From Saprospiraceae bacterium (GTDB lineage: Bacteria > Bacteroidota > Bacteroidia > Chitinophagales > Saprospiraceae), in assembly GCA_027080725.1 (NCBI GenBank), contig JALWRC010000015.1:1-64000 (forward strand): 64,000 nt of DNA, in the 5' to 3' direction. The notes beneath the pieces were generated by a model. That model was not told the origin of the DNA and ran no database searches. It saw only the letters and a list, made by a program, of their open reading frames with translations. Of the stretch, positions 1 to 64,000 are shown one piece after another. The position numbers and the translations under genes are program-made. Position 1 is the stretch's first letter; the number at the start of each line of letters is the position of its first letter.

Positions 1-1436
1 AGTTCTATTTCCTTTCCCGTCCGCGACGCTTCGGCAAAAGCCTGTTTCTCGATACCCTCAAAGAAATTTTTGAAGGAAACAAAGCACTCTTCAAAGGACT
101 CTACATATATGACCGGTGGGACTGGGATATCAAGTATCCGGTCTTAAGAGTTAGCTTGGGCTCCGGCGTTCACAAGTCTATCGATGAGCTCGAGGAAAAT
201 CTGCTTTGGATTCTTAAAAGACCTCAAAGAGAACTCGGTATCGAATGTACCGGAAATCTAAAAGCTAAACAGTGCTTCGAACAACTTTTAGTTTCCGCCT
301 ACCAAAAATACGGACAAAAAGTCGTCGTCCTTATCGACGAATACGACAAACCCATCCTCGACAATATAACTGATAGCGAGGTCGCTCGCGTTATGAGAGA
401 CACCATGAAGGATTTTTACGGTGTCATCAAGGACAATGATGCTTACATCCGCTTTGTTTTTATCACCGGGGTGAGCAAATTCTCCAAGATGAACCTCTTT
501 AGCGGGCTCAATAATTTGGAAGATATTACCCTGCATCCGAATTATGGAGACATTTGCGGCTATACCCATCAAGACTTGCTCACCGTCTTTAAAGAGCATC
601 TTGTGGGGGCAGATATGGAGAAGGTACGCGAATGGTACAACGGATATTATTACTTTGGGCCGAAGGTGTACAATCCTTATGATGTCCTGCTCTTTATCTC
701 TCAGAAATTTGTGTTTAAGAATTACTGGTGGAACACCGGCAATCCCTCTTTTCTAATCGATATGTTGAAAACAGGAGAATACTTTATCCCCGAGCTCGAG
801 CACTTTGTGGCTAACGAGGAAATCCTCAATACCTTTGACGTCGATAGAATCGAACTCGTAGCACTGCTCTGGCAAACGGGTTATCTAACCATCGAAGAAC
901 AAATCCCTTCACCCTTTGCCATAAAATACAAACTCAAGCCCCCCAATAAGGAAGTTCAAACCTCCCTCAATAGCCTTTTTATCTCTTATTTGACCCAACA
1001 AACCACTCAAAAACTAAAATTTCAGGATAAACTCTATACCATTCTGTCAATGGCGCATTTGGATGGACTTAAAGAAGTATTATTCTCCTTGTTCGCCTCC
1101 ATCCCTTATACCAACTTTACTAACAACCAACTGGCAGAGTATGAGGGCTATTACGCCAGTGTCGTCTATGCCTACCTCGCCAGCCTTGGTCTTCACATCA
1201 TCCCCGAGGATATCAGCAACCTCGGCAGAATTGATTTGAGCATTCTACTCGATGGTAAAGTCTTTATCCTCGAGTTTAAACTATCCGAAAAAGCCTCCGG
1301 CCGTGCCTTGGAACAGATCAAAGAGAAGAGATACTACGAGAAATATATGGACCAAGACGAAGTCTATCTCATCGGTATCGAGTTTAGTCGCGAGAAGAGA
1401 AACATCATCGGTTATGAGTGGGAGCGAATGAAATGA
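1..1436 (+). CDS. AAA-ATPase-like / PD-(D/E)XK nuclease superfamily protein, 5' end outside window
   Basis: The reading frame is open from base 3, so the true start lies left of the window. The first residues visible contain the family signature RPRRFGKSLFL (about bases 18-50), the end of the P-loop, so only a few tens of residues are probably missing. A Walker-B-like stretch VVLIDEYDKP lies near bases 321-353. The C-terminus (about 1220-1280) has a PD-(D/E)XK-type core, with Asp in GRIDLSILLDG followed by ILEFK. This matches the AAA-ATPase_like plus PDDEXK_9 proteins that are abundant and often multicopy in Bacteroidota. Their role is not established; links to mobile DNA or defence have been suggested. 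The gene stands alone. Confidence 0.85.
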   Translation, partial: FYFLSRPRRFGKSLFLDTLKEIFEGNKALFKGLYIYDRWDWDIKYPVLRVSLGSGVHKSIDELEENLLWILKRPQRELGIECTGNLKAKQCFEQLLVSAYQKYGQKVVVLIDEYDKPILDNITDSEVARVMRDTMKDFYGVIKDNDAYIRFVFITGVSKFSKMNLFSGLNNLEDITLHPNYGDICGYTHQDLLTVFKEHLVGADMEKVREWYNGYYYFGPKVYNPYDVLLFISQKFVFKNYWWNTGNPSFLIDMLKTGEYFIPELEHFVANEEILNTFDVDRIELVALLWQTGYLTIEEQIPSPFAIKYKLKPPNKEVQTSLNSLFISYLTQQTTQKLKFQDKLYTILSMAHLDGLKEVLFSLFASIPYTNFTNNQLAEYEGYYASVVYAYLASLGLHIIPEDISNLGRIDLSILLDGKVFILEFKLSEKASGRALEQIKEKRYYEKYMDQDEVYLIGIEFSREKRNIIGYEWERMK

Positions 1437-1664
1437 AATCGTCGTGGGAAATACTCCCTCCACAGACACCGCAACTTCCGATTGTAGTTCAACTGACATC
1501 CCTTATCTCCTGTCGAATAGCAGAGAAGAACAACAAGACATCTTTATCTAGAAGAATGAAAAAGCCCATACAAAATCTTTTATTTCATACAATTTGATAG
1601 TTTCCTGCTGACATGGTAGTCACCAGAGAGATGTAATATAACACCATTTGTGGGGGGCCGCCCC

Positions 1665-2117
1665 TTATAAATAGATCATCAACTTTTTAATTCTGGCGAT
1701 GGGTCCGGGACAAGATTGGTTATGACAAGCGATGCATGTATGGACAACATCGTTGTAGGATTTGACGTCACCAATGGCAGAAAACCGGTTCATTTGGTAA
1801 AGCAATGACTGAGCAAATCCATCAAATGCTTCATTCTTCATATGTGGTGAGGTGGGCTTGGCCGTGAGAATATCTTTGTAATCACCTTTGATACGGGCTT
1901 TCTGCCCTTTGATCAGCTGTTGTTTAGCCGCTTCGAGATCATCGGTCATGCGACGCATGAGGATGGCGAGTTCGCTATCCCCATTGGGATTGACGACAGC
2001 GGTTTGGGCCTTAGGCTGCTCTGCTTTCTTTGTACAAAAGAGTCCCTTACAATGACTGCAACCTTGGATAAATAAGGCAATTATCAATAGGGATACCCAT
2101 ACGATTTTTTGATTCAT
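1665..2117 (-). CDS. Small lipoprotein with a c-type haem motif (CxxCH)
   Basis: 150 residues. The N-terminus has a hydrophobic segment and lipobox ending IQGCSHC, so it should be a lipoprotein. The C-terminus holds one haem-attachment motif, CIACH, in a helical context (YNDVVHTCIACHNQSC). The layout of a helical domain followed by a C-terminal CxxCH resembles cytochrome c'-type or small monohaem proteins. Extra cysteines (GLFCTKK, QSCPG) are also present. It is probably a periplasm-facing electron carrier or sensor; partner and pathway are unknown. It stands alone between two plus-strand genes. An ordinary non-haem lipoprotein is the alternative. Confidence 0.7.
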   Translation of the reverse strand: MNQKIVWVSLLIIALFIQGCSHCKGLFCTKKAEQPKAQTAVVNPNGDSELAILMRRMTDDLEAAKQQLIKGQKARIKGDYKDILTAKPTSPHMKNEAFDGFAQSLLYQMNRFSAIGDVKSYNDVVHTCIACHNQSCPGPIARIKKLMIYL

Positions 2118-2372
2118 AATTTACTTTTTTGATGCACAAACAATAATCCAAATATGTGCCTGCTCCGAAAAGAAAAGCTCCTCCGCTAAGAAGGTAAGCT
2201 TTACAGAGTAGGCCCAAAGATAACCATTGTGCCCTTGTCTCGTACTTATTGTACGCAACAAATTACCGGTTTATTGTATGCTACAACAAGGTTGTCGTCG
2301 GAGGCATGTATATCCATTAGGATGCGTAGGTGAGTACTTTTGAGAAAATTTCATCCATCGAACATGTCCTCC

Positions 2373-2385
2373 ACCATTTCATACC
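2373..2385 (+). repeat. ACCATTTCATACC 13-mer, copy a (intergenic)
   Basis: Exact copy of a 13-mer found ten times in this window. It lies between divergent genes, upstream of the MobA-like gene. Confidence 0.9.
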
Positions 2386-2456
2386 CCGCCCTGCAAGTAA
2401 AAAATGACTATATTCGTATCACGAAACACAAAAAGCGGCAGAATTATGAAATCGAC

Positions 2457-2581
2457 ATAAAAAGCAAGCAGATGAAACCGACATGATTAAAACAATTATT
2501 AAACACACGAGGCAATGATTGTTTTAATCATCAAAGATTCCATCTGACCTTTAAGAGACAATAAAAAGCAAGCAGATGAAA
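2457..2581 (+). repeat. 21-bp direct repeats flanking an inverted repeat
   Basis: A 21-bp sequence beginning ATAAAAAGCAAGCAG occurs at 2457-2477 and again at 2561-2581, a 104-bp period; the second copy contains the start codon of the next gene. Between them is a perfect 14-bp inverted repeat, ATGATTAAAACAAT (2483-2496) and ATTGTTTTAATCAT (2518-2531), with 21 nt between the arms. This could be a local duplication in a leader or the footprint of a very small non-autonomous element. Confidence 0.8.
2517..2554 (+). promoter_or_regulatory. Leader block shared with the gene starting at 55594, copy 1
   Basis: These 38 bases match the reverse complement of 55615-55652 at 36 positions. In both places the block ends with TTTAA about 20-21 nt before the start codon and has the same orientation relative to the gene. 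Fixed spacing in front of two unrelated genes points to a promoter, operator or leader element rather than chance. Confidence 0.65.
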
Positions 2582-3688
2582 AAGCATGTAAAGCATCCTC
2601 CGTTAACCAAACCGGATATGGGATATTTCGGGCGCCACGAATGGGCGATACTCGGTACCACCTGTGCCAATATACGTGCCTTGGCCGGGGAGATTGCCGA
2701 GGCCCATCCAAAGATTAAAGTCGCCTATGTGGATGCTTCTCATGACCATCTATCGGAAAGGGAAGACGGGGTATTTTATACGCATTACCTGGACCGCCAA
2801 TCTATGATTACCCTATCCAAAAAAGAGTCCTCCAATAATACCTTTGATGTAAAACAACATTTCCTGGATGCGGATTTGATACTGGTTAATGGCAATCACT
2901 TTGTTGGAAAGAGACAGGTCCTCGTCCTGGATTCCTCTAAGGAAACTTCACTCAAAAAGCGACTATCCCGGTTGACGGATGTCGGGTTGATCATCCGCCA
3001 AACTCCCGGTTTTTGTCCGGATTTCATCCGGGAGGCCCTTCCCGGTTTCGACCAAATTCCCATCGTCAACCGGACGGATACAACGCGTATTGCCGGCTTC
3101 TTTCGAAGTCAACTTTCGGATGCTGTGCCTCCAGTATCCGGACTGGTTTTGGCAGGAGGGAAAAGCACGAGAATGGGTTTTGACAAGGGAAAGATACTCC
3201 GCCACGGGCAAGAGGCTCGACAGTTCTTGTACGATCTGTTGAAGACCGTTTGCGGAGAGCGTTTTCTCAGTGTCCGGGAAGAGCAGATGGAGGAAGCAGG
3301 GACATTTTCTTGTTTGGCAGACCGATTTGTGGGATTAGGTCCATATGGTGCGATATTGACGGCCTTTCAGCACGATCCGGACCGTGCGTGGCTGGTTGTT
3401 GCCACCGATTTATTGCAAGCAGACGAAGCAGCATTTCGCCAGTTAATGGCGGCACGAAACCCCACGAGCGTAGCGACGGCCTTTCTCAATCCCGAGACGG
3501 GCTTCCCGGACCCTTTATTGACCATTTGGGAGCCCAAGGCCTATGCACGGATGCTACATTTTCTCAGTTTGGGATACAGCTGCCCACGTAAAGTTCTCAT
3601 CAATTCAGACGTTACATTGGTAACCCCTAAGGACCCCGGGTGGTTACTTAATGTCAATACGCAGGAGGATTTGAAGCAGTTGGGATAG
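2576..3688 (+). CDS. mobA: MobA-like molybdenum cofactor nucleotidyltransferase with N-terminal extension
   Basis: 370 residues. The C-terminal half (from about residue 188) is a MobA/GT-A nucleotidyltransferase: the signature VLAGGKSTRMGFDKG binds the nucleotide, and VVATDLLQAD carries the Mg-binding Asp region. MobA attaches GMP (CMP in MocA-type relatives) to molybdopterin. The N-terminal 180 residues are an additional domain with the feel of a MobB-like Rossmann fold (ILGTTCANIRALAGEIAEAH near residue 26, VAYVDASHDH) but without a full Walker A motif. MobA usually has about 200 residues, so this is an enlarged form. No other molybdopterin gene is in the window. The ATG at 2576 sits inside the second copy of a 21-bp repeat. 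Convergent with the ABC exporter (7-bp gap). Confidence 0.75.
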   Translation: MKKHVKHPPLTKPDMGYFGRHEWAILGTTCANIRALAGEIAEAHPKIKVAYVDASHDHLSEREDGVFYTHYLDRQSMITLSKKESSNNTFDVKQHFLDADLILVNGNHFVGKRQVLVLDSSKETSLKKRLSRLTDVGLIIRQTPGFCPDFIREALPGFDQIPIVNRTDTTRIAGFFRSQLSDAVPPVSGLVLAGGKSTRMGFDKGKILRHGQEARQFLYDLLKTVCGERFLSVREEQMEEAGTFSCLADRFVGLGPYGAILTAFQHDPDRAWLVVATDLLQADEAAFRQLMAARNPTSVATAFLNPETGFPDPLLTIWEPKAYARMLHFLSLGYSCPRKVLINSDVTLVTPKDPGWLLNVNTQEDLKQLG

Positions 3689-3695
3689 TTGGTGC

Positions 3696-5510
3696 TCAAA
3701 GGCTTTGTAGGGATACAAATCGCCGGTACTCGCCCTCCTCCCGGAGCAGGGATTCGTGGGTGCCTTGCTGGATAATCCGTCCCTCTTTCATTACCGCGAT
3801 GATATCTGCGCGCTGAATAGTGGACAGACGATGCGCGATAACGATAGAGGTCCGGTCACACATGACCTGCTCAAGGGCGTTTTGCACCAACCGTTCGGAC
3901 TCTGCATCCAGTGCGGAAGTAGCTTCATCCAGCACGAGAATAGATGGATTTTTGAGAATTGCCCGTGCGATCGTCAATCGCTGTCGTTGGCCGCCGGACA
4001 GCTTTTGGCCGCCATCACCGATATTGGATTGGTATCCGTGCTCCAGTTTTTGTATGAAATCGTGGGCATTGGCGATTTCAGCAGCCTTTTGAACCTCCTG
4101 AGGAGTCGTCGGGCGTCCGAAAGCGATGTTGTTGTACACCGTGTCGTTGAAAAGTATGGGGTGCTGGGTGACGATGGCCATTTGGCTCCGGAGGTCATCC
4201 AGCCGGAGGTGGCTGATCGGAACATCATCGAGCCGGATTTCTCCTTGTTCTATGTTATAAAATCGAAACAGCAGATCCACCATTGTGGTTTTTCCGGCAC
4301 CGGAGCTTCCGACCAAAGCCAGGGTTTTACCCCGGGGTAAGGTGATATTAATATCGTGCAACACTTCCGAAGTAGTGCCCGGATAGGTATAGCTCACCCC
4401 TTGGAAGGTGACGGCTTTTTGGAAGGTATGAAATGGTTGAGCTTGGGGCGAGTCCGCCTCTTCGGGTTGGCTGAGTACCTTATCGATGCGCTCCAATGCC
4501 GCCAATCCTTTTTGAATGGAGTAATAGGCGGTGGAAAACGATTTTACCGGATCGATGACATTGTAAAAAGCAAAGAGAAAGGCGAAGAAGGTGCCGGCTG
4601 TCATCTTGCCCGATAAAACCAAACCCGATCCATACCAAATGAGTACCGCGACGATGGCGATTCCGAGGAACTCCGAAAGCGGGGAAGAGAGGTCCTTTCG
4701 TCTGAGTACCCGGGTGAGGACACTGCGATAGCGCTCATTTCTGCGGTCGAATATCCCTTCGAGGTATTGTTTTGCCCGGAATCCCTTTATGACTCGCAGC
4801 CCGCTAAGCGTCTCTTCGAGGATAGAGAGAATTTGCCCCAGGGTGGACTGGGCCTCACCCGATTGTTGTCTCAATTTACGGGAGATGCCCCCTATAATCA
4901 CGCCTGTAAACAGGATAAGCACCAATACGAAGAGGGTGAGCTTCCAACTGATCATCAGCATAAAGACCAAGCTTCCGATTAGGACCAAGGGCTCCCGAAA
5001 GATGGATTCGATCACATTGAGTATACTCCATTCCACTTCCTGGAGGTCACCGGTCAACCGGGACATGATGTCTCCCTTTTGTTGATCATTGAAAAAACCC
5101 ATCGGCAGCACAATGAGTTTGCGATAAAGCTTGCCTCTGAGATCACGGATGATACCCGTACGGACCGGAGCAATAAAGTATAGTGCCAGATATCGAAACA
5201 GGTTCTTAAAAAAGAAGCTGATAACAATGAAGAAAGTGAGAATTCCCACGGCCTTTTGCCGGGAGAATTGGGAGATAAACGTATTGAAATGGTAGGTAAA
5301 GTAATCTATGGCCGTACCAAAAGACAGCGGTGCGTCAGGTGGATGTACCGAGACCGATTCAGGTCGAAAAACGGTTTCGAGCAATGGGATAAACAAAGGA
5401 ATATTGACGACCATGAAGACCGCCATAAGGATATTAAAAAGTATCGATAACGCTACCAAAGTGCGGTAGTGTTTCAAATTGGAAATGAGTTTCCAGAAAT
5501 TCATGTACAA
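3696..5510 (-). CDS. MsbA-type ABC exporter (fused permease and ATPase)
   Basis: 604 residues, the normal size for a half-transporter that works as a homodimer. The N-terminal ~330 residues carry about six membrane helices. The ATPase domain has Walker A GSSGAGKTT (401-409), signature LSGGQ (503-508), Walker B ILVLDEA (near 525-530) and switch His560 in IVIAHRLST. Relatives flip lipid A-core or other lipids across the inner membrane. The start ATG lies 10 bp after the accC stop, so it is probably the last gene of the fabH-efp-accB-accC operon; a lipid substrate would suit that setting. The exact substrate cannot be read from the sequence. Confidence 0.92.
   Translation of the reverse strand: MYMNFWKLISNLKHYRTLVALSILFNILMAVFMVVNIPLFIPLLETVFRPESVSVHPPDAPLSFGTAIDYFTYHFNTFISQFSRQKAVGILTFFIVISFFFKNLFRYLALYFIAPVRTGIIRDLRGKLYRKLIVLPMGFFNDQQKGDIMSRLTGDLQEVEWSILNVIESIFREPLVLIGSLVFMLMISWKLTLFVLVLILFTGVIIGGISRKLRQQSGEAQSTLGQILSILEETLSGLRVIKGFRAKQYLEGIFDRRNERYRSVLTRVLRRKDLSSPLSEFLGIAIVAVLIWYGSGLVLSGKMTAGTFFAFLFAFYNVIDPVKSFSTAYYSIQKGLAALERIDKVLSQPEEADSPQAQPFHTFQKAVTFQGVSYTYPGTTSEVLHDINITLPRGKTLALVGSSGAGKTTMVDLLFRFYNIEQGEIRLDDVPISHLRLDDLRSQMAIVTQHPILFNDTVYNNIAFGRPTTPQEVQKAAEIANAHDFIQKLEHGYQSNIGDGGQKLSGGQRQRLTIARAILKNPSILVLDEATSALDAESERLVQNALEQVMCDRTSIVIAHRLSTIQRADIIAVMKEGRIIQQGTHESLLREEGEYRRFVSLQSL
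4425..4437 (-). repeat. ACCATTTCATACC 13-mer, copy b (inside ABC exporter gene)
   Basis: Exact copy, read GGTATGAAATGGT on the plus strand. In the exporter frame it is read CCA TTT CAT ACC (residues PFHT), in the linker before the ATPase domain. Confidence 0.9.
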
Positions 5511-5520
5511 ACTCCTTGTG

Positions 5521-6879
5521 TTAATCCTCTCTCAAATCACTCAGGTCATAATTATCCAAAAAACCGGTATTGTAGGCACCACTCCTAAACACCTCATCCT
5601 GAAGCAATTTTTTATGGAATGGTATGGTGGTTTTAACCCCTTCGACGATAAATTCATCCAAGGCACGTAGCATCTTGGTGATGCACTCTTCTCTTGTCGC
5701 AGCTCTGGTGATAAGCTTTGCTATCATGGAGTCGTAATAGGGAGGAATCATATACCCCGCATAAACATGGGTATCCACGCGGATGCCATGTCCTTTAGGG
5801 CTGTGAAAAGAGGTAATGACTCCGGGGCTAGGGCGGAACTCATGTCCCGGATCTTCGGCATTGATACGACATTCCATAACATGGACATTGTCCTGTGGAT
5901 AGTAGTCCCCTCCTGTTATTTTTTCTCCGGCAGCGATGAGTATTTGTTCTTTGACAAGGTCCAGGTTGAGTAACTCCTCGGTAACGGGGTGTTCGACCTG
6001 AATCCTTGTATTCATCTCCATAAAATAAAAGTCTCCGTGCTTATCCAGTAGAAACTCTACGGTCCCCAATCCTTCGTATTTGATGGATGCTCCGGCTTTT
6101 ACGGCCGCGAGGCCCATTTTTTTTCGTAGTACGGCATCTACTGCCGGAGAAGTGGCTTCTTCGACCAACTTTTGGTGTCGCCGTTGGATGGTACAATCCC
6201 TCTCACTCAGGTGTACAACATTGCCATACTGGTCCCCAGCGATTTGAATTTCGACATGGCGCGGTTCTTCGATAAATTTTTCTATGTACATACCGTCATT
6301 GCCGAAGGCGGCCTTAGCTTCCTGTCGAGCCATGTTCCATTGGCTTTCAAATTCGGACTCTTCAGTAACGATGCGCATTCCTTTGCCTCCGCCACCGGCA
6401 GTTGCCTTGAGGATAATTGGGTAGCCGATATCTTTGGCTATCGTTTTACCTTGTTTGATGTTTTTAATTAACCCTTTTGATCCGGGTACAACCGGTACTC
6501 CGGCCTTGATCATGGTCTCTTTGGCCGTAATCTTATCCCCCATTTTACGGATCATGTCGGCAGTAGGGCCGATAAACTTCACTCCATAATCGTGACAAAG
6601 CTCGGCGAAATCGTCGTTTTCGGCATGAAACCCAAACCCTGGGTGCACGGCATCTGCGTTGGTTATTTCAACGGCAGCCATGATTTGGGGGATATTTAGA
6701 TACGATTCGCTGGAAGGGGGAGGACCGATACAAATGGCCTCATCGGCGAAGCGTACATGCAGACTGTCTTTATCCGCTGTAGAAAAGACAGCTACGGTTT
6801 TTATCCCCATTTCTTTGCACGTACGAATGATGCGCAAGGCAATCTCCCCCCTATTGGCTATGAGTATTTTCTTAATCAT
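5521..6879 (-). CDS. accC: Acetyl-CoA carboxylase biotin carboxylase subunit
   Basis: 452 residues from the ATG at 6879, which gives the family's usual N-terminus [17 protein letters not shown]; an upstream in-frame ATG at 6912 would add 11 atypical residues. ATP-grasp features are plain: [10 protein letters not shown] for [12 protein letters not shown], and [15 protein letters not shown] with catalytic Glu and Arg. It carboxylates the biotin on AccB using ATP and bicarbonate, the first step toward malonyl-CoA. It follows accB by 47 bp and precedes the ABC exporter by 10 bp. Confidence 0.97.
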
Positions 6880-6926
6880 CAGGTCAATTCTTTTGTTGTC
6901 AAAAATAAACAAACATACCTGTCCTT

Positions 6927-7412
6927 CTAGGAAGGATCTACGAGGAACAGCACCTGATCATACTCGACAGGACTCGCATCCTCTACCAACACTTTGACAA
7001 TCTTCCCGGTTACTTCAGCCTCAATCTCATTGAAGAGCTTCATGGCCTCTATAATACAAACCGTGTCACCTTGGTTGACTTGATCACCCACTTTGACGTA
7101 AGGGGGTTTATCCGGTGCCGGAGAGCGATAGAAAGTACCCACCATAGGGGATTTGATCTCAATATAATTATTCGTCTCTTGCTCTTTGGGGGCTGGGGCC
7201 GCAGGAGTAGGTGCAGCCGCTACAGGAGCGGGTTCTGTGATTGTTGGTACTGCCGCAGCAGATGGTATAGCAGCCGGAGTGGCGACAATTTTTGATTTTA
7301 CAAAGTGGCGTGTTCGCACTTGAAGTTCGAAATCACCATCTCTGAGTTTAAACTCTGTCAACTCACTTTTATTGAGATATTTAACCAATTGCATTATTTC
7401 ATTGAAATTCAT
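6927..7412 (-). CDS. accB: Acetyl-CoA carboxylase biotin carboxyl carrier protein
   Basis: 161 residues. The C-terminal biotinyl domain has the motif [12 protein letters not shown], with Lys125 the predicted biotinylation site. Residues about 55-90 are an Ala/Pro-rich flexible linker, as in other BCCPs, between a short N-terminal domain and the carrier domain. It shuttles carboxybiotin from AccC to the carboxyltransferase (accA/accD are not in the window). It lies between efp and accC on the same strand. The 186-bp gap after efp holds overlapping inverted repeats that could form a leader structure. Confidence 0.96.
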
Positions 7413-7518
7413 AGGCTCGATTTTAAGTGTTTGTGATGTACTTACCCGGTCAACATCCGGGGATTACGGGCACGATAAATGAAACCCCCAACGGGTTACG
7501 AAGATAGTCAAAATAATC

Positions 7519-7573
7519 GACTTGCGATCGCAAATTATTTGTTTTGTCCAATAGATACAGTCCATCGCAAGTC
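7519..7573 (-). promoter_or_regulatory. Possible alternative hairpins in the efp-accB gap
   Basis: A perfect 10-bp inverted repeat pairs GACTTGCGAT (7519-7528) with ATCGCAAGTC (7564-7573) across 35 nt. The left arm overlaps a 12-bp palindrome TTGCGATCGCAA (7522-7533), so the two structures cannot form together. It lies in the leader of accB if accB has its own transcript, or just after efp. No T-run follows, so it is not an ordinary terminator. Its function is unproven. Confidence 0.4.
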
Positions 7574-7598
7574 AAGGATGGGTCAAACAAGGCGGGTT

Positions 7599-8165
7599 TT
7601 ACTGCTTCACCCTTTCCATATACTCGCCGTTTTCAGATTTGACCTTTACCTTATCCCCGGTATTTATAAAAAGGGGTACCCTAACCATTGCTCCTGTTTC
7701 TACTGTGGCGGGTTTGAGTGCATTGGTAGCGGTATTGCCTTTTAAACCGGGTTCTGTATGTGTCACTTCGAGGATTACATATTGCGGCAGTTCTGCCGTC
7801 AGAGGTATTTCACTCTTAGCGTCAAAGAGAACATCAATTATTTCTCCTTCCTTAAGCAAATGCGCATTGCTTATCAGATCTTCTTGCAAGGTGATTTGTT
7901 CATACGTCTCATTCTCCATGAAATGGTACCCACCGTCATCACTATACAAAAACTGGTAGTTTCTGCGCTCTACTCGTACAGGATTTATCTTGTGTCCGGC
8001 CGGAAAGGTATACTCTAAGACTTTGCCTGTGGTAAGACTTTTGAGTTTTGTTCTGACAAAGGCATTCCCTTTGCCCGGCTTGACGTGTTGGAACTCTGTA
8101 ATGGAATAAATACCGTTGTTAAACTCGATACAAAGTCCACGCTTAATGTCTGATGTGTTTGCCAT
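7599..8165 (-). CDS. efp: Translation elongation factor P
   Basis: 188 residues from the ATG at 8165 (MANTSDIKRG); an upstream in-frame start at 8210 would add 15 unlikely residues and overlap the promoter. The KOW-like N-terminal domain has the modified-loop motif KPGKGNAF, with Lys32 at the position of E. coli Lys34. Two OB-type domains follow. EF-P binds ribosomes stalled at proline runs. No epmA/epmB is in the window, so the modification state is unknown. The order fabH-efp-accB-accC is common in Bacteroidota. Confidence 0.96.
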   Translation of the reverse strand: MANTSDIKRGLCIEFNNGIYSITEFQHVKPGKGNAFVRTKLKSLTTGKVLEYTFPAGHKINPVRVERRNYQFLYSDDGGYHFMENETYEQITLQEDLISNAHLLKEGEIIDVLFDAKSEIPLTAELPQYVILEVTHTEPGLKGNTATNALKPATVETGAMVRVPLFINTGDKVKVKSENGEYMERVKQ

Positions 8166-8185
8166 ATTTTTCTTCAAATTTTGCG

Positions 8186-8193
8186 CAAAGATA
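8186..8193 (-). promoter_or_regulatory. -7 element TATCTTTG upstream of efp
   Basis: On the minus strand this reads TATCTTTG, fitting the Bacteroidota TAnnTTTG element, 20 nt before the efp start. No good -33 TTG was found. Confidence 0.5.
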
Positions 8194-8250
8194 ATGCCCC
8201 TACTACGCAATAGGAAATATCCTATGAGTTTTTATGTGGATGGCCTTTCA

Positions 8251-8263
8251 ACCATTTCATACC
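8251..8263 (+). repeat. ACCATTTCATACC 13-mer, copy c (fabH-efp gap)
   Basis: Exact copy in the noncoding gap between fabH and efp. Together with its flanks it shares 23 bases with copy f at 25657, which lies inside a gene. Confidence 0.9.
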
Positions 8264-8281
8264 AATATAAGAAAATCGGGA

Positions 8282-9268
8282 TTAATATCCCCACTTCAAG
8301 AAGGTGGCTCCCCATGTAAATCCTCCTCCAAAGGCAGTCAATATCAAGTTGTCCCCTTTGTGAAGCTTATCCTCCCACTCCCATAAACAAAGGGGGATGG
8401 TCGCGGTGGTAGTGTTGCCATACTTTTGGATATTCACCATCACTTTTTCCTTGGGAAAATCAAACATATTGGCGACGCCGTCAATTATTCGCTTATTGGC
8501 CTGATGTGGAACCAGCCAATGGATATCCTCTTTTGAGAGCCCGTTGCGCTCCAAGACTTGTTTTATAGAACCGACCATGCCGTTTATAGCGTATTTGAAT
8601 ACTGCCCGCCCTTCCTGATAGATGAAATGCTCTTTATTCTCTACTGTTTCATGCGTCGCAGGGTGGAGCGAACCACCGGCCTTCTGGTAGAGGAGGTGTC
8701 GTCCGGATCCATCACTTTCGAGGACACTATCGATGATACCCAGGCCATCATCTGTCGGTTCAAGCATAACAGCCGCAGCTGCATCACCAAAAATGATGCA
8801 GGTACTTCGATCGGTGTAATCCACGATGCTGGACATCTTGTCCGCACCCACCACAATAACCTTTTTTAATCCCCCCTCCACAAAGCGCGCTCCGGTGGTC
8901 AGAGCATATAAAAAGCCGGAACAAGCAGCACTAATTTCGAAGCCAAAGCCCGATGTTATTCCCACTTTATCCCTAATCACATTGGCCGTATCCGGAAAAA
9001 GCATATCCGGTGTGGCCGTGGCACAAATGAGTAAATCCACCTCATCCGGTGCTGTACCGGTCTTCTTCAGCAATTGTTTGACGGCTTCGGCTCCCATGTC
9101 GGAGGAAGCCTTGGTTTTGTCCTTTAGAATCCGTCTTTCGACAATACCCGTCCTGGTGCGAATCCATTCGTCATTGGTATCTACCATCGTTTCGAGTTCG
9201 GCATTGGTCAATCTATATTCCGGCACATATCCGGCAACACCCACGATTTTAGCTATAGTTCTTCCCAT
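8282..9268 (-). CDS. fabH: Beta-ketoacyl-ACP synthase III
   Basis: 328 residues, the normal length. The catalytic triad is complete: Cys116 in SAACSGFLYAL, His255 in VPHQANKR and Asn285 in YGNTTTAT. It condenses acetyl-CoA (or a branched starter) with malonyl-ACP to begin fatty acid synthesis; the choice of starter cannot be read from the sequence. It is the first gene of the fatty-acid operon that continues through efp, accB and accC, which supply malonyl-CoA. Confidence 0.97.
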   Translation of the reverse strand: MGRTIAKIVGVAGYVPEYRLTNAELETMVDTNDEWIRTRTGIVERRILKDKTKASSDMGAEAVKQLLKKTGTAPDEVDLLICATATPDMLFPDTANVIRDKVGITSGFGFEISAACSGFLYALTTGARFVEGGLKKVIVVGADKMSSIVDYTDRSTCIIFGDAAAAVMLEPTDDGLGIIDSVLESDGSGRHLLYQKAGGSLHPATHETVENKEHFIYQEGRAVFKYAINGMVGSIKQVLERNGLSKEDIHWLVPHQANKRIIDGVANMFDFPKEKVMVNIQKYGNTTTATIPLCLWEWEDKLHKGDNLILTAFGGGFTWGATFLKWGY

Positions 9269-9449
9269 TTTTAGATAAAGTTTGTAATATTTTGAGTCTA
9301 AAAACGGCGTAAGGTATGAAATCTTGAGAAGCTGATGTCGAATTTGTTCTTTAAAATCTCAAAATTGACCTTTCTGCATGCTTTAGTTAGTGCTTCAGGA
9401 ACAAAGTTCATCCAGTATTAAACGCAGCTATTTTTTTCTGAATCGAGGC

Positions 9450-9535
9450 GCTCAAACGGGAGTTATGCCGTAGCATAATGACGATTTGAGCAACAAAGAG
9501 TCAGAGGAAGATAGAAGACGCAATGCATTGCGTCT
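9450..9535. repeat. REP-like palindromic repeat pair
   Basis: Two hairpins in tandem. The first has outer arms GCTCAAA (9450-9456) and TTTGAGC (9485-9491) around a 6-bp inner stem, TTATGC (9463-9468) and GCATAA (9473-9478). The second is a perfect 20-bp palindrome (9516-9535), five-base arms AGACG and CGTCT around CAATGCATTG. Short palindromes of this kind are often dispersed in many copies and moved by RAYT transposases; only one copy is seen here. Confidence 0.65.
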
Positions 9536-9679
9536 GTACACTCTATACTGTATTTATTTTGTTCCTGTAGCACTAATTATTAGTTGGTACCTGCAAACAA
9601 ACGCTTCAATAATAGAATTGCATCTATTACAATCCCAAGTTCTATGGATCTTATACCGGAAATATCCGGAGGATTGCCT

Positions 9680-9687
9680 TATATTTG
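9680..9687 (+). promoter_or_regulatory. -7 element TATATTTG
   Basis: Fits TAnnTTTG, about 51 nt before the ATG of the hydroxyacyl-CoA dehydrogenase gene. Confidence 0.5.
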
Positions 9688-9738
9688 CCACCCCTTTAAA
9701 AGCAATGAGGGGAGGTTAATTTGCATAAATCAGACCAC

Positions 9739-10641
9739 ATGAATAATACAATACAAAAAGTAACGGTAATAGGTGCGGGAACCATGGGCAATGGCATCGC
9801 GCATGTTTTTGCTATGAGTGGTTTTGAGGTCACTTTGGTAGATATCTCTAAGGACGCTTTGGAACGCGCTTTGGATATCATCGCCAAGAACCTCACCCGC
9901 ATGGTAAAGAAGGAAAAAATCACGGCTGAAGACCAGGAAAAAACCCTGAATTCGATCAAGACAGAGACAAGTCTTTCGGACGCTGTTCAGTCTGCAGATT
10001 TGGTGGTGGAAGCCGCCACGGAAAATGTAGATTTAAAACTCAAGATCTTTAGGGATATCGATGCAAACGCACCGGGAAATGCCATTTTGGCCACCAATAC
10101 CTCTTCGATTTCCATAACCAAGATCGCTGCTGCCACCAAGCGACCGGGACAAGTTATCGGGATGCACTTTTTTAATCCGGTTCCTGTTATGAAATTGGTC
10201 GAAGTCATCCGCGGATTGGAAACGACAGACACCGTCACTCAATCGATCATGCAGTTGGCGGAAAAAGTGGGCAAAGTTCCTGTCGAAGTCAATGACTTTC
10301 CGGGATTTATCTCCAACAGGGTATTGATGCCTATGATTAATGAAGCCATCTACAGCCTGTATGAGGGCGTGGCAGGTGTGGCAGAGATCGACACCGTAAT
10401 GCAGTTGGGGATGGCACACCCAATGGGGCCTTTGCACCTTGCGGATTTTATAGGGCTGGATGTCTGTATGTATATTATGAAAGTACTGGAAACCGGACTG
10501 GGCAATCCAAAGTATGCTCCATGTCCGCTCTTGGTCAAAATGGTGGACGCCGGCAAGCTTGGAGTAAAGTCAGGAGAAGGCTTCTATGACTACTCACAAG
10601 GGGTTAAGCAAAAACGCGTCTCTGCGCTATTTTCAAAGTAA
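9739..10641 (+). CDS. 3-hydroxybutyryl-CoA (3-hydroxyacyl-CoA) dehydrogenase
   Basis: 300 residues from the ATG at 9739, chosen over an upstream TTG because the Rossmann fold then begins normally (VTVIGAGTMGNGIA, residues about 8-21). The family signature HFFNPVPVMKLVEVI holds the catalytic His. The C-terminal helical domain contains DFPGFISNRVLMPMINEA and GLDVCMYIM. It oxidises or forms 3-hydroxyacyl-CoA with NAD(H), in butyrate metabolism or beta-oxidation. It is a single-domain enzyme, not the FadB fusion. It appears monocistronic, with its own -7 element and a 507-bp gap downstream. Confidence 0.95.
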   Translation: MNNTIQKVTVIGAGTMGNGIAHVFAMSGFEVTLVDISKDALERALDIIAKNLTRMVKKEKITAEDQEKTLNSIKTETSLSDAVQSADLVVEAATENVDLKLKIFRDIDANAPGNAILATNTSSISITKIAAATKRPGQVIGMHFFNPVPVMKLVEVIRGLETTDTVTQSIMQLAEKVGKVPVEVNDFPGFISNRVLMPMINEAIYSLYEGVAGVAEIDTVMQLGMAHPMGPLHLADFIGLDVCMYIMKVLETGLGNPKYAPCPLLVKMVDAGKLGVKSGEGFYDYSQGVKQKRVSALFSK

Positions 10642-11148
10642 AGAGCCTTATACAGCGTTATAGAATTTGAACCTTTTCTGAAGGGAAGAGTTTAGTTTAC
10701 ATTCGAAGTGCCGAAGAAAGATTTAGTACTTCAGAGATATCAGTAATGAGGATATTTTTTAATCTTTGAGGGATTTTACATAGTGTCTGCCAGAAAACTA
10801 TCAGATTTTATGAAATGAGGGATTTTGAATGAGCATTTTCGTTTTTCGAGACGAAGTGATGCCTGGGTATCAGTGAATTGAGAAAAATAAAAAGATAGCC
10901 AAAAGATACATTTCTAATTTTGAAGCGTTTTCTTGCATACACTACACAGGCGTAGTAGTTCTATTTGGAATACTATGTCAAAAACGAGTAAAGATGAAGG
11001 GTGAGGCAATTTTTGTTGGCCTCATCCATGATGACAATGTATACTGGGTGGATGCAGGAAAAGAGTAATTAGTTGTTTGTCTTGCTGACACCGTTTAGAA
11101 AGGACTCATAAGTAGCCGGAAATTTAACCACTGTAAAGTCTATATGAC
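10642..11148. other. 507-bp intergenic region without a recognisable gene
   Basis: AT-rich with many stops in all frames. The only structure noticed is a weak inverted repeat near 11000-11030 (TGAGGC and GCCTCA arms). No gene, transposon end or promoter could be supported. Confidence 0.5.
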
Positions 11149-12654
11149 ATGAAAAAGAAAATTGTAATTTGGGGAACCAATGAGAAGGAAGAAAAAGTAC
11201 TGATGGCCATCGCACTCAATAGCGAGGCAAACAAACTGGACCTCTATGTTTTTTCAGCGGATCAAGCCACCGAAGCATTTTACAACTCGTTGATTCACGA
11301 TTGGAGAGAGAATAGAGAAGTTGCGTTTCCGGAAGAACACCAACACATGGAAAGACCCCTGTCCGCATCTGAATCCATCCTACCGGAAAACCTCAAAGCC
11401 GATAAGCCGGATATCATTCACCGGGCTCAAAAGGAATGGCCCTTTTTAGTTTTGTCTGAAAAGCTCTACAAGCTGTATAGGGAGGAGCTCAATGACCTCA
11501 AGAGTAAAATCGAAGAATTGTCGGAGTTCAATAAAGAACAGTGGGAAGAACTCCAACATTTTTGGAACAAGGTACAGGAGCAGGCGAGAGACAAAATGTT
11601 GAGCTATGGATATATCAAAGAGCTGCGGGAAGAGACCAACGAGCTCTTTGGGATAATGAAAGAGTTGCGCAAAAAGGTGGACGCCGAGTTGCGTGAATCC
11701 TCCAAGAAGATTAGAAAAGAGATCGAAGAGGCCTTGCAAGCGATAGATGAAAAAGTGCAAAAAGGACTTAGCCTCAAAATCCTTTTTGAGGAGCTAAAAA
11801 AATTGCAGAATAAAGTCAAAGAGAGTGTTGGGCTTATTCGCTCAGACCGCAATACTCTTTGGAAGCACATCGACAAGCGATTCAAGACCATAAAAGAAAA
11901 GCGATTTGGACCGGAGGGAGAAGACTCAAAATTACAGCGCCTCCAAAGACGGTTGGATGGCTTGTTAACCGCCCTCGACCGGCTCAATCATTCGGTCAAA
12001 AGGGATGAAAAAGAAATCAAATTTCAAAAAAACCGCATTAGTAACGCAGCGAATCAACTGGAAGCTCAAATTAGAGAGGCAAAGCTCGTTATGCTTGAAG
12101 ATCGTATTAAGTCCAAAAAAGAGAAAATCGCGGAGATGGAAGGTATCAAAGCGGATTTGGAAGCTGCCATCGAAAGGGAACATAGAAGAATCGAAGCCAA
12201 AAAGCAGCGGGAAGAAAGCAAAAAAGCGGCTCGCGAAAAATTGAGTTTGGAGCTCGAAAAATCTAAAAAGCGGGTTGAAGAAGAGAGCGATAAACTCAAG
12301 GAGGCCGTTGATAAAGTAAAATCTGTCAAAGAGGAAAAGAAAAAAGCAGCTAAAAAGAAACCATCCATTACCCAAGAAGCTATCACTGCTGCAGGGGCTA
12401 CCATCGGAGAATCCTTGGGAGACGTGGTAGATACGATTAAGGCCGTTGCCAATGTTTTGGGTCAACACGCAGATGAAGTAGTAGATGAGTTGAAGGAAAA
12501 AGCAAGTGATATCATCGAAGATATTACGGAAGAAGCCGGAGAAATCATCGAAGAGGTCAAAGAGAAGGTAGATGAGGTCAAAGAGCAGATGAAAGAAGAA
12601 ATGCGCAAGACAGCTCCAACACAAGCTTCCGGTGAAATTAAAGAAGAGGAATAA
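11149..12654 (+). CDS. Long coiled-coil protein of unknown function
   Basis: 501 residues; no enzyme family recognised. Residues 1-50 look globular (KKIVIWGTNEKEEKVLMAIAL), reminiscent of a small alpha/beta domain. From about residue 95 to 400 the protein is almost continuous charged helix rich in Glu, Lys and Leu, expected to form coiled coils. The last 80 residues contain a more hydrophobic helix (EAITAAGATIGESLGDVVDTI) and then amphipathic Glu/Lys repeats (EEVKEKVDEVKEQMKEEM). No signal peptide is evident, so it is probably cytoplasmic. The next gene begins 10 bp downstream, suggesting an operon. Confidence 0.75.
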   Translation: MKKKIVIWGTNEKEEKVLMAIALNSEANKLDLYVFSADQATEAFYNSLIHDWRENREVAFPEEHQHMERPLSASESILPENLKADKPDIIHRAQKEWPFLVLSEKLYKLYREELNDLKSKIEELSEFNKEQWEELQHFWNKVQEQARDKMLSYGYIKELREETNELFGIMKELRKKVDAELRESSKKIRKEIEEALQAIDEKVQKGLSLKILFEELKKLQNKVKESVGLIRSDRNTLWKHIDKRFKTIKEKRFGPEGEDSKLQRLQRRLDGLLTALDRLNHSVKRDEKEIKFQKNRISNAANQLEAQIREAKLVMLEDRIKSKKEKIAEMEGIKADLEAAIEREHRRIEAKKQREESKKAAREKLSLELEKSKKRVEEESDKLKEAVDKVKSVKEEKKKAAKKKPSITQEAITAAGATIGESLGDVVDTIKAVANVLGQHADEVVDELKEKASDIIEDITEEAGEIIEEVKEKVDEVKEQMKEEMRKTAPTQASGEIKEEE

Positions 12655-12664
12655 CTTACCCTAT

Positions 12665-13660
12665 ATGTTATTACGTCAATTTCTTTTCATAGCGGTTTTG
12701 GCATTATCTGTGGCGGTGGCCGGCGCACAAAAACAGCCGGTTGAGACCGGTAGTGTAAAGTGGTATCGTTCGCTCGATGAAGCGGTCAAGCTATCGAAAC
12801 AAACCCAAAAACCCATCCTGATTTTATTTCAGGAGATTCCCGGATGTTCGACGTGTCGGAATTATGGTCAAAACGTTTTGACCCATCCGCTCATCGTGGA
12901 GGCCATTGAAACATATTTTGTCCCACTTTGCATCCACAACAATAAAGGGGGAGCAGACAAAAAAGCGCTTAAATACTTTAGGGAGCCCTCATGGAATAAC
13001 CCAGTTGTCCGTATCGTAAGCGATGACCTAAAGGACCTAATACCGAGAATTGCCGGTCAATATTCAAAAGCGGCCCTGGTTCACGGTATGGTACAAGCGC
13101 TACAAAAACGACCTCGACAAGCTGTTCCCCTGTATCTAGAGCTATTAGATAAGGAACTACAGGCGCGTAAAAGCGGTCTCACCACTACTTACTTTGCGAT
13201 GTATTGCTTTTGGGCCGGAGAGAAGGAGATTGGAGATATGCAAGGGGTTTATTCTACAACGGCCGGTTATATGGACGGCAAAGAAGTGGTCAAGGTCGAG
13301 TATAATCCGCTTGAAATATCCTATTTTGCCCTTTTGCAGGCGGCCAATGATGTGCATTGTGGAGATGTAGTTTACTCCAATCGTTCATCCGAGATACGAA
13401 TAGCCAAACAAACACTGGGGACCCGCAAAGCGCATCCTGCTTCCGGATTCAAACCGGACAAAACCCCAAAATACTATCTGAATAAGACACCATATAGATA
13501 TGTGCGAATGACGGCTTTGCAAGCGTGCAGAGCGAACAGTCGTCTGGCGAAAGGAATGCATTGTGAAAATCTGTTTTCCCCGGGTCAGCTTCAGCAGTAT
13601 CGCATAGCCAAGGAAGGAAAGAGGAATGGATTAAAGGTAACTATTGGCCATTATTTTTAG
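12665..13660 (+). CDS. Exported thioredoxin-fold protein fused to an MsrA-like domain
   Basis: 331 residues from the ATG at 12665; an earlier ATG at 12632 would overlap the preceding gene and bury the signal peptide (MLLRQFLFIAVLALSVAVAGA). Residues about 30-145 are thioredoxin-like with redox pair Cys61-x2-Cys64 (GCSTC). Residues about 172-230 resemble the core of methionine sulfoxide reductase A: YCFWAGEKEIG, with Cys181 at the place of the MsrA nucleophile, then GVYSTTAGYMDG and EVVKVEYNP. The segment that normally bears the TGHAE motif is missing, so the second domain may be reduced or inactive. Likely a periplasmic redox or repair protein. It follows the coiled-coil gene by 10 bp and precedes the EGKCG-repeat gene. 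Confidence 0.7.
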   Translation: MLLRQFLFIAVLALSVAVAGAQKQPVETGSVKWYRSLDEAVKLSKQTQKPILILFQEIPGCSTCRNYGQNVLTHPLIVEAIETYFVPLCIHNNKGGADKKALKYFREPSWNNPVVRIVSDDLKDLIPRIAGQYSKAALVHGMVQALQKRPRQAVPLYLELLDKELQARKSGLTTTYFAMYCFWAGEKEIGDMQGVYSTTAGYMDGKEVVKVEYNPLEISYFALLQAANDVHCGDVVYSNRSSEIRIAKQTLGTRKAHPASGFKPDKTPKYYLNKTPYRYVRMTALQACRANSRLAKGMHCENLFSPGQLQQYRIAKEGKRNGLKVTIGHYF

Positions 13661-13777
13661 TAACTTGATGAAGATTGTATTTGTAGCTTTGAACACCACC
13701 CCTATGCGTAATTTGACCTTCAATTGTCTCATTCGTGACATAGTTATACGGATATACATGAACTTATTGGACGAATG

Positions 13778-13808
13778 TTGTGTTTTTAGAAAAAGTATTG
13801 TACGTTTG
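13778..13808 (+). promoter_or_regulatory. Bacteroidota-type promoter upstream of the EGKCG-repeat gene
   Basis: A -33 TTG (13778-13780) and a -7 TACGTTTG (13801-13808) are separated by 20 nt, close to the consensus spacing, 38 nt before the ATG at 13847. Best-formed promoter in the window. Confidence 0.6.
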
Positions 13809-13846
13809 TACTCATAATTCAATTATCAATTTTAAAATCAACTAAT

Positions 13847-14395
13847 ATGGAAACTAAGAACAAATTTAATTTTTCAGCTCTATTGTTTGGAATTATTGCT
13901 GTCTTAGCGATCGCAGGATATGCTTTTGCTTCAACGCAAATTCAACAAGAAGATGACCTAAGTGACAATGCAACAATCCAAGCACGCATGTTGGCAAGTA
14001 ACACCATGCACGCATATGACCTTGGCAAGTGCGGAAATGGTAAGTGTGGCGGTGACAAAGCCAAAGACGCAAAAGCTGCAGATAAGAAATGTGGTGAAGG
14101 TAAATGCGGCGGTGACAAAGCAAAGAACGCAGATCACAAATGTGGTGAAGGTAAGTGCGGAAAGGACAAGTGTGGAAAAGGCAAGTGCGGTGAAGGTAAA
14201 TGCGGCGGTGACAAAGCAAAGAATGCTGACCACAAATGTGGTGAAGGTAAATGCGGTAAGGGCAAGTGTGGTGAAGGCAAGTGTGGCGGCGACAAAGCTA
14301 AAAATGCAGATCACAAATGTGGTGAAGGTAAATGCGGCGGTGACAAAGCAAAGAATGCTGACCACAAATGTGGTGAAGGTAAATGCGGTAAGTAA
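13847..14395 (+). CDS. Cys-rich EGKCG-repeat protein (HvfA/bufferin-like precursor)
   Basis: 182 residues. An N-terminal hydrophobic segment (LLFGIIAVLAIAGYAFA, about residues 12-28) acts as a signal peptide or anchor. From about residue 62 to the end the protein is a repeat of units such as HKCGEGKCGGDKAKNAD. There are 17 cysteines, 7 exact EGKCG motifs and 3 NGKCG/KGKCG variants. EGKCG motifs are the hallmark of HvfA/bufferin-type peptides whose cysteines are modified by MNIO (DUF692) enzymes to bind copper. No MNIO, DUF2063 or DoxX partner gene is in the window, so modification is an inference. It has its own promoter and terminator. A simple unmodified metal-binding protein is the alternative. 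Confidence 0.75.
   Translation: METKNKFNFSALLFGIIAVLAIAGYAFASTQIQQEDDLSDNATIQARMLASNTMHAYDLGKCGNGKCGGDKAKDAKAADKKCGEGKCGGDKAKNADHKCGEGKCGKDKCGKGKCGEGKCGGDKAKNADHKCGEGKCGKGKCGEGKCGGDKAKNADHKCGEGKCGGDKAKNADHKCGEGKCGK
14030..14393 (+). repeat. In-gene tandem repeats of the EGKCG protein
   Basis: DNA repeats of about 51 bp and shorter 15-bp subunits encode the EGKCG units. Near-identity at the nucleotide level (for example TGTGGTGAAGGTAAATGCGG recurring) points to recent expansion by slippage or unequal exchange. Confidence 0.8.
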
Positions 14396-14426
14396 ATCTT
14401 ATCTCATAACATAATTATCATTGAAA

Positions 14427-14466
14427 GCAGGCTAAGTGGATGAATCTACTTAGCCCGCTTTTCTTT
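14427..14466 (+). terminator. Rho-independent terminator after the EGKCG gene
   Basis: GGCTAAGTGGAT (14430-14441) pairs with ATCTACTTAGCC (14444-14455), one G-T pair, with further AGC/GCT pairing outside, followed by TTTTCTTTG. It begins about 30 nt after the stop codon. Confidence 0.8.
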
Positions 14467-14599
14467 GTTCATTTTTCCCGTCATCCATCAACTTACACTA
14501 ATGCATGTAATTGATGGAATGTTTTCTTTTCTAAGGATAATCATACAGTGTTGACTAATTTTTTATACCTTAGCACCTGAACACCTAAATCACCTTGTC

Positions 14600-17188
14600 A
14601 TGAGAACACTTATCAGTGCCCTTTGCCTGTTGTTTGTAACATTAAGCCCTTTATGCGGCCAATATTTGTTCCTGTTTGATCAACCGGAAGATTACCCATC
14701 CGGATGGGTAGGAGATACCGCAGATTTTCGGCTTCAGGAGGGACAATTGCGTTTGGAGGCCTCCACAAGCGGCACATCCCAAATCTATTATCCCTACTCG
14801 ATAGAGGATTCGGCGCGGTGGGTATTGGAATACCGGATGGACTTCGCTCCTTCCAATCAAAACTACTTAGAAATAGACCTGTTTCGTTCGGATACCTCAG
14901 CACGTCCCGACACCCGGTACACCCTTCACATTGGTCAAAACGGCAGCCGGGACTCGATCTTCTTGACCAAGTATTTGGATGAGAAAAAGATCGGGAAAGT
15001 GGCCTCTTTGGATAGTGCTATCGCCTACAACAGCCGGTCAGGAACCCTATCCATCCAGTATCATCAAAATCGCTGGGAAGGCTGGTTTTTGTCCGGGGGA
15101 AGCCCCAATCCTGTCTTTCTGTTTGCTCTTCCGGATACGTTTGTGATACGTCAGGGATGGTTTGGATTGAGATGCGTTTATTCGAAGACCCGCAGGGACA
15201 AATTCTATTTCGACCGTTTGGCGATTGGGGCCCAACCTGCGGATACCATTCCACCCCGCGTCGTCTCCGTCCACTCGTGGGATGCCCACACTCTGGAGTT
15301 GGAGATGAGTGAGCCCATCGACACCTCCGGGATGAACAACAGCAGCATACAAATACGTCCATCCCTTCAATATGGTACCATTTCATACCGGGACAAACAT
15401 ATCTGGATTGAAATGGTCGATTCTGTTGCCGCAGGAACCCCTTTCGTTCTTCATTTGCGTCTCTTCGATCTCAGTGGCAATCCGACAGGACAGGACGCGG
15501 TGAACTTTAAATGGATATATACGCGACCGGTGGCACCGTATGATGTCATCTTCAATGAAATCATGAGTGACCCTACTCCTCAGGTGGGCCTGCCCGATGC
15601 CGAATACATCGAACTGTATAATCGCTCCAATAAATATATCGACCTCTCCGAACTCTACCTCAGCGACGAAGCCCGGACCCGTCCCCTGCCGGACGATACC
15701 CTACCTCCATACACGTATCTCATCCTAACCCGTCCTAAAGATAGTCTCGCTCTCGCCTCCTTTGGGAGAACCATCGGGGTGCCAGGTTTCCCCGGACTCC
15801 AAAATGAGGGAGAACAACTCACACTAACGGACTATCTCACTGCGATAATCGATCAAGTGGATTACACCCCTTCCGGGAAGGAGGGCCCTTCGAAACAAGA
15901 AGGAGGATGGAGCCTCGAACTGCGCCACCCCCGGCTCGCATGTTCAGGCGCTATTGCATGGTATTGGAGTGAAAATCTATTGGGTGGGACTCCAGGGAAG
16001 GCCAACTCCAAATCCGCCGAACCGCCGGTTTTAGCCGGGCCGAAGCTGGATTACATCACCGTCAAAGACCGATATGAACTCGGATTGCATTTTAATCAAA
16101 AACTCTCTCCGCAATCAGCACCCCAACCCTCCGACGTGCTTATCCCGGAGGCTCCCTCCATCGCAGATATCCGACTCGATGTCTACGACCCGTTTGAACT
16201 CCGTCTCCACTTTAGCGCTCCTATTGACACCGGTCATTTGTATCATCTACACATAAAAGGCGGGATAGAAAGTTGTATTAAGACGAGACAAGAGGTCGTT
16301 CAATCAGCGCCTTTTGCCCTCGCTGTTCCTCCAGTTCCGGGGGATTTGCTCATCAATGAAATACTCTTTAATCCCTATTCGGGGGAGCAGGATTTTATCG
16401 AGCTCATCAATGCGTCGGACAAGGTTGTCGATCTTCGGGAAATCCTCATCGGCAATGTGTCAGAGGAGGATACATTGCTAATTCATCCAAAATTGGAATA
16501 CCCTCTAATGCCCGGGCAGATGATCGCCTTGACCTCTTTTCCCTCCCGATTGAGGACGGTGTATCATCCCCCGGACTCGGCGTGGATTATCTCTGCTCCC
16601 TTACCAAAATGGAACGATGATCGCGGCAACGCCACCTTGTATCGAGCACATTTCGGACGCCTGACCGTACTAGATCAGATGAATTATGAAACTTCCATGC
16701 ACTCCGTTGCACTTCGAAATGACGAAGGGGTATCCCTCGAACGCATCTCTTTAAAGGCCTCGGCCAAAGATGTATACAATTGGCAATCGGGGGTACCCTC
16801 TACCCATTACGCTACTCCCGGTTATAAAAATGCCGGCGCATGGCAACCCGGCAATACCGGAAAAACCGGTGAAGTCTCCCTCAGCAAAGATAGCTTCACA
16901 CCGGAGTTAGAAGGGGTAGAAGGGCTGTTGAAAATCCTTTATTCGCTCAAGGGAAGTGCCGGATTGCTCTCCTGTACCGTGTTTGATATGGAAGGAAGGG
17001 TGGTAAAAAATATTTCGCGTGCCCAACCCATTGGTCATCGGGGCTTTGTCTCCTGGGATGGTACCGATTTGGAAAATAATCCATGCGTTACCGGAGTTTA
17101 TATTATTTTAGCAGCATTATATGAGCCCCAATCCGGGGTTTATTCACAAAAACTACCGGTGTTACTAAAGCGATTGGATGGCCAATAA
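14600..17188 (+). CDS. Secreted protein with two lamin-tail domains and bacterial Ig-like segments
   Basis: 862 residues. The signal peptide is MRTLISALCLLFVTLSPLCG. Residues about 35-210 look like a jelly-roll/lectin-type domain. An Ig-like segment starts near 217 (PPRVVSVHSWDAHTLELEMS). Lamin-tail domains start near 313 (YDVIFNEIMSDPTP) and 580 (GDLLINEILFNPY). The C-terminus (from about 774) resembles a FlgD-like or sorting domain (VFDMEGRVVKNIS, FVSWDGTDLENNP, GVYIILAALYE). Such proteins are exported in Bacteroidota, probably through T9SS, and may bind surfaces or DNA; the exact role is unknown. Its end overlaps the next gene by 11 bp. Confidence 0.85.
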   Translation: MRTLISALCLLFVTLSPLCGQYLFLFDQPEDYPSGWVGDTADFRLQEGQLRLEASTSGTSQIYYPYSIEDSARWVLEYRMDFAPSNQNYLEIDLFRSDTSARPDTRYTLHIGQNGSRDSIFLTKYLDEKKIGKVASLDSAIAYNSRSGTLSIQYHQNRWEGWFLSGGSPNPVFLFALPDTFVIRQGWFGLRCVYSKTRRDKFYFDRLAIGAQPADTIPPRVVSVHSWDAHTLELEMSEPIDTSGMNNSSIQIRPSLQYGTISYRDKHIWIEMVDSVAAGTPFVLHLRLFDLSGNPTGQDAVNFKWIYTRPVAPYDVIFNEIMSDPTPQVGLPDAEYIELYNRSNKYIDLSELYLSDEARTRPLPDDTLPPYTYLILTRPKDSLALASFGRTIGVPGFPGLQNEGEQLTLTDYLTAIIDQVDYTPSGKEGPSKQEGGWSLELRHPRLACSGAIAWYWSENLLGGTPGKANSKSAEPPVLAGPKLDYITVKDRYELGLHFNQKLSPQSAPQPSDVLIPEAPSIADIRLDVYDPFELRLHFSAPIDTGHLYHLHIKGGIESCIKTRQEVVQSAPFALAVPPVPGDLLINEILFNPYSGEQDFIELINASDKVVDLREILIGNVSEEDTLLIHPKLEYPLMPGQMIALTSFPSRLRTVYHPPDSAWIISAPLPKWNDDRGNATLYRAHFGRLTVLDQMNYETSMHSVALRNDEGVSLERISLKASAKDVYNWQSGVPSTHYATPGYKNAGAWQPGNTGKTGEVSLSKDSFTPELEGVEGLLKILYSLKGSAGLLSCTVFDMEGRVVKNISRAQPIGHRGFVSWDGTDLENNPCVTGVYIILAALYEPQSGVYSQKLPVLLKRLDGQ
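15377..15389 (+). repeat. ACCATTTCATACC 13-mer, copy d (inside lamin-tail gene)
   Basis: Exact copy, read in frame as ACC ATT TCA TAC (residues TISY), a different frame from copy b. Confidence 0.9.
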
Positions 17189-18131
17189 AAACCAATTCAG
17201 CGGTCTGATTTTTACATATCTCTTTGCGGGGATGACGGCTTTTATCGTATTGGTTTGCGTATTTACCCCGGATGTCATCCTCTTTAAGCGTCTATCCAAT
17301 TACACCGTGCATATCATGCTCGGGTTTTTGATGCTCGGATTATTATTCTTGATGCTCGGCAAAAAGAAACTCTTGTTGATAAGTTTCGTAGCAAGTGGAT
17401 TGTTGAGCATATTTCTCAAATATTCGTCCAATTCTAAATTGCAATTGGCACGGGACAGTGGATTACCGGATGTTAGTATTGCGCTGGTAAACTTAGCGGA
17501 CATCACCACCCTTCCGGATAGTTTGACCGCCAATATCCAACGCATACACCCGGACATCCTGGTGTGCAACGAATTGACCCCCGACTGGACGCATTATTTG
17601 TCAGTTGCTCTCAGGAAGCAGTTTCCCTACCAAGTAAAGATTACACGAATCGACAACCATGGCAAGGCACTATTTAGTCACTTGCCCATCGTGGAGACGG
17701 ATACATTGATTCACCGGAATATTCCACATATTCTATCGACGATAGAATTGGGTTCCTCGATACGTTTTCGAGTACTCAACACCTTTTTTAACCCGCCACT
17801 CGTACACAAGATGCTCGAGGATTACAACCAACAATTGGGATTTTTGGTCAATCGTATCAGACAGACCGATCTGCCGCTTCTAGTAGCCGGTGACTTTAGT
17901 GTACCGCCTTGGTCCACCGAATTGCGTACATTCAAATACGCAGCGAATTTGTTGGATTCAAGGCGGGATATCACCTTGCGTTCCGGAAAGGGATTTGAAG
18001 CGCTTCTCGAAGTACCCGTACAACAGATTTTCTACAATTCCCGGCTGGCTTGCACCAAGTTCTCCAACCTCTACGATGGAGACAAAAATAAGCTCGGTAT
18101 CACCGGCACCTACCAACTCACCCCTAAATAG
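17178..18131 (+). CDS. Membrane-anchored endonuclease/exonuclease/phosphatase-fold protein, probably degenerate
   Basis: 317 residues. Three membrane helices occupy about residues 8-80. The rest resembles the EEP fold: ILVCNELTPDW (Glu, near 127-137) and AGDFSVPPWSTELR (near 236). The family normally has GDFN and a C-terminal Ser-Asp-His; here Asn is replaced by Ser and no SDH can be found (the C-terminus reads DGDKNKLGITGTYQL). It may therefore be inactive as a hydrolase. The start overlaps the lamin-tail stop by 11 bp, so the two are probably co-translated. Confidence 0.75.
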   Translation: MANKNQFSGLIFTYLFAGMTAFIVLVCVFTPDVILFKRLSNYTVHIMLGFLMLGLLFLMLGKKKLLLISFVASGLLSIFLKYSSNSKLQLARDSGLPDVSIALVNLADITTLPDSLTANIQRIHPDILVCNELTPDWTHYLSVALRKQFPYQVKITRIDNHGKALFSHLPIVETDTLIHRNIPHILSTIELGSSIRFRVLNTFFNPPLVHKMLEDYNQQLGFLVNRIRQTDLPLLVAGDFSVPPWSTELRTFKYAANLLDSRRDITLRSGKGFEALLEVPVQQIFYNSRLACTKFSNLYDGDKNKLGITGTYQLTPK

Positions 18132-18316
18132 CCGATGCAAAAGGACATGTAGTAAGGGCCGAAAAGGCGCAACTGTGTTTGGTACACAACACAATTATGG
18201 GGTCGGTACGATAAAATTGCCTTTGTTCTTTCGAATTGTCTTAATATTGCGTCCTGTTTCGATGCCAATGGTTTTTATGATAAAATGCATTCTTATTAGA
18301 CCCAATTAATAACTTT

Positions 18317-19243
18317 ATGATTTTTGCCGGATATATCGCATTATTCATTATTTCACTAGCGCTTTTGTTAAAAGCTTCTGATGTCTTTGTGGACGGGGCG
18401 AAGGAAATCGGGGTTGCGATGGGTATTTCTCCCTTTATCATAGGGGTTACTATTGTGGCTTTGGGTACCTCTTTGCCGGAGTTGGCTACTTCAGTTTCTG
18501 CGGTGATGGCTGATACTTCTGATGTCGTTGTCGGCAATGTTGTGGGGTCTAACATTGCCAATATCCTTTTGGTGTTGGGTTTGACAGCTATTGTGGCGGG
18601 TAAGATTAAGATGGATTTTGATATCATGGACACAGACATGCCTCTGCTGTTCATCTCTTCGATATTGTTGTATTTTGTATTGAGTGATGGGGTATTTTCC
18701 TTCTTTGAGGCCATCGTCTTTTTGATTGGATTTGTCGTATTTCTTCTCAACTCATTTTCCGGAAAGAAGGATACGGAGGATATCCCAGAGAAGGCTAGAA
18801 AGATAGCCTGGATTTACCTCATTGGCGGTGGACTTGTTGTTTGGCTCAGTGCGGGGTACACCATAATGGCCATTAAGGAGATTTCGGTTTTAGCCGGGGT
18901 TCCTACCAAAGTGATAGCGGTAAGTATGGTGGCTTTGGGCACTTCTCTCCCTGAAGTCATCGTCAGCATCATGGCGGCACGCAAGGGACATTCAGGTATA
19001 GCGGTGGGCAATGTGTTAGGATCCAACATTTTTAATACCTATACGGTCATGGCCATCCCTTCCTTTTTTGGCCATTTGGATATTCCTTCGGACTTCATCA
19101 GTTTTCACATTCCCTATATGATTGCTATGACGGTGATTTTTGCCTTTATTTCTTTGAGCCGCAGTATTTCAAAATGGGAAGGAGTGATGCTGTTGGTCTT
19201 TTACCTGTATTACCTGTATCAAATAATTAATTATACCCCTTAG
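18317..19243 (+). CDS. Calcium/sodium antiporter, YrbG family
   Basis: 308 residues with about ten membrane helices. The two alpha repeats of the CaCA superfamily are clear: GTSLPELATSVSAV with VGNVVGSNIANI (first half), and GTSLPEVIVSIMAA with VGNVLGSNIFNT (second half). The acidic residue in each GTSLPE motif binds the cation. It exchanges Ca2+ for Na+ or H+ across the inner membrane. The YbaB-type gene follows 33 bp downstream. Confidence 0.95.
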   Translation: MIFAGYIALFIISLALLLKASDVFVDGAKEIGVAMGISPFIIGVTIVALGTSLPELATSVSAVMADTSDVVVGNVVGSNIANILLVLGLTAIVAGKIKMDFDIMDTDMPLLFISSILLYFVLSDGVFSFFEAIVFLIGFVVFLLNSFSGKKDTEDIPEKARKIAWIYLIGGGLVVWLSAGYTIMAIKEISVLAGVPTKVIAVSMVALGTSLPEVIVSIMAARKGHSGIAVGNVLGSNIFNTYTVMAIPSFFGHLDIPSDFISFHIPYMIAMTVIFAFISLSRSISKWEGVMLLVFYLYYLYQIINYTP

Positions 19244-19276
19244 GCGTTAGATTCAAAAGACTAAATCTATTATAAT

Positions 19277-19582
19277 ATGTTTGGAAACCTAATGGAAGAG
19301 ATGAATGCCGCTCAAGAAGAGTTGCAAAGGAAGATGGATGCACTGGAGCTGTCACACAGTTTCCGGGATGGCGCTATTCGAGTAACCCTCAATGGCCAAA
19401 GCCAGATTACTTCCCTTGATATCGACCCGCAGAAAGTGGACCTGAGCGATAAGGATCAATTGGAGGACTTATTGATCATCACCCTAAACGAAGCCTTATC
19501 CCGCCTGGAGCAAATGAAGGTGGAGCTGACCAATGATTCTATGAAAGATCTACTTCCTCCAGGGATGGACGAGCTGTTTTAA
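19277..19582 (+). CDS. YbaB/EbfC-family nucleoid-associated protein
   Basis: 101 residues, normal for the family. MFGNLMEEMNAAQEELQRKM matches the helical N-terminus, and the middle sheet reads AIRVTLNGQSQITSLDIDP. Members form dimers that bind DNA without strong sequence preference. The usual dnaX/recR neighbours are absent. It lies between the antiporter and a secreted LamG protein. Confidence 0.88.
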   Translation: MFGNLMEEMNAAQEELQRKMDALELSHSFRDGAIRVTLNGQSQITSLDIDPQKVDLSDKDQLEDLLIITLNEALSRLEQMKVELTNDSMKDLLPPGMDELF

Positions 19583-19614
19583 TCCCAATATTAACATACA
19601 AGAACCAAAAAGTT

Positions 19615-20826
19615 ATGCACTTTCGGCCGATATATTTTCTCTTTTTCTTGTGGTGTACCATTTCATACCAGGCATTATCACAGACCCCTGTGGGACACTT
19701 CTCATTTGATGGTTGTGCGCTCAGTGATAAGATGGGCCATTATTCAAATGTTATCCCTTCCGGCAGCCCCGGATGTGATTGTGCCCCGGTGCACGAAGGT
19801 TTAGGCCCGGCTCAAACCGGTGATATGCTCGATTTTGACCCCACTATCGGGCAGGTTCTTTCAGGTGATTTCACCATGAGTTTTTATATAAAAATACTCA
19901 ATAAAAGCGGTTCAGGTATTCTAGACATCCTTAGCAATGCTTCCACCTGCCTGCAAGATAGCACTTTTACGATTCAGTTTGACCAGTTGTCCCAGGAGAT
20001 TATTTTGAGTCTCGTCATCAACCCTACCAATAAGATAGTAGTCAAGGCGCGATTGGACCCCAACCATTGTTGGCATTACATCGCCCTTACCCGTGATAAT
20101 GTCACATTTACGCTTTATGTCGACGGCCAACGGGCAGACCGGTTTGTCTATGAGCGCGGACTCGTTATTCCGGTACGGACAGACAATCCATTTCGAATGG
20201 GTACCAGTGTTTGCAACGCCGGGACGTTCGTCGGTTTTATAGATGAATTTAAACTCTACACCTCAGCGCTGCACATCAATGATATCTCCGGTTCCTTTCT
20301 TCCCGTCAACCGTATCCTTACTCCGGATACTTTTCTCCTTCGAGGAGATGCTTTGGTTCCTTTGACCCTGAGTCGTTGTGCCAGTCAAATCCAATGGTCA
20401 CCAGCGACAGGTGTATCTGACCCCAATATCATTGATCCGGATTTGGCTCCGGACCAGACGACACAATACGTGCTGGAGAGCCAAGAAGGAGATTGTACTT
20501 CGTACGATACCTTGCGGATTCAGGTGATTGACCCGGAGGATGTAAAATGTCAGAATCTATACCTACCCTTTGCCTTTACCCCCAATGGTGATAATATCAA
20601 CGATGATTTTGGTATTAGCAATTTTTACATCATCGAGACTTTGGAGTATTTCGATATCTTTGACAAGTGGGGAGGGGTTGTTTTTCATACCAATAATAAA
20701 AATGCGAAGTGGGATGGGTATTACAAGGGAAAAGCCCTCAATCCGGGCGTCTATTCCTACAAGATATCGTATGCTTGCCACGGCAAGAATTACCTTAAGA
20801 CGGGGGCGTTTAATATTTTGAGATAA
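19615..20826 (+). CDS. Secreted LamG-like protein with type B T9SS sorting domain
   Basis: 403 residues. The signal peptide ends near FLWCTISYQALSQ. Residues about 25-210 form a concanavalin/LamG-like domain (VGHFSFDGCALSD, FTMSFYIKI, HCWHYIALTRDNVTFTLYVDG). A short cohesin-like or Ig-like stretch follows. The C-terminal 90 residues are the gliding-motility-type (CHU_C) sorting domain: FTPNGDNINDDFGI, IFDKWGGVVF, WDGYYKGKALNPGVYSYKI. It is probably secreted by T9SS and attached to the surface. The next gene starts 10 bp downstream. Confidence 0.9.
   Translation: MHFRPIYFLFFLWCTISYQALSQTPVGHFSFDGCALSDKMGHYSNVIPSGSPGCDCAPVHEGLGPAQTGDMLDFDPTIGQVLSGDFTMSFYIKILNKSGSGILDILSNASTCLQDSTFTIQFDQLSQEIILSLVINPTNKIVVKARLDPNHCWHYIALTRDNVTFTLYVDGQRADRFVYERGLVIPVRTDNPFRMGTSVCNAGTFVGFIDEFKLYTSALHINDISGSFLPVNRILTPDTFLLRGDALVPLTLSRCASQIQWSPATGVSDPNIIDPDLAPDQTTQYVLESQEGDCTSYDTLRIQVIDPEDVKCQNLYLPFAFTPNGDNINDDFGISNFYIIETLEYFDIFDKWGGVVFHTNNKNAKWDGYYKGKALNPGVYSYKISYACHGKNYLKTGAFNILR
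19657..19669 (+). repeat. ACCATTTCATACC 13-mer, copy e (inside LamG gene)
   Basis: Exact copy, within the signal-peptide coding region, read ACC ATT TCA TAC (TISY). Confidence 0.9.
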
Positions 20827-20836
20827 ACATGTGCAC

Positions 20837-21526
20837 ATGATCAAAACGACACCTTTCTTCTTCATCGGATGTTGCTTATTACTGTTGGTCGGGATGCTGC
20901 ATAGTTGTGGCAACAAGCCTGAAGGCCTCTCTAAAGAAAAGGCCTCTGCCGCTCAAGAGGGTGCATCCATCCAACCAAAATCCAAAGTTGAGGAGACTCC
21001 GGTCACAAAAAAAACGGTATTGGAAGATACTGCTCAGAAAGGGAAGGCGCCTACACCTGTCGCAAAGGCCCTATCTTCTCCGGAGGTAACAGCGCAGCCG
21101 AATGCTCCTAAACCCGATACCCCAAAGAAAACGGCAAAAAGAAAAAAACCTGTTACATACAAAAAAATAAAAAGAGAGAAAAGAAAAAAACCGGTGCAAA
21201 CGTCCAAGGCGATTCCGATTTTACAACTCGAAGAAAAGGTGTTCCATTTTGATACGGTAAAAGCGGGTGCTGTGGTACAACATCGTTTCTTCTTTTCCAA
21301 TTTGGGACAGGCACCTTTGACCTTCAAAAACGGGCATGCCACTTGTGGTTGTACCACACCGATATTTCCCAAAGAGCCGATAAAACCCGGGCAAGCCAGC
21401 TATATTTACATCAGTTTTAATACAAGAGAGAAGTCCGGTGATCAGGACGCCAAAGTGTATTTTGAGTCCAATGCCTCGGACAAAGAAATGGTATTGCACT
21501 TGAAGGGATACGTAAAAGAAAAATAG
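20837..21526 (+). CDS. DUF1573-domain lipoprotein with charged linker
   Basis: 229 residues from the ATG at 20837; a GTG six bases earlier is less likely. A lipobox (GMLHSCGN) marks a lipoprotein. Residues about 25-125 are a Lys/Pro/Ala-rich linker with strongly basic runs (KRKKPVTYKKIKREKRKK). The C-terminal 100 residues are DUF1573: HRFFFSNLGQAPLTFKNG, ATCGCTTPIFPKEPIKPG, and FESNASDKEMVLHLKG. DUF1573 domains have an immunoglobulin-like ASH/MSP fold; the function is unknown. Convergent with the NifU-type gene (5-bp gap). Confidence 0.88.
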   Translation: MIKTTPFFFIGCCLLLLVGMLHSCGNKPEGLSKEKASAAQEGASIQPKSKVEETPVTKKTVLEDTAQKGKAPTPVAKALSSPEVTAQPNAPKPDTPKKTAKRKKPVTYKKIKREKRKKPVQTSKAIPILQLEEKVFHFDTVKAGAVVQHRFFFSNLGQAPLTFKNGHATCGCTTPIFPKEPIKPGQASYIYISFNTREKSGDQDAKVYFESNASDKEMVLHLKGYVKEK

Positions 21527-21531
21527 ACAGC

Positions 21532-22149
21532 TTAGATTTGATCGACGGCTTTTACTTCTTTAACTTCCGGAATCATACGCTTCATCATCCCTTCGATGCC
21601 CGCTTTTAATGTCATGGTGGAAGACGGACATCCACTGCAAGCTCCCTGCATCTCAAGGGTTACCACCCCTTCGTCAAATCCCTTGAAAATAATATTGCCC
21701 CCATCCATTTCTACTGCCGGTTTGACATAGGTATTGAGAATCTCCTTAATCTGCCGTACAGTTCCTTGATCTTTATCGCTATATCCTTCGGCCTCATCTT
21801 CTTCCTGCCGCTTGGCTTGGACATACTCGGTATACCCTTCTTTGATAATGGGGGCTCCTGACTCGAGGTATTCCTTAATAAAGGCCTTGAGCTTGAGCAT
21901 GATATCGATCCATTCCGTCTTGGGAAATTTTGTGATTGTTATGAAATTGTTGGCAATATACACCCCTTTGACATAGTCCAACTCAAAAAGAGCCTTTGCC
22001 AAGGGGGACCATTCTTCTCCCACTTTTCTTTCTTGAAAATCAGCCATCCCGCGGTATAACATCCGGTTGGTGACGTATTTCAATGATTCCGGGTTGGGAG
22101 TTTGCTCGGTATAAATCATTACCGGCATAGTATTTTTAGAATCACTCAT
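21532..22149 (-). CDS. NifU-domain iron-sulfur scaffold/carrier protein (Nfu type)
   Basis: 205 residues. The N-terminal Nfu_N domain begins near IYTEQTPNPESLKYV. The C-terminal NifU domain (from about residue 125) contains the cluster-binding CxxC, Cys171 and Cys174 in GACSGCPSSTMTL. Nfu proteins carry [4Fe-4S] clusters to target enzymes. The Asp/Glu-rich segment between the domains (about 108-122) is a linker. It is a single gene, divergent from the DUF1801 gene. Confidence 0.94.
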   Translation of the reverse strand: MSDSKNTMPVMIYTEQTPNPESLKYVTNRMLYRGMADFQERKVGEEWSPLAKALFELDYVKGVYIANNFITITKFPKTEWIDIMLKLKAFIKEYLESGAPIIKEGYTEYVQAKRQEEDEAEGYSDKDQGTVRQIKEILNTYVKPAVEMDGGNIIFKGFDEGVVTLEMQGACSGCPSSTMTLKAGIEGMMKRMIPEVKEVKAVDQI

Positions 22150-22295
22150 GATTTGATCTATCGTAATGGTGAAAGGTTTGATTGCATACGCTATATAACC
22201 CCCATGTAATGCTTAATGTTCTTGAATGGAGCGATAGTGCTCCGTCCTTATATATACTGATAATGAACTATTTCATGACACTTCAATAATTCACT

Positions 22296-22303
22296 TATCT
22301 TTG
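22296..22303 (+). promoter_or_regulatory. -7 element TATCTTTG upstream of the DUF1801 gene
   Basis: Fits TAnnTTTG and ends 14 nt before the ATG at 22318, predicting a leader of only about ten bases. Confidence 0.55.
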
Positions 22304-22317
22304 CTTAAAACAAACCT

Positions 22318-22758
22318 ATGACGCCGGAGCAGTATATAAAGGCATTGCCACAGGAGCAACAGGAACCCATTGAGCAAATACGTAAAGCCATCTTGGACCA
22401 TCTCCCGAAGGGTTTTGAAGAGACCATATCCTACAACATGATAGGATATGTAGTACCTAAAACTCTATACCCTAATGGATACCACTGCAACCCGGATCTT
22501 CCTCTCCCTTTTATCCATCTAGCTGCTCAGAAGAACAATATTTCGCTTTACCACATGGGACTTTATGCAGACGAGGAATTGAAGGAGTGGTTTATGGCCG
22601 AATATCCCAATCATTCTAAGAGAAAGCTCAATATGGGCAAGTCCTGTATACGGTTCAAATACACACAAGATATCCCTCTTGAGTTACTCGGTTCGCTAAT
22701 GTCCAAGATGTCCGTTAAGCAGTGGATCAGTATCTATGAAGCACAGCTATTGCGTTGA
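22318..22758 (+). CDS. DUF1801 family protein
   Basis: 146 residues. It matches the DUF1801 (YdhG-like) fold: MTPEQYIKALPQEQQEPIEQIRKAI, an EETISYNMIGYVVP strand, ISLYHMGLY, and LNMGKSCIRFKYTQDIPLELL. One relative in Bacillus (Fra) acts as a frataxin-like iron chaperone, but the assignment cannot be carried over with confidence. The neighbouring divergent NifU-type gene makes an iron-sulfur link possible. Confidence 0.88.
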   Translation: MTPEQYIKALPQEQQEPIEQIRKAILDHLPKGFEETISYNMIGYVVPKTLYPNGYHCNPDLPLPFIHLAAQKNNISLYHMGLYADEELKEWFMAEYPNHSKRKLNMGKSCIRFKYTQDIPLELLGSLMSKMSVKQWISIYEAQLLR

Positions 22759-22807
22759 TCTGCCTAATCAACAATGAATTTGTCTTCTCGTCAAATGGCA
22801 TGAGCCA

Positions 22808-25800
22808 TTACTGCGTTTTGATAAAGGAAGAGGCATATGTCTTTCCTCCCAGCTTCAATTCAAGAAGGTAGCGGCCGGCCGCCAAGCCACTTACCGGCAA
22901 GTAGAACAAGTGTTCTCCGGAGCCATCCAAAGACTCTACCCGGCGAATCAAATTTCTTCCGAATAAATCCCGCACGACAATCGATATCTTTCCACCTGTA
23001 ACAATATCAGAGACCCGAAGGTGCAGCTGTTCGATGACGGGATTGGGCCAATGGGTGATGACGGTACGTATTCCGGAAGGGTCTTTCGTCGCGTTAAGAC
23101 TTTGGTACGCAAAATCGTATTTGAAAAAGCGCCCAAAGTCAGGATTAAAGCTCTTGACGGTACGCCACCTGTCCTTACTTCTTTCGTAGTTAATTTTGGC
23201 ATACCCCCGCCCTCTTGGATCCGTGCGCTCCCAAAACCAAAAGTATAAACCATCATCTCCCCGGTCATTAAACTGTAGGGAATAACAACCCGGGCCCAGT
23301 TCGAGTAACTCCTTGTAGGTGGTGTTTTTTTCGAGCCGGTCCGCTTCGTAGAGGATATGCCCGCTCCTGTCTTTTAAGGTGTAAGAGGTTTCGTTGCCTC
23401 TGCTATTGGTGCGGTACTCCAGCCGGATGACCTTTTTGTCTATAATATCCGGCAAGGTGAAAGGCTCGTGGTATATATTATTTGCAGTATAACTATCCGT
23501 AGCCCCATTGACCTTAGTAATTTCCACATCAAACACTGGAGAGGTAACCTTAGTGGCTGTTGCCCAAAAGCTGCTGGTCGTTACCGGAAGCGAGATGTGC
23601 GCGGTGTCCTCCGGATTCAATGTACCTTGCCATTGGGTTACGAGGGGCGAGCCGCTATGTACGCCATACCGGATGGTCAAAGACCGGATGTCCTTACGTC
23701 CCGTATTTCGAACGATGATTTCGGGAGACACACAGTCGGGATTATAACGCAGATACTCTACCCGGTTACTGGGGCGAACCACTTCCATAATCTCCGCATC
23801 GACATCTTTCAATAGGGGTCCATACTGAATGAGTTGAGATGCTACGAGGTAATTGGCCTCTTTTAGCCCTACTCCATTAACACCATAATCCAATGTGAAG
23901 GGCGCTCCGGGTTGGACAAGGGGAGTAATCGTATGGTAGGTGACCAGCGAAGGGTCTCCCGGACACCAACCGGCACGGTCCAGCAGCCATGTCCCCCCTT
24001 GAGGGTGGATGGGTACGGTGCTACACTCTTTCCAAACATCCCAATTGAATTCTTTGGTTCCTCCATTCACGTTGAGATAGTGATTTTTTCTAACAAACTC
24101 ACCGTTCTGTTGATGCCCGGTGATCGTCAACCGCACCTTAGCCATATCCGCATCATCTCTCAATTGGAATGGCCGTGGTTCAAACACTTCATCTGTGCTA
24201 ATTTGATTAAAATATCCCCTTCCGGCCGGCCAAACATTGGAGATGTCCAAAACTTTTCGTGCCGGGGACCCCTTGATAAATGCAAATCGAATATCCAGTT
24301 CTTCCTGTTGTGCTCCATAGGCGACATACAGTTTTTTATTCCCCTGCAAAACCGGAGCAAAGTCGGATACATCGAAAGTAAAAAACACGCCTTTCGGGCC
24401 AAGGTCTAATCCATTGCCATAAGGCGTCACCAACGAGAGCAATTCGAAAGTGGCAGGACTTACAGAGTAATAGCTCAAAGATCCGATATCGAAATCTCCG
24501 TCGGCGTCTTCAATGTCCACATAATCCACTTGCTCTCCCTCGACATTATAAACGGGCTCTTCTATGGCGTTATACAGGTATTGTGTATCAATGGGCACCG
24601 GTTTCTTTTCCCGGATTTGATAATGTATTACCATGTGTTTGATATTCTCGATGGTATCCAGTACTTGTTGCTCTTCTTTATCCACTTGCAGATTGCCTTT
24701 GATCAACCGGACAGTTGGAGCGGAATTAGCGATAAGAGCGGTATTCTCCGGCATGAAATATTCGCCTCTCCTCAAAGTATAATAGCTCTCCGGCAAACCG
24801 GATAACCGGATATCCCAACCGTTTCCACTCTTATCCTTGAGGGTAGTCGACCCGGATTGCAATGCGTAATAGACTACCGGATGCTTTGTAGAATGGAGAG
24901 GGCTGCGCATAATGGATTCCATTTGACCACCGTCTAAAGCAGTATTCCAGATCGCAAAATCCCTAATTCTGCCGTTGTAATGAAGGGAGTGCTGGACATT
25001 CATACCCAAAACCCTTTTGTCCAATCGGCCGATGGCCCGTGTTTTGCCAGAGCCCTCCATCCACAAGTCCCCGTTGAGATATATGCGCATGGTTCCGGAA
25101 TGGACATCCTTAGTAAACGCCCAATGATTCCAGCGGCCGCGTATATCTTCGGATTTTGCTTTTTTGCTAATGCGATCATAATTGCTCCCGACTCCTCCGC
25201 AATCCCAATACACTGTCCCGTTACTCCATGGCAGGTGGATATTGATTTGCCTGTTGGCATTTGCATCTACCGCCTCAAATAGGGTGGTATTTTGCTTGGG
25301 AATCAGCGGAGCAAATCCATATGCCCAGAAGCTAATGGTAATAGCACTGTCCACTTGTCGGAAAGCTTGCTCCGGGAGATCTATCCACTGTGCTCCTGTC
25401 AACCAAAGCGCCTTTTGCACTCCTGAAGAACGGGCGGAGGTTACGCCTGTTGCTGATATCGTTTTTATGCCAAAATCACCGGAATGCTGAACGGGCACAT
25501 CCAAATGAATGACAAGGGAAGAGTTGCCATCCCATTCGATGGGAGTATCAAAATAACAGTCTGCATTTCCCGATTTTACAGATATATCTCCCCAGAAAAC
25601 TTGATTTAACTGCTTTTTTAAAAGTGCCTTTTGATGGATATCTTGAGTGTCTGTCAACCATTTCATACCAATATAAACCCGCGTCAAAACTCCATCTTTA
25701 TCCAGTGGCAATCGCAAACCGTATATTTTGCCCGGCTGCAACCCGGATGTGGTTAATTGGTCGGCAGAATACACCCAGACGTGTTTGGTCGGCTGCGTAG

Positions 25801-26266
25801 CGGATGCAAAATCTATGCTTCCGGTCTCTTCTCCATCCAGCCGGATAAAGCGCTTGCCTGAGCCCCCGTTGGACTTGCCATACCGCAAAGATCGCTGAAT
25901 ATAATGGTGGGTAGGCCGGGTGCGCCAGGTAAAGAAATCGTCCTCCAAATTGTTAATCACATAATCCGGGATGGTTCGCATGGTAGAATCTGCCCTTGAA
26001 GAATCCACGATAAAGGTATTGCAGCTGTAATCCCATTCGCGACAACCTACATTGCCATTGCCCACCGCCGCATCGTGACAACGCATGCCGTAATACATCA
26101 AGATTTTTTCGAATGGGCCTTGAGAGGCCTCCGGGAAATGAAACATGCCGGACCTTCCAGTGGAATCAAACACCAGCGTCTGCACGAAAATAGTGTCTTG
26201 AACTTGGGCATGAAGGTGAATGATGAAGGTGCTAAGAACCATAAGGGATAGAAGAAAGAGACGCAT
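22808..26266 (-). CDS. Large secreted PNGase F-like/LamG protein with type A T9SS sorting domain
   Basis: 1152 residues from the ATG at 26266 (signal peptide MRLFLLSLMVLSTFIIHLHA); an upstream ATG at 26320 adds an atypical extension. The N-terminal domain has MRCHDAAVGNG followed by GCREWDYSCNTFI, typical of peptide-N-glycosidase F N-terminal-type proteins. A LamG domain occupies roughly residues 275-480 (ITISFWAYGFAP, RWNHWAFTKDVHSGTMRIYL). A second PNGase-like or jelly-roll part follows. The last 80 residues are a type A sorting domain (HWPNPVIEQLHLRVS, RDLFGRNLIRRV, LAAGRYLLELKLGG). It probably acts outside the cell on glycoproteins, but whether it is a glycosidase is unproven. Confidence 0.82.
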   Translation of the reverse strand: MRLFLLSLMVLSTFIIHLHAQVQDTIFVQTLVFDSTGRSGMFHFPEASQGPFEKILMYYGMRCHDAAVGNGNVGCREWDYSCNTFIVDSSRADSTMRTIPDYVINNLEDDFFTWRTRPTHHYIQRSLRYGKSNGGSGKRFIRLDGEETGSIDFASATQPTKHVWVYSADQLTTSGLQPGKIYGLRLPLDKDGVLTRVYIGMKWLTDTQDIHQKALLKKQLNQVFWGDISVKSGNADCYFDTPIEWDGNSSLVIHLDVPVQHSGDFGIKTISATGVTSARSSGVQKALWLTGAQWIDLPEQAFRQVDSAITISFWAYGFAPLIPKQNTTLFEAVDANANRQINIHLPWSNGTVYWDCGGVGSNYDRISKKAKSEDIRGRWNHWAFTKDVHSGTMRIYLNGDLWMEGSGKTRAIGRLDKRVLGMNVQHSLHYNGRIRDFAIWNTALDGGQMESIMRSPLHSTKHPVVYYALQSGSTTLKDKSGNGWDIRLSGLPESYYTLRRGEYFMPENTALIANSAPTVRLIKGNLQVDKEEQQVLDTIENIKHMVIHYQIREKKPVPIDTQYLYNAIEEPVYNVEGEQVDYVDIEDADGDFDIGSLSYYSVSPATFELLSLVTPYGNGLDLGPKGVFFTFDVSDFAPVLQGNKKLYVAYGAQQEELDIRFAFIKGSPARKVLDISNVWPAGRGYFNQISTDEVFEPRPFQLRDDADMAKVRLTITGHQQNGEFVRKNHYLNVNGGTKEFNWDVWKECSTVPIHPQGGTWLLDRAGWCPGDPSLVTYHTITPLVQPGAPFTLDYGVNGVGLKEANYLVASQLIQYGPLLKDVDAEIMEVVRPSNRVEYLRYNPDCVSPEIIVRNTGRKDIRSLTIRYGVHSGSPLVTQWQGTLNPEDTAHISLPVTTSSFWATATKVTSPVFDVEITKVNGATDSYTANNIYHEPFTLPDIIDKKVIRLEYRTNSRGNETSYTLKDRSGHILYEADRLEKNTTYKELLELGPGCYSLQFNDRGDDGLYFWFWERTDPRGRGYAKINYERSKDRWRTVKSFNPDFGRFFKYDFAYQSLNATKDPSGIRTVITHWPNPVIEQLHLRVSDIVTGGKISIVVRDLFGRNLIRRVESLDGSGEHLFYLPVSGLAAGRYLLELKLGGKTYASSFIKTQ
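25657..25669 (+). repeat. ACCATTTCATACC 13-mer, copy f (inside PNGase F-like gene)
   Basis: Exact copy. The gene is on the minus strand and reads it as GGT ATG AAA TGG (GMKW). With its flanks it matches intergenic copy c over 23 bases. Confidence 0.9.
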
Positions 26267-26665
26267 AGAAAATAATTTATTAGGATAAAAAATTCTTACA
26301 CCAAAAAAGATAAATAACATAGAATATCTATTAGTAGCGCACTAACTGACGATTGCATAAGTACCTTTGACTCATGATTTCCCAACTTCCCCCTATTATC
26401 TTCATCGGTAGAAACAGCACTCAAAAGTAAAAATTTGTTTTGTATTTGAGTGACTCCGGTCATTATTTTAACAATGAAATGCATATTGTTTTGTTTTACA
26501 CAATTTGCATTGTTTTGTAAGCTCATATCGGTCGAAAATAAATCGGAACTTTTTAAGCTAAATGGGTGATAAGTCGGCGAAAGGTGGTAGTTTAGCCTTT
26601 CCTTGATAATAGTTGATAAGATTATTTATCTATATTATTAATTGACCATACAAAATAAGCGCATC
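26267..26665. other. 399-bp divergent intergenic region, no gene seen
   Basis: AT-rich sequence between two divergent genes. It has a loose repeat of a GCAT(AT)TGTTTTGT motif near 26480-26520. No -7 element of the consensus type and no gene was found. Confidence 0.5.
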
Positions 26666-28480
26666 ATGGCTTCATACCATACATTTCATATCCCGGTCAT
26701 GGGAACGGCCTATACGGTAGATACTCCATATAAGGTGGCTCACCTGGGAATAGACTCTGTGATTTCGATTGTAGATGATTTTTTGTTGGAGAATATGCGC
26801 AAGATGTACTCCGGTTTACTTTCTATGCCATATAAGGAGATCTCCACCAAGATGGAGGATTACAGGGCAAATCGCATCACGTCCTATCTGAATTTGATGC
26901 ATGAAATGGTAGAACAAAAGGTAGAACAATTTCTTTTATCTGCTTCAGAAAAGACAGAGGAGATTAAAAAGTATTTTGAGATGCTGCCCGACGGTGAAGA
27001 AGTCAAGAAGGAGTTTTTTGAATGGTTACACCAACACCCCAAACTCGAGGGAATGACTCAATGGGTACGGGAACGATTTGTCCCGGGAAGCATAGATGTC
27101 AATATCATGACAAAGGTGGATAAAGTTAATTTTAAGAACAACGAAAAGCTACCGGGGGAGTACAACGATGCGCATGCGGCGCTACGCGGCTTCGCTCAAA
27201 GCAAATTGACATCTTCTCTTATTTTGTCTGCCGGGATGAATCCTAGATTGTATGCCTACATAGAAGCGTTTGATGATTTTTATCCGGATACCGGAGGGAA
27301 TATCAAGAAAAAAATCGTGCTTAAGGTCAGTGATTACCGCTCGGCCCTCATCCAAGGGCGATTTTTGGCCAAGAAAGGCATATGGGTATCCGAGTACCGG
27401 ATCGAATCCGGTCTCAACTGTGGGGGACATGCATTTGCGACAGATGGTTATCTCATGGGACCAATATTGGAAGAGTTTAAGAAGAATAAATCCGATTTGC
27501 AAAAGACGGTTTTTGACATCTTGGTCAAAGCGCTTGCCGCCAAAGAGCGGCCCGTTCCCACCTCTCCCTTACCCATTAAAATAACGGCACAAGGTGGGGT
27601 GGGCACTCCGGAGGAACATGCATTTTTGCTCGAACACTATGAAGTAGATGCCGTAGGTTGGGGTACTCCTTTTTTACTCGTACCGGAAGTGACCACGGTG
27701 GACGAAGACACTAGAAAACTGTTGGTGGCAGCTAAGGAAGAAGACCTGTACCTCAGTGAAATTTCACCCTTGGGGGTCCCTTTTAATAGTTTGCGAACCA
27801 ATACGAAAGCCGAAGAAGAATACCGGAAGGCAGCAACCGGCAAGTCGGGAAGTGCGTGCCCTAAGCGACTTTTGGCACTCAGCACGGAATACTCGGACAA
27901 AGGGGTGTGCCTGGCTTCCCGGCAATACCACCGCATCAAAGAAAAAGAATGGGAACAAGCCCATCTTTCGCAGGAGGAAAGACAAAGGGAAAAGGAGAAG
28001 ATGTTGCAGAAAACCTGCTTGTGTGTGGGACTGAGCACAACGGCCCATCTCGTACATGGATTTGAGGTCAAACACGGTAAAGGGGTGTCTATCTGTCCGG
28101 GCCCGAATCTCGCTTACTTTACTCAAGAAATGACATTGGAAGAAATCACTGATCACATCTACGGAAGATCAGACAAAGAACTCATTCGTCAGGACCGGCC
28201 ACATATGTTCATCAAAGAATTAAATCTTTACCTCGATTACCTCGGCAATAAAATAAGACAGGTAAAGGACAGTATGGACAAAAAACAGGAGAAATACTTC
28301 CGAAAATTCACGCAAAATCTCAGTGACGGCATTGATTATTACCAAAAGCTGACCGGGGCTATGAAGGATAAATTTGGCGATCTCGTACATGATTTTCAAA
28401 AAGGATTACATGCCGGCAAGCGGCAATTGGATCGGTTGGAAGAGTCGGTAGAGCAGTTAACTGAACCTGTTGCACCGTAG
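26666..28480 (+). CDS. Large uncharacterised protein with an FMN/TIM-barrel-like region and clustered cysteines
   Basis: 604 residues from the ATG at 26666; an upstream TTG is less likely. I do not recognise a named family. The start (FHIPVMGTAYTVDTPYKVAHLGIDSV) and the segment ITAQGGVGTPEEHAFLLEHYEVDAVGW with the preceding SGLNCGGHAFATDGYL resemble nitronate monooxygenase or other FMN-dependent TIM barrels (GG near the phosphate-binding loop, glycine-His-Ala). A later stretch contains spaced cysteines (SACPKRLL, KGVCLASR, TCLCVGL, SICPGPN) that might bind a metal or Fe-S cluster. The last 100 residues are helical and charged. There is no signal peptide, so it is probably cytoplasmic. It is monocistronic and convergent with lptG (9-bp gap). 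Confidence 0.6.
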   Translation: MASYHTFHIPVMGTAYTVDTPYKVAHLGIDSVISIVDDFLLENMRKMYSGLLSMPYKEISTKMEDYRANRITSYLNLMHEMVEQKVEQFLLSASEKTEEIKKYFEMLPDGEEVKKEFFEWLHQHPKLEGMTQWVRERFVPGSIDVNIMTKVDKVNFKNNEKLPGEYNDAHAALRGFAQSKLTSSLILSAGMNPRLYAYIEAFDDFYPDTGGNIKKKIVLKVSDYRSALIQGRFLAKKGIWVSEYRIESGLNCGGHAFATDGYLMGPILEEFKKNKSDLQKTVFDILVKALAAKERPVPTSPLPIKITAQGGVGTPEEHAFLLEHYEVDAVGWGTPFLLVPEVTTVDEDTRKLLVAAKEEDLYLSEISPLGVPFNSLRTNTKAEEEYRKAATGKSGSACPKRLLALSTEYSDKGVCLASRQYHRIKEKEWEQAHLSQEERQREKEKMLQKTCLCVGLSTTAHLVHGFEVKHGKGVSICPGPNLAYFTQEMTLEEITDHIYGRSDKELIRQDRPHMFIKELNLYLDYLGNKIRQVKDSMDKKQEKYFRKFTQNLSDGIDYYQKLTGAMKDKFGDLVHDFQKGLHAGKRQLDRLEESVEQLTEPVAP

Positions 28481-28489
28481 AAATAAACC

Positions 28490-29584
28490 CTATTGTTGTG
28501 CTCTCATGAGTAGAATAACGGTCAAAATACCGTAGAATATATTGGGGATCCAGACGCCCAGGAGGGGCGAAAAAGCGACATTGGTCGCAAAGGTGATGGA
28601 CACTTTCGTCAGGAAGATGAAGAGCGCTCCTAAGAACAGGGCCAACGCCAGATGTAACCCCATCCCGCCACGGACTTTTCTTCCGGCTATAGCCACCCCG
28701 AGAAGCGTCAAGATAATAATGGTAATGGGCTCTGTCGTCCTCTTGTATTTCTCAATCTCAAACAACCGGGTATTGCCCACCCCTTTCATCTTTTGCACTT
28801 CGATATAATCATTGAGTTCGGAAGTCGTCATCATCTCCTTGGCATTGGTCACCAATATGAAGTCATTGGCCGTGAGATTGAGGGTGGTGTCGATGTGTTT
28901 TCCTTTGCCTATTATCAGGCTTTCTCCTCCTTTTGGACCGATTTTCCGGATGGTATAATCCTTTATCCGCCAATGATTGGGTCCTTCGTACAATTGCACC
29001 CGGGGAGACTCCAGGAGATAAACCAAACGGTTGTCTTTAAACTTTTCTATTTTAAAATCCAATCCCGTACTGTCAGTCTTGCGATAATACCCCATAAATA
29101 TTTTGGTGTCGGGGGAGATAAACATGTGGACTTTGCTGGACTTGGATTGGACGTTTTTCTTAAAAATATACCGGTTTTCAAAGGCCTTTAGTGTCTTATT
29201 GCCCTCCGGCACCCAATAATGCAGGGCAAAGAGATGAAACAAAGCCAAAAAAGAAGAGGCGATAAAATACGGCAAGAGCAGGCGTCTAAAGGATATTCCG
29301 GCGCTCAACATGGCAATAATCTCCGAGTTGGCTGCCATTCTGGAAGTGATAAATACCACCGTAATCAAGGCGTAAAGCGGGGCCAGGACGCTATTGATCC
29401 ATGGGACAAAATTGACATAATACTCCTTGAGTATTTGCATTTTGGTGACGGGTTGGGATATGAAATCGTCGACTTTTTCACTAAAATCAAAGACTATTGC
29501 AATTGCTGAAAATATCAACAACATAAAAAAGAAGGTCAAAAGGAACTTCTTTACAATGTATTTATCCAGAATTTTAATGGTCAT
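28490..29584 (-). CDS. lptG: LptF/LptG-family lipopolysaccharide transport permease
   Basis: 364 residues. It has three N-terminal membrane helices (about 12-33, 50-75, 98-118), a periplasmic jelly-roll in the middle (about 140-265) and three C-terminal helices, the LptF/G plan. With LptB it draws LPS from the inner membrane toward the outer membrane. LptF versus LptG cannot be told with certainty; in Bacteroidota the copy beside tgt is usually named LptG. Its start codon overlaps the tgt stop (ATGA), so the two are translationally coupled. Confidence 0.9.
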   Translation of the reverse strand: MTIKILDKYIVKKFLLTFFFMLLIFSAIAIVFDFSEKVDDFISQPVTKMQILKEYYVNFVPWINSVLAPLYALITVVFITSRMAANSEIIAMLSAGISFRRLLLPYFIASSFLALFHLFALHYWVPEGNKTLKAFENRYIFKKNVQSKSSKVHMFISPDTKIFMGYYRKTDSTGLDFKIEKFKDNRLVYLLESPRVQLYEGPNHWRIKDYTIRKIGPKGGESLIIGKGKHIDTTLNLTANDFILVTNAKEMMTTSELNDYIEVQKMKGVGNTRLFEIEKYKRTTEPITIIILTLLGVAIAGRKVRGGMGLHLALALFLGALFIFLTKVSITFATNVAFSPLLGVWIPNIFYGILTVILLMRAQQ

Positions 29585-30711
29585 AATCTTTGGCTCAGTT
29601 TGGGGACTACACTATTCTTCCAACTTGCGAAATCACCCAATTGAATGTGCTTTCTCGCCGCTCCGACCAACTCGAGAAAGAATCCCAAATTATGTAAGGT
29701 CGATATCTGCGCTCCGGTCATTTCATTAACGCGTATGAGGTGCCTCAAGTATGCACGGGAATGATTTCGGCTGGTTTTTACCGTGCTTTCGGGATCTATG
29801 GGGGTGTGGTCGTGCTCCCATTTTTTGTTCTTTATATTAATAATACCCGACCAGGTGTACAAGAGCCCGTGTCTAGCATTGCGGGAAGGCAATACACAAT
29901 CAAACATGTCAATGCCCAGGGCGATGCTCTCCAATATATTAACGGGAGTACCCACTCCCATCAAGTACCTCGGTTTGTCCTCCGGCAATATGGAAGTACA
30001 CAGGGCCGTCATCTCGTACATCTCCTCTGCCGGTTCTCCTACGGACAGGCCACCAATCGCATTGATGGGCTGCTCTTTGACTGCAATATACTCAGCAGAC
30101 ATTCGGCGCAGGTCCTTGTAGGTCCCCCCTTGTACAATCGGGGCCAGCACCTGCCGGTACCCATAATGGGGTTCGCTACGAGACATATACTCCAAGCAGC
30201 GATCCAGCCAACGATGCGTGCGTCCGGTAGAGGATTTGGCGTAGGAGTAATCACAAGGATGCGGTATGCATTCGTCAAATGCCATGATGATATCGGCCCC
30301 AATCTGGCGCTGTATTTCTGTTGCCGACTCGGGAGTAAAGGTATGCATGGACCCGTCGATAGGAGACTTGAAGCGCACCCCTTGTTCATTGATTTTTCTG
30401 GAGCCGGCAAGGGAATAAACCTGATATCCTCCGCTGTCGGTTAGAATCGGTTTGTGCCATCCAGTAAATGCGTGCAATCCACCGGCAGACCGGAGTACTT
30501 CCGTGGTGGGCCGAAGATATAGATGAAAAGTGTTGCCCAGTATTATTTGGGCACCGACTTCGGACTCCAATTCATGCATTTTGACCCCCTTCACGGAGCC
30601 AAGTGTCCCTACCGGCATGAATATCGGCGTCTGAATGGAACCGTGATCCGTAACCAATGTACCACTCCGGGCCTTTGACCCGGGGTCTTTATGCTCGATT
30701 GTAAATTTCAT
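29581..30711 (-). CDS. tgt: tRNA-guanine(34) transglycosylase, zinc ligands altered
   Basis: 376 residues. It exchanges G34 for preQ1 in tRNAs with GUN anticodons. The catalytic Asp pair is present: Asp92 in TDSGGYQ and Asp271 in DMFDCVLPSRNARHG. The region that usually holds CxCxxC zinc ligands (residues 309-314) reads STVKTS, and only His340 (STLHNLGF) of the zinc set remains. Loss of these cysteines may be normal in this phylum, but it departs from the E. coli and Zymomonas enzymes. The gene begins only 5 nt after a -7 element and overlaps lptG at its end. Confidence 0.95.
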   Translation of the reverse strand: MKFTIEHKDPGSKARSGTLVTDHGSIQTPIFMPVGTLGSVKGVKMHELESEVGAQIILGNTFHLYLRPTTEVLRSAGGLHAFTGWHKPILTDSGGYQVYSLAGSRKINEQGVRFKSPIDGSMHTFTPESATEIQRQIGADIIMAFDECIPHPCDYSYAKSSTGRTHRWLDRCLEYMSRSEPHYGYRQVLAPIVQGGTYKDLRRMSAEYIAVKEQPINAIGGLSVGEPAEEMYEMTALCTSILPEDKPRYLMGVGTPVNILESIALGIDMFDCVLPSRNARHGLLYTWSGIINIKNKKWEHDHTPIDPESTVKTSRNHSRAYLRHLIRVNEMTGAQISTLHNLGFFLELVGAARKHIQLGDFASWKNSVVPKLSQRL

Positions 30712-30716
30712 TGGCG

Positions 30717-30724
30717 CAAAGATA
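30717..30724 (-). promoter_or_regulatory. -7 element TATCTTTG immediately upstream of tgt
   Basis: It ends five bases before the tgt ATG, so transcription would begin at or next to the start codon, predicting a leaderless or nearly leaderless mRNA. Confidence 0.5.
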
Positions 30725-30732
30725 ACCCTTTG

Positions 30733-31857
30733 TTACCAACCCTTACGTCTATGTATCAATCCGGGCACGATTAGAGACAGATACAATGCACTCATCCCCA
30801 TATCCAACAAAGGAAACCATATCAACAAATCCCGCCCCTCCAAAAGACGCCAGACCTTCCTACCCAAGAGGCCTAAGAACAAATAGCGAAAAACAAAACC
30901 CAATAAGACCCATTTCCAATAAATGCTGAAAAGTACCGGAATACCCAAAAGCAATCCGATTTGACTCATTCCGTACAGGCCTAAGATAAAGCGCTGCCAA
31001 GGGCGATAATGACGTGCTGTCGAAACATGACGGGCTTTTTGTCGCCACCAGCCCCTCCAGGTTTCCTTTGGTGCGGACCATACAAAACTATCGCGATCCA
31101 AGCAAACTCCGGTATTGCCCCCGTTTCCCTTGGATGCAATCAAGAGATCATCATCTCCGGAGGACAAGTCCATCCGCAGGAAGGACAATTCCCCATGTAT
31201 CCATTGTTTCCTGTACATCATGTTCCTCCCTACGCCCATGTAAGGCAGCCCTGCTGTAGCCCAACCCAAGTACTGTATCGCCGTCAGGAGCGTCTCATGT
31301 CGTATAAGCTTGTTGAGTAGTCCTTTCCGTTTGGAATAGGGACTGTAGCCCAGTATGAAATGGCGGGCACCGTCTATTTGTCGTGCCATGGTGTCCAACC
31401 ATTTCATACCCGGAACACAATCCACATCCGTAACAGCCACCCACATGCCTCCGGCCTTGCCCAAACCGTAAAGTAAAGCCTCTTTCTTCCCGGGACGCGT
31501 ATCCTCCATCCGGTATATCGAAAGGGTTCTATCCTGTTTTTGTCTCGCTTGGAGCCACTCCCACGTGCCATCCGTGGATCCATCATCGACGAGTATTATC
31601 TCATAATCCGGATACTGTTGTCCCTTTAAGGCCGCTATTAGCTTGGGTAAAAGCGCTTTTCCGTCTTTGATACAGACCACCACCGAAATAAACGGGAGGG
31701 GCGATGTCGATGCTTCGCTCTTGTATGAAACCAACTTGAGCAGGAGATAGCCCAGGTATAACGTATTGAATAATAGCGCGCATAGCAACAACAACCATAT
31801 ATAGTACGTTAAAATATCTGACAAAATATCCTGTATTTTAGGAGTGCAAAGTATCAA
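30733..31857 (-). CDS. Membrane glycosyltransferase, family 2
   Basis: Up to 374 residues. An N-terminal membrane helix (about 14-37) precedes a GT-A domain: FISVVVCIKDG, ILVDDGSTDGTWEW, VTDVDCVPG (DxD-type metal site) and WWRQKARHVSTARHY near the acceptor site. Two or three membrane helices end the protein (about 290-370). It probably builds a surface polysaccharide or glycolipid. The frame starts with TTG at 31857, but a near-consensus -7 element (ATACTTTG) lies over that start, so translation may begin a few codons later, for example at the TTG at 31824. The true start is uncertain. Confidence 0.85.
   Translation of the reverse strand: MILCTPKIQDILSDILTYYIWLLLLCALLFNTLYLGYLLLKLVSYKSEASTSPLPFISVVVCIKDGKALLPKLIAALKGQQYPDYEIILVDDGSTDGTWEWLQARQKQDRTLSIYRMEDTRPGKKEALLYGLGKAGGMWVAVTDVDCVPGMKWLDTMARQIDGARHFILGYSPYSKRKGLLNKLIRHETLLTAIQYLGWATAGLPYMGVGRNMMYRKQWIHGELSFLRMDLSSGDDDLLIASKGNGGNTGVCLDRDSFVWSAPKETWRGWWRQKARHVSTARHYRPWQRFILGLYGMSQIGLLLGIPVLFSIYWKWVLLGFVFRYLFLGLLGRKVWRLLEGRDLLIWFPLLDMGMSALYLSLIVPGLIHRRKGW
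31398..31410 (+). repeat. ACCATTTCATACC 13-mer, copy g (inside glycosyltransferase gene)
   Basis: Exact copy. The minus-strand gene reads GGT ATG AAA TGG (GMKW) next to its DxD motif. A 2-mismatch relative lies about 40 bp away (31352-31364). Confidence 0.9.
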
Positions 31858-32065
31858 CTTTTAGCGAATATCACCTATTATCATGGGAAATTAGCCATTT
31901 GTCCTGTCACCGGATTTGCCCTTACCTCTATTCCATCGCATCTTTTTCCTTAAAATAGCAACCGCGTTAGAGATTTAGAAAAAGCGCTCCGGGTCAGACA
32001 ACAATTTACCCTTCAATAGCTTTTACTGTAATAATCCTAAAGTTGAAGCCTTCAGCAAACGGGTT

Positions 32066-32073
32066 TAACTTTG
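32066..32073 (+). promoter_or_regulatory. -7 element TAACTTTG
   Basis: Fits TAnnTTTG, 26 nt before the ATG of the family 4 glycosyltransferase. Confidence 0.5.
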
Positions 32074-32099
32074 CTTAAACAGATTTATTCAAAGGATTT

Positions 32100-33194
32100 A
32101 TGCGAATCGGATACGACGCCAAGCGATATTTTTACAATTTCACCGGACTGGGCAATTATGCCCGGACTCTGGCCGGGGATCTCTCCCTTTCGATACCCGA
32201 TGAGGATACCTTGGTGTTGTTCTCTCCGGGCAAAATCAAGGACTCCCCTCCCGTATTTGGCAATCGCTCGAAGATGGAAGTTTGTAGTCTGGCTCCATTG
32301 GGCAATTGGAAGCGAATCCGGGGTTATAACGGGGTTTTGAAGCGGGAACACATCGATATCTTTCATGGCTTGAGCAACGAACTACCGTCCGGTATTCATC
32401 GATCCAGCATCCCTTCCATTGTCACTATTCACGATGTGATCTTCCGGTCTCATCCCCGGGATTACCCGAAGATGGACCGATGGATATATGATGTAAAAAC
32501 GGCTAAAGCGCTGAAACGAGCCAGTCAAATCACCGCGATTAGTAGCTCCACCAAACGGGACCTCGTCTTCTATTATCATGTAGATCCGGATAGAATCAAA
32601 GTCATCTATCAGAGTGTTCACCCGTTATTTAGGGTCGTAGAAGATTACAAGGCGATATGTATCCCGGCAGGAATCCCAAAGGAGTTCCTGTTGAGCGTCG
32701 GAACCTTTTCTCCTCGCAAGAACCAATTGCGCATCCTGGAAGCACTGGCCAATTTGCCAAAGGAGAACAGACCCTTTATCGTCTTTATCGGCAGGGGACG
32801 AGAAGCGTATATGAAGGCTATACATCAATACATTGACCGGCACCGGCTTCGTGCATATGTGCGCATCCTCGACAATGTATCCATGGAGGAGTTGCTCGGT
32901 TGGTATCGGGCGGCAAAGGCCTCCATTTACCTCTCGCTTTTCGAAGGATTTGGACTACCCGTCATCGAGTCACTTTATGCCGGCACACCGGTCATCGCCT
33001 CCGATGTCCCTGCCATCCGGGAAGCCGGAGGGGATGCAGCACAGTATGTTTCTCCCTTTGAGCTGTCGGAAATTGAGGAAGCAATATCCCATCCTCCCGT
33101 CTTAAATCCGGAGCTAACGTTGAAGCACCTTCAAAAATTTTCCCCCACCCAAATCTCGAATCAATGGATAGATTTATATCGATTATTGATATAG
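32100..33194 (+). CDS. Glycosyltransferase, family 4 (GT-B)
   Basis: 364 residues. Two Rossmann-like halves: the N-terminal half has RIGYDAKRYFYNFTGLGNYA and SIVTIHDVIFRSHPRDYP; the C-terminal half has LLSVGTFSPRKNQLRILEAL and SLFEGFGLPVIESLYAGTPVIASD, which carries the EX7E nucleotide-sugar signature. It transfers a sugar, probably mannose- or rhamnose-like, from a nucleotide donor; donor and acceptor cannot be read from the sequence. Together with the divergent family 2 enzyme it suggests a small surface-glycan locus. Confidence 0.92.
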   Translation: MRIGYDAKRYFYNFTGLGNYARTLAGDLSLSIPDEDTLVLFSPGKIKDSPPVFGNRSKMEVCSLAPLGNWKRIRGYNGVLKREHIDIFHGLSNELPSGIHRSSIPSIVTIHDVIFRSHPRDYPKMDRWIYDVKTAKALKRASQITAISSSTKRDLVFYYHVDPDRIKVIYQSVHPLFRVVEDYKAICIPAGIPKEFLLSVGTFSPRKNQLRILEALANLPKENRPFIVFIGRGREAYMKAIHQYIDRHRLRAYVRILDNVSMEELLGWYRAAKASIYLSLFEGFGLPVIESLYAGTPVIASDVPAIREAGGDAAQYVSPFELSEIEEAISHPPVLNPELTLKHLQKFSPTQISNQWIDLYRLLI

Positions 33195-33295
33195 CATCAC
33201 ATAGAATGTCAAAGAGGTGTGGTCCCATAAGAACTTATTGTATTGATTTGGGCTAAGAAGTCTCTAAGGAGGGGACACAAAGAGGTCTGCTTTGT

Positions 33296-33303
33296 TATCT
33301 TTG
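33296..33303 (+). promoter_or_regulatory. -7 element TATCTTTG upstream of trmB
   Basis: Fits TAnnTTTG, ending 17 nt before the trmB ATG. Confidence 0.5.
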
Positions 33304-33320
33304 CATGAAATTGTCGAAAA

Positions 33321-34016
33321 ATGGGAAGAAAAAACAAATTGGGGCGCTTTGCAGACCTGCTTTCTTATCCAAATGTATACGAAAACTTTGATACCCACCA
33401 TCCCTCATTGGTGGGGAAGGACAACCAACCCGTCCTGTTAAACGGTCAATGGGCAAAGAAGCATTTTAAAAACAACGCCCCTATCACCCTTGAGTTGGCA
33501 TGTGGACGCGGTGAATACACTGTAGCGCTGGCACAGAGGCACGTGGAGAAAAATTTTATTGGCATGGATATCAAAGGGGCGAGGATTTGGAAAGGGGCGA
33601 CGTTTGCCTTGGAACAAAAAATTAACAACGCGGCTTTTCTCCGTACGCGTATCGAGTTTATCGACCATTTTTTTGATCCGGGGGAAGTCAGTGAGATGTG
33701 GATCACGTTTCCCGATCCGTTTCCCCGCAAGAGCAAAGCCAACCGACGCCTCACCGGGGATATGTTTTTAAGCCGGTACAAAGCGTTTTTGCCTGTAGGA
33801 GGTGTTATTCACCTTAAGACTGATGCGGATAGCCTGTATGCATTTACCCTCGAAGTATTAGAGTCCAGGGGAGACTACCGGATTGTGATGCACTCTGATG
33901 ATATTTATTCCGGAGATTTGCCCCATCCGGATTTGGATATAAAAACCTATTATGAAGGCAAGCACCTAGAAGCGGGTAAGGCCATCAAATACATCCAAAT
34001 GATCCGTACAGAGTAG
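33321..34016 (+). CDS. trmB: tRNA (guanine-N7)-methyltransferase
   Basis: 231 residues. Family motifs: TLELACGRGEYTVALAQRH (SAM site), NFIGMDIKGARIWKGA, EMWITFPDPFPRKSKANRRLT and GGVIHLKTDADSLYAFTLE. It methylates G46 of tRNA. The family's PDPWPKKRH-like motif here reads PDPFPRKSKANRR, the form common in Bacteroidota. It appears to be transcribed alone. Confidence 0.96.
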   Translation: MGRKNKLGRFADLLSYPNVYENFDTHHPSLVGKDNQPVLLNGQWAKKHFKNNAPITLELACGRGEYTVALAQRHVEKNFIGMDIKGARIWKGATFALEQKINNAAFLRTRIEFIDHFFDPGEVSEMWITFPDPFPRKSKANRRLTGDMFLSRYKAFLPVGGVIHLKTDADSLYAFTLEVLESRGDYRIVMHSDDIYSGDLPHPDLDIKTYYEGKHLEAGKAIKYIQMIRTE

Positions 34017-34204
34017 GGAGTTAGAACCTGTTAAATAATCGGTGAACAATACACGAAAGGCAATATCTTAGGGCTGTTATTAGTTTATATTTTCGTAGTT
34101 ATTCAGTAGATACCATGGTCTGCTTTTGACCTTCACTACTCTTTTAGTTGGACAAAAACCACATCTTCAGGAGTAGGCTATTAATATATCAAAACCAAAA
34201 ACGA

Positions 34205-36583
34205 ATGCGTTGCTTCAACACCGTAAAACCACAGACTATTGTGTCCATTAAATCCTTGTTCAGTATTGCATTCTTTTTACTGATGGGATTAATGCCCTTG
34301 CATGCTCAGGACAACCAACAACGACTGAGTATCGGACAATGGGAAAGTCATTTCCCCTATCGCAATGGTCTCTCGGTCACCCAATCCGGTGATCGCATCT
34401 ACTATTCCACCCCGCTCGGGCTAATCTCCTTTGACAAAGAGGACTACTCCCATTTAACCTATGAGAAAGAAGATGGGCTCCCTTTTCTCAATTCAGGTGC
34501 ATTGGAGTATTTCTCTCCCCTCGACTTGGTAGTAATAGGCTATAAGAATGGGCTGATTACCACATTGAAAGAGGGGCAGTTTGCCAGCTATTCGGACATC
34601 CGGGATTATGATTTGCCGATAGATAAGAACATCAACAAACTCATAAGCAAGGACGATGATGGCATCTTAATCGCGGCCAATTACGGATTGACCTCGTTGG
34701 ATCTTCGCAATAATAAATTTATTTTTACCACCTTTACAGATGGCGTTCCGGTATACGATGCATTGGTATTTGAAGGGAAGTATTACATGGCCACAGAAGC
34801 GGGCCTTTATGAATTTGACCCAACCGGAGGGCAGATTGTTCAGGACTTTAATGCCTGGCGTAACATCCTTGGAGATTTTGGATTGTCCACTAAATTGCCG
34901 GTTAAGGGCCTTGGGGTTTTGGACGGGAGCTTATATTTTGGTGCTGGCCATAAGGTGTATAAAATAGTCGATCAATCGATTCAGGAAGTAGCAGACCGGC
35001 CGGAGCATATTTTTTCAAGCATGAAGCAAAGCGAAGAGGCGCTCATTGCCGTCTTTCAGTGTTCCGGGCAATGCTCCAAAGGTACAGCTCTGAAAATCCT
35101 CCGCGATGCAGTAACTGAGGTGAGTGCATCCTGTATTGGTGTCCCGGTAGAGGGAATCGTGGATCAATATGGTAAGATTTGGATGGCTGATATGTACGAT
35201 GGGTTTCGCTTGATGGAGTCCCATTCTTCTAATTGCAAATACATTTTTCCGAACAGCCCTTTTTCGAAGAATGTGACGGGTATTACATTTGACAAAGAGG
35301 GTAAGGTCTTGGTGGCAGCAGGAGGGCATGATGATACATGGACCCCGCGCTGGAGGAGAGATGGTCTATACACTTACGATGGAACCTCTTGGGAAAGAAT
35401 CAGTAGCAATTCTAACCCTGTCATTAAGGATAGCTTGTTTTACGATATATCCCAGGTTGCGGTGCATCCACAGACAGGCAACTATTTCATAGCCTCTTAT
35501 CTCTCTGGATTAATGGAAATGACACCTGATGGAGAAATTGTGCACATCTGGAATAAGAACAATTCTGCCCTCCAGGGCACGATCGGGGATGTGGCTCGTA
35601 CACGTATCTCTGATTTGGCATTTGATAAGGATAATAATCTGTGGATTTGCAATTTTGGTGCGGGAAAACCATTGGTCAAGTATGCATCTGACGGCACCTG
35701 GTCGTCCTTTGGAGATGCAGAGGTGGGAAGTGCTTTCTCTGCAATAGATATTGACAAAAACGGCAATGTATGGATAGCTGTTGCATCAGCGGATGTCTCA
35801 CGTGGTGTGGTGGTTTTCAACGAAGGAGACACGGAGGTAGAGGGAGACGAAAAATGGAGGGTTTTCACCCAATCCAATAGCGCCTTACCCAGCAATATCG
35901 TCAATGACATAGAGGTAGATTTGGATGGTTCGGTATGGGCTTGTACTTCGCTGGGGGTCGTCACTTTTGATTGTGAGGCAGATGCTTTTGAGGAAGACCG
36001 GTGCCAGGGGGACCGCCGGAAGGTCGTGGTCAACGGCATCCCGGAGTATCTTCTCAATTATGAAATCGTACATACTGTGGCGGTAGATGGAGCAAATCGC
36101 AAATGGTTTGGGACGGAAAGTGGAGTATATGTCATGTCTCCTTCCGGGGAAGAATTGATCGTCAATTACAATGAAAAGAACTCTCCGTTGCCTGACGATA
36201 AGGTTCAAGCTATAGATATCGAGCCCAAAAGCGGTGTGGTCTTTATTGGGACGAACAAGGGCCTTATCTCTTTACGAACCAATGCCACGGAGGCACCAAA
36301 TACATTTATCGAGGATATAGAAGTATTCCCCAACCCCGTCCGACCCGGGTATAGTGGCAATATTTATATCCGGGGATTGGCTAGAAACGCCCGGGTTAAA
36401 ATTACGGATTTGGATGGGCAAATTGTCTTTGAGACCACTGCAAATGGGGGTATAGCCACATGGGATGGCAAGGATTTTAATGGAAGTGATGTGTCGACAG
36501 GAGTGTATTATGTTTTTGCTACAAAATTTGAAGAATTCAGCTCTCCGGAGGGCGCTGTCGGCAAATTGGTTATCGTGCGATAG
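34205..36583 (+). CDS. porZ: PorZ-like T9SS protein with beta-propellers and type A sorting domain
   Basis: 792 residues from the ATG at 34205; a TTG 57 bases earlier would misplace the signal peptide (FSIAFFLLMGLMPLHAQ). The first propeller starts GQWESHFPYRNGLSVTQSGDRIYYST, matching the PorZ N-terminal beta-propeller family. A second propeller of two-component-regulator type follows (DLAFDKDNNLWICNFG, DIDKNGNVWIAVA, AVDGANRKWFGTESG). The C-terminus (from about 710) is a sorting domain (VFPNPVRPGYSGNIYIRG, GVYYVFATKFEEF). PorZ is part of the attachment complex that links T9SS cargo to A-LPS on the outer surface. It stands alone here, away from other por genes. Confidence 0.85.
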   Translation: MRCFNTVKPQTIVSIKSLFSIAFFLLMGLMPLHAQDNQQRLSIGQWESHFPYRNGLSVTQSGDRIYYSTPLGLISFDKEDYSHLTYEKEDGLPFLNSGALEYFSPLDLVVIGYKNGLITTLKEGQFASYSDIRDYDLPIDKNINKLISKDDDGILIAANYGLTSLDLRNNKFIFTTFTDGVPVYDALVFEGKYYMATEAGLYEFDPTGGQIVQDFNAWRNILGDFGLSTKLPVKGLGVLDGSLYFGAGHKVYKIVDQSIQEVADRPEHIFSSMKQSEEALIAVFQCSGQCSKGTALKILRDAVTEVSASCIGVPVEGIVDQYGKIWMADMYDGFRLMESHSSNCKYIFPNSPFSKNVTGITFDKEGKVLVAAGGHDDTWTPRWRRDGLYTYDGTSWERISSNSNPVIKDSLFYDISQVAVHPQTGNYFIASYLSGLMEMTPDGEIVHIWNKNNSALQGTIGDVARTRISDLAFDKDNNLWICNFGAGKPLVKYASDGTWSSFGDAEVGSAFSAIDIDKNGNVWIAVASADVSRGVVVFNEGDTEVEGDEKWRVFTQSNSALPSNIVNDIEVDLDGSVWACTSLGVVTFDCEADAFEEDRCQGDRRKVVVNGIPEYLLNYEIVHTVAVDGANRKWFGTESGVYVMSPSGEELIVNYNEKNSPLPDDKVQAIDIEPKSGVVFIGTNKGLISLRTNATEAPNTFIEDIEVFPNPVRPGYSGNIYIRGLARNARVKITDLDGQIVFETTANGGIATWDGKDFNGSDVSTGVYYVFATKFEEFSSPEGAVGKLVIVR

Positions 36584-36627
36584 GCCGGATGGTAGGGCGA
36601 ATATCCTCCCCATAAACTATCTCCCTC

Positions 36628-37302
36628 CTATGAACGGAGGTTGCCCAAGGCCACTATTACAATAGAGTAATCACATGGTTGATGCAGATGTATGGTCTTT
36701 AGGCCAGCTTCTTGGGCTCCAGTCACATTTTCCACTTTATCATCGACAAACCATGTTTTAGCGGGAGAGATACCTGCATCATTCAAAACAAATTGGTAGG
36801 TCTCCACGTCCGGTTTACGACGATGTATCAGATGAGAATAGTAACAGTTCTCAAAATTATTTTCGAACTGTACCAGTGAAAGTTCAGGAGCGAGTAACCG
36901 TTCAAAACCCCTATAGTGCAGGTGGTTAATATTGCTGAGCAAATATAAATTATACTGTCGCCCTATCTCTTCAAGAAAGATCAATGCTTTGGGATGCAGG
37001 CTAAGGAGCATTTTATTCCAAGCTTTTATAATGTCAAGAGCATGGACATCGCTATTAGAGAAGCGGAGCAAGCCATTGATGAATAGCTCGGTGGATATTC
37101 GGCCGGTTTCATATTTTTTGAGATGGGGTTTTAAGAACCCTTCTTCCCAATCTCCTGTACATCTTGCGGGATCCATCAGCTCCGTCAACGCATGATAAGT
37201 GGCAGGTTCGTCAATGCAAAACAGCACATTGCCCAAGTCGAGGATGAGATTTTCTCTATTGTTCCGGTTAGTCATAATAACACGCTTCTTGATAAGAGTC
37301 AT
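36628..37302 (-). CDS. HAD-family hydrolase (YihX-like)
   Basis: 224 residues. HAD motifs: LILDLGNVLFCID (nucleophile Asp), LYLLSNINHLHY (motif II Ser/Asn), HRRKPDVETYQFVL (motif III Lys) and TWFVDDKVENVTGA (motif IV acids). The four-helix cap between motifs I and II fits subfamily IA. Relatives remove phosphate from sugar phosphates such as glucose 1-phosphate; the substrate is not certain. An in-frame ATG at 37275 (MTNRNNREN) is an equally good start. Convergent with porZ (44-bp gap). Confidence 0.9.
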   Translation of the reverse strand: MTLIKKRVIMTNRNNRENLILDLGNVLFCIDEPATYHALTELMDPARCTGDWEEGFLKPHLKKYETGRISTELFINGLLRFSNSDVHALDIIKAWNKMLLSLHPKALIFLEEIGRQYNLYLLSNINHLHYRGFERLLAPELSLVQFENNFENCYYSHLIHRRKPDVETYQFVLNDAGISPAKTWFVDDKVENVTGAQEAGLKTIHLHQPCDYSIVIVALGNLRS

Positions 37303-37339
37303 ATATTCTTTTCAAAAGAAAATCTTGCGAGAAGATTCA

Positions 37340-38080
37340 TCATTTGACTATCCAGTACTTTATTATGCTATAAATCGCACGGACTCCATCCCGCCAACCT
37401 ATTTTCTTACCCTCTTCGTAAGTTCGCCCGTAGTAGGAGATACCTACCTCATAGATTCTGATGTTTTTCACCCTTGAAATCTTTTGGGTCACTTCGGGTT
37501 CAAATCCAAATCGCTTTTCTTTAAGGTGGAGGCTTTGGATGATTTTAGTATCGAACATTTTGTAACAAGTTTCCATGTCTGAGAGGTTCAGATTGGTCGT
37601 CATATTGCTCAAGAAGGTGAGAAACCGATTGCCCAAAGTGTGCCAAAAGAACAAAATGCGGTGCGGATTAGCCCCTTTGAATCTCGACCCATAAACCACA
37701 TCGGCCTCCCCTCTTAATATTGGCTTAAGCAGGTCATTGAACTCATTGGGGTCATATTCCAGGTCTGCATCCTGAATAACCAAAAAATCTCCTGTTGCCT
37801 CCTTTATGCCGCGATGCAAAGCAGCTCCCTTTCCCATATTTTTGGGTTGGGTAAAATATTGGATATTCAGGTCCGGATAATCCTCCATGTATGCTTTGAT
37901 AATCTCTTCCGACCGGTCTTTCGAACAATCGTTGACGATAAGAATTTCCTTTTTGATATCATCGGTTAAGCGCAATGCCCTCAATTCGTCGAGGATGCTT
38001 TTAATGGTGTTTTCTTCGTTGTACACCGGGATAACTATGGAGAGGGTATCAATCTTTCTATTTTTGCTCATGGTACTCAT
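37340..38080 (-). CDS. Glycosyltransferase family 2, dolichyl/polyprenyl-phosphate sugar synthase-like
   Basis: 246 residues, a single GT-A domain without membrane helices. Motifs: [52 protein letters not shown] (DxD) and [12 protein letters not shown]. It resembles DPM1-type enzymes that move mannose or glucose to a polyprenyl phosphate carrier for later transfer to glycans or proteins. It lies 37 bp upstream of the HAD gene on the same strand, so a small operon is possible. Confidence 0.93.
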
Positions 38081-38352
38081 TATCGGGAGGGTTTTGTGAG
38101 GTGATCATAATAGGAGAATACAGTTTAATCCGTTGTATTGTTACCGTATAGTATCAAATTAATTGAGATGAATCTTTCTTTGTTGCTCTTCCTTTTAGAT
38201 TATATTCTTCGTCTTGCCCCGAATAGCAAACAGACTGCAAAATACAGCTATATTTTATATGTGACAAATATTGAGACCATTTGACATATCAAAATAATGC
38301 ATTGAATCAAGGATGGGGCTAATGTGGTCAAAAAGGCCGACCTTTAGCGATG

Positions 38353-38727
38353 CTATTTACGGATAGTGTACAATCCCTTGATCATTGCGCGTTCTATCTG
38401 TGAAAAGGGAAGGATTTCGTAGGCTACATATATTGCCATAATGTTAAGAGAGGCATCTTGTGAGCACAAATCATTTTGATGCAGTCTATAGGCCTCTCGC
38501 ATCCTTCGTTTTATAAGATTGCGATCGACAGCTCTTTTGAATTTTCGTTTGGATACACTTACACCAAATAGAATACGAGAGGATTCACCCATATTTTGAG
38601 TTTTTTTCCAACGAAAGAGTAATGGGTAGATAAGTTTGGAATGGCCGGATTCAAAGAGTTCAGAGATTTGTTTTCGGTGTTTGAGGCGTTGCTTTCTATG
38701 ATATGTCAGTGATGGTTTCATCGTCAT
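38353..38727 (-). CDS. rnpA: Ribonuclease P protein component
   Basis: 124 residues. The basic RNR signature KRKFKRAVDRNLIKRRMREAYR is present in the middle, with the family's N-terminus (RKQRLKHRKQISELFESGHSK). It binds RNase P RNA and helps it cleave pre-tRNA leaders. It lies downstream of rpmH on the same strand, the classic rpmH-rnpA order. A terminator-like hairpin separates the two genes. Confidence 0.95.
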   Translation of the reverse strand: MTMKPSLTYHRKQRLKHRKQISELFESGHSKLIYPLLFRWKKTQNMGESSRILFGVSVSKRKFKRAVDRNLIKRRMREAYRLHQNDLCSQDASLNIMAIYVAYEILPFSQIERAMIKGLYTIRK

Positions 38728-38805
38728 GGGAAGTACGTATAAAAAGACAATTGCAGAGATAAGATTATTGAGGTTATGAACAGTACTTTTAAACGGTTAC
38801 AGGCA

Positions 38806-38833
38806 TAAAAAAAGGCGCTACAAAGGCGCCTTT
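38806..38833 (-). terminator. Hairpin with T-run between rpmH and rnpA
   Basis: AAAGGCGC (38811-38818) pairs with GCGCCTTT (38826-38833). Read on the minus strand the hairpin is followed by a run of seven T. It lies about 55 nt after the rpmH stop, so it should end most rpmH transcripts and leave less for rnpA. Confidence 0.75.
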
Positions 38834-38888
38834 ATATCATTTGTATGGACAAAAGAAATCAAACAAAGTGTTATTACACTACTAAGCA

Positions 38889-39044
38889 TTACTTCTTGTG
38901 CATTTCATCAGAAACAGTCAATTTCCAACGTCCTTTGGCACGTCTTTTGGCAAGGACTTTACGTCCTTCCTTGGTGCTCATACGCTCACGAAAACCGTGT
39001 TTGTTGATTCTCTTTTTATTATGTGGCTGATAAGTCCTTTTCAT
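38889..39044 (-). CDS. rpmH: 50S ribosomal protein L34
   Basis: 51 residues. The translation begins [18 protein letters not shown] and continues with [19 protein letters not shown], the L34 consensus, then a slightly extended tail ending SDEMHKK. L34 is a small basic protein of the large ribosomal subunit. It lies upstream of rnpA on the minus strand. A -7 element (39090-39097) precedes it. Confidence 0.97.
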
Positions 39045-39089
39045 ATCGATAAAATTTATAGTTTTCTTACGATTTGGCTAAAAGAGGCA

Positions 39090-39097
39090 CAAAGGTA
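39090..39097 (-). promoter_or_regulatory. -7 element TACCTTTG upstream of rpmH
   Basis: Fits TAnnTTTG on the minus strand, about 45 nt before the rpmH start. Confidence 0.5.
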
Positions 39098-39136
39098 ATA
39101 CAATTTATATACTTTGCAGTTATTTCCCTAAAAAAA

Positions 39137-40819
39137 TCATCCATTCATGGAGATTAAGAACTCATCATTATTTTTGGTATTTCGCATATGGGAGCGAACG
39201 AAGTTGATGGCTTCTTCGGGCTTCATATCAGCGAGGTGATTTCGCAAGACATGCATGCGTTTGGTGATGGTATCTCCGAGGAGCAATTCTTCTCTTCTCG
39301 TACTGGATCGAGTGATATCGATAGCGGGATAGATTCTTTTGTTGGCAAGGTTTCTATCGAGTTGTAACTCCATATTACCTGTACCTTTAAACTCCTCAAA
39401 GATAACCCCATCCATTTTGGAGCCGGTATCAATCAAAGCGGTTGCCAGGATGGTCAGAGACCCACCCCCTTCGATGTTTCGCGCAGCACCAAAGAACTTC
39501 TTCGGTTTGTGCAGTGCATTGGCTTCGACTCCTCCGGATAGAACTTTTCCACTTGAAGGGGCGACCGTATTGTAGGCCCTGGCGAGTCTTGTAATCGAAT
39601 CCAACAAGATGACCACATCATGACCGGATTCGACCAGTCTTTTGGCTTTTTCCAAAACGATATTCGCGACACGTACATGATCTTCTGCCGGTTCGTCAAA
39701 AGTGGAGGATATCACCTCGGCTTTGACACTTCGACGCATATCGGTCACTTCTTCCGGACGCTCATCGATCAAAAGAACGATAAGGTAGGCTTCCGGATGA
39801 TTATTGGCAATGGCATTGGCAATATCCTTCAACAAAAAGGTTTTACCGGTCTTGGGTTGTGCCACGACCAATCCCCTTTGTCCCTTGCCAATTGGGGTAA
39901 ATAGGTCAATCATTCTATTGCCGATATCCCGTCCTAGTGGATCGGAGGTCAAACTGAATTTTTCTTCCGGGAAAAGCGGTGTCAAATAATCAAACGGCAC
40001 TCTTTGCTTCGCTTTTTCGGTGGTCAAGCCATTGATCTTTTCCACCTTAAGAAGAGCAAAGTATTTTTCACCTTCTTTGGGGGGGCGAATCTCCCCCTGA
40101 ACGGTATCGCCGGTTTTTAAGCCGAAGAGTTTGATTTGGGAAGGGGAGACATAGATATCATCCGGCGAGGAGAGATAATTATAATCCGGTGACCGAAGAA
40201 AGCCAAACCCGTCGGGCATCATTTCGAGCACTCCTGATCCAACGACGACTCCTTCCAACTCGGCGATAACATCTATCTTCTTTTCCTTTGGTGGAGGATT
40301 TTTTACGACCTTTTCCTCTTTTACCTCAACCGCTTGGGGCTTCGTATCTGTTAAAACGATATCTGATTCTTTTGGGGCCATTATAGCCTTGTTATCTTCT
40401 ACCTTCTCTATACTGTCGGATTTAGTTTGTTCTTTCTTTTTCTTCAGTAGCATTTTTACTTTCTCCTCGGGAGTCAATGCTTTTGAATTTTTTCTTTTAT
40501 CCGGTTTAGCTTGCACTCGTTTATCGGACTTTTCAGCTTTAGGCTCCGGCTGTTCCTTTCGTTTTTGCTCTTCCGGTTTCGGTGATTTTTTAGGACGTCC
40601 GGGTCGGGCCTTTGTCTCTTGTTTCTTGGTTGCAGGCCTTCTCTTGGGCTTCTCAGGCACCTCTTCGGTAGGAGCTTCTGCAGTGAGCGCTTGCTGGTCT
40701 AAAATTTTATAAATGAGGTCTTGCTTATTGAGAGTAGACGTGCGCTTAACACCCAATTCTTTAGCTATAGCTCTCAGTTCAGTTACGAGTTTATCGTTCA
40801 ACTGCAATATATCATACAT
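39137..40819 (-). CDS. rho: Transcription termination factor Rho with long low-complexity insert
   Basis: 560 residues, about 140 more than E. coli Rho. The N-terminal helical Rho_N domain (about 1-45) is followed by a Lys/Pro/Glu-rich insert (about 47-180; [20 protein letters not shown] type sequence). Then come the RNA-binding CSD ([20 protein letters not shown]) and the ATPase core with Walker [23 protein letters not shown] and [13 protein letters not shown]. It is a hexameric RNA helicase that ends transcription. The insert is disordered-looking and is a known kind of variation in this phylum, where such inserts may aid RNA binding or phase separation. Confidence 0.97.
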
Positions 40820-40980
40820 AACACATCAACATTAGTGAATACTTAGTAAATAGGTAGACTTAAATTAAATTACTCAAGATTGATAATTGAGGGAATTCCA
40901 AATGCCTTAAAACAGTAGTAGAAAAAGGGCATTGCGAATAAGATGGCGCAAAAATATGAATATTTTAGGAATGAGCGGTG

Positions 40981-40988
40981 TATCTTTG
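40981..40988 (+). promoter_or_regulatory. -7 element TATCTTTG upstream of serS
   Basis: Fits TAnnTTTG, ending 39 nt before the serS ATG. Confidence 0.5.
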
Positions 40989-41027
40989 CAAAATATTTAA
41001 TTGAACGTAAAAACAGAATTTAGATAA

Positions 41028-42308
41028 ATGCTTAAAGTTAAGTACATTAAGGAGCATATTGCCGAAGTAAAAAACGGTTTGCGCAAACGAAATTGGGATG
41101 AGGACGGGTTAAAAATCGTTGATGAGGTTCTGGAATTGGATAGTCGAAGAAAAAATATCCAACAGGAGAAAGACCAACTCTTGTCCGAAATAAAATCCCT
41201 TTCGAAGCAGATCGGGGGCTTGATGAAAACCGGTGAGACATCTGCTGTAGACAAGATAAAGGCTGCAATTCCTGAAATAAAGGGACGCATTAAGGCTTTG
41301 GAAGAGGAAGGAGGCAAGGTGTTTACTAAGCTGGAAGACCTTCTTTTATCCATTCCCAATGTCCCTCACGAGCTGGTTCCTGAGGGTAAAACAGAGGAAG
41401 ATAATTTTTTGTACCAAGCATGGGAAAAGCCTATGCCTACGCTTCCAGAAGGGGCACTGCCGCATTGGGAATTGGCTGAAAAATACAACCTCTTTGATTT
41501 TAAACTCGGAGTAAAACTGACGGGAAGCGGCTTTCCTGTCTATCGCGGTAAGGGCGCAAGGCTAGAGCGGGCATTAATTAACTTCTTTCTCGACCAAGCG
41601 ACGAAGGCCGGTTATGAAGAGATTTGGGCTCCCTTGATGGTCAATGCCGACTCGGCGAGAGCAACGGGACAATTGCCCGACAAAGAAGGGCAGATGTATC
41701 ATATATGCAAGGATGATTTGTATATGATCCCCACCGCAGAAGTACCGATCACTAATATCTATAGGGATGTCATACTTCGTGAAAGTGATTTTCCCATTAA
41801 AATGACCGGTTATACCCCGTGTTTCAGGCGAGAGGCGGGTTCTTACGGCGCACACGTCAAGGGGCTCAACCGGGTGCATCAATTTGACAAGGTCGAAATC
41901 GTCCAGTTGCAACACCCGGACCACTCCTGGGCCGCATTGGATGAGATGGTGGATCACGTAAAAAGTGTACTCGAAAAATTGGAGCTCCCCTACCGGATAG
42001 TCCGGTTGTGTGGGGGGGACCTGGGATTTACTTCGGCCATGACATATGATTTTGAAGTATTTTCTGCGGCGCAAGAAAAATGGTTGGAGGTGAGCTCGGT
42101 ATCCAATTTCCTGACCTTCCAAAGCAATCGATTAAAATTGCGTTACAAGGACAAAGAGGGTAAAATCCACTTGGCACACACGCTTAACGGAAGTGCCTTG
42201 GCCCTGGCGAGAATCGTGGCATCTCTTTTGGAGAACAACCAAACGGCAGATGGAATTGTTATACCTGAGAAATTAAGACCATTTACCGGATTTGATATTA
42301 TAAATTAA
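41028..42308 (+). CDS. serS: Seryl-tRNA synthetase
   Basis: 426 residues. The N-terminal long coiled-coil arm (about 25-110) binds tRNA-Ser. Class II motifs follow: motif 2 FRREAGSYGAHVKGLNRVHQFDKVE and motif 3 HTLNGSALALARIVASLLENNQ. It charges tRNA-Ser (and tRNA-Sec where present). It has its own promoter and is followed 12 bp later by a zinc peptidase gene. Confidence 0.97.
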   Translation: MLKVKYIKEHIAEVKNGLRKRNWDEDGLKIVDEVLELDSRRKNIQQEKDQLLSEIKSLSKQIGGLMKTGETSAVDKIKAAIPEIKGRIKALEEEGGKVFTKLEDLLLSIPNVPHELVPEGKTEEDNFLYQAWEKPMPTLPEGALPHWELAEKYNLFDFKLGVKLTGSGFPVYRGKGARLERALINFFLDQATKAGYEEIWAPLMVNADSARATGQLPDKEGQMYHICKDDLYMIPTAEVPITNIYRDVILRESDFPIKMTGYTPCFRREAGSYGAHVKGLNRVHQFDKVEIVQLQHPDHSWAALDEMVDHVKSVLEKLELPYRIVRLCGGDLGFTSAMTYDFEVFSAAQEKWLEVSSVSNFLTFQSNRLKLRYKDKEGKIHLAHTLNGSALALARIVASLLENNQTADGIVIPEKLRPFTGFDIIN

Positions 42309-42320
42309 AGTGGGTCTCTT

Positions 42321-43016
42321 ATGATGTTGGGTTATTATGATATGGGATTTTATGGTATAACTATCGTGCTGTCGTTGGTGGGGATGGTGGTGAGCGGAAT
42401 CCTGAAGTCCAAGTTTTCAAAATACTCAAAGGTCCGCCTTTCCAACGGGTTAACCGGACATGAAGTCGCCCGTAGAATGCTCGATTATTTTGGTATTCCG
42501 GAGGTTAAAATCATAGAGGGGAGGGGAACACTTACAGACCATTACAATCCGCTCCACCGCACGGTGACATTGAGTCCTGATGTGTACCGGGGCAACTCTA
42601 TTTCCGCTGCTGCGGTAGCGGCACACGAATGCGGGCATGCAGTACAGCACAAAGAGGCTTATGCGATGTTAAAGCTTCGCTCCGCCGTGGTTCCGGTAGT
42701 GAGTTTTGCTGCAAGGGCGCAGCAGTTTTTATTGATTGGTGCTTTTATGTTGCTCAATAGTTTTCCACAATTGATGCTCATCACCATCATTTCATTTCTC
42801 ATCACTACTTTTTTTGCCTTCATCACATTGCCGGTGGAGTTTGACGCTAGCAAGAGAGCTTTAAACTGGCTTTCTGACGAAGGAGTGCTGGAAGGGTCAG
42901 AGTACAACGGCGCCAAGGATGCATTGTTTTGGGCTGCCATGACCTACGTTGCTGCAGCTATTTCGGCATTGGTTATGGTCGTTTATCTAATGTCTAAATA
43001 CAACAACAGAAATTAA
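42321..43016 (+). CDS. Putative neutral zinc metallopeptidase, YugP family
   Basis: 231 residues with about four membrane helices (near 5-25, 120-150, 150-170, 205-225). The zinc site HECGH lies in AVAAHECGHAVQHKEAY. LTDHYNPLHRTVTLSPDVY precedes it, as in the PF04298 family. It is an inner-membrane peptidase of unknown substrate. ATG codons at 42321 and 42324 are both possible starts. It is followed 4 nt later by the perfect inverted pair of 13-mers at 43021-43050. Confidence 0.9.
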   Translation: MMLGYYDMGFYGITIVLSLVGMVVSGILKSKFSKYSKVRLSNGLTGHEVARRMLDYFGIPEVKIIEGRGTLTDHYNPLHRTVTLSPDVYRGNSISAAAVAAHECGHAVQHKEAYAMLKLRSAVVPVVSFAARAQQFLLIGAFMLLNSFPQLMLITIISFLITTFFAFITLPVEFDASKRALNWLSDEGVLEGSEYNGAKDALFWAAMTYVAAAISALVMVVYLMSKYNNRN

Positions 43017-43020
43017 CTTT

Positions 43021-43050
43021 CCGGTATGAAATGGTACCATTTCATACCGG
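43021..43050. repeat. Perfect 30-bp palindrome made of two inverted 13-mers (copies h1 and h2)
   Basis: GGTATGAAATGGT (43023-43035) abuts ACCATTTCATACC (43036-43048), extended by CC/GG to a perfect palindrome at 43021-43050. It starts 4 nt after the metallopeptidase stop and lies 39 nt before frr. As RNA it would fold into a 13-15-bp hairpin without a T-run. In Neisseria and Haemophilus, inverted pairs of uptake sequences sit in the same place and act as terminators. Confidence 0.9.
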
Positions 43051-43089
43051 AAATTCACATTTATTCATAAAACATAAAAACTAAGTCAT

Positions 43090-43653
43090 ATGGAACATAC
43101 CGTTGAAGAATATATGGAACTTGGCAAAGAATTCTTAAACAAATCCATCGATCATTTGCAGCATCAGCTGGTAAAGATCCGGACGGGAAAAGCTTCCACT
43201 TCGCTGTTTGATGATTTGCTGGTAGAGTATTATGGTACTCCCACTCCCCTGAGTCAAGTGGCCAATCTCACCGTATCCGACTCGAAGACGATTATCATCC
43301 AACCATGGGAAAAATCCATGTTGGCGCCAATAGAACATGCCATTTTTAGTGCCAATCTGGGATTAACTCCACAGAATGATGGCGAGATCATCCGCATAAC
43401 GATTCCTGCTTTGACGGAAGATCGACGAAAATCTCTCGTCAAGCAAGCCAAGGCGGAAGGTGAAGAGGCTAAAATCAGCATTCGCAATGCACGACACAAA
43501 TTAATGGACTTCCTCAAAAAAGAAGTAAAAAACGGTTATCCCGAAGACCTAGCAAAACGAAAGGAAAAAGAAGTCGAGGAACTCATCAAAAGCTATTATG
43601 ACAAGGTGGACCACCTGCTTGAGGTTAAGGAGAAGGAGATAATGACCGTCTAA
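43090..43653 (+). CDS. frr: Ribosome recycling factor
   Basis: 187 residues, normal length. Family features: HLQHQLVKIRTGKAST near the start, VEYYGTPTPLSQVANLTV, and the helical C-terminus (KEEVKNGYPEDLAKRKEKEVEEL-type). With EF-G it splits the ribosome after termination. pyrH, its usual neighbour, is absent here. The hairpin at 43021-43050 separates it from the metallopeptidase gene. Confidence 0.97.
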   Translation: MEHTVEEYMELGKEFLNKSIDHLQHQLVKIRTGKASTSLFDDLLVEYYGTPTPLSQVANLTVSDSKTIIIQPWEKSMLAPIEHAIFSANLGLTPQNDGEIIRITIPALTEDRRKSLVKQAKAEGEEAKISIRNARHKLMDFLKKEVKNGYPEDLAKRKEKEVEELIKSYYDKVDHLLEVKEKEIMTV

Positions 43654-43700
43654 GCTTAACATAGGGCCGTTTCAACAAGTATAGGTGTTGGGAAATTATG

Positions 43701-43708
43701 TAAATTTG
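43701..43708 (+). promoter_or_regulatory. -7 element TAAATTTG upstream of the E2 gene
   Basis: Fits TAnnTTTG, 46 nt before the ATG at 43755. Confidence 0.5.
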
Positions 43709-43754
43709 CACGCTCTATCGAATAGAGTACTCACAAATAAGATAAAACAGAATC

Positions 43755-45086
43755 ATGGCTAAAGTCGAAGTTATCATGCCCAAGCTGGGCGAAAGCATTA
43801 TAGAAGCTACCGTATTGAAATGGCTCAAACAACCCGGAGAGTCCATTAATGAGGACGACACTTTATTGGAGATAGCTACCGATAAAGTAGACTCAGAAGT
43901 GCCATCACCTGTCTCAGGAAAGCTTGTAGAGACAAAGTACAATGAAGGAGACGTCGTTCCTATAGGTGAGGTAATTGCCCTTATTGAAACAGACGCTACA
44001 GCCACCGTTGACGAGCCGGCACCTACTCCCACACCGGCCTCGGCTACTCCTGCTCCTGCTGCAGCACCCCAAAACCCGGCTGCTGCCACAACACAAGAAG
44101 CAAAGGTATCTGCCCCATCTGTCCAAGTGACAAAAACAGGCGCTAGTGGCAGATTTTACTCTCCGTTAGTGCGCAATATCGCCAAAACCGAGGGGATAGG
44201 TATGGAAGAGCTCGAGAAAATACCCGGGACGGGGAAAGACGGGAGAGTGACCAAAAAGGATATACTCGCTTATCTTGCCAACAGGAGCTCAGCCCCAGCA
44301 CCGGCAGCACCGCCCAAAGTTTCAACTCCTGCACCTGCAAATAATGGTGCTCAAGCGACGAAAGACTATGGCGATGATGTCGAAGTGGTACAGATGGACC
44401 GGATGCGACAGCTCATTGCCAAAAGTATGCAAAACTCCTGGCAAACCATCCCGCATGTTACTTCGTATGTCGAAGCAGATGTAACACGAATTTGGAAATG
44501 GCGAAATAAAGTAAAAGGGGAATTCCAACAAAAATACGGTGTAAAACTTACGTTCACTCCGATTTTTTTCGAGGCAGTTGCCAAAGCATTGAGAGACTTC
44601 CCCATGGTGAATAGCTCCGTCGATGGAGATAAAATTCTTCTTAAGAAACGAATTAATATCGGAATGGCCACTGCCCTACCCAATGGCAATCTCATCGTGC
44701 CGGTTATTAAAGATGCAGATCAATTAAATCTGGCGGGATTGGCCCATCAGGTATTTGACCTTGCGGACAAAGCACGCAATAACAAATTAGCACCGGATGA
44801 TATCCAGGGCGGCACCTTTACCATCACCAATGTGGGCTCCTACGGAGACTTGTATGGTACACCAATTATCAATTTTCCACAAACAGCTATTTTAGGGACC
44901 GGACTTATTCGAAAAATGCCGGCCGTCATACAGACCGCCGATGGAGATGATGTGATCGCTATTCGCTACAAAATGATTCTCAGCTTATCTTATGATCACC
45001 GGGTAATTGACGGATTTCTAGGTGGATCATTTGCCAACAAAGTGAAACACTATCTCGAGCATTTTGATATAGATCAGGCCATTTAA
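43755..45086 (+). CDS. 2-oxoacid dehydrogenase E2 component (dihydrolipoyl acyltransferase)
   Basis: 443 residues. One lipoyl domain at the N-terminus with EIATDKVDSEVPSP (lipoyl Lys44), an Ala/Pro linker (about 80-130), a peripheral-subunit-binding domain (about 135-177, SPLVRNIAKTEGIGMEELEKI), another Ala/Pro linker, and the catalytic domain with LSYDHRVIDG (His415, Asp419). It passes an acyl group from lipoate to CoA. Branched-chain and 2-oxoglutarate types are both possible; the motif set is closest to branched-chain or mixed types in Bacteroidota. E1 and E3 genes are not nearby. Confidence 0.93.
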   Translation: MAKVEVIMPKLGESIIEATVLKWLKQPGESINEDDTLLEIATDKVDSEVPSPVSGKLVETKYNEGDVVPIGEVIALIETDATATVDEPAPTPTPASATPAPAAAPQNPAAATTQEAKVSAPSVQVTKTGASGRFYSPLVRNIAKTEGIGMEELEKIPGTGKDGRVTKKDILAYLANRSSAPAPAAPPKVSTPAPANNGAQATKDYGDDVEVVQMDRMRQLIAKSMQNSWQTIPHVTSYVEADVTRIWKWRNKVKGEFQQKYGVKLTFTPIFFEAVAKALRDFPMVNSSVDGDKILLKKRINIGMATALPNGNLIVPVIKDADQLNLAGLAHQVFDLADKARNNKLAPDDIQGGTFTITNVGSYGDLYGTPIINFPQTAILGTGLIRKMPAVIQTADGDDVIAIRYKMILSLSYDHRVIDGFLGGSFANKVKHYLEHFDIDQAI

Positions 45087-45097
45087 TCCCTTTTGCG

Positions 45098-47224
45098 ATG
45101 ATTGGTTTAGTCAGCAAATGGGGGTGCCATCTAATCGTTGGTATATTATTGGGGTTGATTCTGGCCGGATGTTCGGCTAAGACCTATAAGTTATCCAAGA
45201 ATGCACGCGTATTGTACCAAAAAGGACGTTATACCGAAGCGCTTCCCTATTTTATAGCGTCTATTGAAAATGGCAAAAAGAAAACTTCCTGGCTCTTGAA
45301 GGCAGCGGAAACGGGATTGAAAGCCGGCGACGTGGAGCACGCTTACACCTGGTTGGATGAGATTATTAAAGACAAGGGATATAAAGAACTTGAGGCGTAT
45401 GTATTGATGGGGGAGACACTACAGCAGTTGGGGCACTTTGAGGATGCTGTCATCGTGTATAAGACGTGGTTGAGGGAGGCGGACAGAAAAGACAAAAAAC
45501 GCTCTTTCGTCAAGCGCAATTTATTGCAAGCAGACCGCGGTGTTTGGATGCAGCGCAATAAGCCCGTAGCTTTGATAGAGTCTTTTGGCCCTTCTGTCAA
45601 TACGAAGACCCATCAATTTGGTGCCCGCTACAGCCCTACCACCAAAGGGAAAATCTACTATACTTCGACCGATGGCTCGAATTCCAGTATTTTCTATACT
45701 ATCGATAATCAAGGACTATGGACGCGACCGGTGGCCTTGGATACAAGTCACAATAAGGGCAACAAAGCTATTCTGGACATCATAGGGGACGGGCAAAAAC
45801 TGATTTTCTACAAGGGGAGCACATGGAAAGATGGAAATGTTTATTACCGGGATTACACCTCCTCTTCTTCCGATTACCTTTTGGGGGTTAATACTTATGG
45901 ATTTGATGGACGCATGGGGTTATCTTTATACAGAGACTCCATATTGTTTTTTGCTTCGGACAAGCCCGGTGGGTACGGAGGATATGACCTATATATGTCG
46001 TTATATCGCAATGGCAAGTGGGAATACCCTGTCAATCTGGGACCCGGGATAAATTCGAGGTATGACGAAATCACTCCCTATATGTGCAATGATGGCAGGA
46101 CACTGTATTATAGTACCAATTCCTCTTATAGTTCCGGTGGATTTGACGTCGTTCGTGCCCATCTCAATGATAAGTCCCTATCCTGGTCAGAAGTGGAGAA
46201 TGTCGGATTTCCCATCAATTCTGGTGCGGATGATAGGCATTTCGTGTTGAATAATGATGGATATAAAGCACTTCTTTCCTCCAACCGGCCGAAAGGGGAA
46301 GGAGGTTTTGATATATACAATATCTTCTTTGACCAATTGCGTACAGAACAATTCTACTCCAATGACCCATTTATTTTTGCCGTATTGTACGACGAGCTCA
46401 AATCTCTTAAGACCGATTGGCAAGGAACTTACCAATACTTCGAGAAAAAGAAACAACTCTTAAAAAAGAATAACGTCAGGAAGCAGAAATACACGCTGCT
46501 TCTTCACCCCATATTTATTGAAGCAGAGGAGTACTTGTCAGACCAGCGCGTTTTGACGTATCTCGAAAGGATAGCCACTGTCATGAAATCGCACCCAAAT
46601 CTCTTATTGGAGATTAATGGATATTTGTCGCCAAAGCCAAAACCTTGGCAAACGCTTTATACGTCGTTTCAAAAAGCAGAAATAGTAAGAAGATATTTGA
46701 AAAACTTAGGTATAGCCTCCAACCGGATAATAACACGGGGGTATGGCGATCGCTTTGAGATCGCCAAGGAGGTTATTAACGGACATCAAAGCGAAGTGGG
46801 GCGTAAATTCAACAGCCGAATCGAATTCAAACTCAAAGGTCATGCGGACTATCTAAAGGTAGAATATGAAAAGCCCAAAGTACCCGAGTATTATCGCATG
46901 CGTTATCCGGAAGAATATCCGGAAGGTATTTACTATAAGATCTATTTACAGTCTAGCGGACAGATGTTTATCAATCCGCTTATTTCAAAACAAAATAAAG
47001 CCATCATAGAGCGTATCGGAAAGGGACGGAGTGTCGATTATTTGATAGGAGTATTTTCTACTTACCGCGATGCAAAATTTGGCTTACAGAATCTGGATTC
47101 CAATCGATTCAAACAACTGAGAATTGTGCCCTACTATAAGGGAAGTCGATTGAGTAGAAATGAGTTAATGGACTTTGTGTCTAAGTATCCGGACCTAAAC
47201 CAATTTCTAAAAGAAAATAAATAA
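45098..47224 (+). CDS. OmpA-family lipoprotein with TPR and PD40 propeller repeats (PorE-like plan)
   Basis: 708 residues. The lipobox ends LILAGC (Cys25). TPR-like helices span about 30-135 (ARVLYQKGRYTEALPYF, ETLQQLGHFEDAVIVYKTWL). A propeller of PD40-type repeats runs about 170-410 (LFFASDKPGGYGGYDLYMS, TLYYSTNSSYSSGGFDVV, ALLSSNRPKGEGGFDIYN). An OmpA-like peptidoglycan-binding domain follows (about 480-590, LLEINGYLS, YLKNLGIASNRIITRGYGD). The last 90 residues look SPOR-like. The order TPR-propeller-OmpA matches PorE/Omp family lipoproteins of T9SS and gliding, but the CRD of PorE is not evident. First of a tight three-gene operon (gaps 2 and 4 bp). Confidence 0.85.
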   Translation: MIGLVSKWGCHLIVGILLGLILAGCSAKTYKLSKNARVLYQKGRYTEALPYFIASIENGKKKTSWLLKAAETGLKAGDVEHAYTWLDEIIKDKGYKELEAYVLMGETLQQLGHFEDAVIVYKTWLREADRKDKKRSFVKRNLLQADRGVWMQRNKPVALIESFGPSVNTKTHQFGARYSPTTKGKIYYTSTDGSNSSIFYTIDNQGLWTRPVALDTSHNKGNKAILDIIGDGQKLIFYKGSTWKDGNVYYRDYTSSSSDYLLGVNTYGFDGRMGLSLYRDSILFFASDKPGGYGGYDLYMSLYRNGKWEYPVNLGPGINSRYDEITPYMCNDGRTLYYSTNSSYSSGGFDVVRAHLNDKSLSWSEVENVGFPINSGADDRHFVLNNDGYKALLSSNRPKGEGGFDIYNIFFDQLRTEQFYSNDPFIFAVLYDELKSLKTDWQGTYQYFEKKKQLLKKNNVRKQKYTLLLHPIFIEAEEYLSDQRVLTYLERIATVMKSHPNLLLEINGYLSPKPKPWQTLYTSFQKAEIVRRYLKNLGIASNRIITRGYGDRFEIAKEVINGHQSEVGRKFNSRIEFKLKGHADYLKVEYEKPKVPEYYRMRYPEEYPEGIYYKIYLQSSGQMFINPLISKQNKAIIERIGKGRSVDYLIGVFSTYRDAKFGLQNLDSNRFKQLRIVPYYKGSRLSRNELMDFVSKYPDLNQFLKENK

Positions 47225-47226
47225 AT

Positions 47227-47784
47227 ATGAGTTATATCTCCTTTATCAAGGAAAGCGTACGCCATCTGAGGACTACAGGCACGATTACCAGGAGTTCTCA
47301 GGAAGCTTGCAAGGCTTTGGTTTCGTTTACTGATTTTGATACAGCGAGGGATATTGTCGAGTTGGGAGCAGGAGATGGCGTGGTAACCCATCATATTCTC
47401 AAAGCAATGCATCCGGATGCGCGTCTGTTTTGTTTTGAGGTCAACGACCAATTTTGTCAGCACTTAAGAGAAATAGATGACCCTCGGCTATTGGTCATCC
47501 AGGATTCTGCAGAGAAATTGGAGTATTATCTCGAGCAAAATGGTATTTCCAAAGTCGATTCTATCATCTCTGCTATACCTTTTGTAGCATTTAGTAAAGA
47601 AATGACAATGGACATTCTCACATTGTGTAACAAAGTGTTAAAATCTGGAGGAGCCTTTAGCCAAATTCATTATTCGCTTGTCTTGAAAAAGGTATATAAA
47701 AAAATCTTTGGAGACATAAAAATCAAATTCGTATTGCGAAATATCCCTCCTGCTTTTGTATTGTATAAAATAAAAGATAAATAA
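47227..47784 (+). CDS. SAM-dependent methyltransferase, phospholipid N-methyltransferase-like
   Basis: 185 residues. The SAM motif is DIVELGAGDGVVTHHIL. The start (SFIKESVRHLRTTGTITRSSQEACKAL) matches small phospholipid or rRNA-dimethylase-like enzymes of this size (PmtA type), and SIISAIPFVAFSKEMTM fits motif IV. It may methylate phosphatidylethanolamine; the substrate is unproven. It begins 2 bp after the OmpA-type gene and ends 4 bp before the M42 peptidase gene. Confidence 0.82.
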   Translation: MSYISFIKESVRHLRTTGTITRSSQEACKALVSFTDFDTARDIVELGAGDGVVTHHILKAMHPDARLFCFEVNDQFCQHLREIDDPRLLVIQDSAEKLEYYLEQNGISKVDSIISAIPFVAFSKEMTMDILTLCNKVLKSGGAFSQIHYSLVLKKVYKKIFGDIKIKFVLRNIPPAFVLYKIKDK

Positions 47785-47788
47785 ATAA

Positions 47789-48841
47789 ATGATTGACGTC
47801 ACAACACTGAGCTTATTTTGTGAGACCCCGGGAGCCCCGGGACATGAATTCCGCATTAGAAAAACGGTAATGGAGTGGGTACGACCCTACGTGGATGAAG
47901 CCTACATAGATAATATGGGCAACCTTATTACCTTAAAAAAAGGAAAGGATTCGACAAAAAGAATCGTTTTAGCCGGGCATTTGGACGAGATTGGTTTTAT
48001 CGTCAATCATATCGACGACAACGGATTTATTCGGTTTTACCCATTGGGGGGATTTGACCCGAAGACACTAACTGCCCAACGGGTGATTATTCATGGGAAA
48101 GAGGATATTATCGGCGTGATGGGCTCTAAGCCCATCCATATGATGACTAAGGAAGAGATGAACAAACCCCTTCAGATTAAAGATTTCTTTATCGATACCG
48201 GACTACCCAAAGAAAAGGTAGAAAAGATTGTTAGAGTGGGCGATCCCATCACCCGCGAGCGTATCCTGATTGAAATGGGGGATTGTGTCAACTCTAAGAG
48301 TCTGGACAACAGAGTCGCAGTATACATTATTGCAGAGATGATGAGAGAACTCAAGGCTGTAGAGGTCCCCTATGATGTCTATGGTGTATTTACGGTACAA
48401 GAAGAGGTAGGCATAAGAGGTGCCATGACAGTCGCCCACAGCTTAGACCCGGATTTTGCTCTCGCGATAGATGGCACTGTCGCCTTTGACCTACCCGGTG
48501 CCCAACCTCATGAATATTGCACCAAACTCGGTAATGGCGCTGCGATCAAGATAATGGATAGCGCAACGATTTGTGACCAAAGGATGGTGCATTATCTTCG
48601 CAACCAAGCAGACAAAAACAATATCACCTGGCAGTCCGAAATCCTACCGGCAGGAGGAACAGATACGGCTGCCCTTCAGAGATATGGCAAAAATGGTGCA
48701 ATTGCCGGTGCGATATCGGTACCCATGAGGCATTTGCATCAGGTTATAGAGATGTCCCACAAAGGCGATATCCGAAATGCCATCGAATTGGCCAAAGCAG
48801 CTGTTAAAAACCTCGACCAATTCAATTGGGATCATATCTAG
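47789..48841 (+). CDS. M42-family metallopeptidase (aminopeptidase)
   Basis: 350 residues. Metal ligands and catalytic acids of the M42/M20-type fold are visible: LAGHLDEIGFIVNH (His, Asp), DCVNSKSLDNRVAVY (Asp), VFTVQEEVGIRGAM (Glu pair), DFALAIDGTVAFD and PMRHLHQVIEMSHKGD (His). Members form large tetrahedral dodecamers that trim peptides in the cytoplasm. Some annotations call them endoglucanases or deblocking aminopeptidases; peptidase is more likely. Last of the three-gene operon starting at 45098. Confidence 0.94.
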   Translation: MIDVTTLSLFCETPGAPGHEFRIRKTVMEWVRPYVDEAYIDNMGNLITLKKGKDSTKRIVLAGHLDEIGFIVNHIDDNGFIRFYPLGGFDPKTLTAQRVIIHGKEDIIGVMGSKPIHMMTKEEMNKPLQIKDFFIDTGLPKEKVEKIVRVGDPITRERILIEMGDCVNSKSLDNRVAVYIIAEMMRELKAVEVPYDVYGVFTVQEEVGIRGAMTVAHSLDPDFALAIDGTVAFDLPGAQPHEYCTKLGNGAAIKIMDSATICDQRMVHYLRNQADKNNITWQSEILPAGGTDTAALQRYGKNGAIAGAISVPMRHLHQVIEMSHKGDIRNAIELAKAAVKNLDQFNWDHI

Positions 48842-49045
48842 TACTCTTGTGCTCCAGGTTATAGTTTTAACCATATTATTATGTGGCAATAATATTTTCT
48901 GATTTTACTGTAGCATTTTGTCAAGTTAGGATGTAAGAGAAGTATAACCTTTGTGAGTTTACACTGAAATATTTAGCTCTACCGTACTGAGAAGGTTTGA
49001 TATTTCAGAGCAAACTTCATTTTCTTTCACCCAAAATTTTACAAT

Positions 49046-51439
49046 ATGCTTTATCGAAAAATTCTATTACTATTCTTTATTAGCCTAAGCTTTTTTACTA
49101 CTCATACTAAAGCACAGGTTGAGGATTCTTGTTTCTTAGAGCAATTCCTTGTTATTCCCCATTGTATTGACAGCCTCAACGGAGTAAAAACTCAATTCTT
49201 TGAGATTATTTATCAAGCTTCAGATTATTTAGACTCACTGGAGCTTGTTTTTGAGCGTCCCGGTGGCCGGGAAGTTGTTTCCTTTGCCAATTCCGGAAGA
49301 CCGTTTTGGTTTAACCCAAAGAAGAATGAGTGCGACCCCAAAGATTCCATCTACAGCTTTATCCTTCGCGATAAGAATAACCCTATGTGCAACTTGTTTT
49401 ATGATTGGAAGGTCATTTGCTGTGAAGAGGCGGAGTGCCCGATAGACAAATCTCAGGGTTCTTTAACGACAGAAGTAGAATGCACCCGATTGGAAGGAGT
49501 CTATAATTTATTCGTTGATTTCAAGCATGATAAAACCCTTCCAAATAAGTATTTCTCATTAACGGTTAGAAGCAGTGGACCTAATAACGTGTATCTTCAG
49601 AAATACTATAAATATAGTGATTTACCCTTAAAAATAGAAGGTCTTTATGCCAATTGCCAAGGCGAATACGACGTGACTGTTTCAGATCCATTGATTGGCC
49701 AAAGAGAGTGTGCCTTGACCGAATTATTCTTTCCAGCCAAATGTTGCAGCGACTCTTCCTACTGTGATTGGTCTAACCTCGAAGTCGAAAAACTGCCTTG
49801 TTATCCTACTGAGAAAAAGTATAGCGTCCGAATCAATTTCAAACACAAAGGAGTTGACAAAATTGGATCTTTCTTTGTAACCACTAAAAGCTATCGTGCC
49901 GGTCCTTTTAAATACAGTCAATTGCCGCTAACTGTAAGTGGACTAACAGCCGATTGTAAGACTAAGGAGTTTATTCAAGTGTCAGACTCTCGATACCCTC
50001 GAAATTGTCAATTAACAGAGAAATTAGGTATAGAATGCTGTGGGGACTCAACAGATTGTAAATTGTGGGATTTAGAAGTCATTAAGAGCCCATGTGATTC
50101 AGGTGGTTTTTTCAGTGCCACGATCAATTTCAGGCACATAAACACCGGTACTTTTTTTAAAATCGTTGGAAATGGGCGCGATTATGGGACTTTTCATTAC
50201 TCTAATCTACCGGTACACCTTCGCCTCAAAGGGGATTGTCAAACCCCATACGAATTTGTTATACTCGACCGTGGGGAAGACGAATGTACAGTGGCGGAGG
50301 ATCTCGGTGTAGTTTGCTGTGGTGGCCATGAAGATTGCAACATTCGCGATATGTACGTCCGTAAATCGGAGTGTGACGATGATGGCTTCTTTTTTGCTTA
50401 TATCGGATTCCAACACTCCAATACGAGCAAGCGGTTTCATATCCTTGGAAATGGAAAAAATTATGGAACATTCGAATACTCTCAACTTCCCGTTAAACTG
50501 CGGTTGAAGGGGGATTGTCAAACGCCCTATGAGTTTATCGTACAGGATGAAGTCAATATGAATTGTGGAGCGAATACCGGGTTGGGAAAAGTGTGTTGTG
50601 AAGACGACCACAATTCGGAAGACTGCAGTATTTGTGATCTTTCAGTGGACACCTTCCCGTGCCATAGTGATGGAACCTTTGCTATTTTGATTAGAGCAAA
50701 CCATATGGGAGGAAATGGAGCCTTTTTTGTTCAACTAAACGGTCAGCTCCACGGGCCATTCAAATACAGCCAATTGCCGGTAAAAATCGAGGGGCTCCAC
50801 GGTGATTGCCACACAAAGTATAAAGTAGTGATGTATGATAGAAGGCAAGAACATTGCGGCGCTGTTTACAACTTCGGTCCGATTTGTTGCAAAGGAGACC
50901 CCTGTCCTTTGAATCGGGATAGTATTTTCGGACGAGCGATAGAGTGCAATCCGGATCATAAAACCGTCCGCATTTTCATTAAGACCCCACTGCCGAATAC
51001 TGCTTTTGATGTTTTTGACAGAGACAGTTTCGTTGGCTTCTTCCACTCGGACAAATACGGCGAAATATCTATCGGTCATTATCCAATCAGTGGAAAAGAC
51101 TATGAATATGCGAGGATTTGCCTCAATGACATCCAACCTCCGTGTTGCAAAGAAATCGAGTTTAAGGCCATAAAATGTATGAATGCCGTGATAGACGTAA
51201 ACCAACTGGTAGATAATATTCATTACAGCTGGGTAGATGAATCCGTGGTGATTAAACAATCCGAAACCTCCGATTTAAGGATACAAATTCTCAATCTGGA
51301 CGGGAAAATATTACTTAACAAAGAGACAAAAGAGCAAATTGTAAAACTTAATATCCGGTCTGCTCCCCCAGGATTGTATCTCGTGAAAGTCACCAACGGG
51401 CTAAAGAATGCAACTTACCGTTTCATTAAATCCAGATAG
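49046..51439 (+). CDS. Secreted Cys-rich tandem-repeat protein with type A T9SS sorting domain
   Basis: 797 residues. A signal peptide (FFISLSFFTTHTKAQ) is followed by about six or seven repeats of roughly 95 residues. Each starts with a Cys-Cys pair (CCEEAEC, CCSDSSYC, CCGDSTDC, CCGGHEDC, CCEDDHN, CCKGDPC) and holds a strand pattern such as KYSQLPVKIEGLHGDC with further cysteines. Repeats 4 and 5 are the most alike at DNA level. The last 80 residues are a sorting domain (IQILNLDGKILLNKETKE, SAPPGLYLVKVTNGLK). I do not recognise the repeat family. It is probably a disulfide-stabilised surface adhesin or fibre. It has its own terminator. Confidence 0.8.
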   Translation: MLYRKILLLFFISLSFFTTHTKAQVEDSCFLEQFLVIPHCIDSLNGVKTQFFEIIYQASDYLDSLELVFERPGGREVVSFANSGRPFWFNPKKNECDPKDSIYSFILRDKNNPMCNLFYDWKVICCEEAECPIDKSQGSLTTEVECTRLEGVYNLFVDFKHDKTLPNKYFSLTVRSSGPNNVYLQKYYKYSDLPLKIEGLYANCQGEYDVTVSDPLIGQRECALTELFFPAKCCSDSSYCDWSNLEVEKLPCYPTEKKYSVRINFKHKGVDKIGSFFVTTKSYRAGPFKYSQLPLTVSGLTADCKTKEFIQVSDSRYPRNCQLTEKLGIECCGDSTDCKLWDLEVIKSPCDSGGFFSATINFRHINTGTFFKIVGNGRDYGTFHYSNLPVHLRLKGDCQTPYEFVILDRGEDECTVAEDLGVVCCGGHEDCNIRDMYVRKSECDDDGFFFAYIGFQHSNTSKRFHILGNGKNYGTFEYSQLPVKLRLKGDCQTPYEFIVQDEVNMNCGANTGLGKVCCEDDHNSEDCSICDLSVDTFPCHSDGTFAILIRANHMGGNGAFFVQLNGQLHGPFKYSQLPVKIEGLHGDCHTKYKVVMYDRRQEHCGAVYNFGPICCKGDPCPLNRDSIFGRAIECNPDHKTVRIFIKTPLPNTAFDVFDRDSFVGFFHSDKYGEISIGHYPISGKDYEYARICLNDIQPPCCKEIEFKAIKCMNAVIDVNQLVDNIHYSWVDESVVIKQSETSDLRIQILNLDGKILLNKETKEQIVKLNIRSAPPGLYLVKVTNGLKNATYRFIKSR

Positions 51440-51468
51440 ACTAATACCTTCTTAGTCACTTTTCTAAC

Positions 51469-51505
51469 GCCCGTTTGCATTTCGATTGCAAACGGGCATT
51501 TTTAA
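51469..51505 (+). terminator. Rho-independent terminator after the Cys-rich repeat gene
   Basis: GCCCGTTTGCA (51469-51479) and TGCAAACGGGC (51487-51497) form an 11-bp stem, 7-nt loop, followed by ATTTTTAATTG. It begins 30 nt after the stop. Confidence 0.85.
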
Positions 51506-51730
51506 TTGTTTCCATGATTTAGGTGCTCTAAAAGGAGCTATGGCGTTAACTTAGCCAACGGTTAAAACCGTGGGATGGATGTTACAGATCAATTTTTGTA
51601 ATGATTCTAACCATTTTCTTGTTTCAACTTCCGGAGTGACTTCAAGAATCGGAGAAATAGAGCCGGATATAGGTTTTTTTGGTATTGGAACTATCCCCCC
51701 ATTCATTGCCCCAACCCTCATCTTATCCCT

Positions 51731-53230
51731 TTAGAAATGATACCGGTATCCCAGTCTCAATACATGCAAATTGTATTGTTGTCGAATCGGGTTGTAGGTA
51801 GTGTTGCCGATATTATTAAGTAAAAATTGTTCGGAGAGAGAGAATAACATTTCGTGATGTTGATCCCATTGGTATCCCATACAAAAGGTGCTAGTCACCC
51901 AAAGGTTGCCCTTGGTTTTATAAAGTGGACGCAAGTCACTTCGCGTATCAAAGGCCGTCACTTTACCATTAGGTGTAGTCTGATAACCCCGGCTACGTTG
52001 CCAGATGTCGTATTTTGTACCGGCATTAAAGGAAAAGTTCCATTGATTTGAAGACCAACGATAGCCGGCTTGTAGCGAAAGGCCGACCATTTCATGCGAA
52101 TTAAAAGTGTGATAGGACGAATCATACAACACCTTTCTGTCCTCATACGAAATACTCTTGGTATTGTCTTTCAAGTATTTGACAATAGTGTCTCGAAGGA
52201 TTTCATCGGTATAACCGGTGTAGGTATAATTCAGCTCTTCATTAATAGCGGTAAAATCCAATCCCAGGGCAAATTTCCAGTGTTTGCCCGGCAAAATGTC
52301 TATAGCCAAACGCCCCTGCAAGGACTCAAGTGTATTCTCCGTAGCATCTCTCAAAGTTTTATAATCGTCATTGGGTGTTGACGACGTGAGCTGACGTTGA
52401 ATAAACCCGTACCCTGCTTGTGCTGACAATGCATAACCCAGATGTGCATGTGGGGTGAGCCCGGGTTGGTGCTTTTGATCCGCATCGTCATCCTCTGCAT
52501 AAATCATCTGCATGAGGATAAAGGAGAGAATCGTATGTTTCCATTCATTGCCTAACTCAAGATATGAAGATAAAGAGGGCAATCCCGGAATAATAGGCCC
52601 CATACGGTTCATGCTCATTGAAGATGTCTGTTTTTGATTGGAGGAATTATTGTCTTTGCTTTGAACATTAGGTGTTTGTTGAGCTTTTTCTTGTGCCCAA
52701 GTGAATGGATAGAGAGAAGTATATGATTTGTTAGGCTTTAAAGTCTGTTTTGTCTGAGTACTATTGCTTTGTCGGGCGTTAAGATTTTTGTTTGTAATCG
52801 TCCCGGTTTTGACATTTGAATGGAGAGAGGTAACAGGGGTTTCGGCCATTTTGCCTTGAGAGCGGTTGTTTTGTTTTGAAATGGTGGAGGAAGATGAATT
52901 GGGAGAGATATTGGTGGTCTTTTTTCCCTTTGAATCCACAAGAGAGGAAATTTGATGGAGGGTAGCATTATCCTTAGATGAAACATTGGACGCTATGAAG
53001 GATGTAGTGGGGTGGTGGGTAGAAGGACCGTTGGAAGAATACGTAAAATAGCCACCGACCGACAAGAAGATGACGGCCAATGCACCAGTCCACCATAACC
53101 ACCAGGTCCTTTTCTTTTTCTTGCCATAAAGTTTTTGTTCGACGCCGGCCCAAATATCCGGACCATCAACAGGCATCTCATAGCTGAGCATGGCCTCTTT
53201 TATTCTATTTTCAAAAATGTCTCTTTTCAT
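51731..53230 (-). CDS. Trans-envelope anti-sigma-like protein with C-terminal beta-barrel (Dma-like)
   Basis: 499 residues in one frame. Residues 1-40 are a short cytoplasmic helical domain (DIFENRIKEAMLSYEMPVDGPDIWAGVEQKL) like many Bacteroidota anti-sigma domains, followed by a basic KKKKR stretch. A single membrane helix spans about 42-63. Residues about 65-215 are Ser/Thr/Asn/Gln-rich and likely disordered. Residues about 225-499 have alternating outer-membrane barrel strands and end RLGYRYHF, an aromatic C-terminus typical of barrels. This would link the inner membrane to the outer membrane in one chain, the plan described for dual membrane-spanning anti-sigma factors (Dma) in Bacteroides. 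It starts 11 bp after the ECF sigma gene. Confidence 0.75.
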   Translation of the reverse strand: MKRDIFENRIKEAMLSYEMPVDGPDIWAGVEQKLYGKKKKRTWWLWWTGALAVIFLSVGGYFTYSSNGPSTHHPTTSFIASNVSSKDNATLHQISSLVDSKGKKTTNISPNSSSSTISKQNNRSQGKMAETPVTSLHSNVKTGTITNKNLNARQSNSTQTKQTLKPNKSYTSLYPFTWAQEKAQQTPNVQSKDNNSSNQKQTSSMSMNRMGPIIPGLPSLSSYLELGNEWKHTILSFILMQMIYAEDDDADQKHQPGLTPHAHLGYALSAQAGYGFIQRQLTSSTPNDDYKTLRDATENTLESLQGRLAIDILPGKHWKFALGLDFTAINEELNYTYTGYTDEILRDTIVKYLKDNTKSISYEDRKVLYDSSYHTFNSHEMVGLSLQAGYRWSSNQWNFSFNAGTKYDIWQRSRGYQTTPNGKVTAFDTRSDLRPLYKTKGNLWVTSTFCMGYQWDQHHEMLFSLSEQFLLNNIGNTTYNPIRQQYNLHVLRLGYRYHF

Positions 53231-53241
53231 AATCTCAAGTT

Positions 53242-53799
53242 TTAACCGGGTAAGTAGGATGTTTGTAGTTTGTTACTTTTTTTTATCATTTCTTTCAGTT
53301 TTTCTTTAGCTCGATGATAAGCAGAGCGAACCGTACCCTCTTTGATCTCCAGCTGTTGAGCGATTTCCTTATGACTATACCCATCGATGGCATACAAGCA
53401 AAAAACTTGTTTATAAGGGTACCCCAACATCATGACCAATTGGAAGATGTCAGAGTGTTCTAAATCACCAAAGGCTTCAGGAGCCTTAGGAGTTGTAATC
53501 TCGTTGTAGTCATCTGTCAACAGTTCTTTTTTGCGTCCCATTCTTCTGAGGACTTGCAGTGACTGATTGACCGCTATTTTTCGCATCCAAGCTTTAAAAT
53601 TATCCGTATCGGGGTCTATCTTATGGATATTCTTAAAAATAGAAACAAAGACATCTTGCAAGACATCTTTGACTTCTTCTCCATCTCTTAGGTAGCTTCG
53701 ACAAACGGGATATAAAAAAGGGGCAAAGCGCAGTACTAAATCTTCCTGCGCTTTGCGATCCTCCTTCTGACATAATCTTATGAGCGAAGCTACATTCAT
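53242..53799 (-). CDS. ECF-type RNA polymerase sigma factor
   Basis: 185 residues from the ATG at 53799 (MNVASLIRLCQKEDRKAQEDL); an earlier in-frame ATG at 53841 would overlap the upstream gene. Region 2 reads LRFAPFLYPVCRSYLRDGEEVKDVLQDVFVSIFKNIHKI, and region 4 YPYKQVFCLYAIDGYSHKEIAQQLEIKEGTVRSAYHRAKEKL carries the helix-turn-helix. It sits between a lipoprotein gene (10-bp gap) and the anti-sigma-like gene (11-bp gap), so all three form one operon. It probably directs transcription of its own operon and other envelope genes. Confidence 0.92.
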   Translation of the reverse strand: MNVASLIRLCQKEDRKAQEDLVLRFAPFLYPVCRSYLRDGEEVKDVLQDVFVSIFKNIHKIDPDTDNFKAWMRKIAVNQSLQVLRRMGRKKELLTDDYNEITTPKAPEAFGDLEHSDIFQLVMMLGYPYKQVFCLYAIDGYSHKEIAQQLEIKEGTVRSAYHRAKEKLKEMIKKSNKLQTSYLPG

Positions 53800-53809
53800 T
53801 GTTGAGAGA

Positions 53810-55594
53810 TTATGGCAGCGGAAGTTTAAAAAAAACATCAACTCGGGTATCTCTTAAGGGCCGGTTATTGTAGTCATAGACTCTTATCAGCCCTTGGCTT
53901 ATTACTCCTGTGACAGAGTGCGTCTCTTTTTGTATAATCCTAAGTACAGCACTATCCTTAACAGCCCTTCCTGTCTCATTTTTCTTTTCAAATTCTACTG
54001 TATAATTGTATTTCACTGTGTCAACCGGATAGTCACCTATCCCTTTCAATTCGAGCACTTGCACCGTAAGGATAATGCTGCTATCAAGGGATAATGCACT
54101 CCAATCCAAATTATCATTGCCTGTCCCCCAAGAAGTATACACACCATCCAAGACGTGCCACTCTCCGTCAACTCTTACTGCCATGAAGCTATCTCTCCTG
54201 GCATCGCAAACCGGAAGGGGCCCGAGGGAAACATCTGTATAGGGAAGGAGGTAATTAATGCCGGATACTTCTTTTCCTGAAGGATCATATCCGACAATTT
54301 CAACATACTTCTCATTAGTACACAGATAACCTCCAATGCTGAAGATTCCCTGCTCATCCGTGATAGCAGTAATCGGAAATCGTGAATTATTCAATCTTAC
54401 TGTACCATCAGCTATCGGGCTCCAATCGCAATCGTACAAAGTGCCTACAATAGAAAACGGAGTATTTCCGGGTTTATTCACTAAATAAAGATCTCCCATT
54501 TCGGCCTTTCGGCCAGCCTGAAAAGGGCCGATAGCTTTTTCCTCCACAATCTGGTCACAGTCGTTATAAACCTTTAATACAAACGCGTGTTCTGCCTGCA
54601 AATAACTCGTAAATTCACCTTTTTCGTTGGTAAGGTCTTCTGCTAAAACCCCATCATAAGCCACCCTATCTCTATCGACTATCGTTACTTTTAAGTAATC
54701 TGCCGGAGTTCCTGAAGCATTGAGTAATCGCATAGAAAATTGTACCGGGCTTTTTTTATCTTGAACAGACCAATATCCGGTCTTAGTGATAGGCGCTTCA
54801 TAGGAATCTCCGGAAGAAGAAAGGGTCGCTTCTCCCTTTTCTACCCATTTAGCCAGAGATACATCAAAATACCATAGCGGAATAGTTGCGGGGGCTGAAG
54901 AGGCCAAGGCTTTGGGCAGGGGTATCCGTGCTTTAACACTGGCGTTTGAGGCAAAGTCTAAGACCTCGCCATTTTGCCTCTCCAGCTCCACCGCAATCAT
55001 TCCGTAAGGAAATAGTGATTTTAAAACATACTCCTTGTCCTCTCCGAGAAATATCCCCGGAAATGAGGTATTTGTATTGCTTAGTTCCGGATTAATCCAA
55101 CGAATGAATACGGACACTTCTTCTTCCACGGGATTTTGCCCGGAATCGACGATAGCTTTAGAAGGAATCTCCAACTGCACCCCATCTGCCAATACACGCC
55201 CACCGTTGCTTGCCAAAACGCTCCCTTGGTTATGAGCTTTCTTTCCAATCGTCTCTATCAATATGGCAGAAGTAACGTTCAGATCCGGGCGAACCACCCG
55301 CATGCTATTAAAATATCCCCTTGATTTTACCTGTACTGTGGCTCCTTCCTTATCGATCAATACATCTTTGATTAAAAAGTATCCCTTATCATCTGTAATG
55401 GTCTTCCGGTCGCCTACAAAGACTTCGACCTTTTTCCTTCCCAATCCATCTTCATCTGTAACTACGCCAAATATTGATGCGTTGACCAAAACTTTGGTAT
55501 GTGCCGGACGTTGCTTCTTAGGTGTGGGCTTTATATTATCCTTGCGACATTGGACAAATAAAACTAAGCTCAATATGATCACAAACCACTTCAT
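53810..55594 (-). CDS. Lipoprotein with carboxypeptidase-regulatory-like domains
   Basis: 594 residues. The signal ends LVLFVQCRK (lipobox Cys16). The first domain is a carboxypeptidase regulatory-like beta-sandwich (ASIFGVVTDEDGLGRKKVEVFVGDRKTITDDKGYFLI pattern, about 38-85). Further repeats of the same plan occur near 375 (VGTLYDCDWSPIADGTVRLNNS) and at the end (YDYNNRPLRDTRVDVF). In between are ASPIC/ZU5-like strands (VLADGVQLEIPSKAIVDSG). It faces the periplasm or cell surface and could be the sensor or regulated product of the sigma system behind it. Its leader holds the block shared with the MobA-like gene. Confidence 0.8.
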   Translation of the reverse strand: MKWFVIILSLVLFVQCRKDNIKPTPKKQRPAHTKVLVNASIFGVVTDEDGLGRKKVEVFVGDRKTITDDKGYFLIKDVLIDKEGATVQVKSRGYFNSMRVVRPDLNVTSAILIETIGKKAHNQGSVLASNGGRVLADGVQLEIPSKAIVDSGQNPVEEEVSVFIRWINPELSNTNTSFPGIFLGEDKEYVLKSLFPYGMIAVELERQNGEVLDFASNASVKARIPLPKALASSAPATIPLWYFDVSLAKWVEKGEATLSSSGDSYEAPITKTGYWSVQDKKSPVQFSMRLLNASGTPADYLKVTIVDRDRVAYDGVLAEDLTNEKGEFTSYLQAEHAFVLKVYNDCDQIVEEKAIGPFQAGRKAEMGDLYLVNKPGNTPFSIVGTLYDCDWSPIADGTVRLNNSRFPITAITDEQGIFSIGGYLCTNEKYVEIVGYDPSGKEVSGINYLLPYTDVSLGPLPVCDARRDSFMAVRVDGEWHVLDGVYTSWGTGNDNLDWSALSLDSSIILTVQVLELKGIGDYPVDTVKYNYTVEFEKKNETGRAVKDSAVLRIIQKETHSVTGVISQGLIRVYDYNNRPLRDTRVDVFFKLPLP

Positions 55595-55614
55595 CTGTTG
55601 GATATTTATCTTCT

Positions 55615-55652
55615 TTAAACGTCAGATGGAACCTTTGATGATTAAAACAATC
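55615..55652 (-). promoter_or_regulatory. Leader block shared with the MobA-like gene, copy 2
   Basis: On the minus strand 36 of 38 bases match 2517-2554. It ends 20 nt before the ATG of the lipoprotein gene at 55594. It is directly followed upstream by ACCGACAT, also present upstream of copy 1, where about 32 extra bases intervene. As this operon encodes an ECF sigma factor, the block is a candidate for its promoter. Confidence 0.65.
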
Positions 55653-55968
55653 ATGTCGGTCTCCTATTTAAAAATTCTTTTCAGCAGGTAGGCGGTCAAA
55701 CATTTCATACATCTTACCTCCGTTTGATCTTATAATGCAACGTAATTGGAAAACGTTGCAAGGTAGTAGATTTTTTTTAAATTTTTAATCTGCTCCTGAT
55801 GCTTAATATATAAAAGATGAAGTAAGCAGTGCTTAAATATGAATGGGCAGAATACACATCATTCCGTTCTGTAATACACAATGTTTTGACTTGTTGAATG
55901 ATAGGTCAACTTCTTAGTAACACCAAGTACTAAATAACTGAAAATGATTCTATAACAGATGTTTTTAG

Positions 55969-55976
55969 TAGCTTTG
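55969..55976 (+). promoter_or_regulatory. -7 element TAGCTTTG
   Basis: Fits TAnnTTTG, 48 nt before the ATG at 56025. Confidence 0.5.
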
Positions 55977-56024
55977 TGGCCTTATATTATAACCTTATCA
56001 CCTACTTGCATAATAGTATAACGG

Positions 56025-59000
56025 ATGAAACCTTCTGCTACAAACTTATCACTTTTACTCATTACATGCATGATTAATTTTTCGCTTCTAATGTCTTGTT
56101 CAGATTCTTCCCATTCCAATCAGGCAGTAAAAGTCACAACATCATCTGTGAAAGCTGAACCAATATTTGAAAAACTGCCACCAAGACAAACCGGAGTAAC
56201 CTTTGTCAATAAGTGTATAGAAACACCAACGTTCAATTATTTGTATTGGTCCTCAATGTATATGGGAGGAGGAATAGGCATTGCCGACTTTAATAATGAC
56301 GGTCTTTTAGATTTCTTTGCTACCGGCAACATCATGCCTTGTAAATTATATATCAATAAGGGAAACATGACATTTGAAGATGTTACCTCTCAATCCGGTA
56401 TTAAGCCGGATGGCAAATGGTCTTTTGGTGTTGCCATTGGTGATGTAAATGGGGATGGTCTTCCGGATATTTACATTTCGAAAAATGGCCATAAACCTAT
56501 ACCTGAACTAAGAAAGAATATTTTATATCTAAATCTTGGCGGACTGAAGTTCAAGGATATAACAGAAGAATCCGGCTTGGGAGATATGGGATTTAGTACC
56601 CAATCCACCTTTTTTGATTACGACAATGATGGAGACCTAGATTTGTATGTTGGCAATCAACCACCGGACAAACGACTGATCGGAAAACCCGAATTCGCAA
56701 ATCAGAAGGGCCCGGATTATACTTCTGACCACCTTTACAAAAATGATGGAACAGGACATTTTATCGATGTTACCAAGGAAGCCGGATTGCAAAATTGGGC
56801 CTACACCTTAAATATTTTGGCCACAGATATCAATGAAGATGGCCGGACTGACCTATACATCACTAACGACTACGCCGAACCGGACTACATCTACATCAAC
56901 AACGGTAACGGAACATTTACCGAATCGCTTGATAAATATGTCAAACACATCTGCAACTTTGCAATGGGCAGCGATGTGGGAGATATCAACAACGATGGGT
57001 TTCAGGACATCGGAGCATTGGACATGTCTGCTTCTGATCACTATCGCTCCAAAACCAATATGAGAGCCATGAATACGGAAGCCTTTTGGAAAAATGTCGA
57101 AAAGGGCAACTATTATCAATATATGACCAATACGCTCCAACTCAATACCGGAGTGGGGAAATTTCAAGAAATTGCTCATTATGCCCATATGGCTTATACG
57201 GATTGGAGTTGGTCATTGTTAATGGCTGACTTTGACAATGATGGGTGGAAGGATATTTTTATCACCAATGGGGTCTATCGGGATGTCCGAAACAACGACT
57301 TCGATAGTTTTGGGAGATTTCTTAATAGCAAAGGGCATCATAGCTTTGATCCATTAAAGCTTCTTAAACAGATTCCACAAACCCCACTTCCCAACCGCTT
57401 TTACCACAACCAACACAACTATGAATTTAAAGAAAAAGCAAAGGATGTAGGATTAGGACAACCTGGGTTTTCCCAGGGAGCAGCCTATGCGGATTTTGAT
57501 AATGATGGAGATTTGGATTTGATTGTCAATAATCTTGGGGACACTTTATCTGTATATAAAAATAATACTCCCAACACAAATCACTATCTCAATATCCGCC
57601 TAAAGGGAAAAGGTAAAAATAAGTTTGCCCTAGGAACACATATCAAAGCCTATTTTAATGATCAGGTTCAAATACGAGAGCATATATTAACCCGAGGTTA
57701 TTTATCCAGCTCTAGCCCGATTGTCCATTTTGGCCTTGGAAAAGCAACCGCTATTGACAAGTTGGATATCATTTGGCCGGACAATACCGTTACTACCCTC
57801 CACCATGTAAAAGGGGACCAAATGCTCGTCATAGACCAATCCAAGGAAAAAACCTCCCCCTACCAAAAAGCCCCTCTACCCACCCCATTAATGGTCGAAA
57901 AGACAGCCCGGTCAGGCATTGACTTCGTTCACAAGGAGAATGCATTTAATGATTTTGCGAGAGAAGTCTTGCTTCCGCAGAAAGAATCTCAAAATGGGCC
58001 AAAAATGGCCAAAGGAGATGTCAATGAGGATGGACTGGAAGACGTATTTATCGGAGGGGCGATTGGCCAAAGCGGAAGACTTTATCTCCAGGGAAGTAAT
58101 GGACAATTTCATGCCGGACCCTCACAGCCTTGGTCTTCAGATAAGAGCTACGAGGATATAGGTGCAGTGTTTTTTGATGCGGACGGGGATAAGGACCTGG
58201 ATCTGTATGTGGTGAGCGGAGGTAGCGAATTTGACCCCGGAGACCGGCATTACCAGGATCGGCTCTACATCAATAAAGGCAATGGCAACTTCACTAAAGC
58301 AAAAGCGGGAACGCTTCCGAAAATAGATCAAAGCGGTTCTGTCGTGTTAGCAAATGACATGGATGCCGATGGGGATTTGGACCTCTTTGTCGGAGGCCGC
58401 ATCATACCGGGAAAATATCCTTATCCCCCAAAGAGTTATTACCTCCAGAATAACGGTGGAAAGTTTGTCGACAAAACCGAAGAACTCGCCCCTGATTTCA
58501 TCCGGTTGGGCCTTGTAACCGATGCCGTTTTTGTGGATATCAATGGAGACCATACCGATGACCTTGTCGCTCTGGGAGAGTGGATGCCCATCACCGTATT
58601 GATCAATAACCATGGGAAATTTGCCGACAAGACAGCGGATTACGGTTGGCAAAATTCGAGAAGCTGGTGGTGGAGCCTCGCTACAGATGATATCAACCGA
58701 GATGGACGGCCGGACTTTGTGTTTGGCTGTATGGGGAAGAATCACAAGTTCAACAAAGCCTCTAAGGAGAAACCATTTGAAGTATTTGGAGAAGACTTTG
58801 ATGGAGACGGGGTCAATGATGTCGTTCTGGCCAAGCATTACAAAGATAAACTGGTACCTACGCGAGGGAAAGACTGCTCTTCTGAGGAGATGCCGTTTAT
58901 TAAGGACAAATTTCCCACCTATGACGCCTTTGCCAAAGCGAGTATCTACAATATTCTACCGGAAGACAAGATAAAGAAAGCCCTTCACTACAAAATTACG

Positions 59001-59375
59001 GATTTTCATAGCAAGTTGGCTTTGAGTACACCTGAGGGGGGGTATGAAATGGTGGACCTTCCGCCGGAATGCCAATTTGCTCCGATAAGAAGCCTCCGGT
59101 TTGTCAATATAGATGAGGATCCGGAGTTGGAACTTATCGGCTGCGGAAACTTATATCCCGCCGAAGTGGAAACAGTACGTCATGATGCGGGAATCGGGTT
59201 TGTACTGGATATCAAAAACAAAGGGCAGGAACTCCATTGGTTGCCTCCATCAAAAACCGGACTTATGGCAGATAAAGATGCACGTTCCTTGCGCATTCTC
59301 AATGACCGGTGGATCGTAATCTCCAACAATAACGATGGCGTACAAGTGTATGAGATAAACCGAAAAGAAATCTGA
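56025..59375 (+). CDS. FG-GAP/VCBS-repeat lipoprotein with ASPIC/UnbV domain
   Basis: 1116 residues. The lipobox lies in SLLMSCSDSS. Calcium-binding FG-GAP/VCBS-type repeats of an integrin-like propeller recur (GIADFNNDGLLDFFATGN, AIGDVNGDGLPDIYISKNG, FFDYDNDGDLDLYVGNQ, ATDINEDGRTDLYITND, AYADFDNDGDLDLIVNN). An ASPIC/UnbV domain follows near residues 525-605 (YLSSSSPIVHFGLGKATAID). A second propeller (VFFDADGDKDLDLYVVSGG, LANDMDADGDLDLFVGG) completes it. Such large CRTAC1-like lipoproteins are common and multicopy in Saprospiria and related groups; their job is unknown, probably at the surface. It is transcribed alone. Confidence 0.9.
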   Translation: MKPSATNLSLLLITCMINFSLLMSCSDSSHSNQAVKVTTSSVKAEPIFEKLPPRQTGVTFVNKCIETPTFNYLYWSSMYMGGGIGIADFNNDGLLDFFATGNIMPCKLYINKGNMTFEDVTSQSGIKPDGKWSFGVAIGDVNGDGLPDIYISKNGHKPIPELRKNILYLNLGGLKFKDITEESGLGDMGFSTQSTFFDYDNDGDLDLYVGNQPPDKRLIGKPEFANQKGPDYTSDHLYKNDGTGHFIDVTKEAGLQNWAYTLNILATDINEDGRTDLYITNDYAEPDYIYINNGNGTFTESLDKYVKHICNFAMGSDVGDINNDGFQDIGALDMSASDHYRSKTNMRAMNTEAFWKNVEKGNYYQYMTNTLQLNTGVGKFQEIAHYAHMAYTDWSWSLLMADFDNDGWKDIFITNGVYRDVRNNDFDSFGRFLNSKGHHSFDPLKLLKQIPQTPLPNRFYHNQHNYEFKEKAKDVGLGQPGFSQGAAYADFDNDGDLDLIVNNLGDTLSVYKNNTPNTNHYLNIRLKGKGKNKFALGTHIKAYFNDQVQIREHILTRGYLSSSSPIVHFGLGKATAIDKLDIIWPDNTVTTLHHVKGDQMLVIDQSKEKTSPYQKAPLPTPLMVEKTARSGIDFVHKENAFNDFAREVLLPQKESQNGPKMAKGDVNEDGLEDVFIGGAIGQSGRLYLQGSNGQFHAGPSQPWSSDKSYEDIGAVFFDADGDKDLDLYVVSGGSEFDPGDRHYQDRLYINKGNGNFTKAKAGTLPKIDQSGSVVLANDMDADGDLDLFVGGRIIPGKYPYPPKSYYLQNNGGKFVDKTEELAPDFIRLGLVTDAVFVDINGDHTDDLVALGEWMPITVLINNHGKFADKTADYGWQNSRSWWWSLATDDINRDGRPDFVFGCMGKNHKFNKASKEKPFEVFGEDFDGDGVNDVVLAKHYKDKLVPTRGKDCSSEEMPFIKDKFPTYDAFAKASIYNILPEDKIKKALHYKITDFHSKLALSTPEGGYEMVDLPPECQFAPIRSLRFVNIDEDPELELIGCGNLYPAEVETVRHDAGIGFVLDIKNKGQELHWLPPSKTGLMADKDARSLRILNDRWIVISNNNDGVQVYEINRKEI
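59041..59053 (-). repeat. ACCATTTCATACC 13-mer, copy i (inside FG-GAP gene)
   Basis: Exact copy, reading GGTATGAAATGGT on the plus strand; the gene reads it as TAT GAA ATG (YEM), yet another frame. Confidence 0.9.
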
Positions 59376-59444
59376 GGATATTGAGACAAACTGTCTGTCT
59401 CCATGGTTATTCCCTACTATTGAGGCGTTTTGTGCAGAGGCCAC

Positions 59445-60152
59445 TTACTTCTCTCCGCACATGATTTCCGTTTTATCTCCACTTATTTTTGGAGAGAGGT
59501 AGGGGATACCTAAGTTGAGTCCACGAACTATAAATAACAGACCAAACAAAAACAGCAAGTAAGGAACAAATCTTTGCATTCTGGTCCGGACGGATGCGCT
59601 TATCTTATGAGATATCATGGGGAGGATTGTCATGACAGGCAAGGTGCCCAAACCAAAGAACAACATAAAAATAATGCTGTCTATCACACCTCCAAACGGA
59701 ACAGAAGCAAGTCCTGCTGTCATGACCATACCACACGGGAGTAGCCCGTTGAACAGTCCAATAGTAAACAAAGAGGCATTGGAGCCATCATTAAACTGCC
59801 GGGTAAGCCTTTTGGTAATCGACTGGCCAAAAGATGATGTGATGCTTGTAAAAGGGTTGACCCTGGATAAGAATGCCGGTGCGATGACGGATAAGATGAG
59901 TATAAGCCCGATGGTGATGCTTGTCCACTGCAACATATCTGCCATCCGTAGGCCGGTCCCAAACAAGCCAAACAAGAATCCAATACTCATATACGAAAGA
60001 ACACGACCGGAATTATAAATCATTGTCCCAACCAATCGTCCCAACCTATTGGTTGTGCTCAGAGGGATAATAAGTGCGATGGGCCCACACATGCCGATAC
60101 AATGCAGATTGCCCAACAAACCGATGAGAAATGCCATGGTCAACATTTCCAT
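59445..60152 (-). CDS. SafE/DsbD-type membrane protein of the cbb3 oxidase locus
   Basis: 235 residues with about six membrane helices. The cysteine motifs GNLHCIGMCGP (helix 1) and NGLLPCGMV (helix 4) are typical of the sulfite-exporter TauE/SafE or DsbD_2-like family that lies beside ccoG-ccoH in Bacteroidota. The cysteines suggest thiol/disulfide or copper handling in cbb3 oxidase assembly; CcoI (the copper ATPase) is not in the window. It follows the FixH gene with a 3-bp gap. Confidence 0.88.
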   Translation of the reverse strand: MEMLTMAFLIGLLGNLHCIGMCGPIALIIPLSTTNRLGRLVGTMIYNSGRVLSYMSIGFLFGLFGTGLRMADMLQWTSITIGLILILSVIAPAFLSRVNPFTSITSSFGQSITKRLTRQFNDGSNASLFTIGLFNGLLPCGMVMTAGLASVPFGGVIDSIIFMLFFGLGTLPVMTILPMISHKISASVRTRMQRFVPYLLFLFGLLFIVRGLNLGIPYLSPKISGDKTEIMCGEK

Positions 60153-60155
60153 AAC

Positions 60156-60599
60156 TTAGAGCCATATTTGTTTTTCCCAGTAGTAGGATGCCCCTTGTTT
60201 CTCCCACGTAAGTTTCACAGTATAGGCTCCGCGCTTCAATCCATTTAATGGGATCACGAGTTGTCCGTCGAGGATAGACGGAGCCATATCAAATCGCTTG
60301 TCCAAGCGTTGATTATCCGGTCGATACAAATGAATCACTCCCTTGGCACCTTGTAGCGCTGATCGATTGGAGAAGGAGATTACCATTTGACTTTGTGGTT
60401 TATCTATGTGTAACTGCATGCCCAAGTTCTTCGCGCGCTCTATCGCATCAATGGTCTTTTGATAATGCACTTCTTTCTCATAATACTCCGGTGAGACCAG
60501 GTCTGTATCATTATGAAATGCCCTATATACCAAGGACAAAATTCCAACCATAAAAACAGCCATGAATACAGCGATTCCGGTACCCCAATTCCACTTCAT
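60156..60599 (-). CDS. ccoH: FixH/CcoH-family cbb3 oxidase assembly protein
   Basis: 147 residues. One N-terminal membrane helix (about 5-28, WGTGIAVFMAVFMVGILSLV), then LVSPEYYEKEVHYQKTIDAIERA and a small beta domain. This is the FixH family: one helix and a periplasmic part needed for assembly of the cbb3 oxidase. Between ccoG and the SafE-type gene with short gaps (10 and 3 bp). Confidence 0.9.
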   Translation of the reverse strand: MKWNWGTGIAVFMAVFMVGILSLVYRAFHNDTDLVSPEYYEKEVHYQKTIDAIERAKNLGMQLHIDKPQSQMVISFSNRSALQGAKGVIHLYRPDNQRLDKRFDMAPSILDGQLVIPLNGLKRGAYTVKLTWEKQGASYYWEKQIWL

Positions 60600-60609
60600 A
60601 TCTTATTAT

Positions 60610-62010
60610 TTATAATAATGGTCCAAGAAAGATGACTTTTTCTCTACTTATCCGTTTGCCATTTCCATAAATAATCACATAGACTTTATTCTTGCCCCTC
60701 TTCACCTTCGATGTATCAAGAATCAGTACAAACTTACCATGGGTCAGTGACTCTTTTGGCAGTCGTATTTTGTCTCCTACTACCTTTACTTCTCCTTCGT
60801 AACCCTTGTCTAATTTTATATCAATATCATAATCCTTCCTCGTTTTGTTGACGATGGATACATCATAAAAGTTGGCAATCTTACCTCCCTCCATAGCCCG
60901 TTGGGTCGTACCGGGAGAACGTGTTACGATTACGGAAAAGTCATGGCGGTTGACTAATAAAAACCCTAATACTCCCAGCAAAAACACCAAAACGACAGAA
61001 TAAAAACCATCTCTTGCAGTAAACTTGAATCGCTGACCCTTTTTAATTCCATTGATCGAATCATATCGTATGAGTCCCCTGTCAAACCCTACCTTATCCA
61101 TTATCGAGTCACAGGCATCTATACAAGCTGTACAATTAACACACTCCAATTGGGTGCCGTTGCGAATATCTATACCGGTCGGGCAGACATGTACACACTG
61201 TTTACAGTCGATACAATCACCATAACCCAACGCCTTCCGGTCTTCACCCTTCTTGAAGCGCGCTCTATTCTCCCCTCTAATAAAGTCATATGCCACTACG
61301 ATAGATTGTTCATCGAGCAAGACCCCTTGCAGTCTCCCGTATGGACAAATAGTCGTACATACTTGTTCTCGTAAAAAAGCGAAGACCCCATAAAACAAAA
61401 GCGTAAAGATGATGATTCCCACCAGGCCGGTAAGATGGTTCATCGGATTATCCGTCTGTATTTTCCAAAGCTCTTCTGCTCCGATAATATACGATAAAAA
61501 GGTATTGGCTATCAGAAATGAGATAGCGAGAAATATAGCGTGCTTGAGCGTCTTTTTGATGATTTTTTCTCTGTTCCAGGGTTGTTTGTTGAGTTTTTTT
61601 TGCTTGGTCCAGTCGCCTTCTATCCAATACTCTATCGGACGAAAAATCATCTCCATAAAAATGGTCTGAGGACATACCCACCCACAAAATACACGACCAT
61701 AAATTATGGTAAAGACGACGATGAAGATCACAGCCGTAATCATAGCAATAGCAAAAATATAGAAGTCTTGCGGCCAAAATATATTGCCGAAAATAATAAA
61801 CTTCCTATGGATAATATCAAATAGCAACAGCGGCTCTCCTTTATACTTAACATGCGGAGCAATCAACAGAAAAGCCACTAACAAGAAAGCCAGGATCCTT
61901 CTCCAATTGTAATAGCGACCGGAGGGTTTCTTGGGGTAAACCCAAATACGCTTTCCCTCTTTGGTCACGGTTGCGATAGAGTCCCTAAAAGCTTCGTTGG
62001 ATTGAGACAT
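60610..62010 (-). CDS. ccoG: Cytochrome c oxidase accessory protein CcoG
   Basis: 466 residues. Five or so membrane helices; NapH-like motifs GRVFCGWVCPQTIFMEMIFR and CTTICPYGRLQG; a two-cluster ferredoxin part CIDCKQCVHVCPTGIDI and CVNCTACIDAC; then an Ig-like periplasmic tail. CcoG reduces copper during cbb3 oxidase assembly. A terminator-like hairpin separates it from ccoP, so it may be less expressed than the structural genes. Confidence 0.96.
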   Translation of the reverse strand: MSQSNEAFRDSIATVTKEGKRIWVYPKKPSGRYYNWRRILAFLLVAFLLIAPHVKYKGEPLLLFDIIHRKFIIFGNIFWPQDFYIFAIAMITAVIFIVVFTIIYGRVFCGWVCPQTIFMEMIFRPIEYWIEGDWTKQKKLNKQPWNREKIIKKTLKHAIFLAISFLIANTFLSYIIGAEELWKIQTDNPMNHLTGLVGIIIFTLLFYGVFAFLREQVCTTICPYGRLQGVLLDEQSIVVAYDFIRGENRARFKKGEDRKALGYGDCIDCKQCVHVCPTGIDIRNGTQLECVNCTACIDACDSIMDKVGFDRGLIRYDSINGIKKGQRFKFTARDGFYSVVLVFLLGVLGFLLVNRHDFSVIVTRSPGTTQRAMEGGKIANFYDVSIVNKTRKDYDIDIKLDKGYEGEVKVVGDKIRLPKESLTHGKFVLILDTSKVKRGKNKVYVIIYGNGKRISREKVIFLGPLL

Positions 62011-62035
62011 GATATTGACTGGTTTTAAACAAAAC

Positions 62036-62071
62036 GGGGTAAGAGAATAAGCACGGTGACCCTCTTACCCC
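62036..62071 (-). terminator. Hairpin between ccoP and ccoG
   Basis: GGGGTAAGAG (62036-62045) and CTCTTACCCC (62062-62071) form a perfect 10-bp stem with a 16-nt loop; on the minus strand it is followed by GTTTTGTTT. It lies about 78 nt after the ccoP stop. Confidence 0.65.
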
Positions 62072-62148
62072 AATATTTGTCATTACAAAAATAAAACAGG
62101 AGTTGTGGTAAATAGTTTATTCATTCTCCTGTCCAACTGTGATGGTGA

Positions 62149-63516
62149 TTACATTTTTTTACCTTCTGGTGCCTTACCCCCTTCAGCGGGTTTAAGCGTC
62201 AGGATGTAAGAGGCCACTTGTTGGATTTCGACCGGAGAAAGACTAGCTCCCCCCATCGGTGGCATTCCTTTATCCGTTCCATCCTTTATGGTATGAAAAA
62301 TAGTTTTAATATCATTGCCGTAAATCCATGAATCATCGGTCAAGTTGGGCCCTATGAGTCCCCCTCCGTCTTTTTTATGACAAGTGAAGCAATTGCCCTT
62401 CTTTTCAAAGATACTTTTACCCGCACTAAGCGACTTTTCATCGGTCAAGGCAGTTAAGTCATCCATATTTATTTGCGGTACATGCTCCTTGACATAAGCA
62501 GCTACTTGTGCATCTGCAATTGCCATGCTCTTTTCATACTCCTCAATCTGTAAGTCACTTGTTTTTAATATATGATAGTTGAATATATACACTACCCCAA
62601 AGATAATAGTAGTATAAAACAACCACAACCACCAAGGCGGGAGCGAATTGTCCAATTCCCGGATACCGTCGTAGTCATGATCCATGAGGATGGACTCCTC
62701 TTCGTCGATAGATACCGCATCGGTCAGGGCATGAATAATCGAAGACTCTTTTATCGCAGCAGCTTTGGATCCATACACTTCTTTTGTCATTCGGTCAAGA
62801 AGGGATTTCAGGTAAAGCAGCACACCCAATAGTATGACGATAACTCCTATAAGAATATAAATATCCACCTTGGTAATATGGTCCAACCAGGGGAGGAAAG
62901 TCGAACTCTGTGCCTGTCCCGCTGAAGGGTATAAAAGGCCCAAACCCAGCAACACTAAGACAGTAGCTGCTTTATTCAAGCGTTGACTCTTCTTCATGAG
63001 ATTCCCCAATGCTTTGACCACTGCCAGCATGGCAATCAATATGAGTGCCAACAGGAATAACAACAAAATAGTGACAATCTTATTGGTCGTAGGGTTGTCT
63101 TTGACTACAGGGGTAACAGCAACTTTGGTTGCTTTAGCGACCTTCTTTTGGGGAACCGGCGGAGCCCAATTTTTCATATATGAAATGATCGCGTCAATTT
63201 CCGCATCCTTTAAGTCCGGATTTGGGGTCATAGAAGCCGGTGAAAAATCCCAAATTGCCTCCGCCATCTTGGATTTTCCGGATTCCTTTAAGGCCGTCGG
63301 ATCTTTAATCCATTCCTTTAATAAATCCCCCTCTCCGGCATCTTCCCACTTCTTTACTACCCCTTTAAGCGCAGGCCCCACGAGCTTTTGCTTCATATTA
63401 TGACAAGCAGCACATCGTGATTTGAATAGTTTTTTACCATCCTGACTTACTCCCTGTCCTACGATAACCATAGAGAAAAGGGCCATAAGAAATAAGCGAT
63501 TATATTTTTTTAGCAT
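62149..63516 (-). CDS. ccoP: cbb3-type cytochrome c oxidase subunit III (CcoP), dihaem
   Basis: 455 residues from the ATG at 63516; an ATG nine bases earlier is possible. A signal peptide (LFLMALFSMVIVGQGVS) is followed by a cytochrome c domain with CAACH (about 30-125), then three membrane helices (about 148-172, 185-205, 215-238), a FixP_N-type segment (NSLPPWWLWLFYTTIIFGVVYI, about 290-312), and a second cytochrome domain with CFTCHKKDGGGLIGPNL. The placing of a secreted-type haem domain before the membrane part differs from the proteobacterial CcoP plan but occurs in this phylum. It feeds electrons to the oxidase. Confidence 0.94.
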   Translation of the reverse strand: MLKKYNRLFLMALFSMVIVGQGVSQDGKKLFKSRCAACHNMKQKLVGPALKGVVKKWEDAGEGDLLKEWIKDPTALKESGKSKMAEAIWDFSPASMTPNPDLKDAEIDAIISYMKNWAPPVPQKKVAKATKVAVTPVVKDNPTTNKIVTILLLFLLALILIAMLAVVKALGNLMKKSQRLNKAATVLVLLGLGLLYPSAGQAQSSTFLPWLDHITKVDIYILIGVIVILLGVLLYLKSLLDRMTKEVYGSKAAAIKESSIIHALTDAVSIDEEESILMDHDYDGIRELDNSLPPWWLWLFYTTIIFGVVYIFNYHILKTSDLQIEEYEKSMAIADAQVAAYVKEHVPQINMDDLTALTDEKSLSAGKSIFEKKGNCFTCHKKDGGGLIGPNLTDDSWIYGNDIKTIFHTIKDGTDKGMPPMGGASLSPVEIQQVASYILTLKPAEGGKAPEGKKM

Positions 63517-63534
63517 GAAATACATGATTGATAA

Positions 63535-63705
63535 TTATTTGTCGTTCAACGGAATATTTTTAATTTCTTCAACAGTGGTATTATCCAAACGGACGACCCA
63601 CCAAAAAAGCAGTACAAAAAAGACTACAAACACCAGTAATGAAAAGATGGGGTAGATGGTCGCACCATCCATGCCGTCAAATACCCCACTGACAAATCGC
63701 ATCAT
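63535..63705 (-). CDS. ccoQ: cbb3 oxidase small subunit CcoQ/FixQ-like
   Basis: 56 residues. The translation begins MMRFVSGVFDGMDGATIYPI, then a membrane helix of Leu, Val and Phe (SLLVFVVFFVLLFWWVV) and a short charged tail (LDNTTVEEIKNIPLNDK). Size, single helix and position between ccoO and ccoP identify it as CcoQ, which stabilises the oxidase. It starts 11 bp after the ccoO stop. Confidence 0.85.
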   Translation of the reverse strand: MMRFVSGVFDGMDGATIYPIFSLLVFVVFFVLLFWWVVRLDNTTVEEIKNIPLNDK

Positions 63706-63716
63706 AACTCTATGTT

Positions 63717-64000
63717 TTATTTGTTTTCGATATCTGTACCCAATCTCTGCAGGTAAGCGATCACGGCAATAATCTCCTTTTTGCTAAGAGATTCCAATTT
63801 TTCCTGAGAATATTGCTCGTTATTAATCTTAGCATTCTCCTCCAAGATGTCCTTTGCTACTTCTGTCGCTTGTGCACTCAAATCATCCTTAGCGATATCT
63901 TCATATCCATCGTCGTATGGGACACCAAGAGTGCGGAGTGTCGAAATCTTAGAGCTCAGATGCTCTGTACTCAAATCATCTTCCAGTAGCCAGGGATAAG
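63717..64000 (-). CDS. ccoO: cbb3 oxidase subunit II (CcoO), or C-terminus of fused CcoNO, 5' end outside window
   Basis: The frame continues off the right edge with no start codon needed inside; the visible C-terminal part reads YPWLLEDDLSTEHLS, then LRTLGVPYDDGYEDIAKD and EIIAVIAYLQRLGTDIE, matching the CcoO C-terminus. CcoO is the monohaem membrane subunit. In many Bacteroidota ccoN and ccoO are fused, which cannot be checked here. It is the first visible gene of the ccoO-Q-P-G-H-SafE operon on the minus strand. Confidence 0.9.
   Translation of the reverse strand, partial: YPWLLEDDLSTEHLSSKISTLRTLGVPYDDGYEDIAKDDLSAQATEVAKDILEENAKINNEQYSQEKLESLSKKEIIAVIAYLQRLGTDIENK

Follow-up and report, generated by a model that had tools for sequence, protein, structure and literature searches.

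The envelope-spanning type of anti-sigma factor is already known from the Dma and Reo proteins. As PMC13088901 (citing Pardue 2024) describes them, the Dma1/Dma2–Das1/Das2 systems of Bacteroides thetaiotaomicron share with the Saprospiraceae locus studied here an anti-sigma domain, one membrane helix, a long disordered tether, a C-terminal barrel and an adjoining ECF sigma factor. According to the same text, the Dma operon, like the Saprospiraceae one, carries extra genes; those of the Dma2 operon (BT_1557-1555, including BT_1557 with DUF4943 and BT_1556 with DUF4858) lie downstream, whereas the Saprospiraceae operon has a CarboxypepD_reg lipoprotein gene upstream. That text also reports that deletion of dma2 strongly induces its own operon and that NigD1 is required for the dma1 vesicle phenotype. 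According to PMC9308784 and PMC13114119, EcfO–Reo of Bacteroides fragilis and Phocaeicola vulgatus likewise combines an ECF sigma factor with an envelope-spanning anti-sigma factor ending in an outer-membrane barrel, and Reo, like the Saprospiraceae Dma-like gene, lies downstream of its sigma gene. PMC13114119 further states that the NigD surface lipoproteins of Phocaeicola need EcfO and are made only once EcfO is released from Reo or Reo is removed; the locus number of one nigD gene (M0N98_03762) is next to that of ecfO (M0N98_03761). NigD is described there as a family of its own, and we compare it with the Saprospiraceae lipoprotein by description only. Both PMC13088901 and PMC13114119 leave open which signal such proteins sense and what the lipoproteins associated with them do.

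Two more distant systems offer points of comparison. FecI–FecR likewise consists of an ECF sigma factor and a membrane anti-sigma factor that receives its signal from the outer membrane. There the anti-sigma factor reaches no further than the periplasm, and signal transfer falls to a separate TonB-dependent transducer. In the Saprospiraceae system the anti-sigma factor itself includes the barrel, and a FecR-type system was rejected because both lie within the same chain. RcsF–OmpA of E. coli also joins a lipoprotein and an 8-stranded barrel at the outer membrane (no sequence relation is claimed), but its signal goes to a phosphorelay instead of a sigma factor. In the literature searched, whose coverage was incomplete, we found no description of the lipoprotein–sigma–Dma operon, of its promoter-like element or of recurring unlike lipoproteins; the conserved lipoprotein partner, and the way in which unlike lipoproteins turn up next to these switches in other Bacteroidota, appear to be undescribed.

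Operon layout and the Dma-like protein

In the window (the whole 64,000-nucleotide stretch of Saprospiraceae DNA that was analysed), the operon runs on the minus strand in the order lipoprotein, ECF sigma factor, Dma-like gene (Table 1). The coordinates give gaps of 10 and 11 bp, in line with the initial annotation. For the sigma gene we chose the ATG at 53799, which gives the 10-bp gap; the ORF listing had put the start at the upstream TTG at 53841.

Table 1. Coordinates of the operon and its features in the window
Feature	Position	Strand	Details
Lipoprotein gene	53810..55594	-	594 aa
Lipoprotein signal peptide, residues 1-16 (MKWFVIILSLVLFVQC)	55547..55594	-	ends at Cys16
ECF sigma factor gene	53242..53799	-	185 aa from ATG; regions 2 and 4
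Dma-like trans-envelope anti-sigma factor gene	51731..53230	-	499 aa; predicted structure, Foldseek
Dma-like residues 1-40, two-helix cytoplasmic domain, putative sigma-binding	53111..53230	-	homologue alignment, AlphaFold2, co-variation with sigma
Dma-like residues 43-66, inner-membrane helix	53033..53104	-	AlphaFold2; hydropathy peak at 44
Dma-like residues 67-262, mostly disordered periplasmic tether	52445..53032	-	AlphaFold2; short helix 230-243
Dma-like residues 263-499, 8-stranded OmpA-like outer-membrane barrel, C-terminal Phe	51734..52444	-	AlphaFold2, Foldseek
Terminator-like stem	51469..51497	+	between the operon and the convergent gene 49046-51439
Putative ECF promoter TGCAACGTTTTCCAATTACGTTGCATTATA	55731..55760	-	~140-170 bp before the lipoprotein start; family-conserved element

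Both Sigma70 r2 (5e-15) and r4_2 (4e-14) of Pfam match the middle gene, and its other matches are to general ECF models. A search at E ≤ 1e-6 finds 18 places in the genome that resemble the sigma factor, the window copy among them; Dma-like proteins, as judged by length, membrane helix and C-terminus, follow about ten of these.

The structure of the 499-residue protein was predicted with AlphaFold2 as a single chain from a 25-row alignment. The model places helices at residues 3-15 and 23-35, followed by the helix at 43-66; pLDDT stays below 50 across most of residues 67-259, leaving ~195 mostly disordered residues, and eight strands, mostly with pLDDT > 90, lie within residues 264-498. The top Foldseek match to the model is an 8-stranded OmpA barrel (E 8e-8, target TM-score 0.68). 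Among the homologues, 8 of 33 match OMP_b-brl in Pfam and many share the aromatic C-terminal end of the barrel. The N-terminal domain carries a conserved Asp/Trp motif followed by a KKKRR run. Neither Pfam nor NCBIfam holds a family for this protein, and sequence searches of the PDB returned no convincing relative.

As modelled, the protein has the published architecture of the Dma/Reo anti-sigma factors, and it is by this architecture that we liken it to Dma1-3. The initial annotation had described, in one chain, a cytoplasmic domain, an inner-membrane helix, a disordered stretch and a barrel-like domain ending in Phe, and had taken the locus for a Dma-like system in another class; the predicted structure agrees with the first description, down to the barrel, and the architectural features are indeed found outside Bacteroidales. 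The protein is probably anchored in both membranes and holds back the sigma factor, with residues 1-40 as the putative binding segment. As to a fit of these residues to the sigma factor, the check proposed earlier, co-variation speaks for it: in a mirror-tree comparison, a weak statistic, the distances of the N-terminal 40 residues followed those of sigma with the barrel controlled (partial r 0.26; none of 500 permutations as high).

The lipoprotein and its partners in Saprospiraceae

The cysteine that ends the signal peptide is invariant across 30 homologues; the residue preceding it is Gln in the window copy, which is atypical. Pfam recognizes CarboxypepD_reg (1e-9; domain at residues 40-98), residues 193-275 are FAM171-like and residues 295-348 TTR-like (transthyretin-like), the FAM171 N-terminal domain being present in 27 of 30 homologues. 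The protein is predicted to be all-beta and multidomain, with pilin- and adhesin-like Foldseek matches of low TM-score. No family in Pfam or NCBIfam covers it as a whole, and PDB sequence searches gave no convincing relative, only a weak match of FAM171A2 to the lipoprotein profile (E 0.01). It is probably a multidomain adhesin-like protein at the outer membrane.

The protein may also be exposed on the cell surface. The surface export signal of Bacteroidota lipoproteins, defined in Capnocytophaga, is C-X-K-(D/E)2-X (PMC5080379). Across the homologues, K occupies position +3 in 39/63, D position +4 in 41/63 and an acidic residue position +6 in 33/63, while an acidic residue at +5 is rare. The window copy reads CRKDNIK, and since its residues +2 to +6 (RKDNI) fit the signal only partly, surface exposure is uncertain.

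The lipoprotein–sigma–Dma order is repeated at two further loci of the genome, on C39 (L009) and C68 (L008), and a fourth copy is possibly split across the ends of C8 and C80. The lipoprotein was detected in 91 of 150 Saprospiraceae genomes. From the match list, first its top and then lower ranks, we sampled 60 loci, with a single locus for each genome; they contain 65 lipoprotein ORFs, with tandem pairs at some loci. A sigma gene comes directly next in 49 cases, and in 48 it is followed by a Dma-like gene, which amounts to ~80% of the sampled loci and spans many genera. The sigma factors of these operons belong together as well: 47 of 49 fall inside a clade of 57. With two more loci in the genome and ~48/60 sampled loci of the same family, the gene order is beyond chance. 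The lipoprotein, earlier regarded as an addition to a Dma-like operon, is therefore better described as a conserved partner throughout Saprospiraceae.

A scan of named genomes found the lipoprotein family in Chitinophagaceae and Flavobacteriaceae too, there often stand-alone. A second partner for the stand-alone lipoproteins of Chitinophagaceae-like genomes was considered and rejected: several of the downstream genes read as isocitrate/isopropylmalate dehydrogenase-like enzymes.

Lipoproteins beside sigma–Dma pairs across the phylum

A Dma profile found relatives in 50 of the 172 Bacteroidota genera sampled. Across the phylum, a lipoprotein gene adjoins 35 of 58 distinct sigma–Dma pairs, lipoproteins being called by a custom lipobox rule whose first version gave 34/58. 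Lipoproteins make up 35/71 adjacent genes versus 14/187 other genes of the same loci, a difference whose Fisher p of 6e-13 is optimistic, as the sigma–Dma pairs are related to each other.

The adjacent lipoproteins form several clusters with little or no mutual sequence similarity. Three types lie upstream of the pair: the ~590-aa FAM171/CarboxypepD_reg type of Saprospiraceae, a 136-168-aa type in a Flavobacteriaceae-like family, and a 140-151-aa type. Two others lie downstream, namely a 320-347-aa type, seen in Chitinophagaceae-like genomes and in some from Saprospiraceae and partly akin to the Saprospiraceae type, and an LVIVD-repeat type. Weak matches to the Saprospiraceae lipoprotein profile were confined to two downstream 320-347-aa members and one member of the LVIVD group. 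On the sigma tree, the upstream types mostly occupy one clade each (47/49 for the Saprospiraceae type, 13/13 for the 136-168-aa type, 4/4 for the 140-151-aa type), and the two downstream types are scattered. No fused sigma–Dma protein (Dma3-like) was seen in loci L258-L291.

We think it slightly more likely than not that Dma-type switches across Bacteroidota are three-component systems: to one and the same sigma–Dma cassette each lineage would have joined a lipoprotein of its own, several of these having no sequence relation to each other, which would make a lipoprotein a functional constant of the switch. For Bacteroidales, the lipoprotein counted in this reading is NigD, taken from the literature (PMC13114119). 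Seen from this operon, NigD and the lipoproteins reported here may follow a single logic.

A promoter-like element and the role of the lipoprotein

The regions upstream of the lipoprotein operons have in common the motif YGCARC, followed ~20 bp on by a TATA- or TTTA-like box. YGCARC was noticed on visual inspection and its counts come from those very regions, so that shuffled sequences and the reverse strand serve as controls. It occurs upstream of 46/71 operon lipoprotein genes, whereas shuffled sequences average 6.9 (max 11) and the reverse strand has 7. Stand-alone lipoprotein genes, an only partly independent test, have it in 21/71 cases versus 6.5 in shuffles (max 12), a modest enrichment concentrated in Saprospiraceae. 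Within the window, TGCAACGTTTTCCAATTACGTTGCATTATA is the only exact match to the element, and the operon copy on C39 has it in degenerate form only. YGCARC is absent from the 300 bp upstream of seven other sigma genes that precede Dma-like genes in the same genome. For L035, one of these seven, the gene in front may be a truncated lipoprotein gene. Genome-wide, the exact element has four sites, equal to the reversed control count, and the search resolved no regulon beyond the operon. The element is putatively the promoter at which the cognate sigma factor acts.

With the conserved operon and its shared promoter-like element, found in many environmental Bacteroidota, simple genetics could show whether the lipoprotein acts as input or as output. 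We consider it fairly probable that the operon is autoregulated and that the lipoprotein is mainly a sigma-driven output, not a sensor. The initial annotation had suggested the opposite direction, with the lipoprotein possibly reporting surface state to the barrel. In its full form, an outer-membrane lipoprotein would contact the barrel, and its loss or conformational change would release sigma, in a manner comparable to RcsF and OmpA in the Rcs system of enterobacteria. The strict lipoprotein–sigma–Dma linkage, the single clade holding 47/49 of the operon sigma genes, the OmpA-like barrel and the recurrence of lipoprotein partners in other lineages all agree with such a sensor. In the mirror-tree comparison, however, lipoprotein and barrel distances barely co-vary once sigma is controlled (partial r 0.10; 32/500 permutations as high), although this weak statistic is compatible with direct contact between the two. 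Stand-alone lipoprotein copies carry the same upstream element, many sigma–Dma pairs lack such a lipoprotein, and the NigD analogue is an output. A sensor role is thus weakened to an unlikely one; we prefer the output reading because the co-variation is negligible given sigma and NigD is an output.

A further proposal, in which the barrel itself would sense the assembly of outer-membrane proteins, concerns the signal and is compatible with either an output or a sensor: upon failure of BAM or of the outer membrane, the Dma barrel would stay uninserted, the protein would be degraded and sigma released, the lipoprotein being one stress gene among others. The aromatic C-terminal end of the barrel in many homologues points this way, as does the response of EcfO–Reo to antibacterial toxins: those perturbing the outer membrane, including one aimed at BamA, induce it (PMC9308784, PMC13114119). 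Yet those who described Dma2 prefer a glycan of unknown identity as the signal, and ~10 sigma–Dma pairs in one genome are more than one generic assembly sensor needs, which leaves this proposal possible but doubtful. Alternatively, the lipoprotein might be a surface protein in its own right that shares a transcript with the sigma–Dma pair but has no functional tie to it, which would suit the family members standing alone in Chitinophagaceae and Flavobacteriaceae. Its conservation is too strong for that: adjacency holds at ~80% of the sampled Saprospiraceae loci in many genera, the operon is present in triplicate within the genome, and other lipoprotein families take the same position in other lineages. 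Mere neighbourliness is therefore largely refuted and very improbable.

With the lipoprotein as output, the switch may work as follows. The Dma-like protein would run from the cytoplasm to the cell surface, its N-terminal 40 residues holding sigma, its single helix in the inner membrane, its disordered tether crossing the periplasm and its OmpA-like barrel in the outer membrane. Sigma would be set free by a change there, be it damage, a barrel that fails to assemble or a ligand, and would then use the YGCARC element in front of the lipoprotein gene to transcribe its own operon. The lipoprotein would act mainly as a protective or surface-remodelling effector, possibly with feedback on the barrel. 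In some species the freed sigma may also drive the extra stand-alone lipoprotein copies; among those with YGCARC, some, such as L114 and L116, carry a -10-like box as well.

A possible fourth operon split between contigs

At the end of contig C8, a lipoprotein of the same family as that of the operon reaches nearly to the contig edge, and contig C80 of the same genome starts with an ORF resembling a lipoprotein tail, immediately 5' of a sigma–Dma pair. The two fragments possibly represent a fourth lipoprotein–sigma–Dma operon broken by assembly. The initial residues of the C80 ORF were also found at the end of contig C82, indicating that the junction is repetitive.

Coordinates of the features, counted within the window or the fetched locus (L-number)
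Feature	Sequence	Coordinates
Lipoprotein, C8 end	L045	4626-6080
Lipoprotein tail-like ORF, C80 start	L035	24-473
Dma-like protein, module apparently doubled	L206	11872-13392
Dma-like protein, module apparently doubled	L266	1486-3174
Gene for 1116-aa protein	window	56025-59375

Variation within the cassette

Operon lipoproteins at L110, L112 and L162 comprise 1057–1283 aa, approximately twice the usual size, which suggests domain insertion or duplication. The putative Asp/Trp sigma-binding module at the N-terminus of Dma-like proteins is apparently doubled at two loci. At L203, the Dma-like gene directly follows the lipoprotein gene, and no sigma ORF is labelled in the interval.

Neighboring genes

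The gene divergent to the window operon encodes a 1116-aa protein. We read its N-terminus (CSDSS) as lipobox-like and take its repeats to resemble FG-GAP. In a Flavobacteriaceae-like family (L278, L281, L283, L284), the lipoprotein–sigma–Dma cassette lies immediately downstream of a gene presumably resembling the recA C-terminus.
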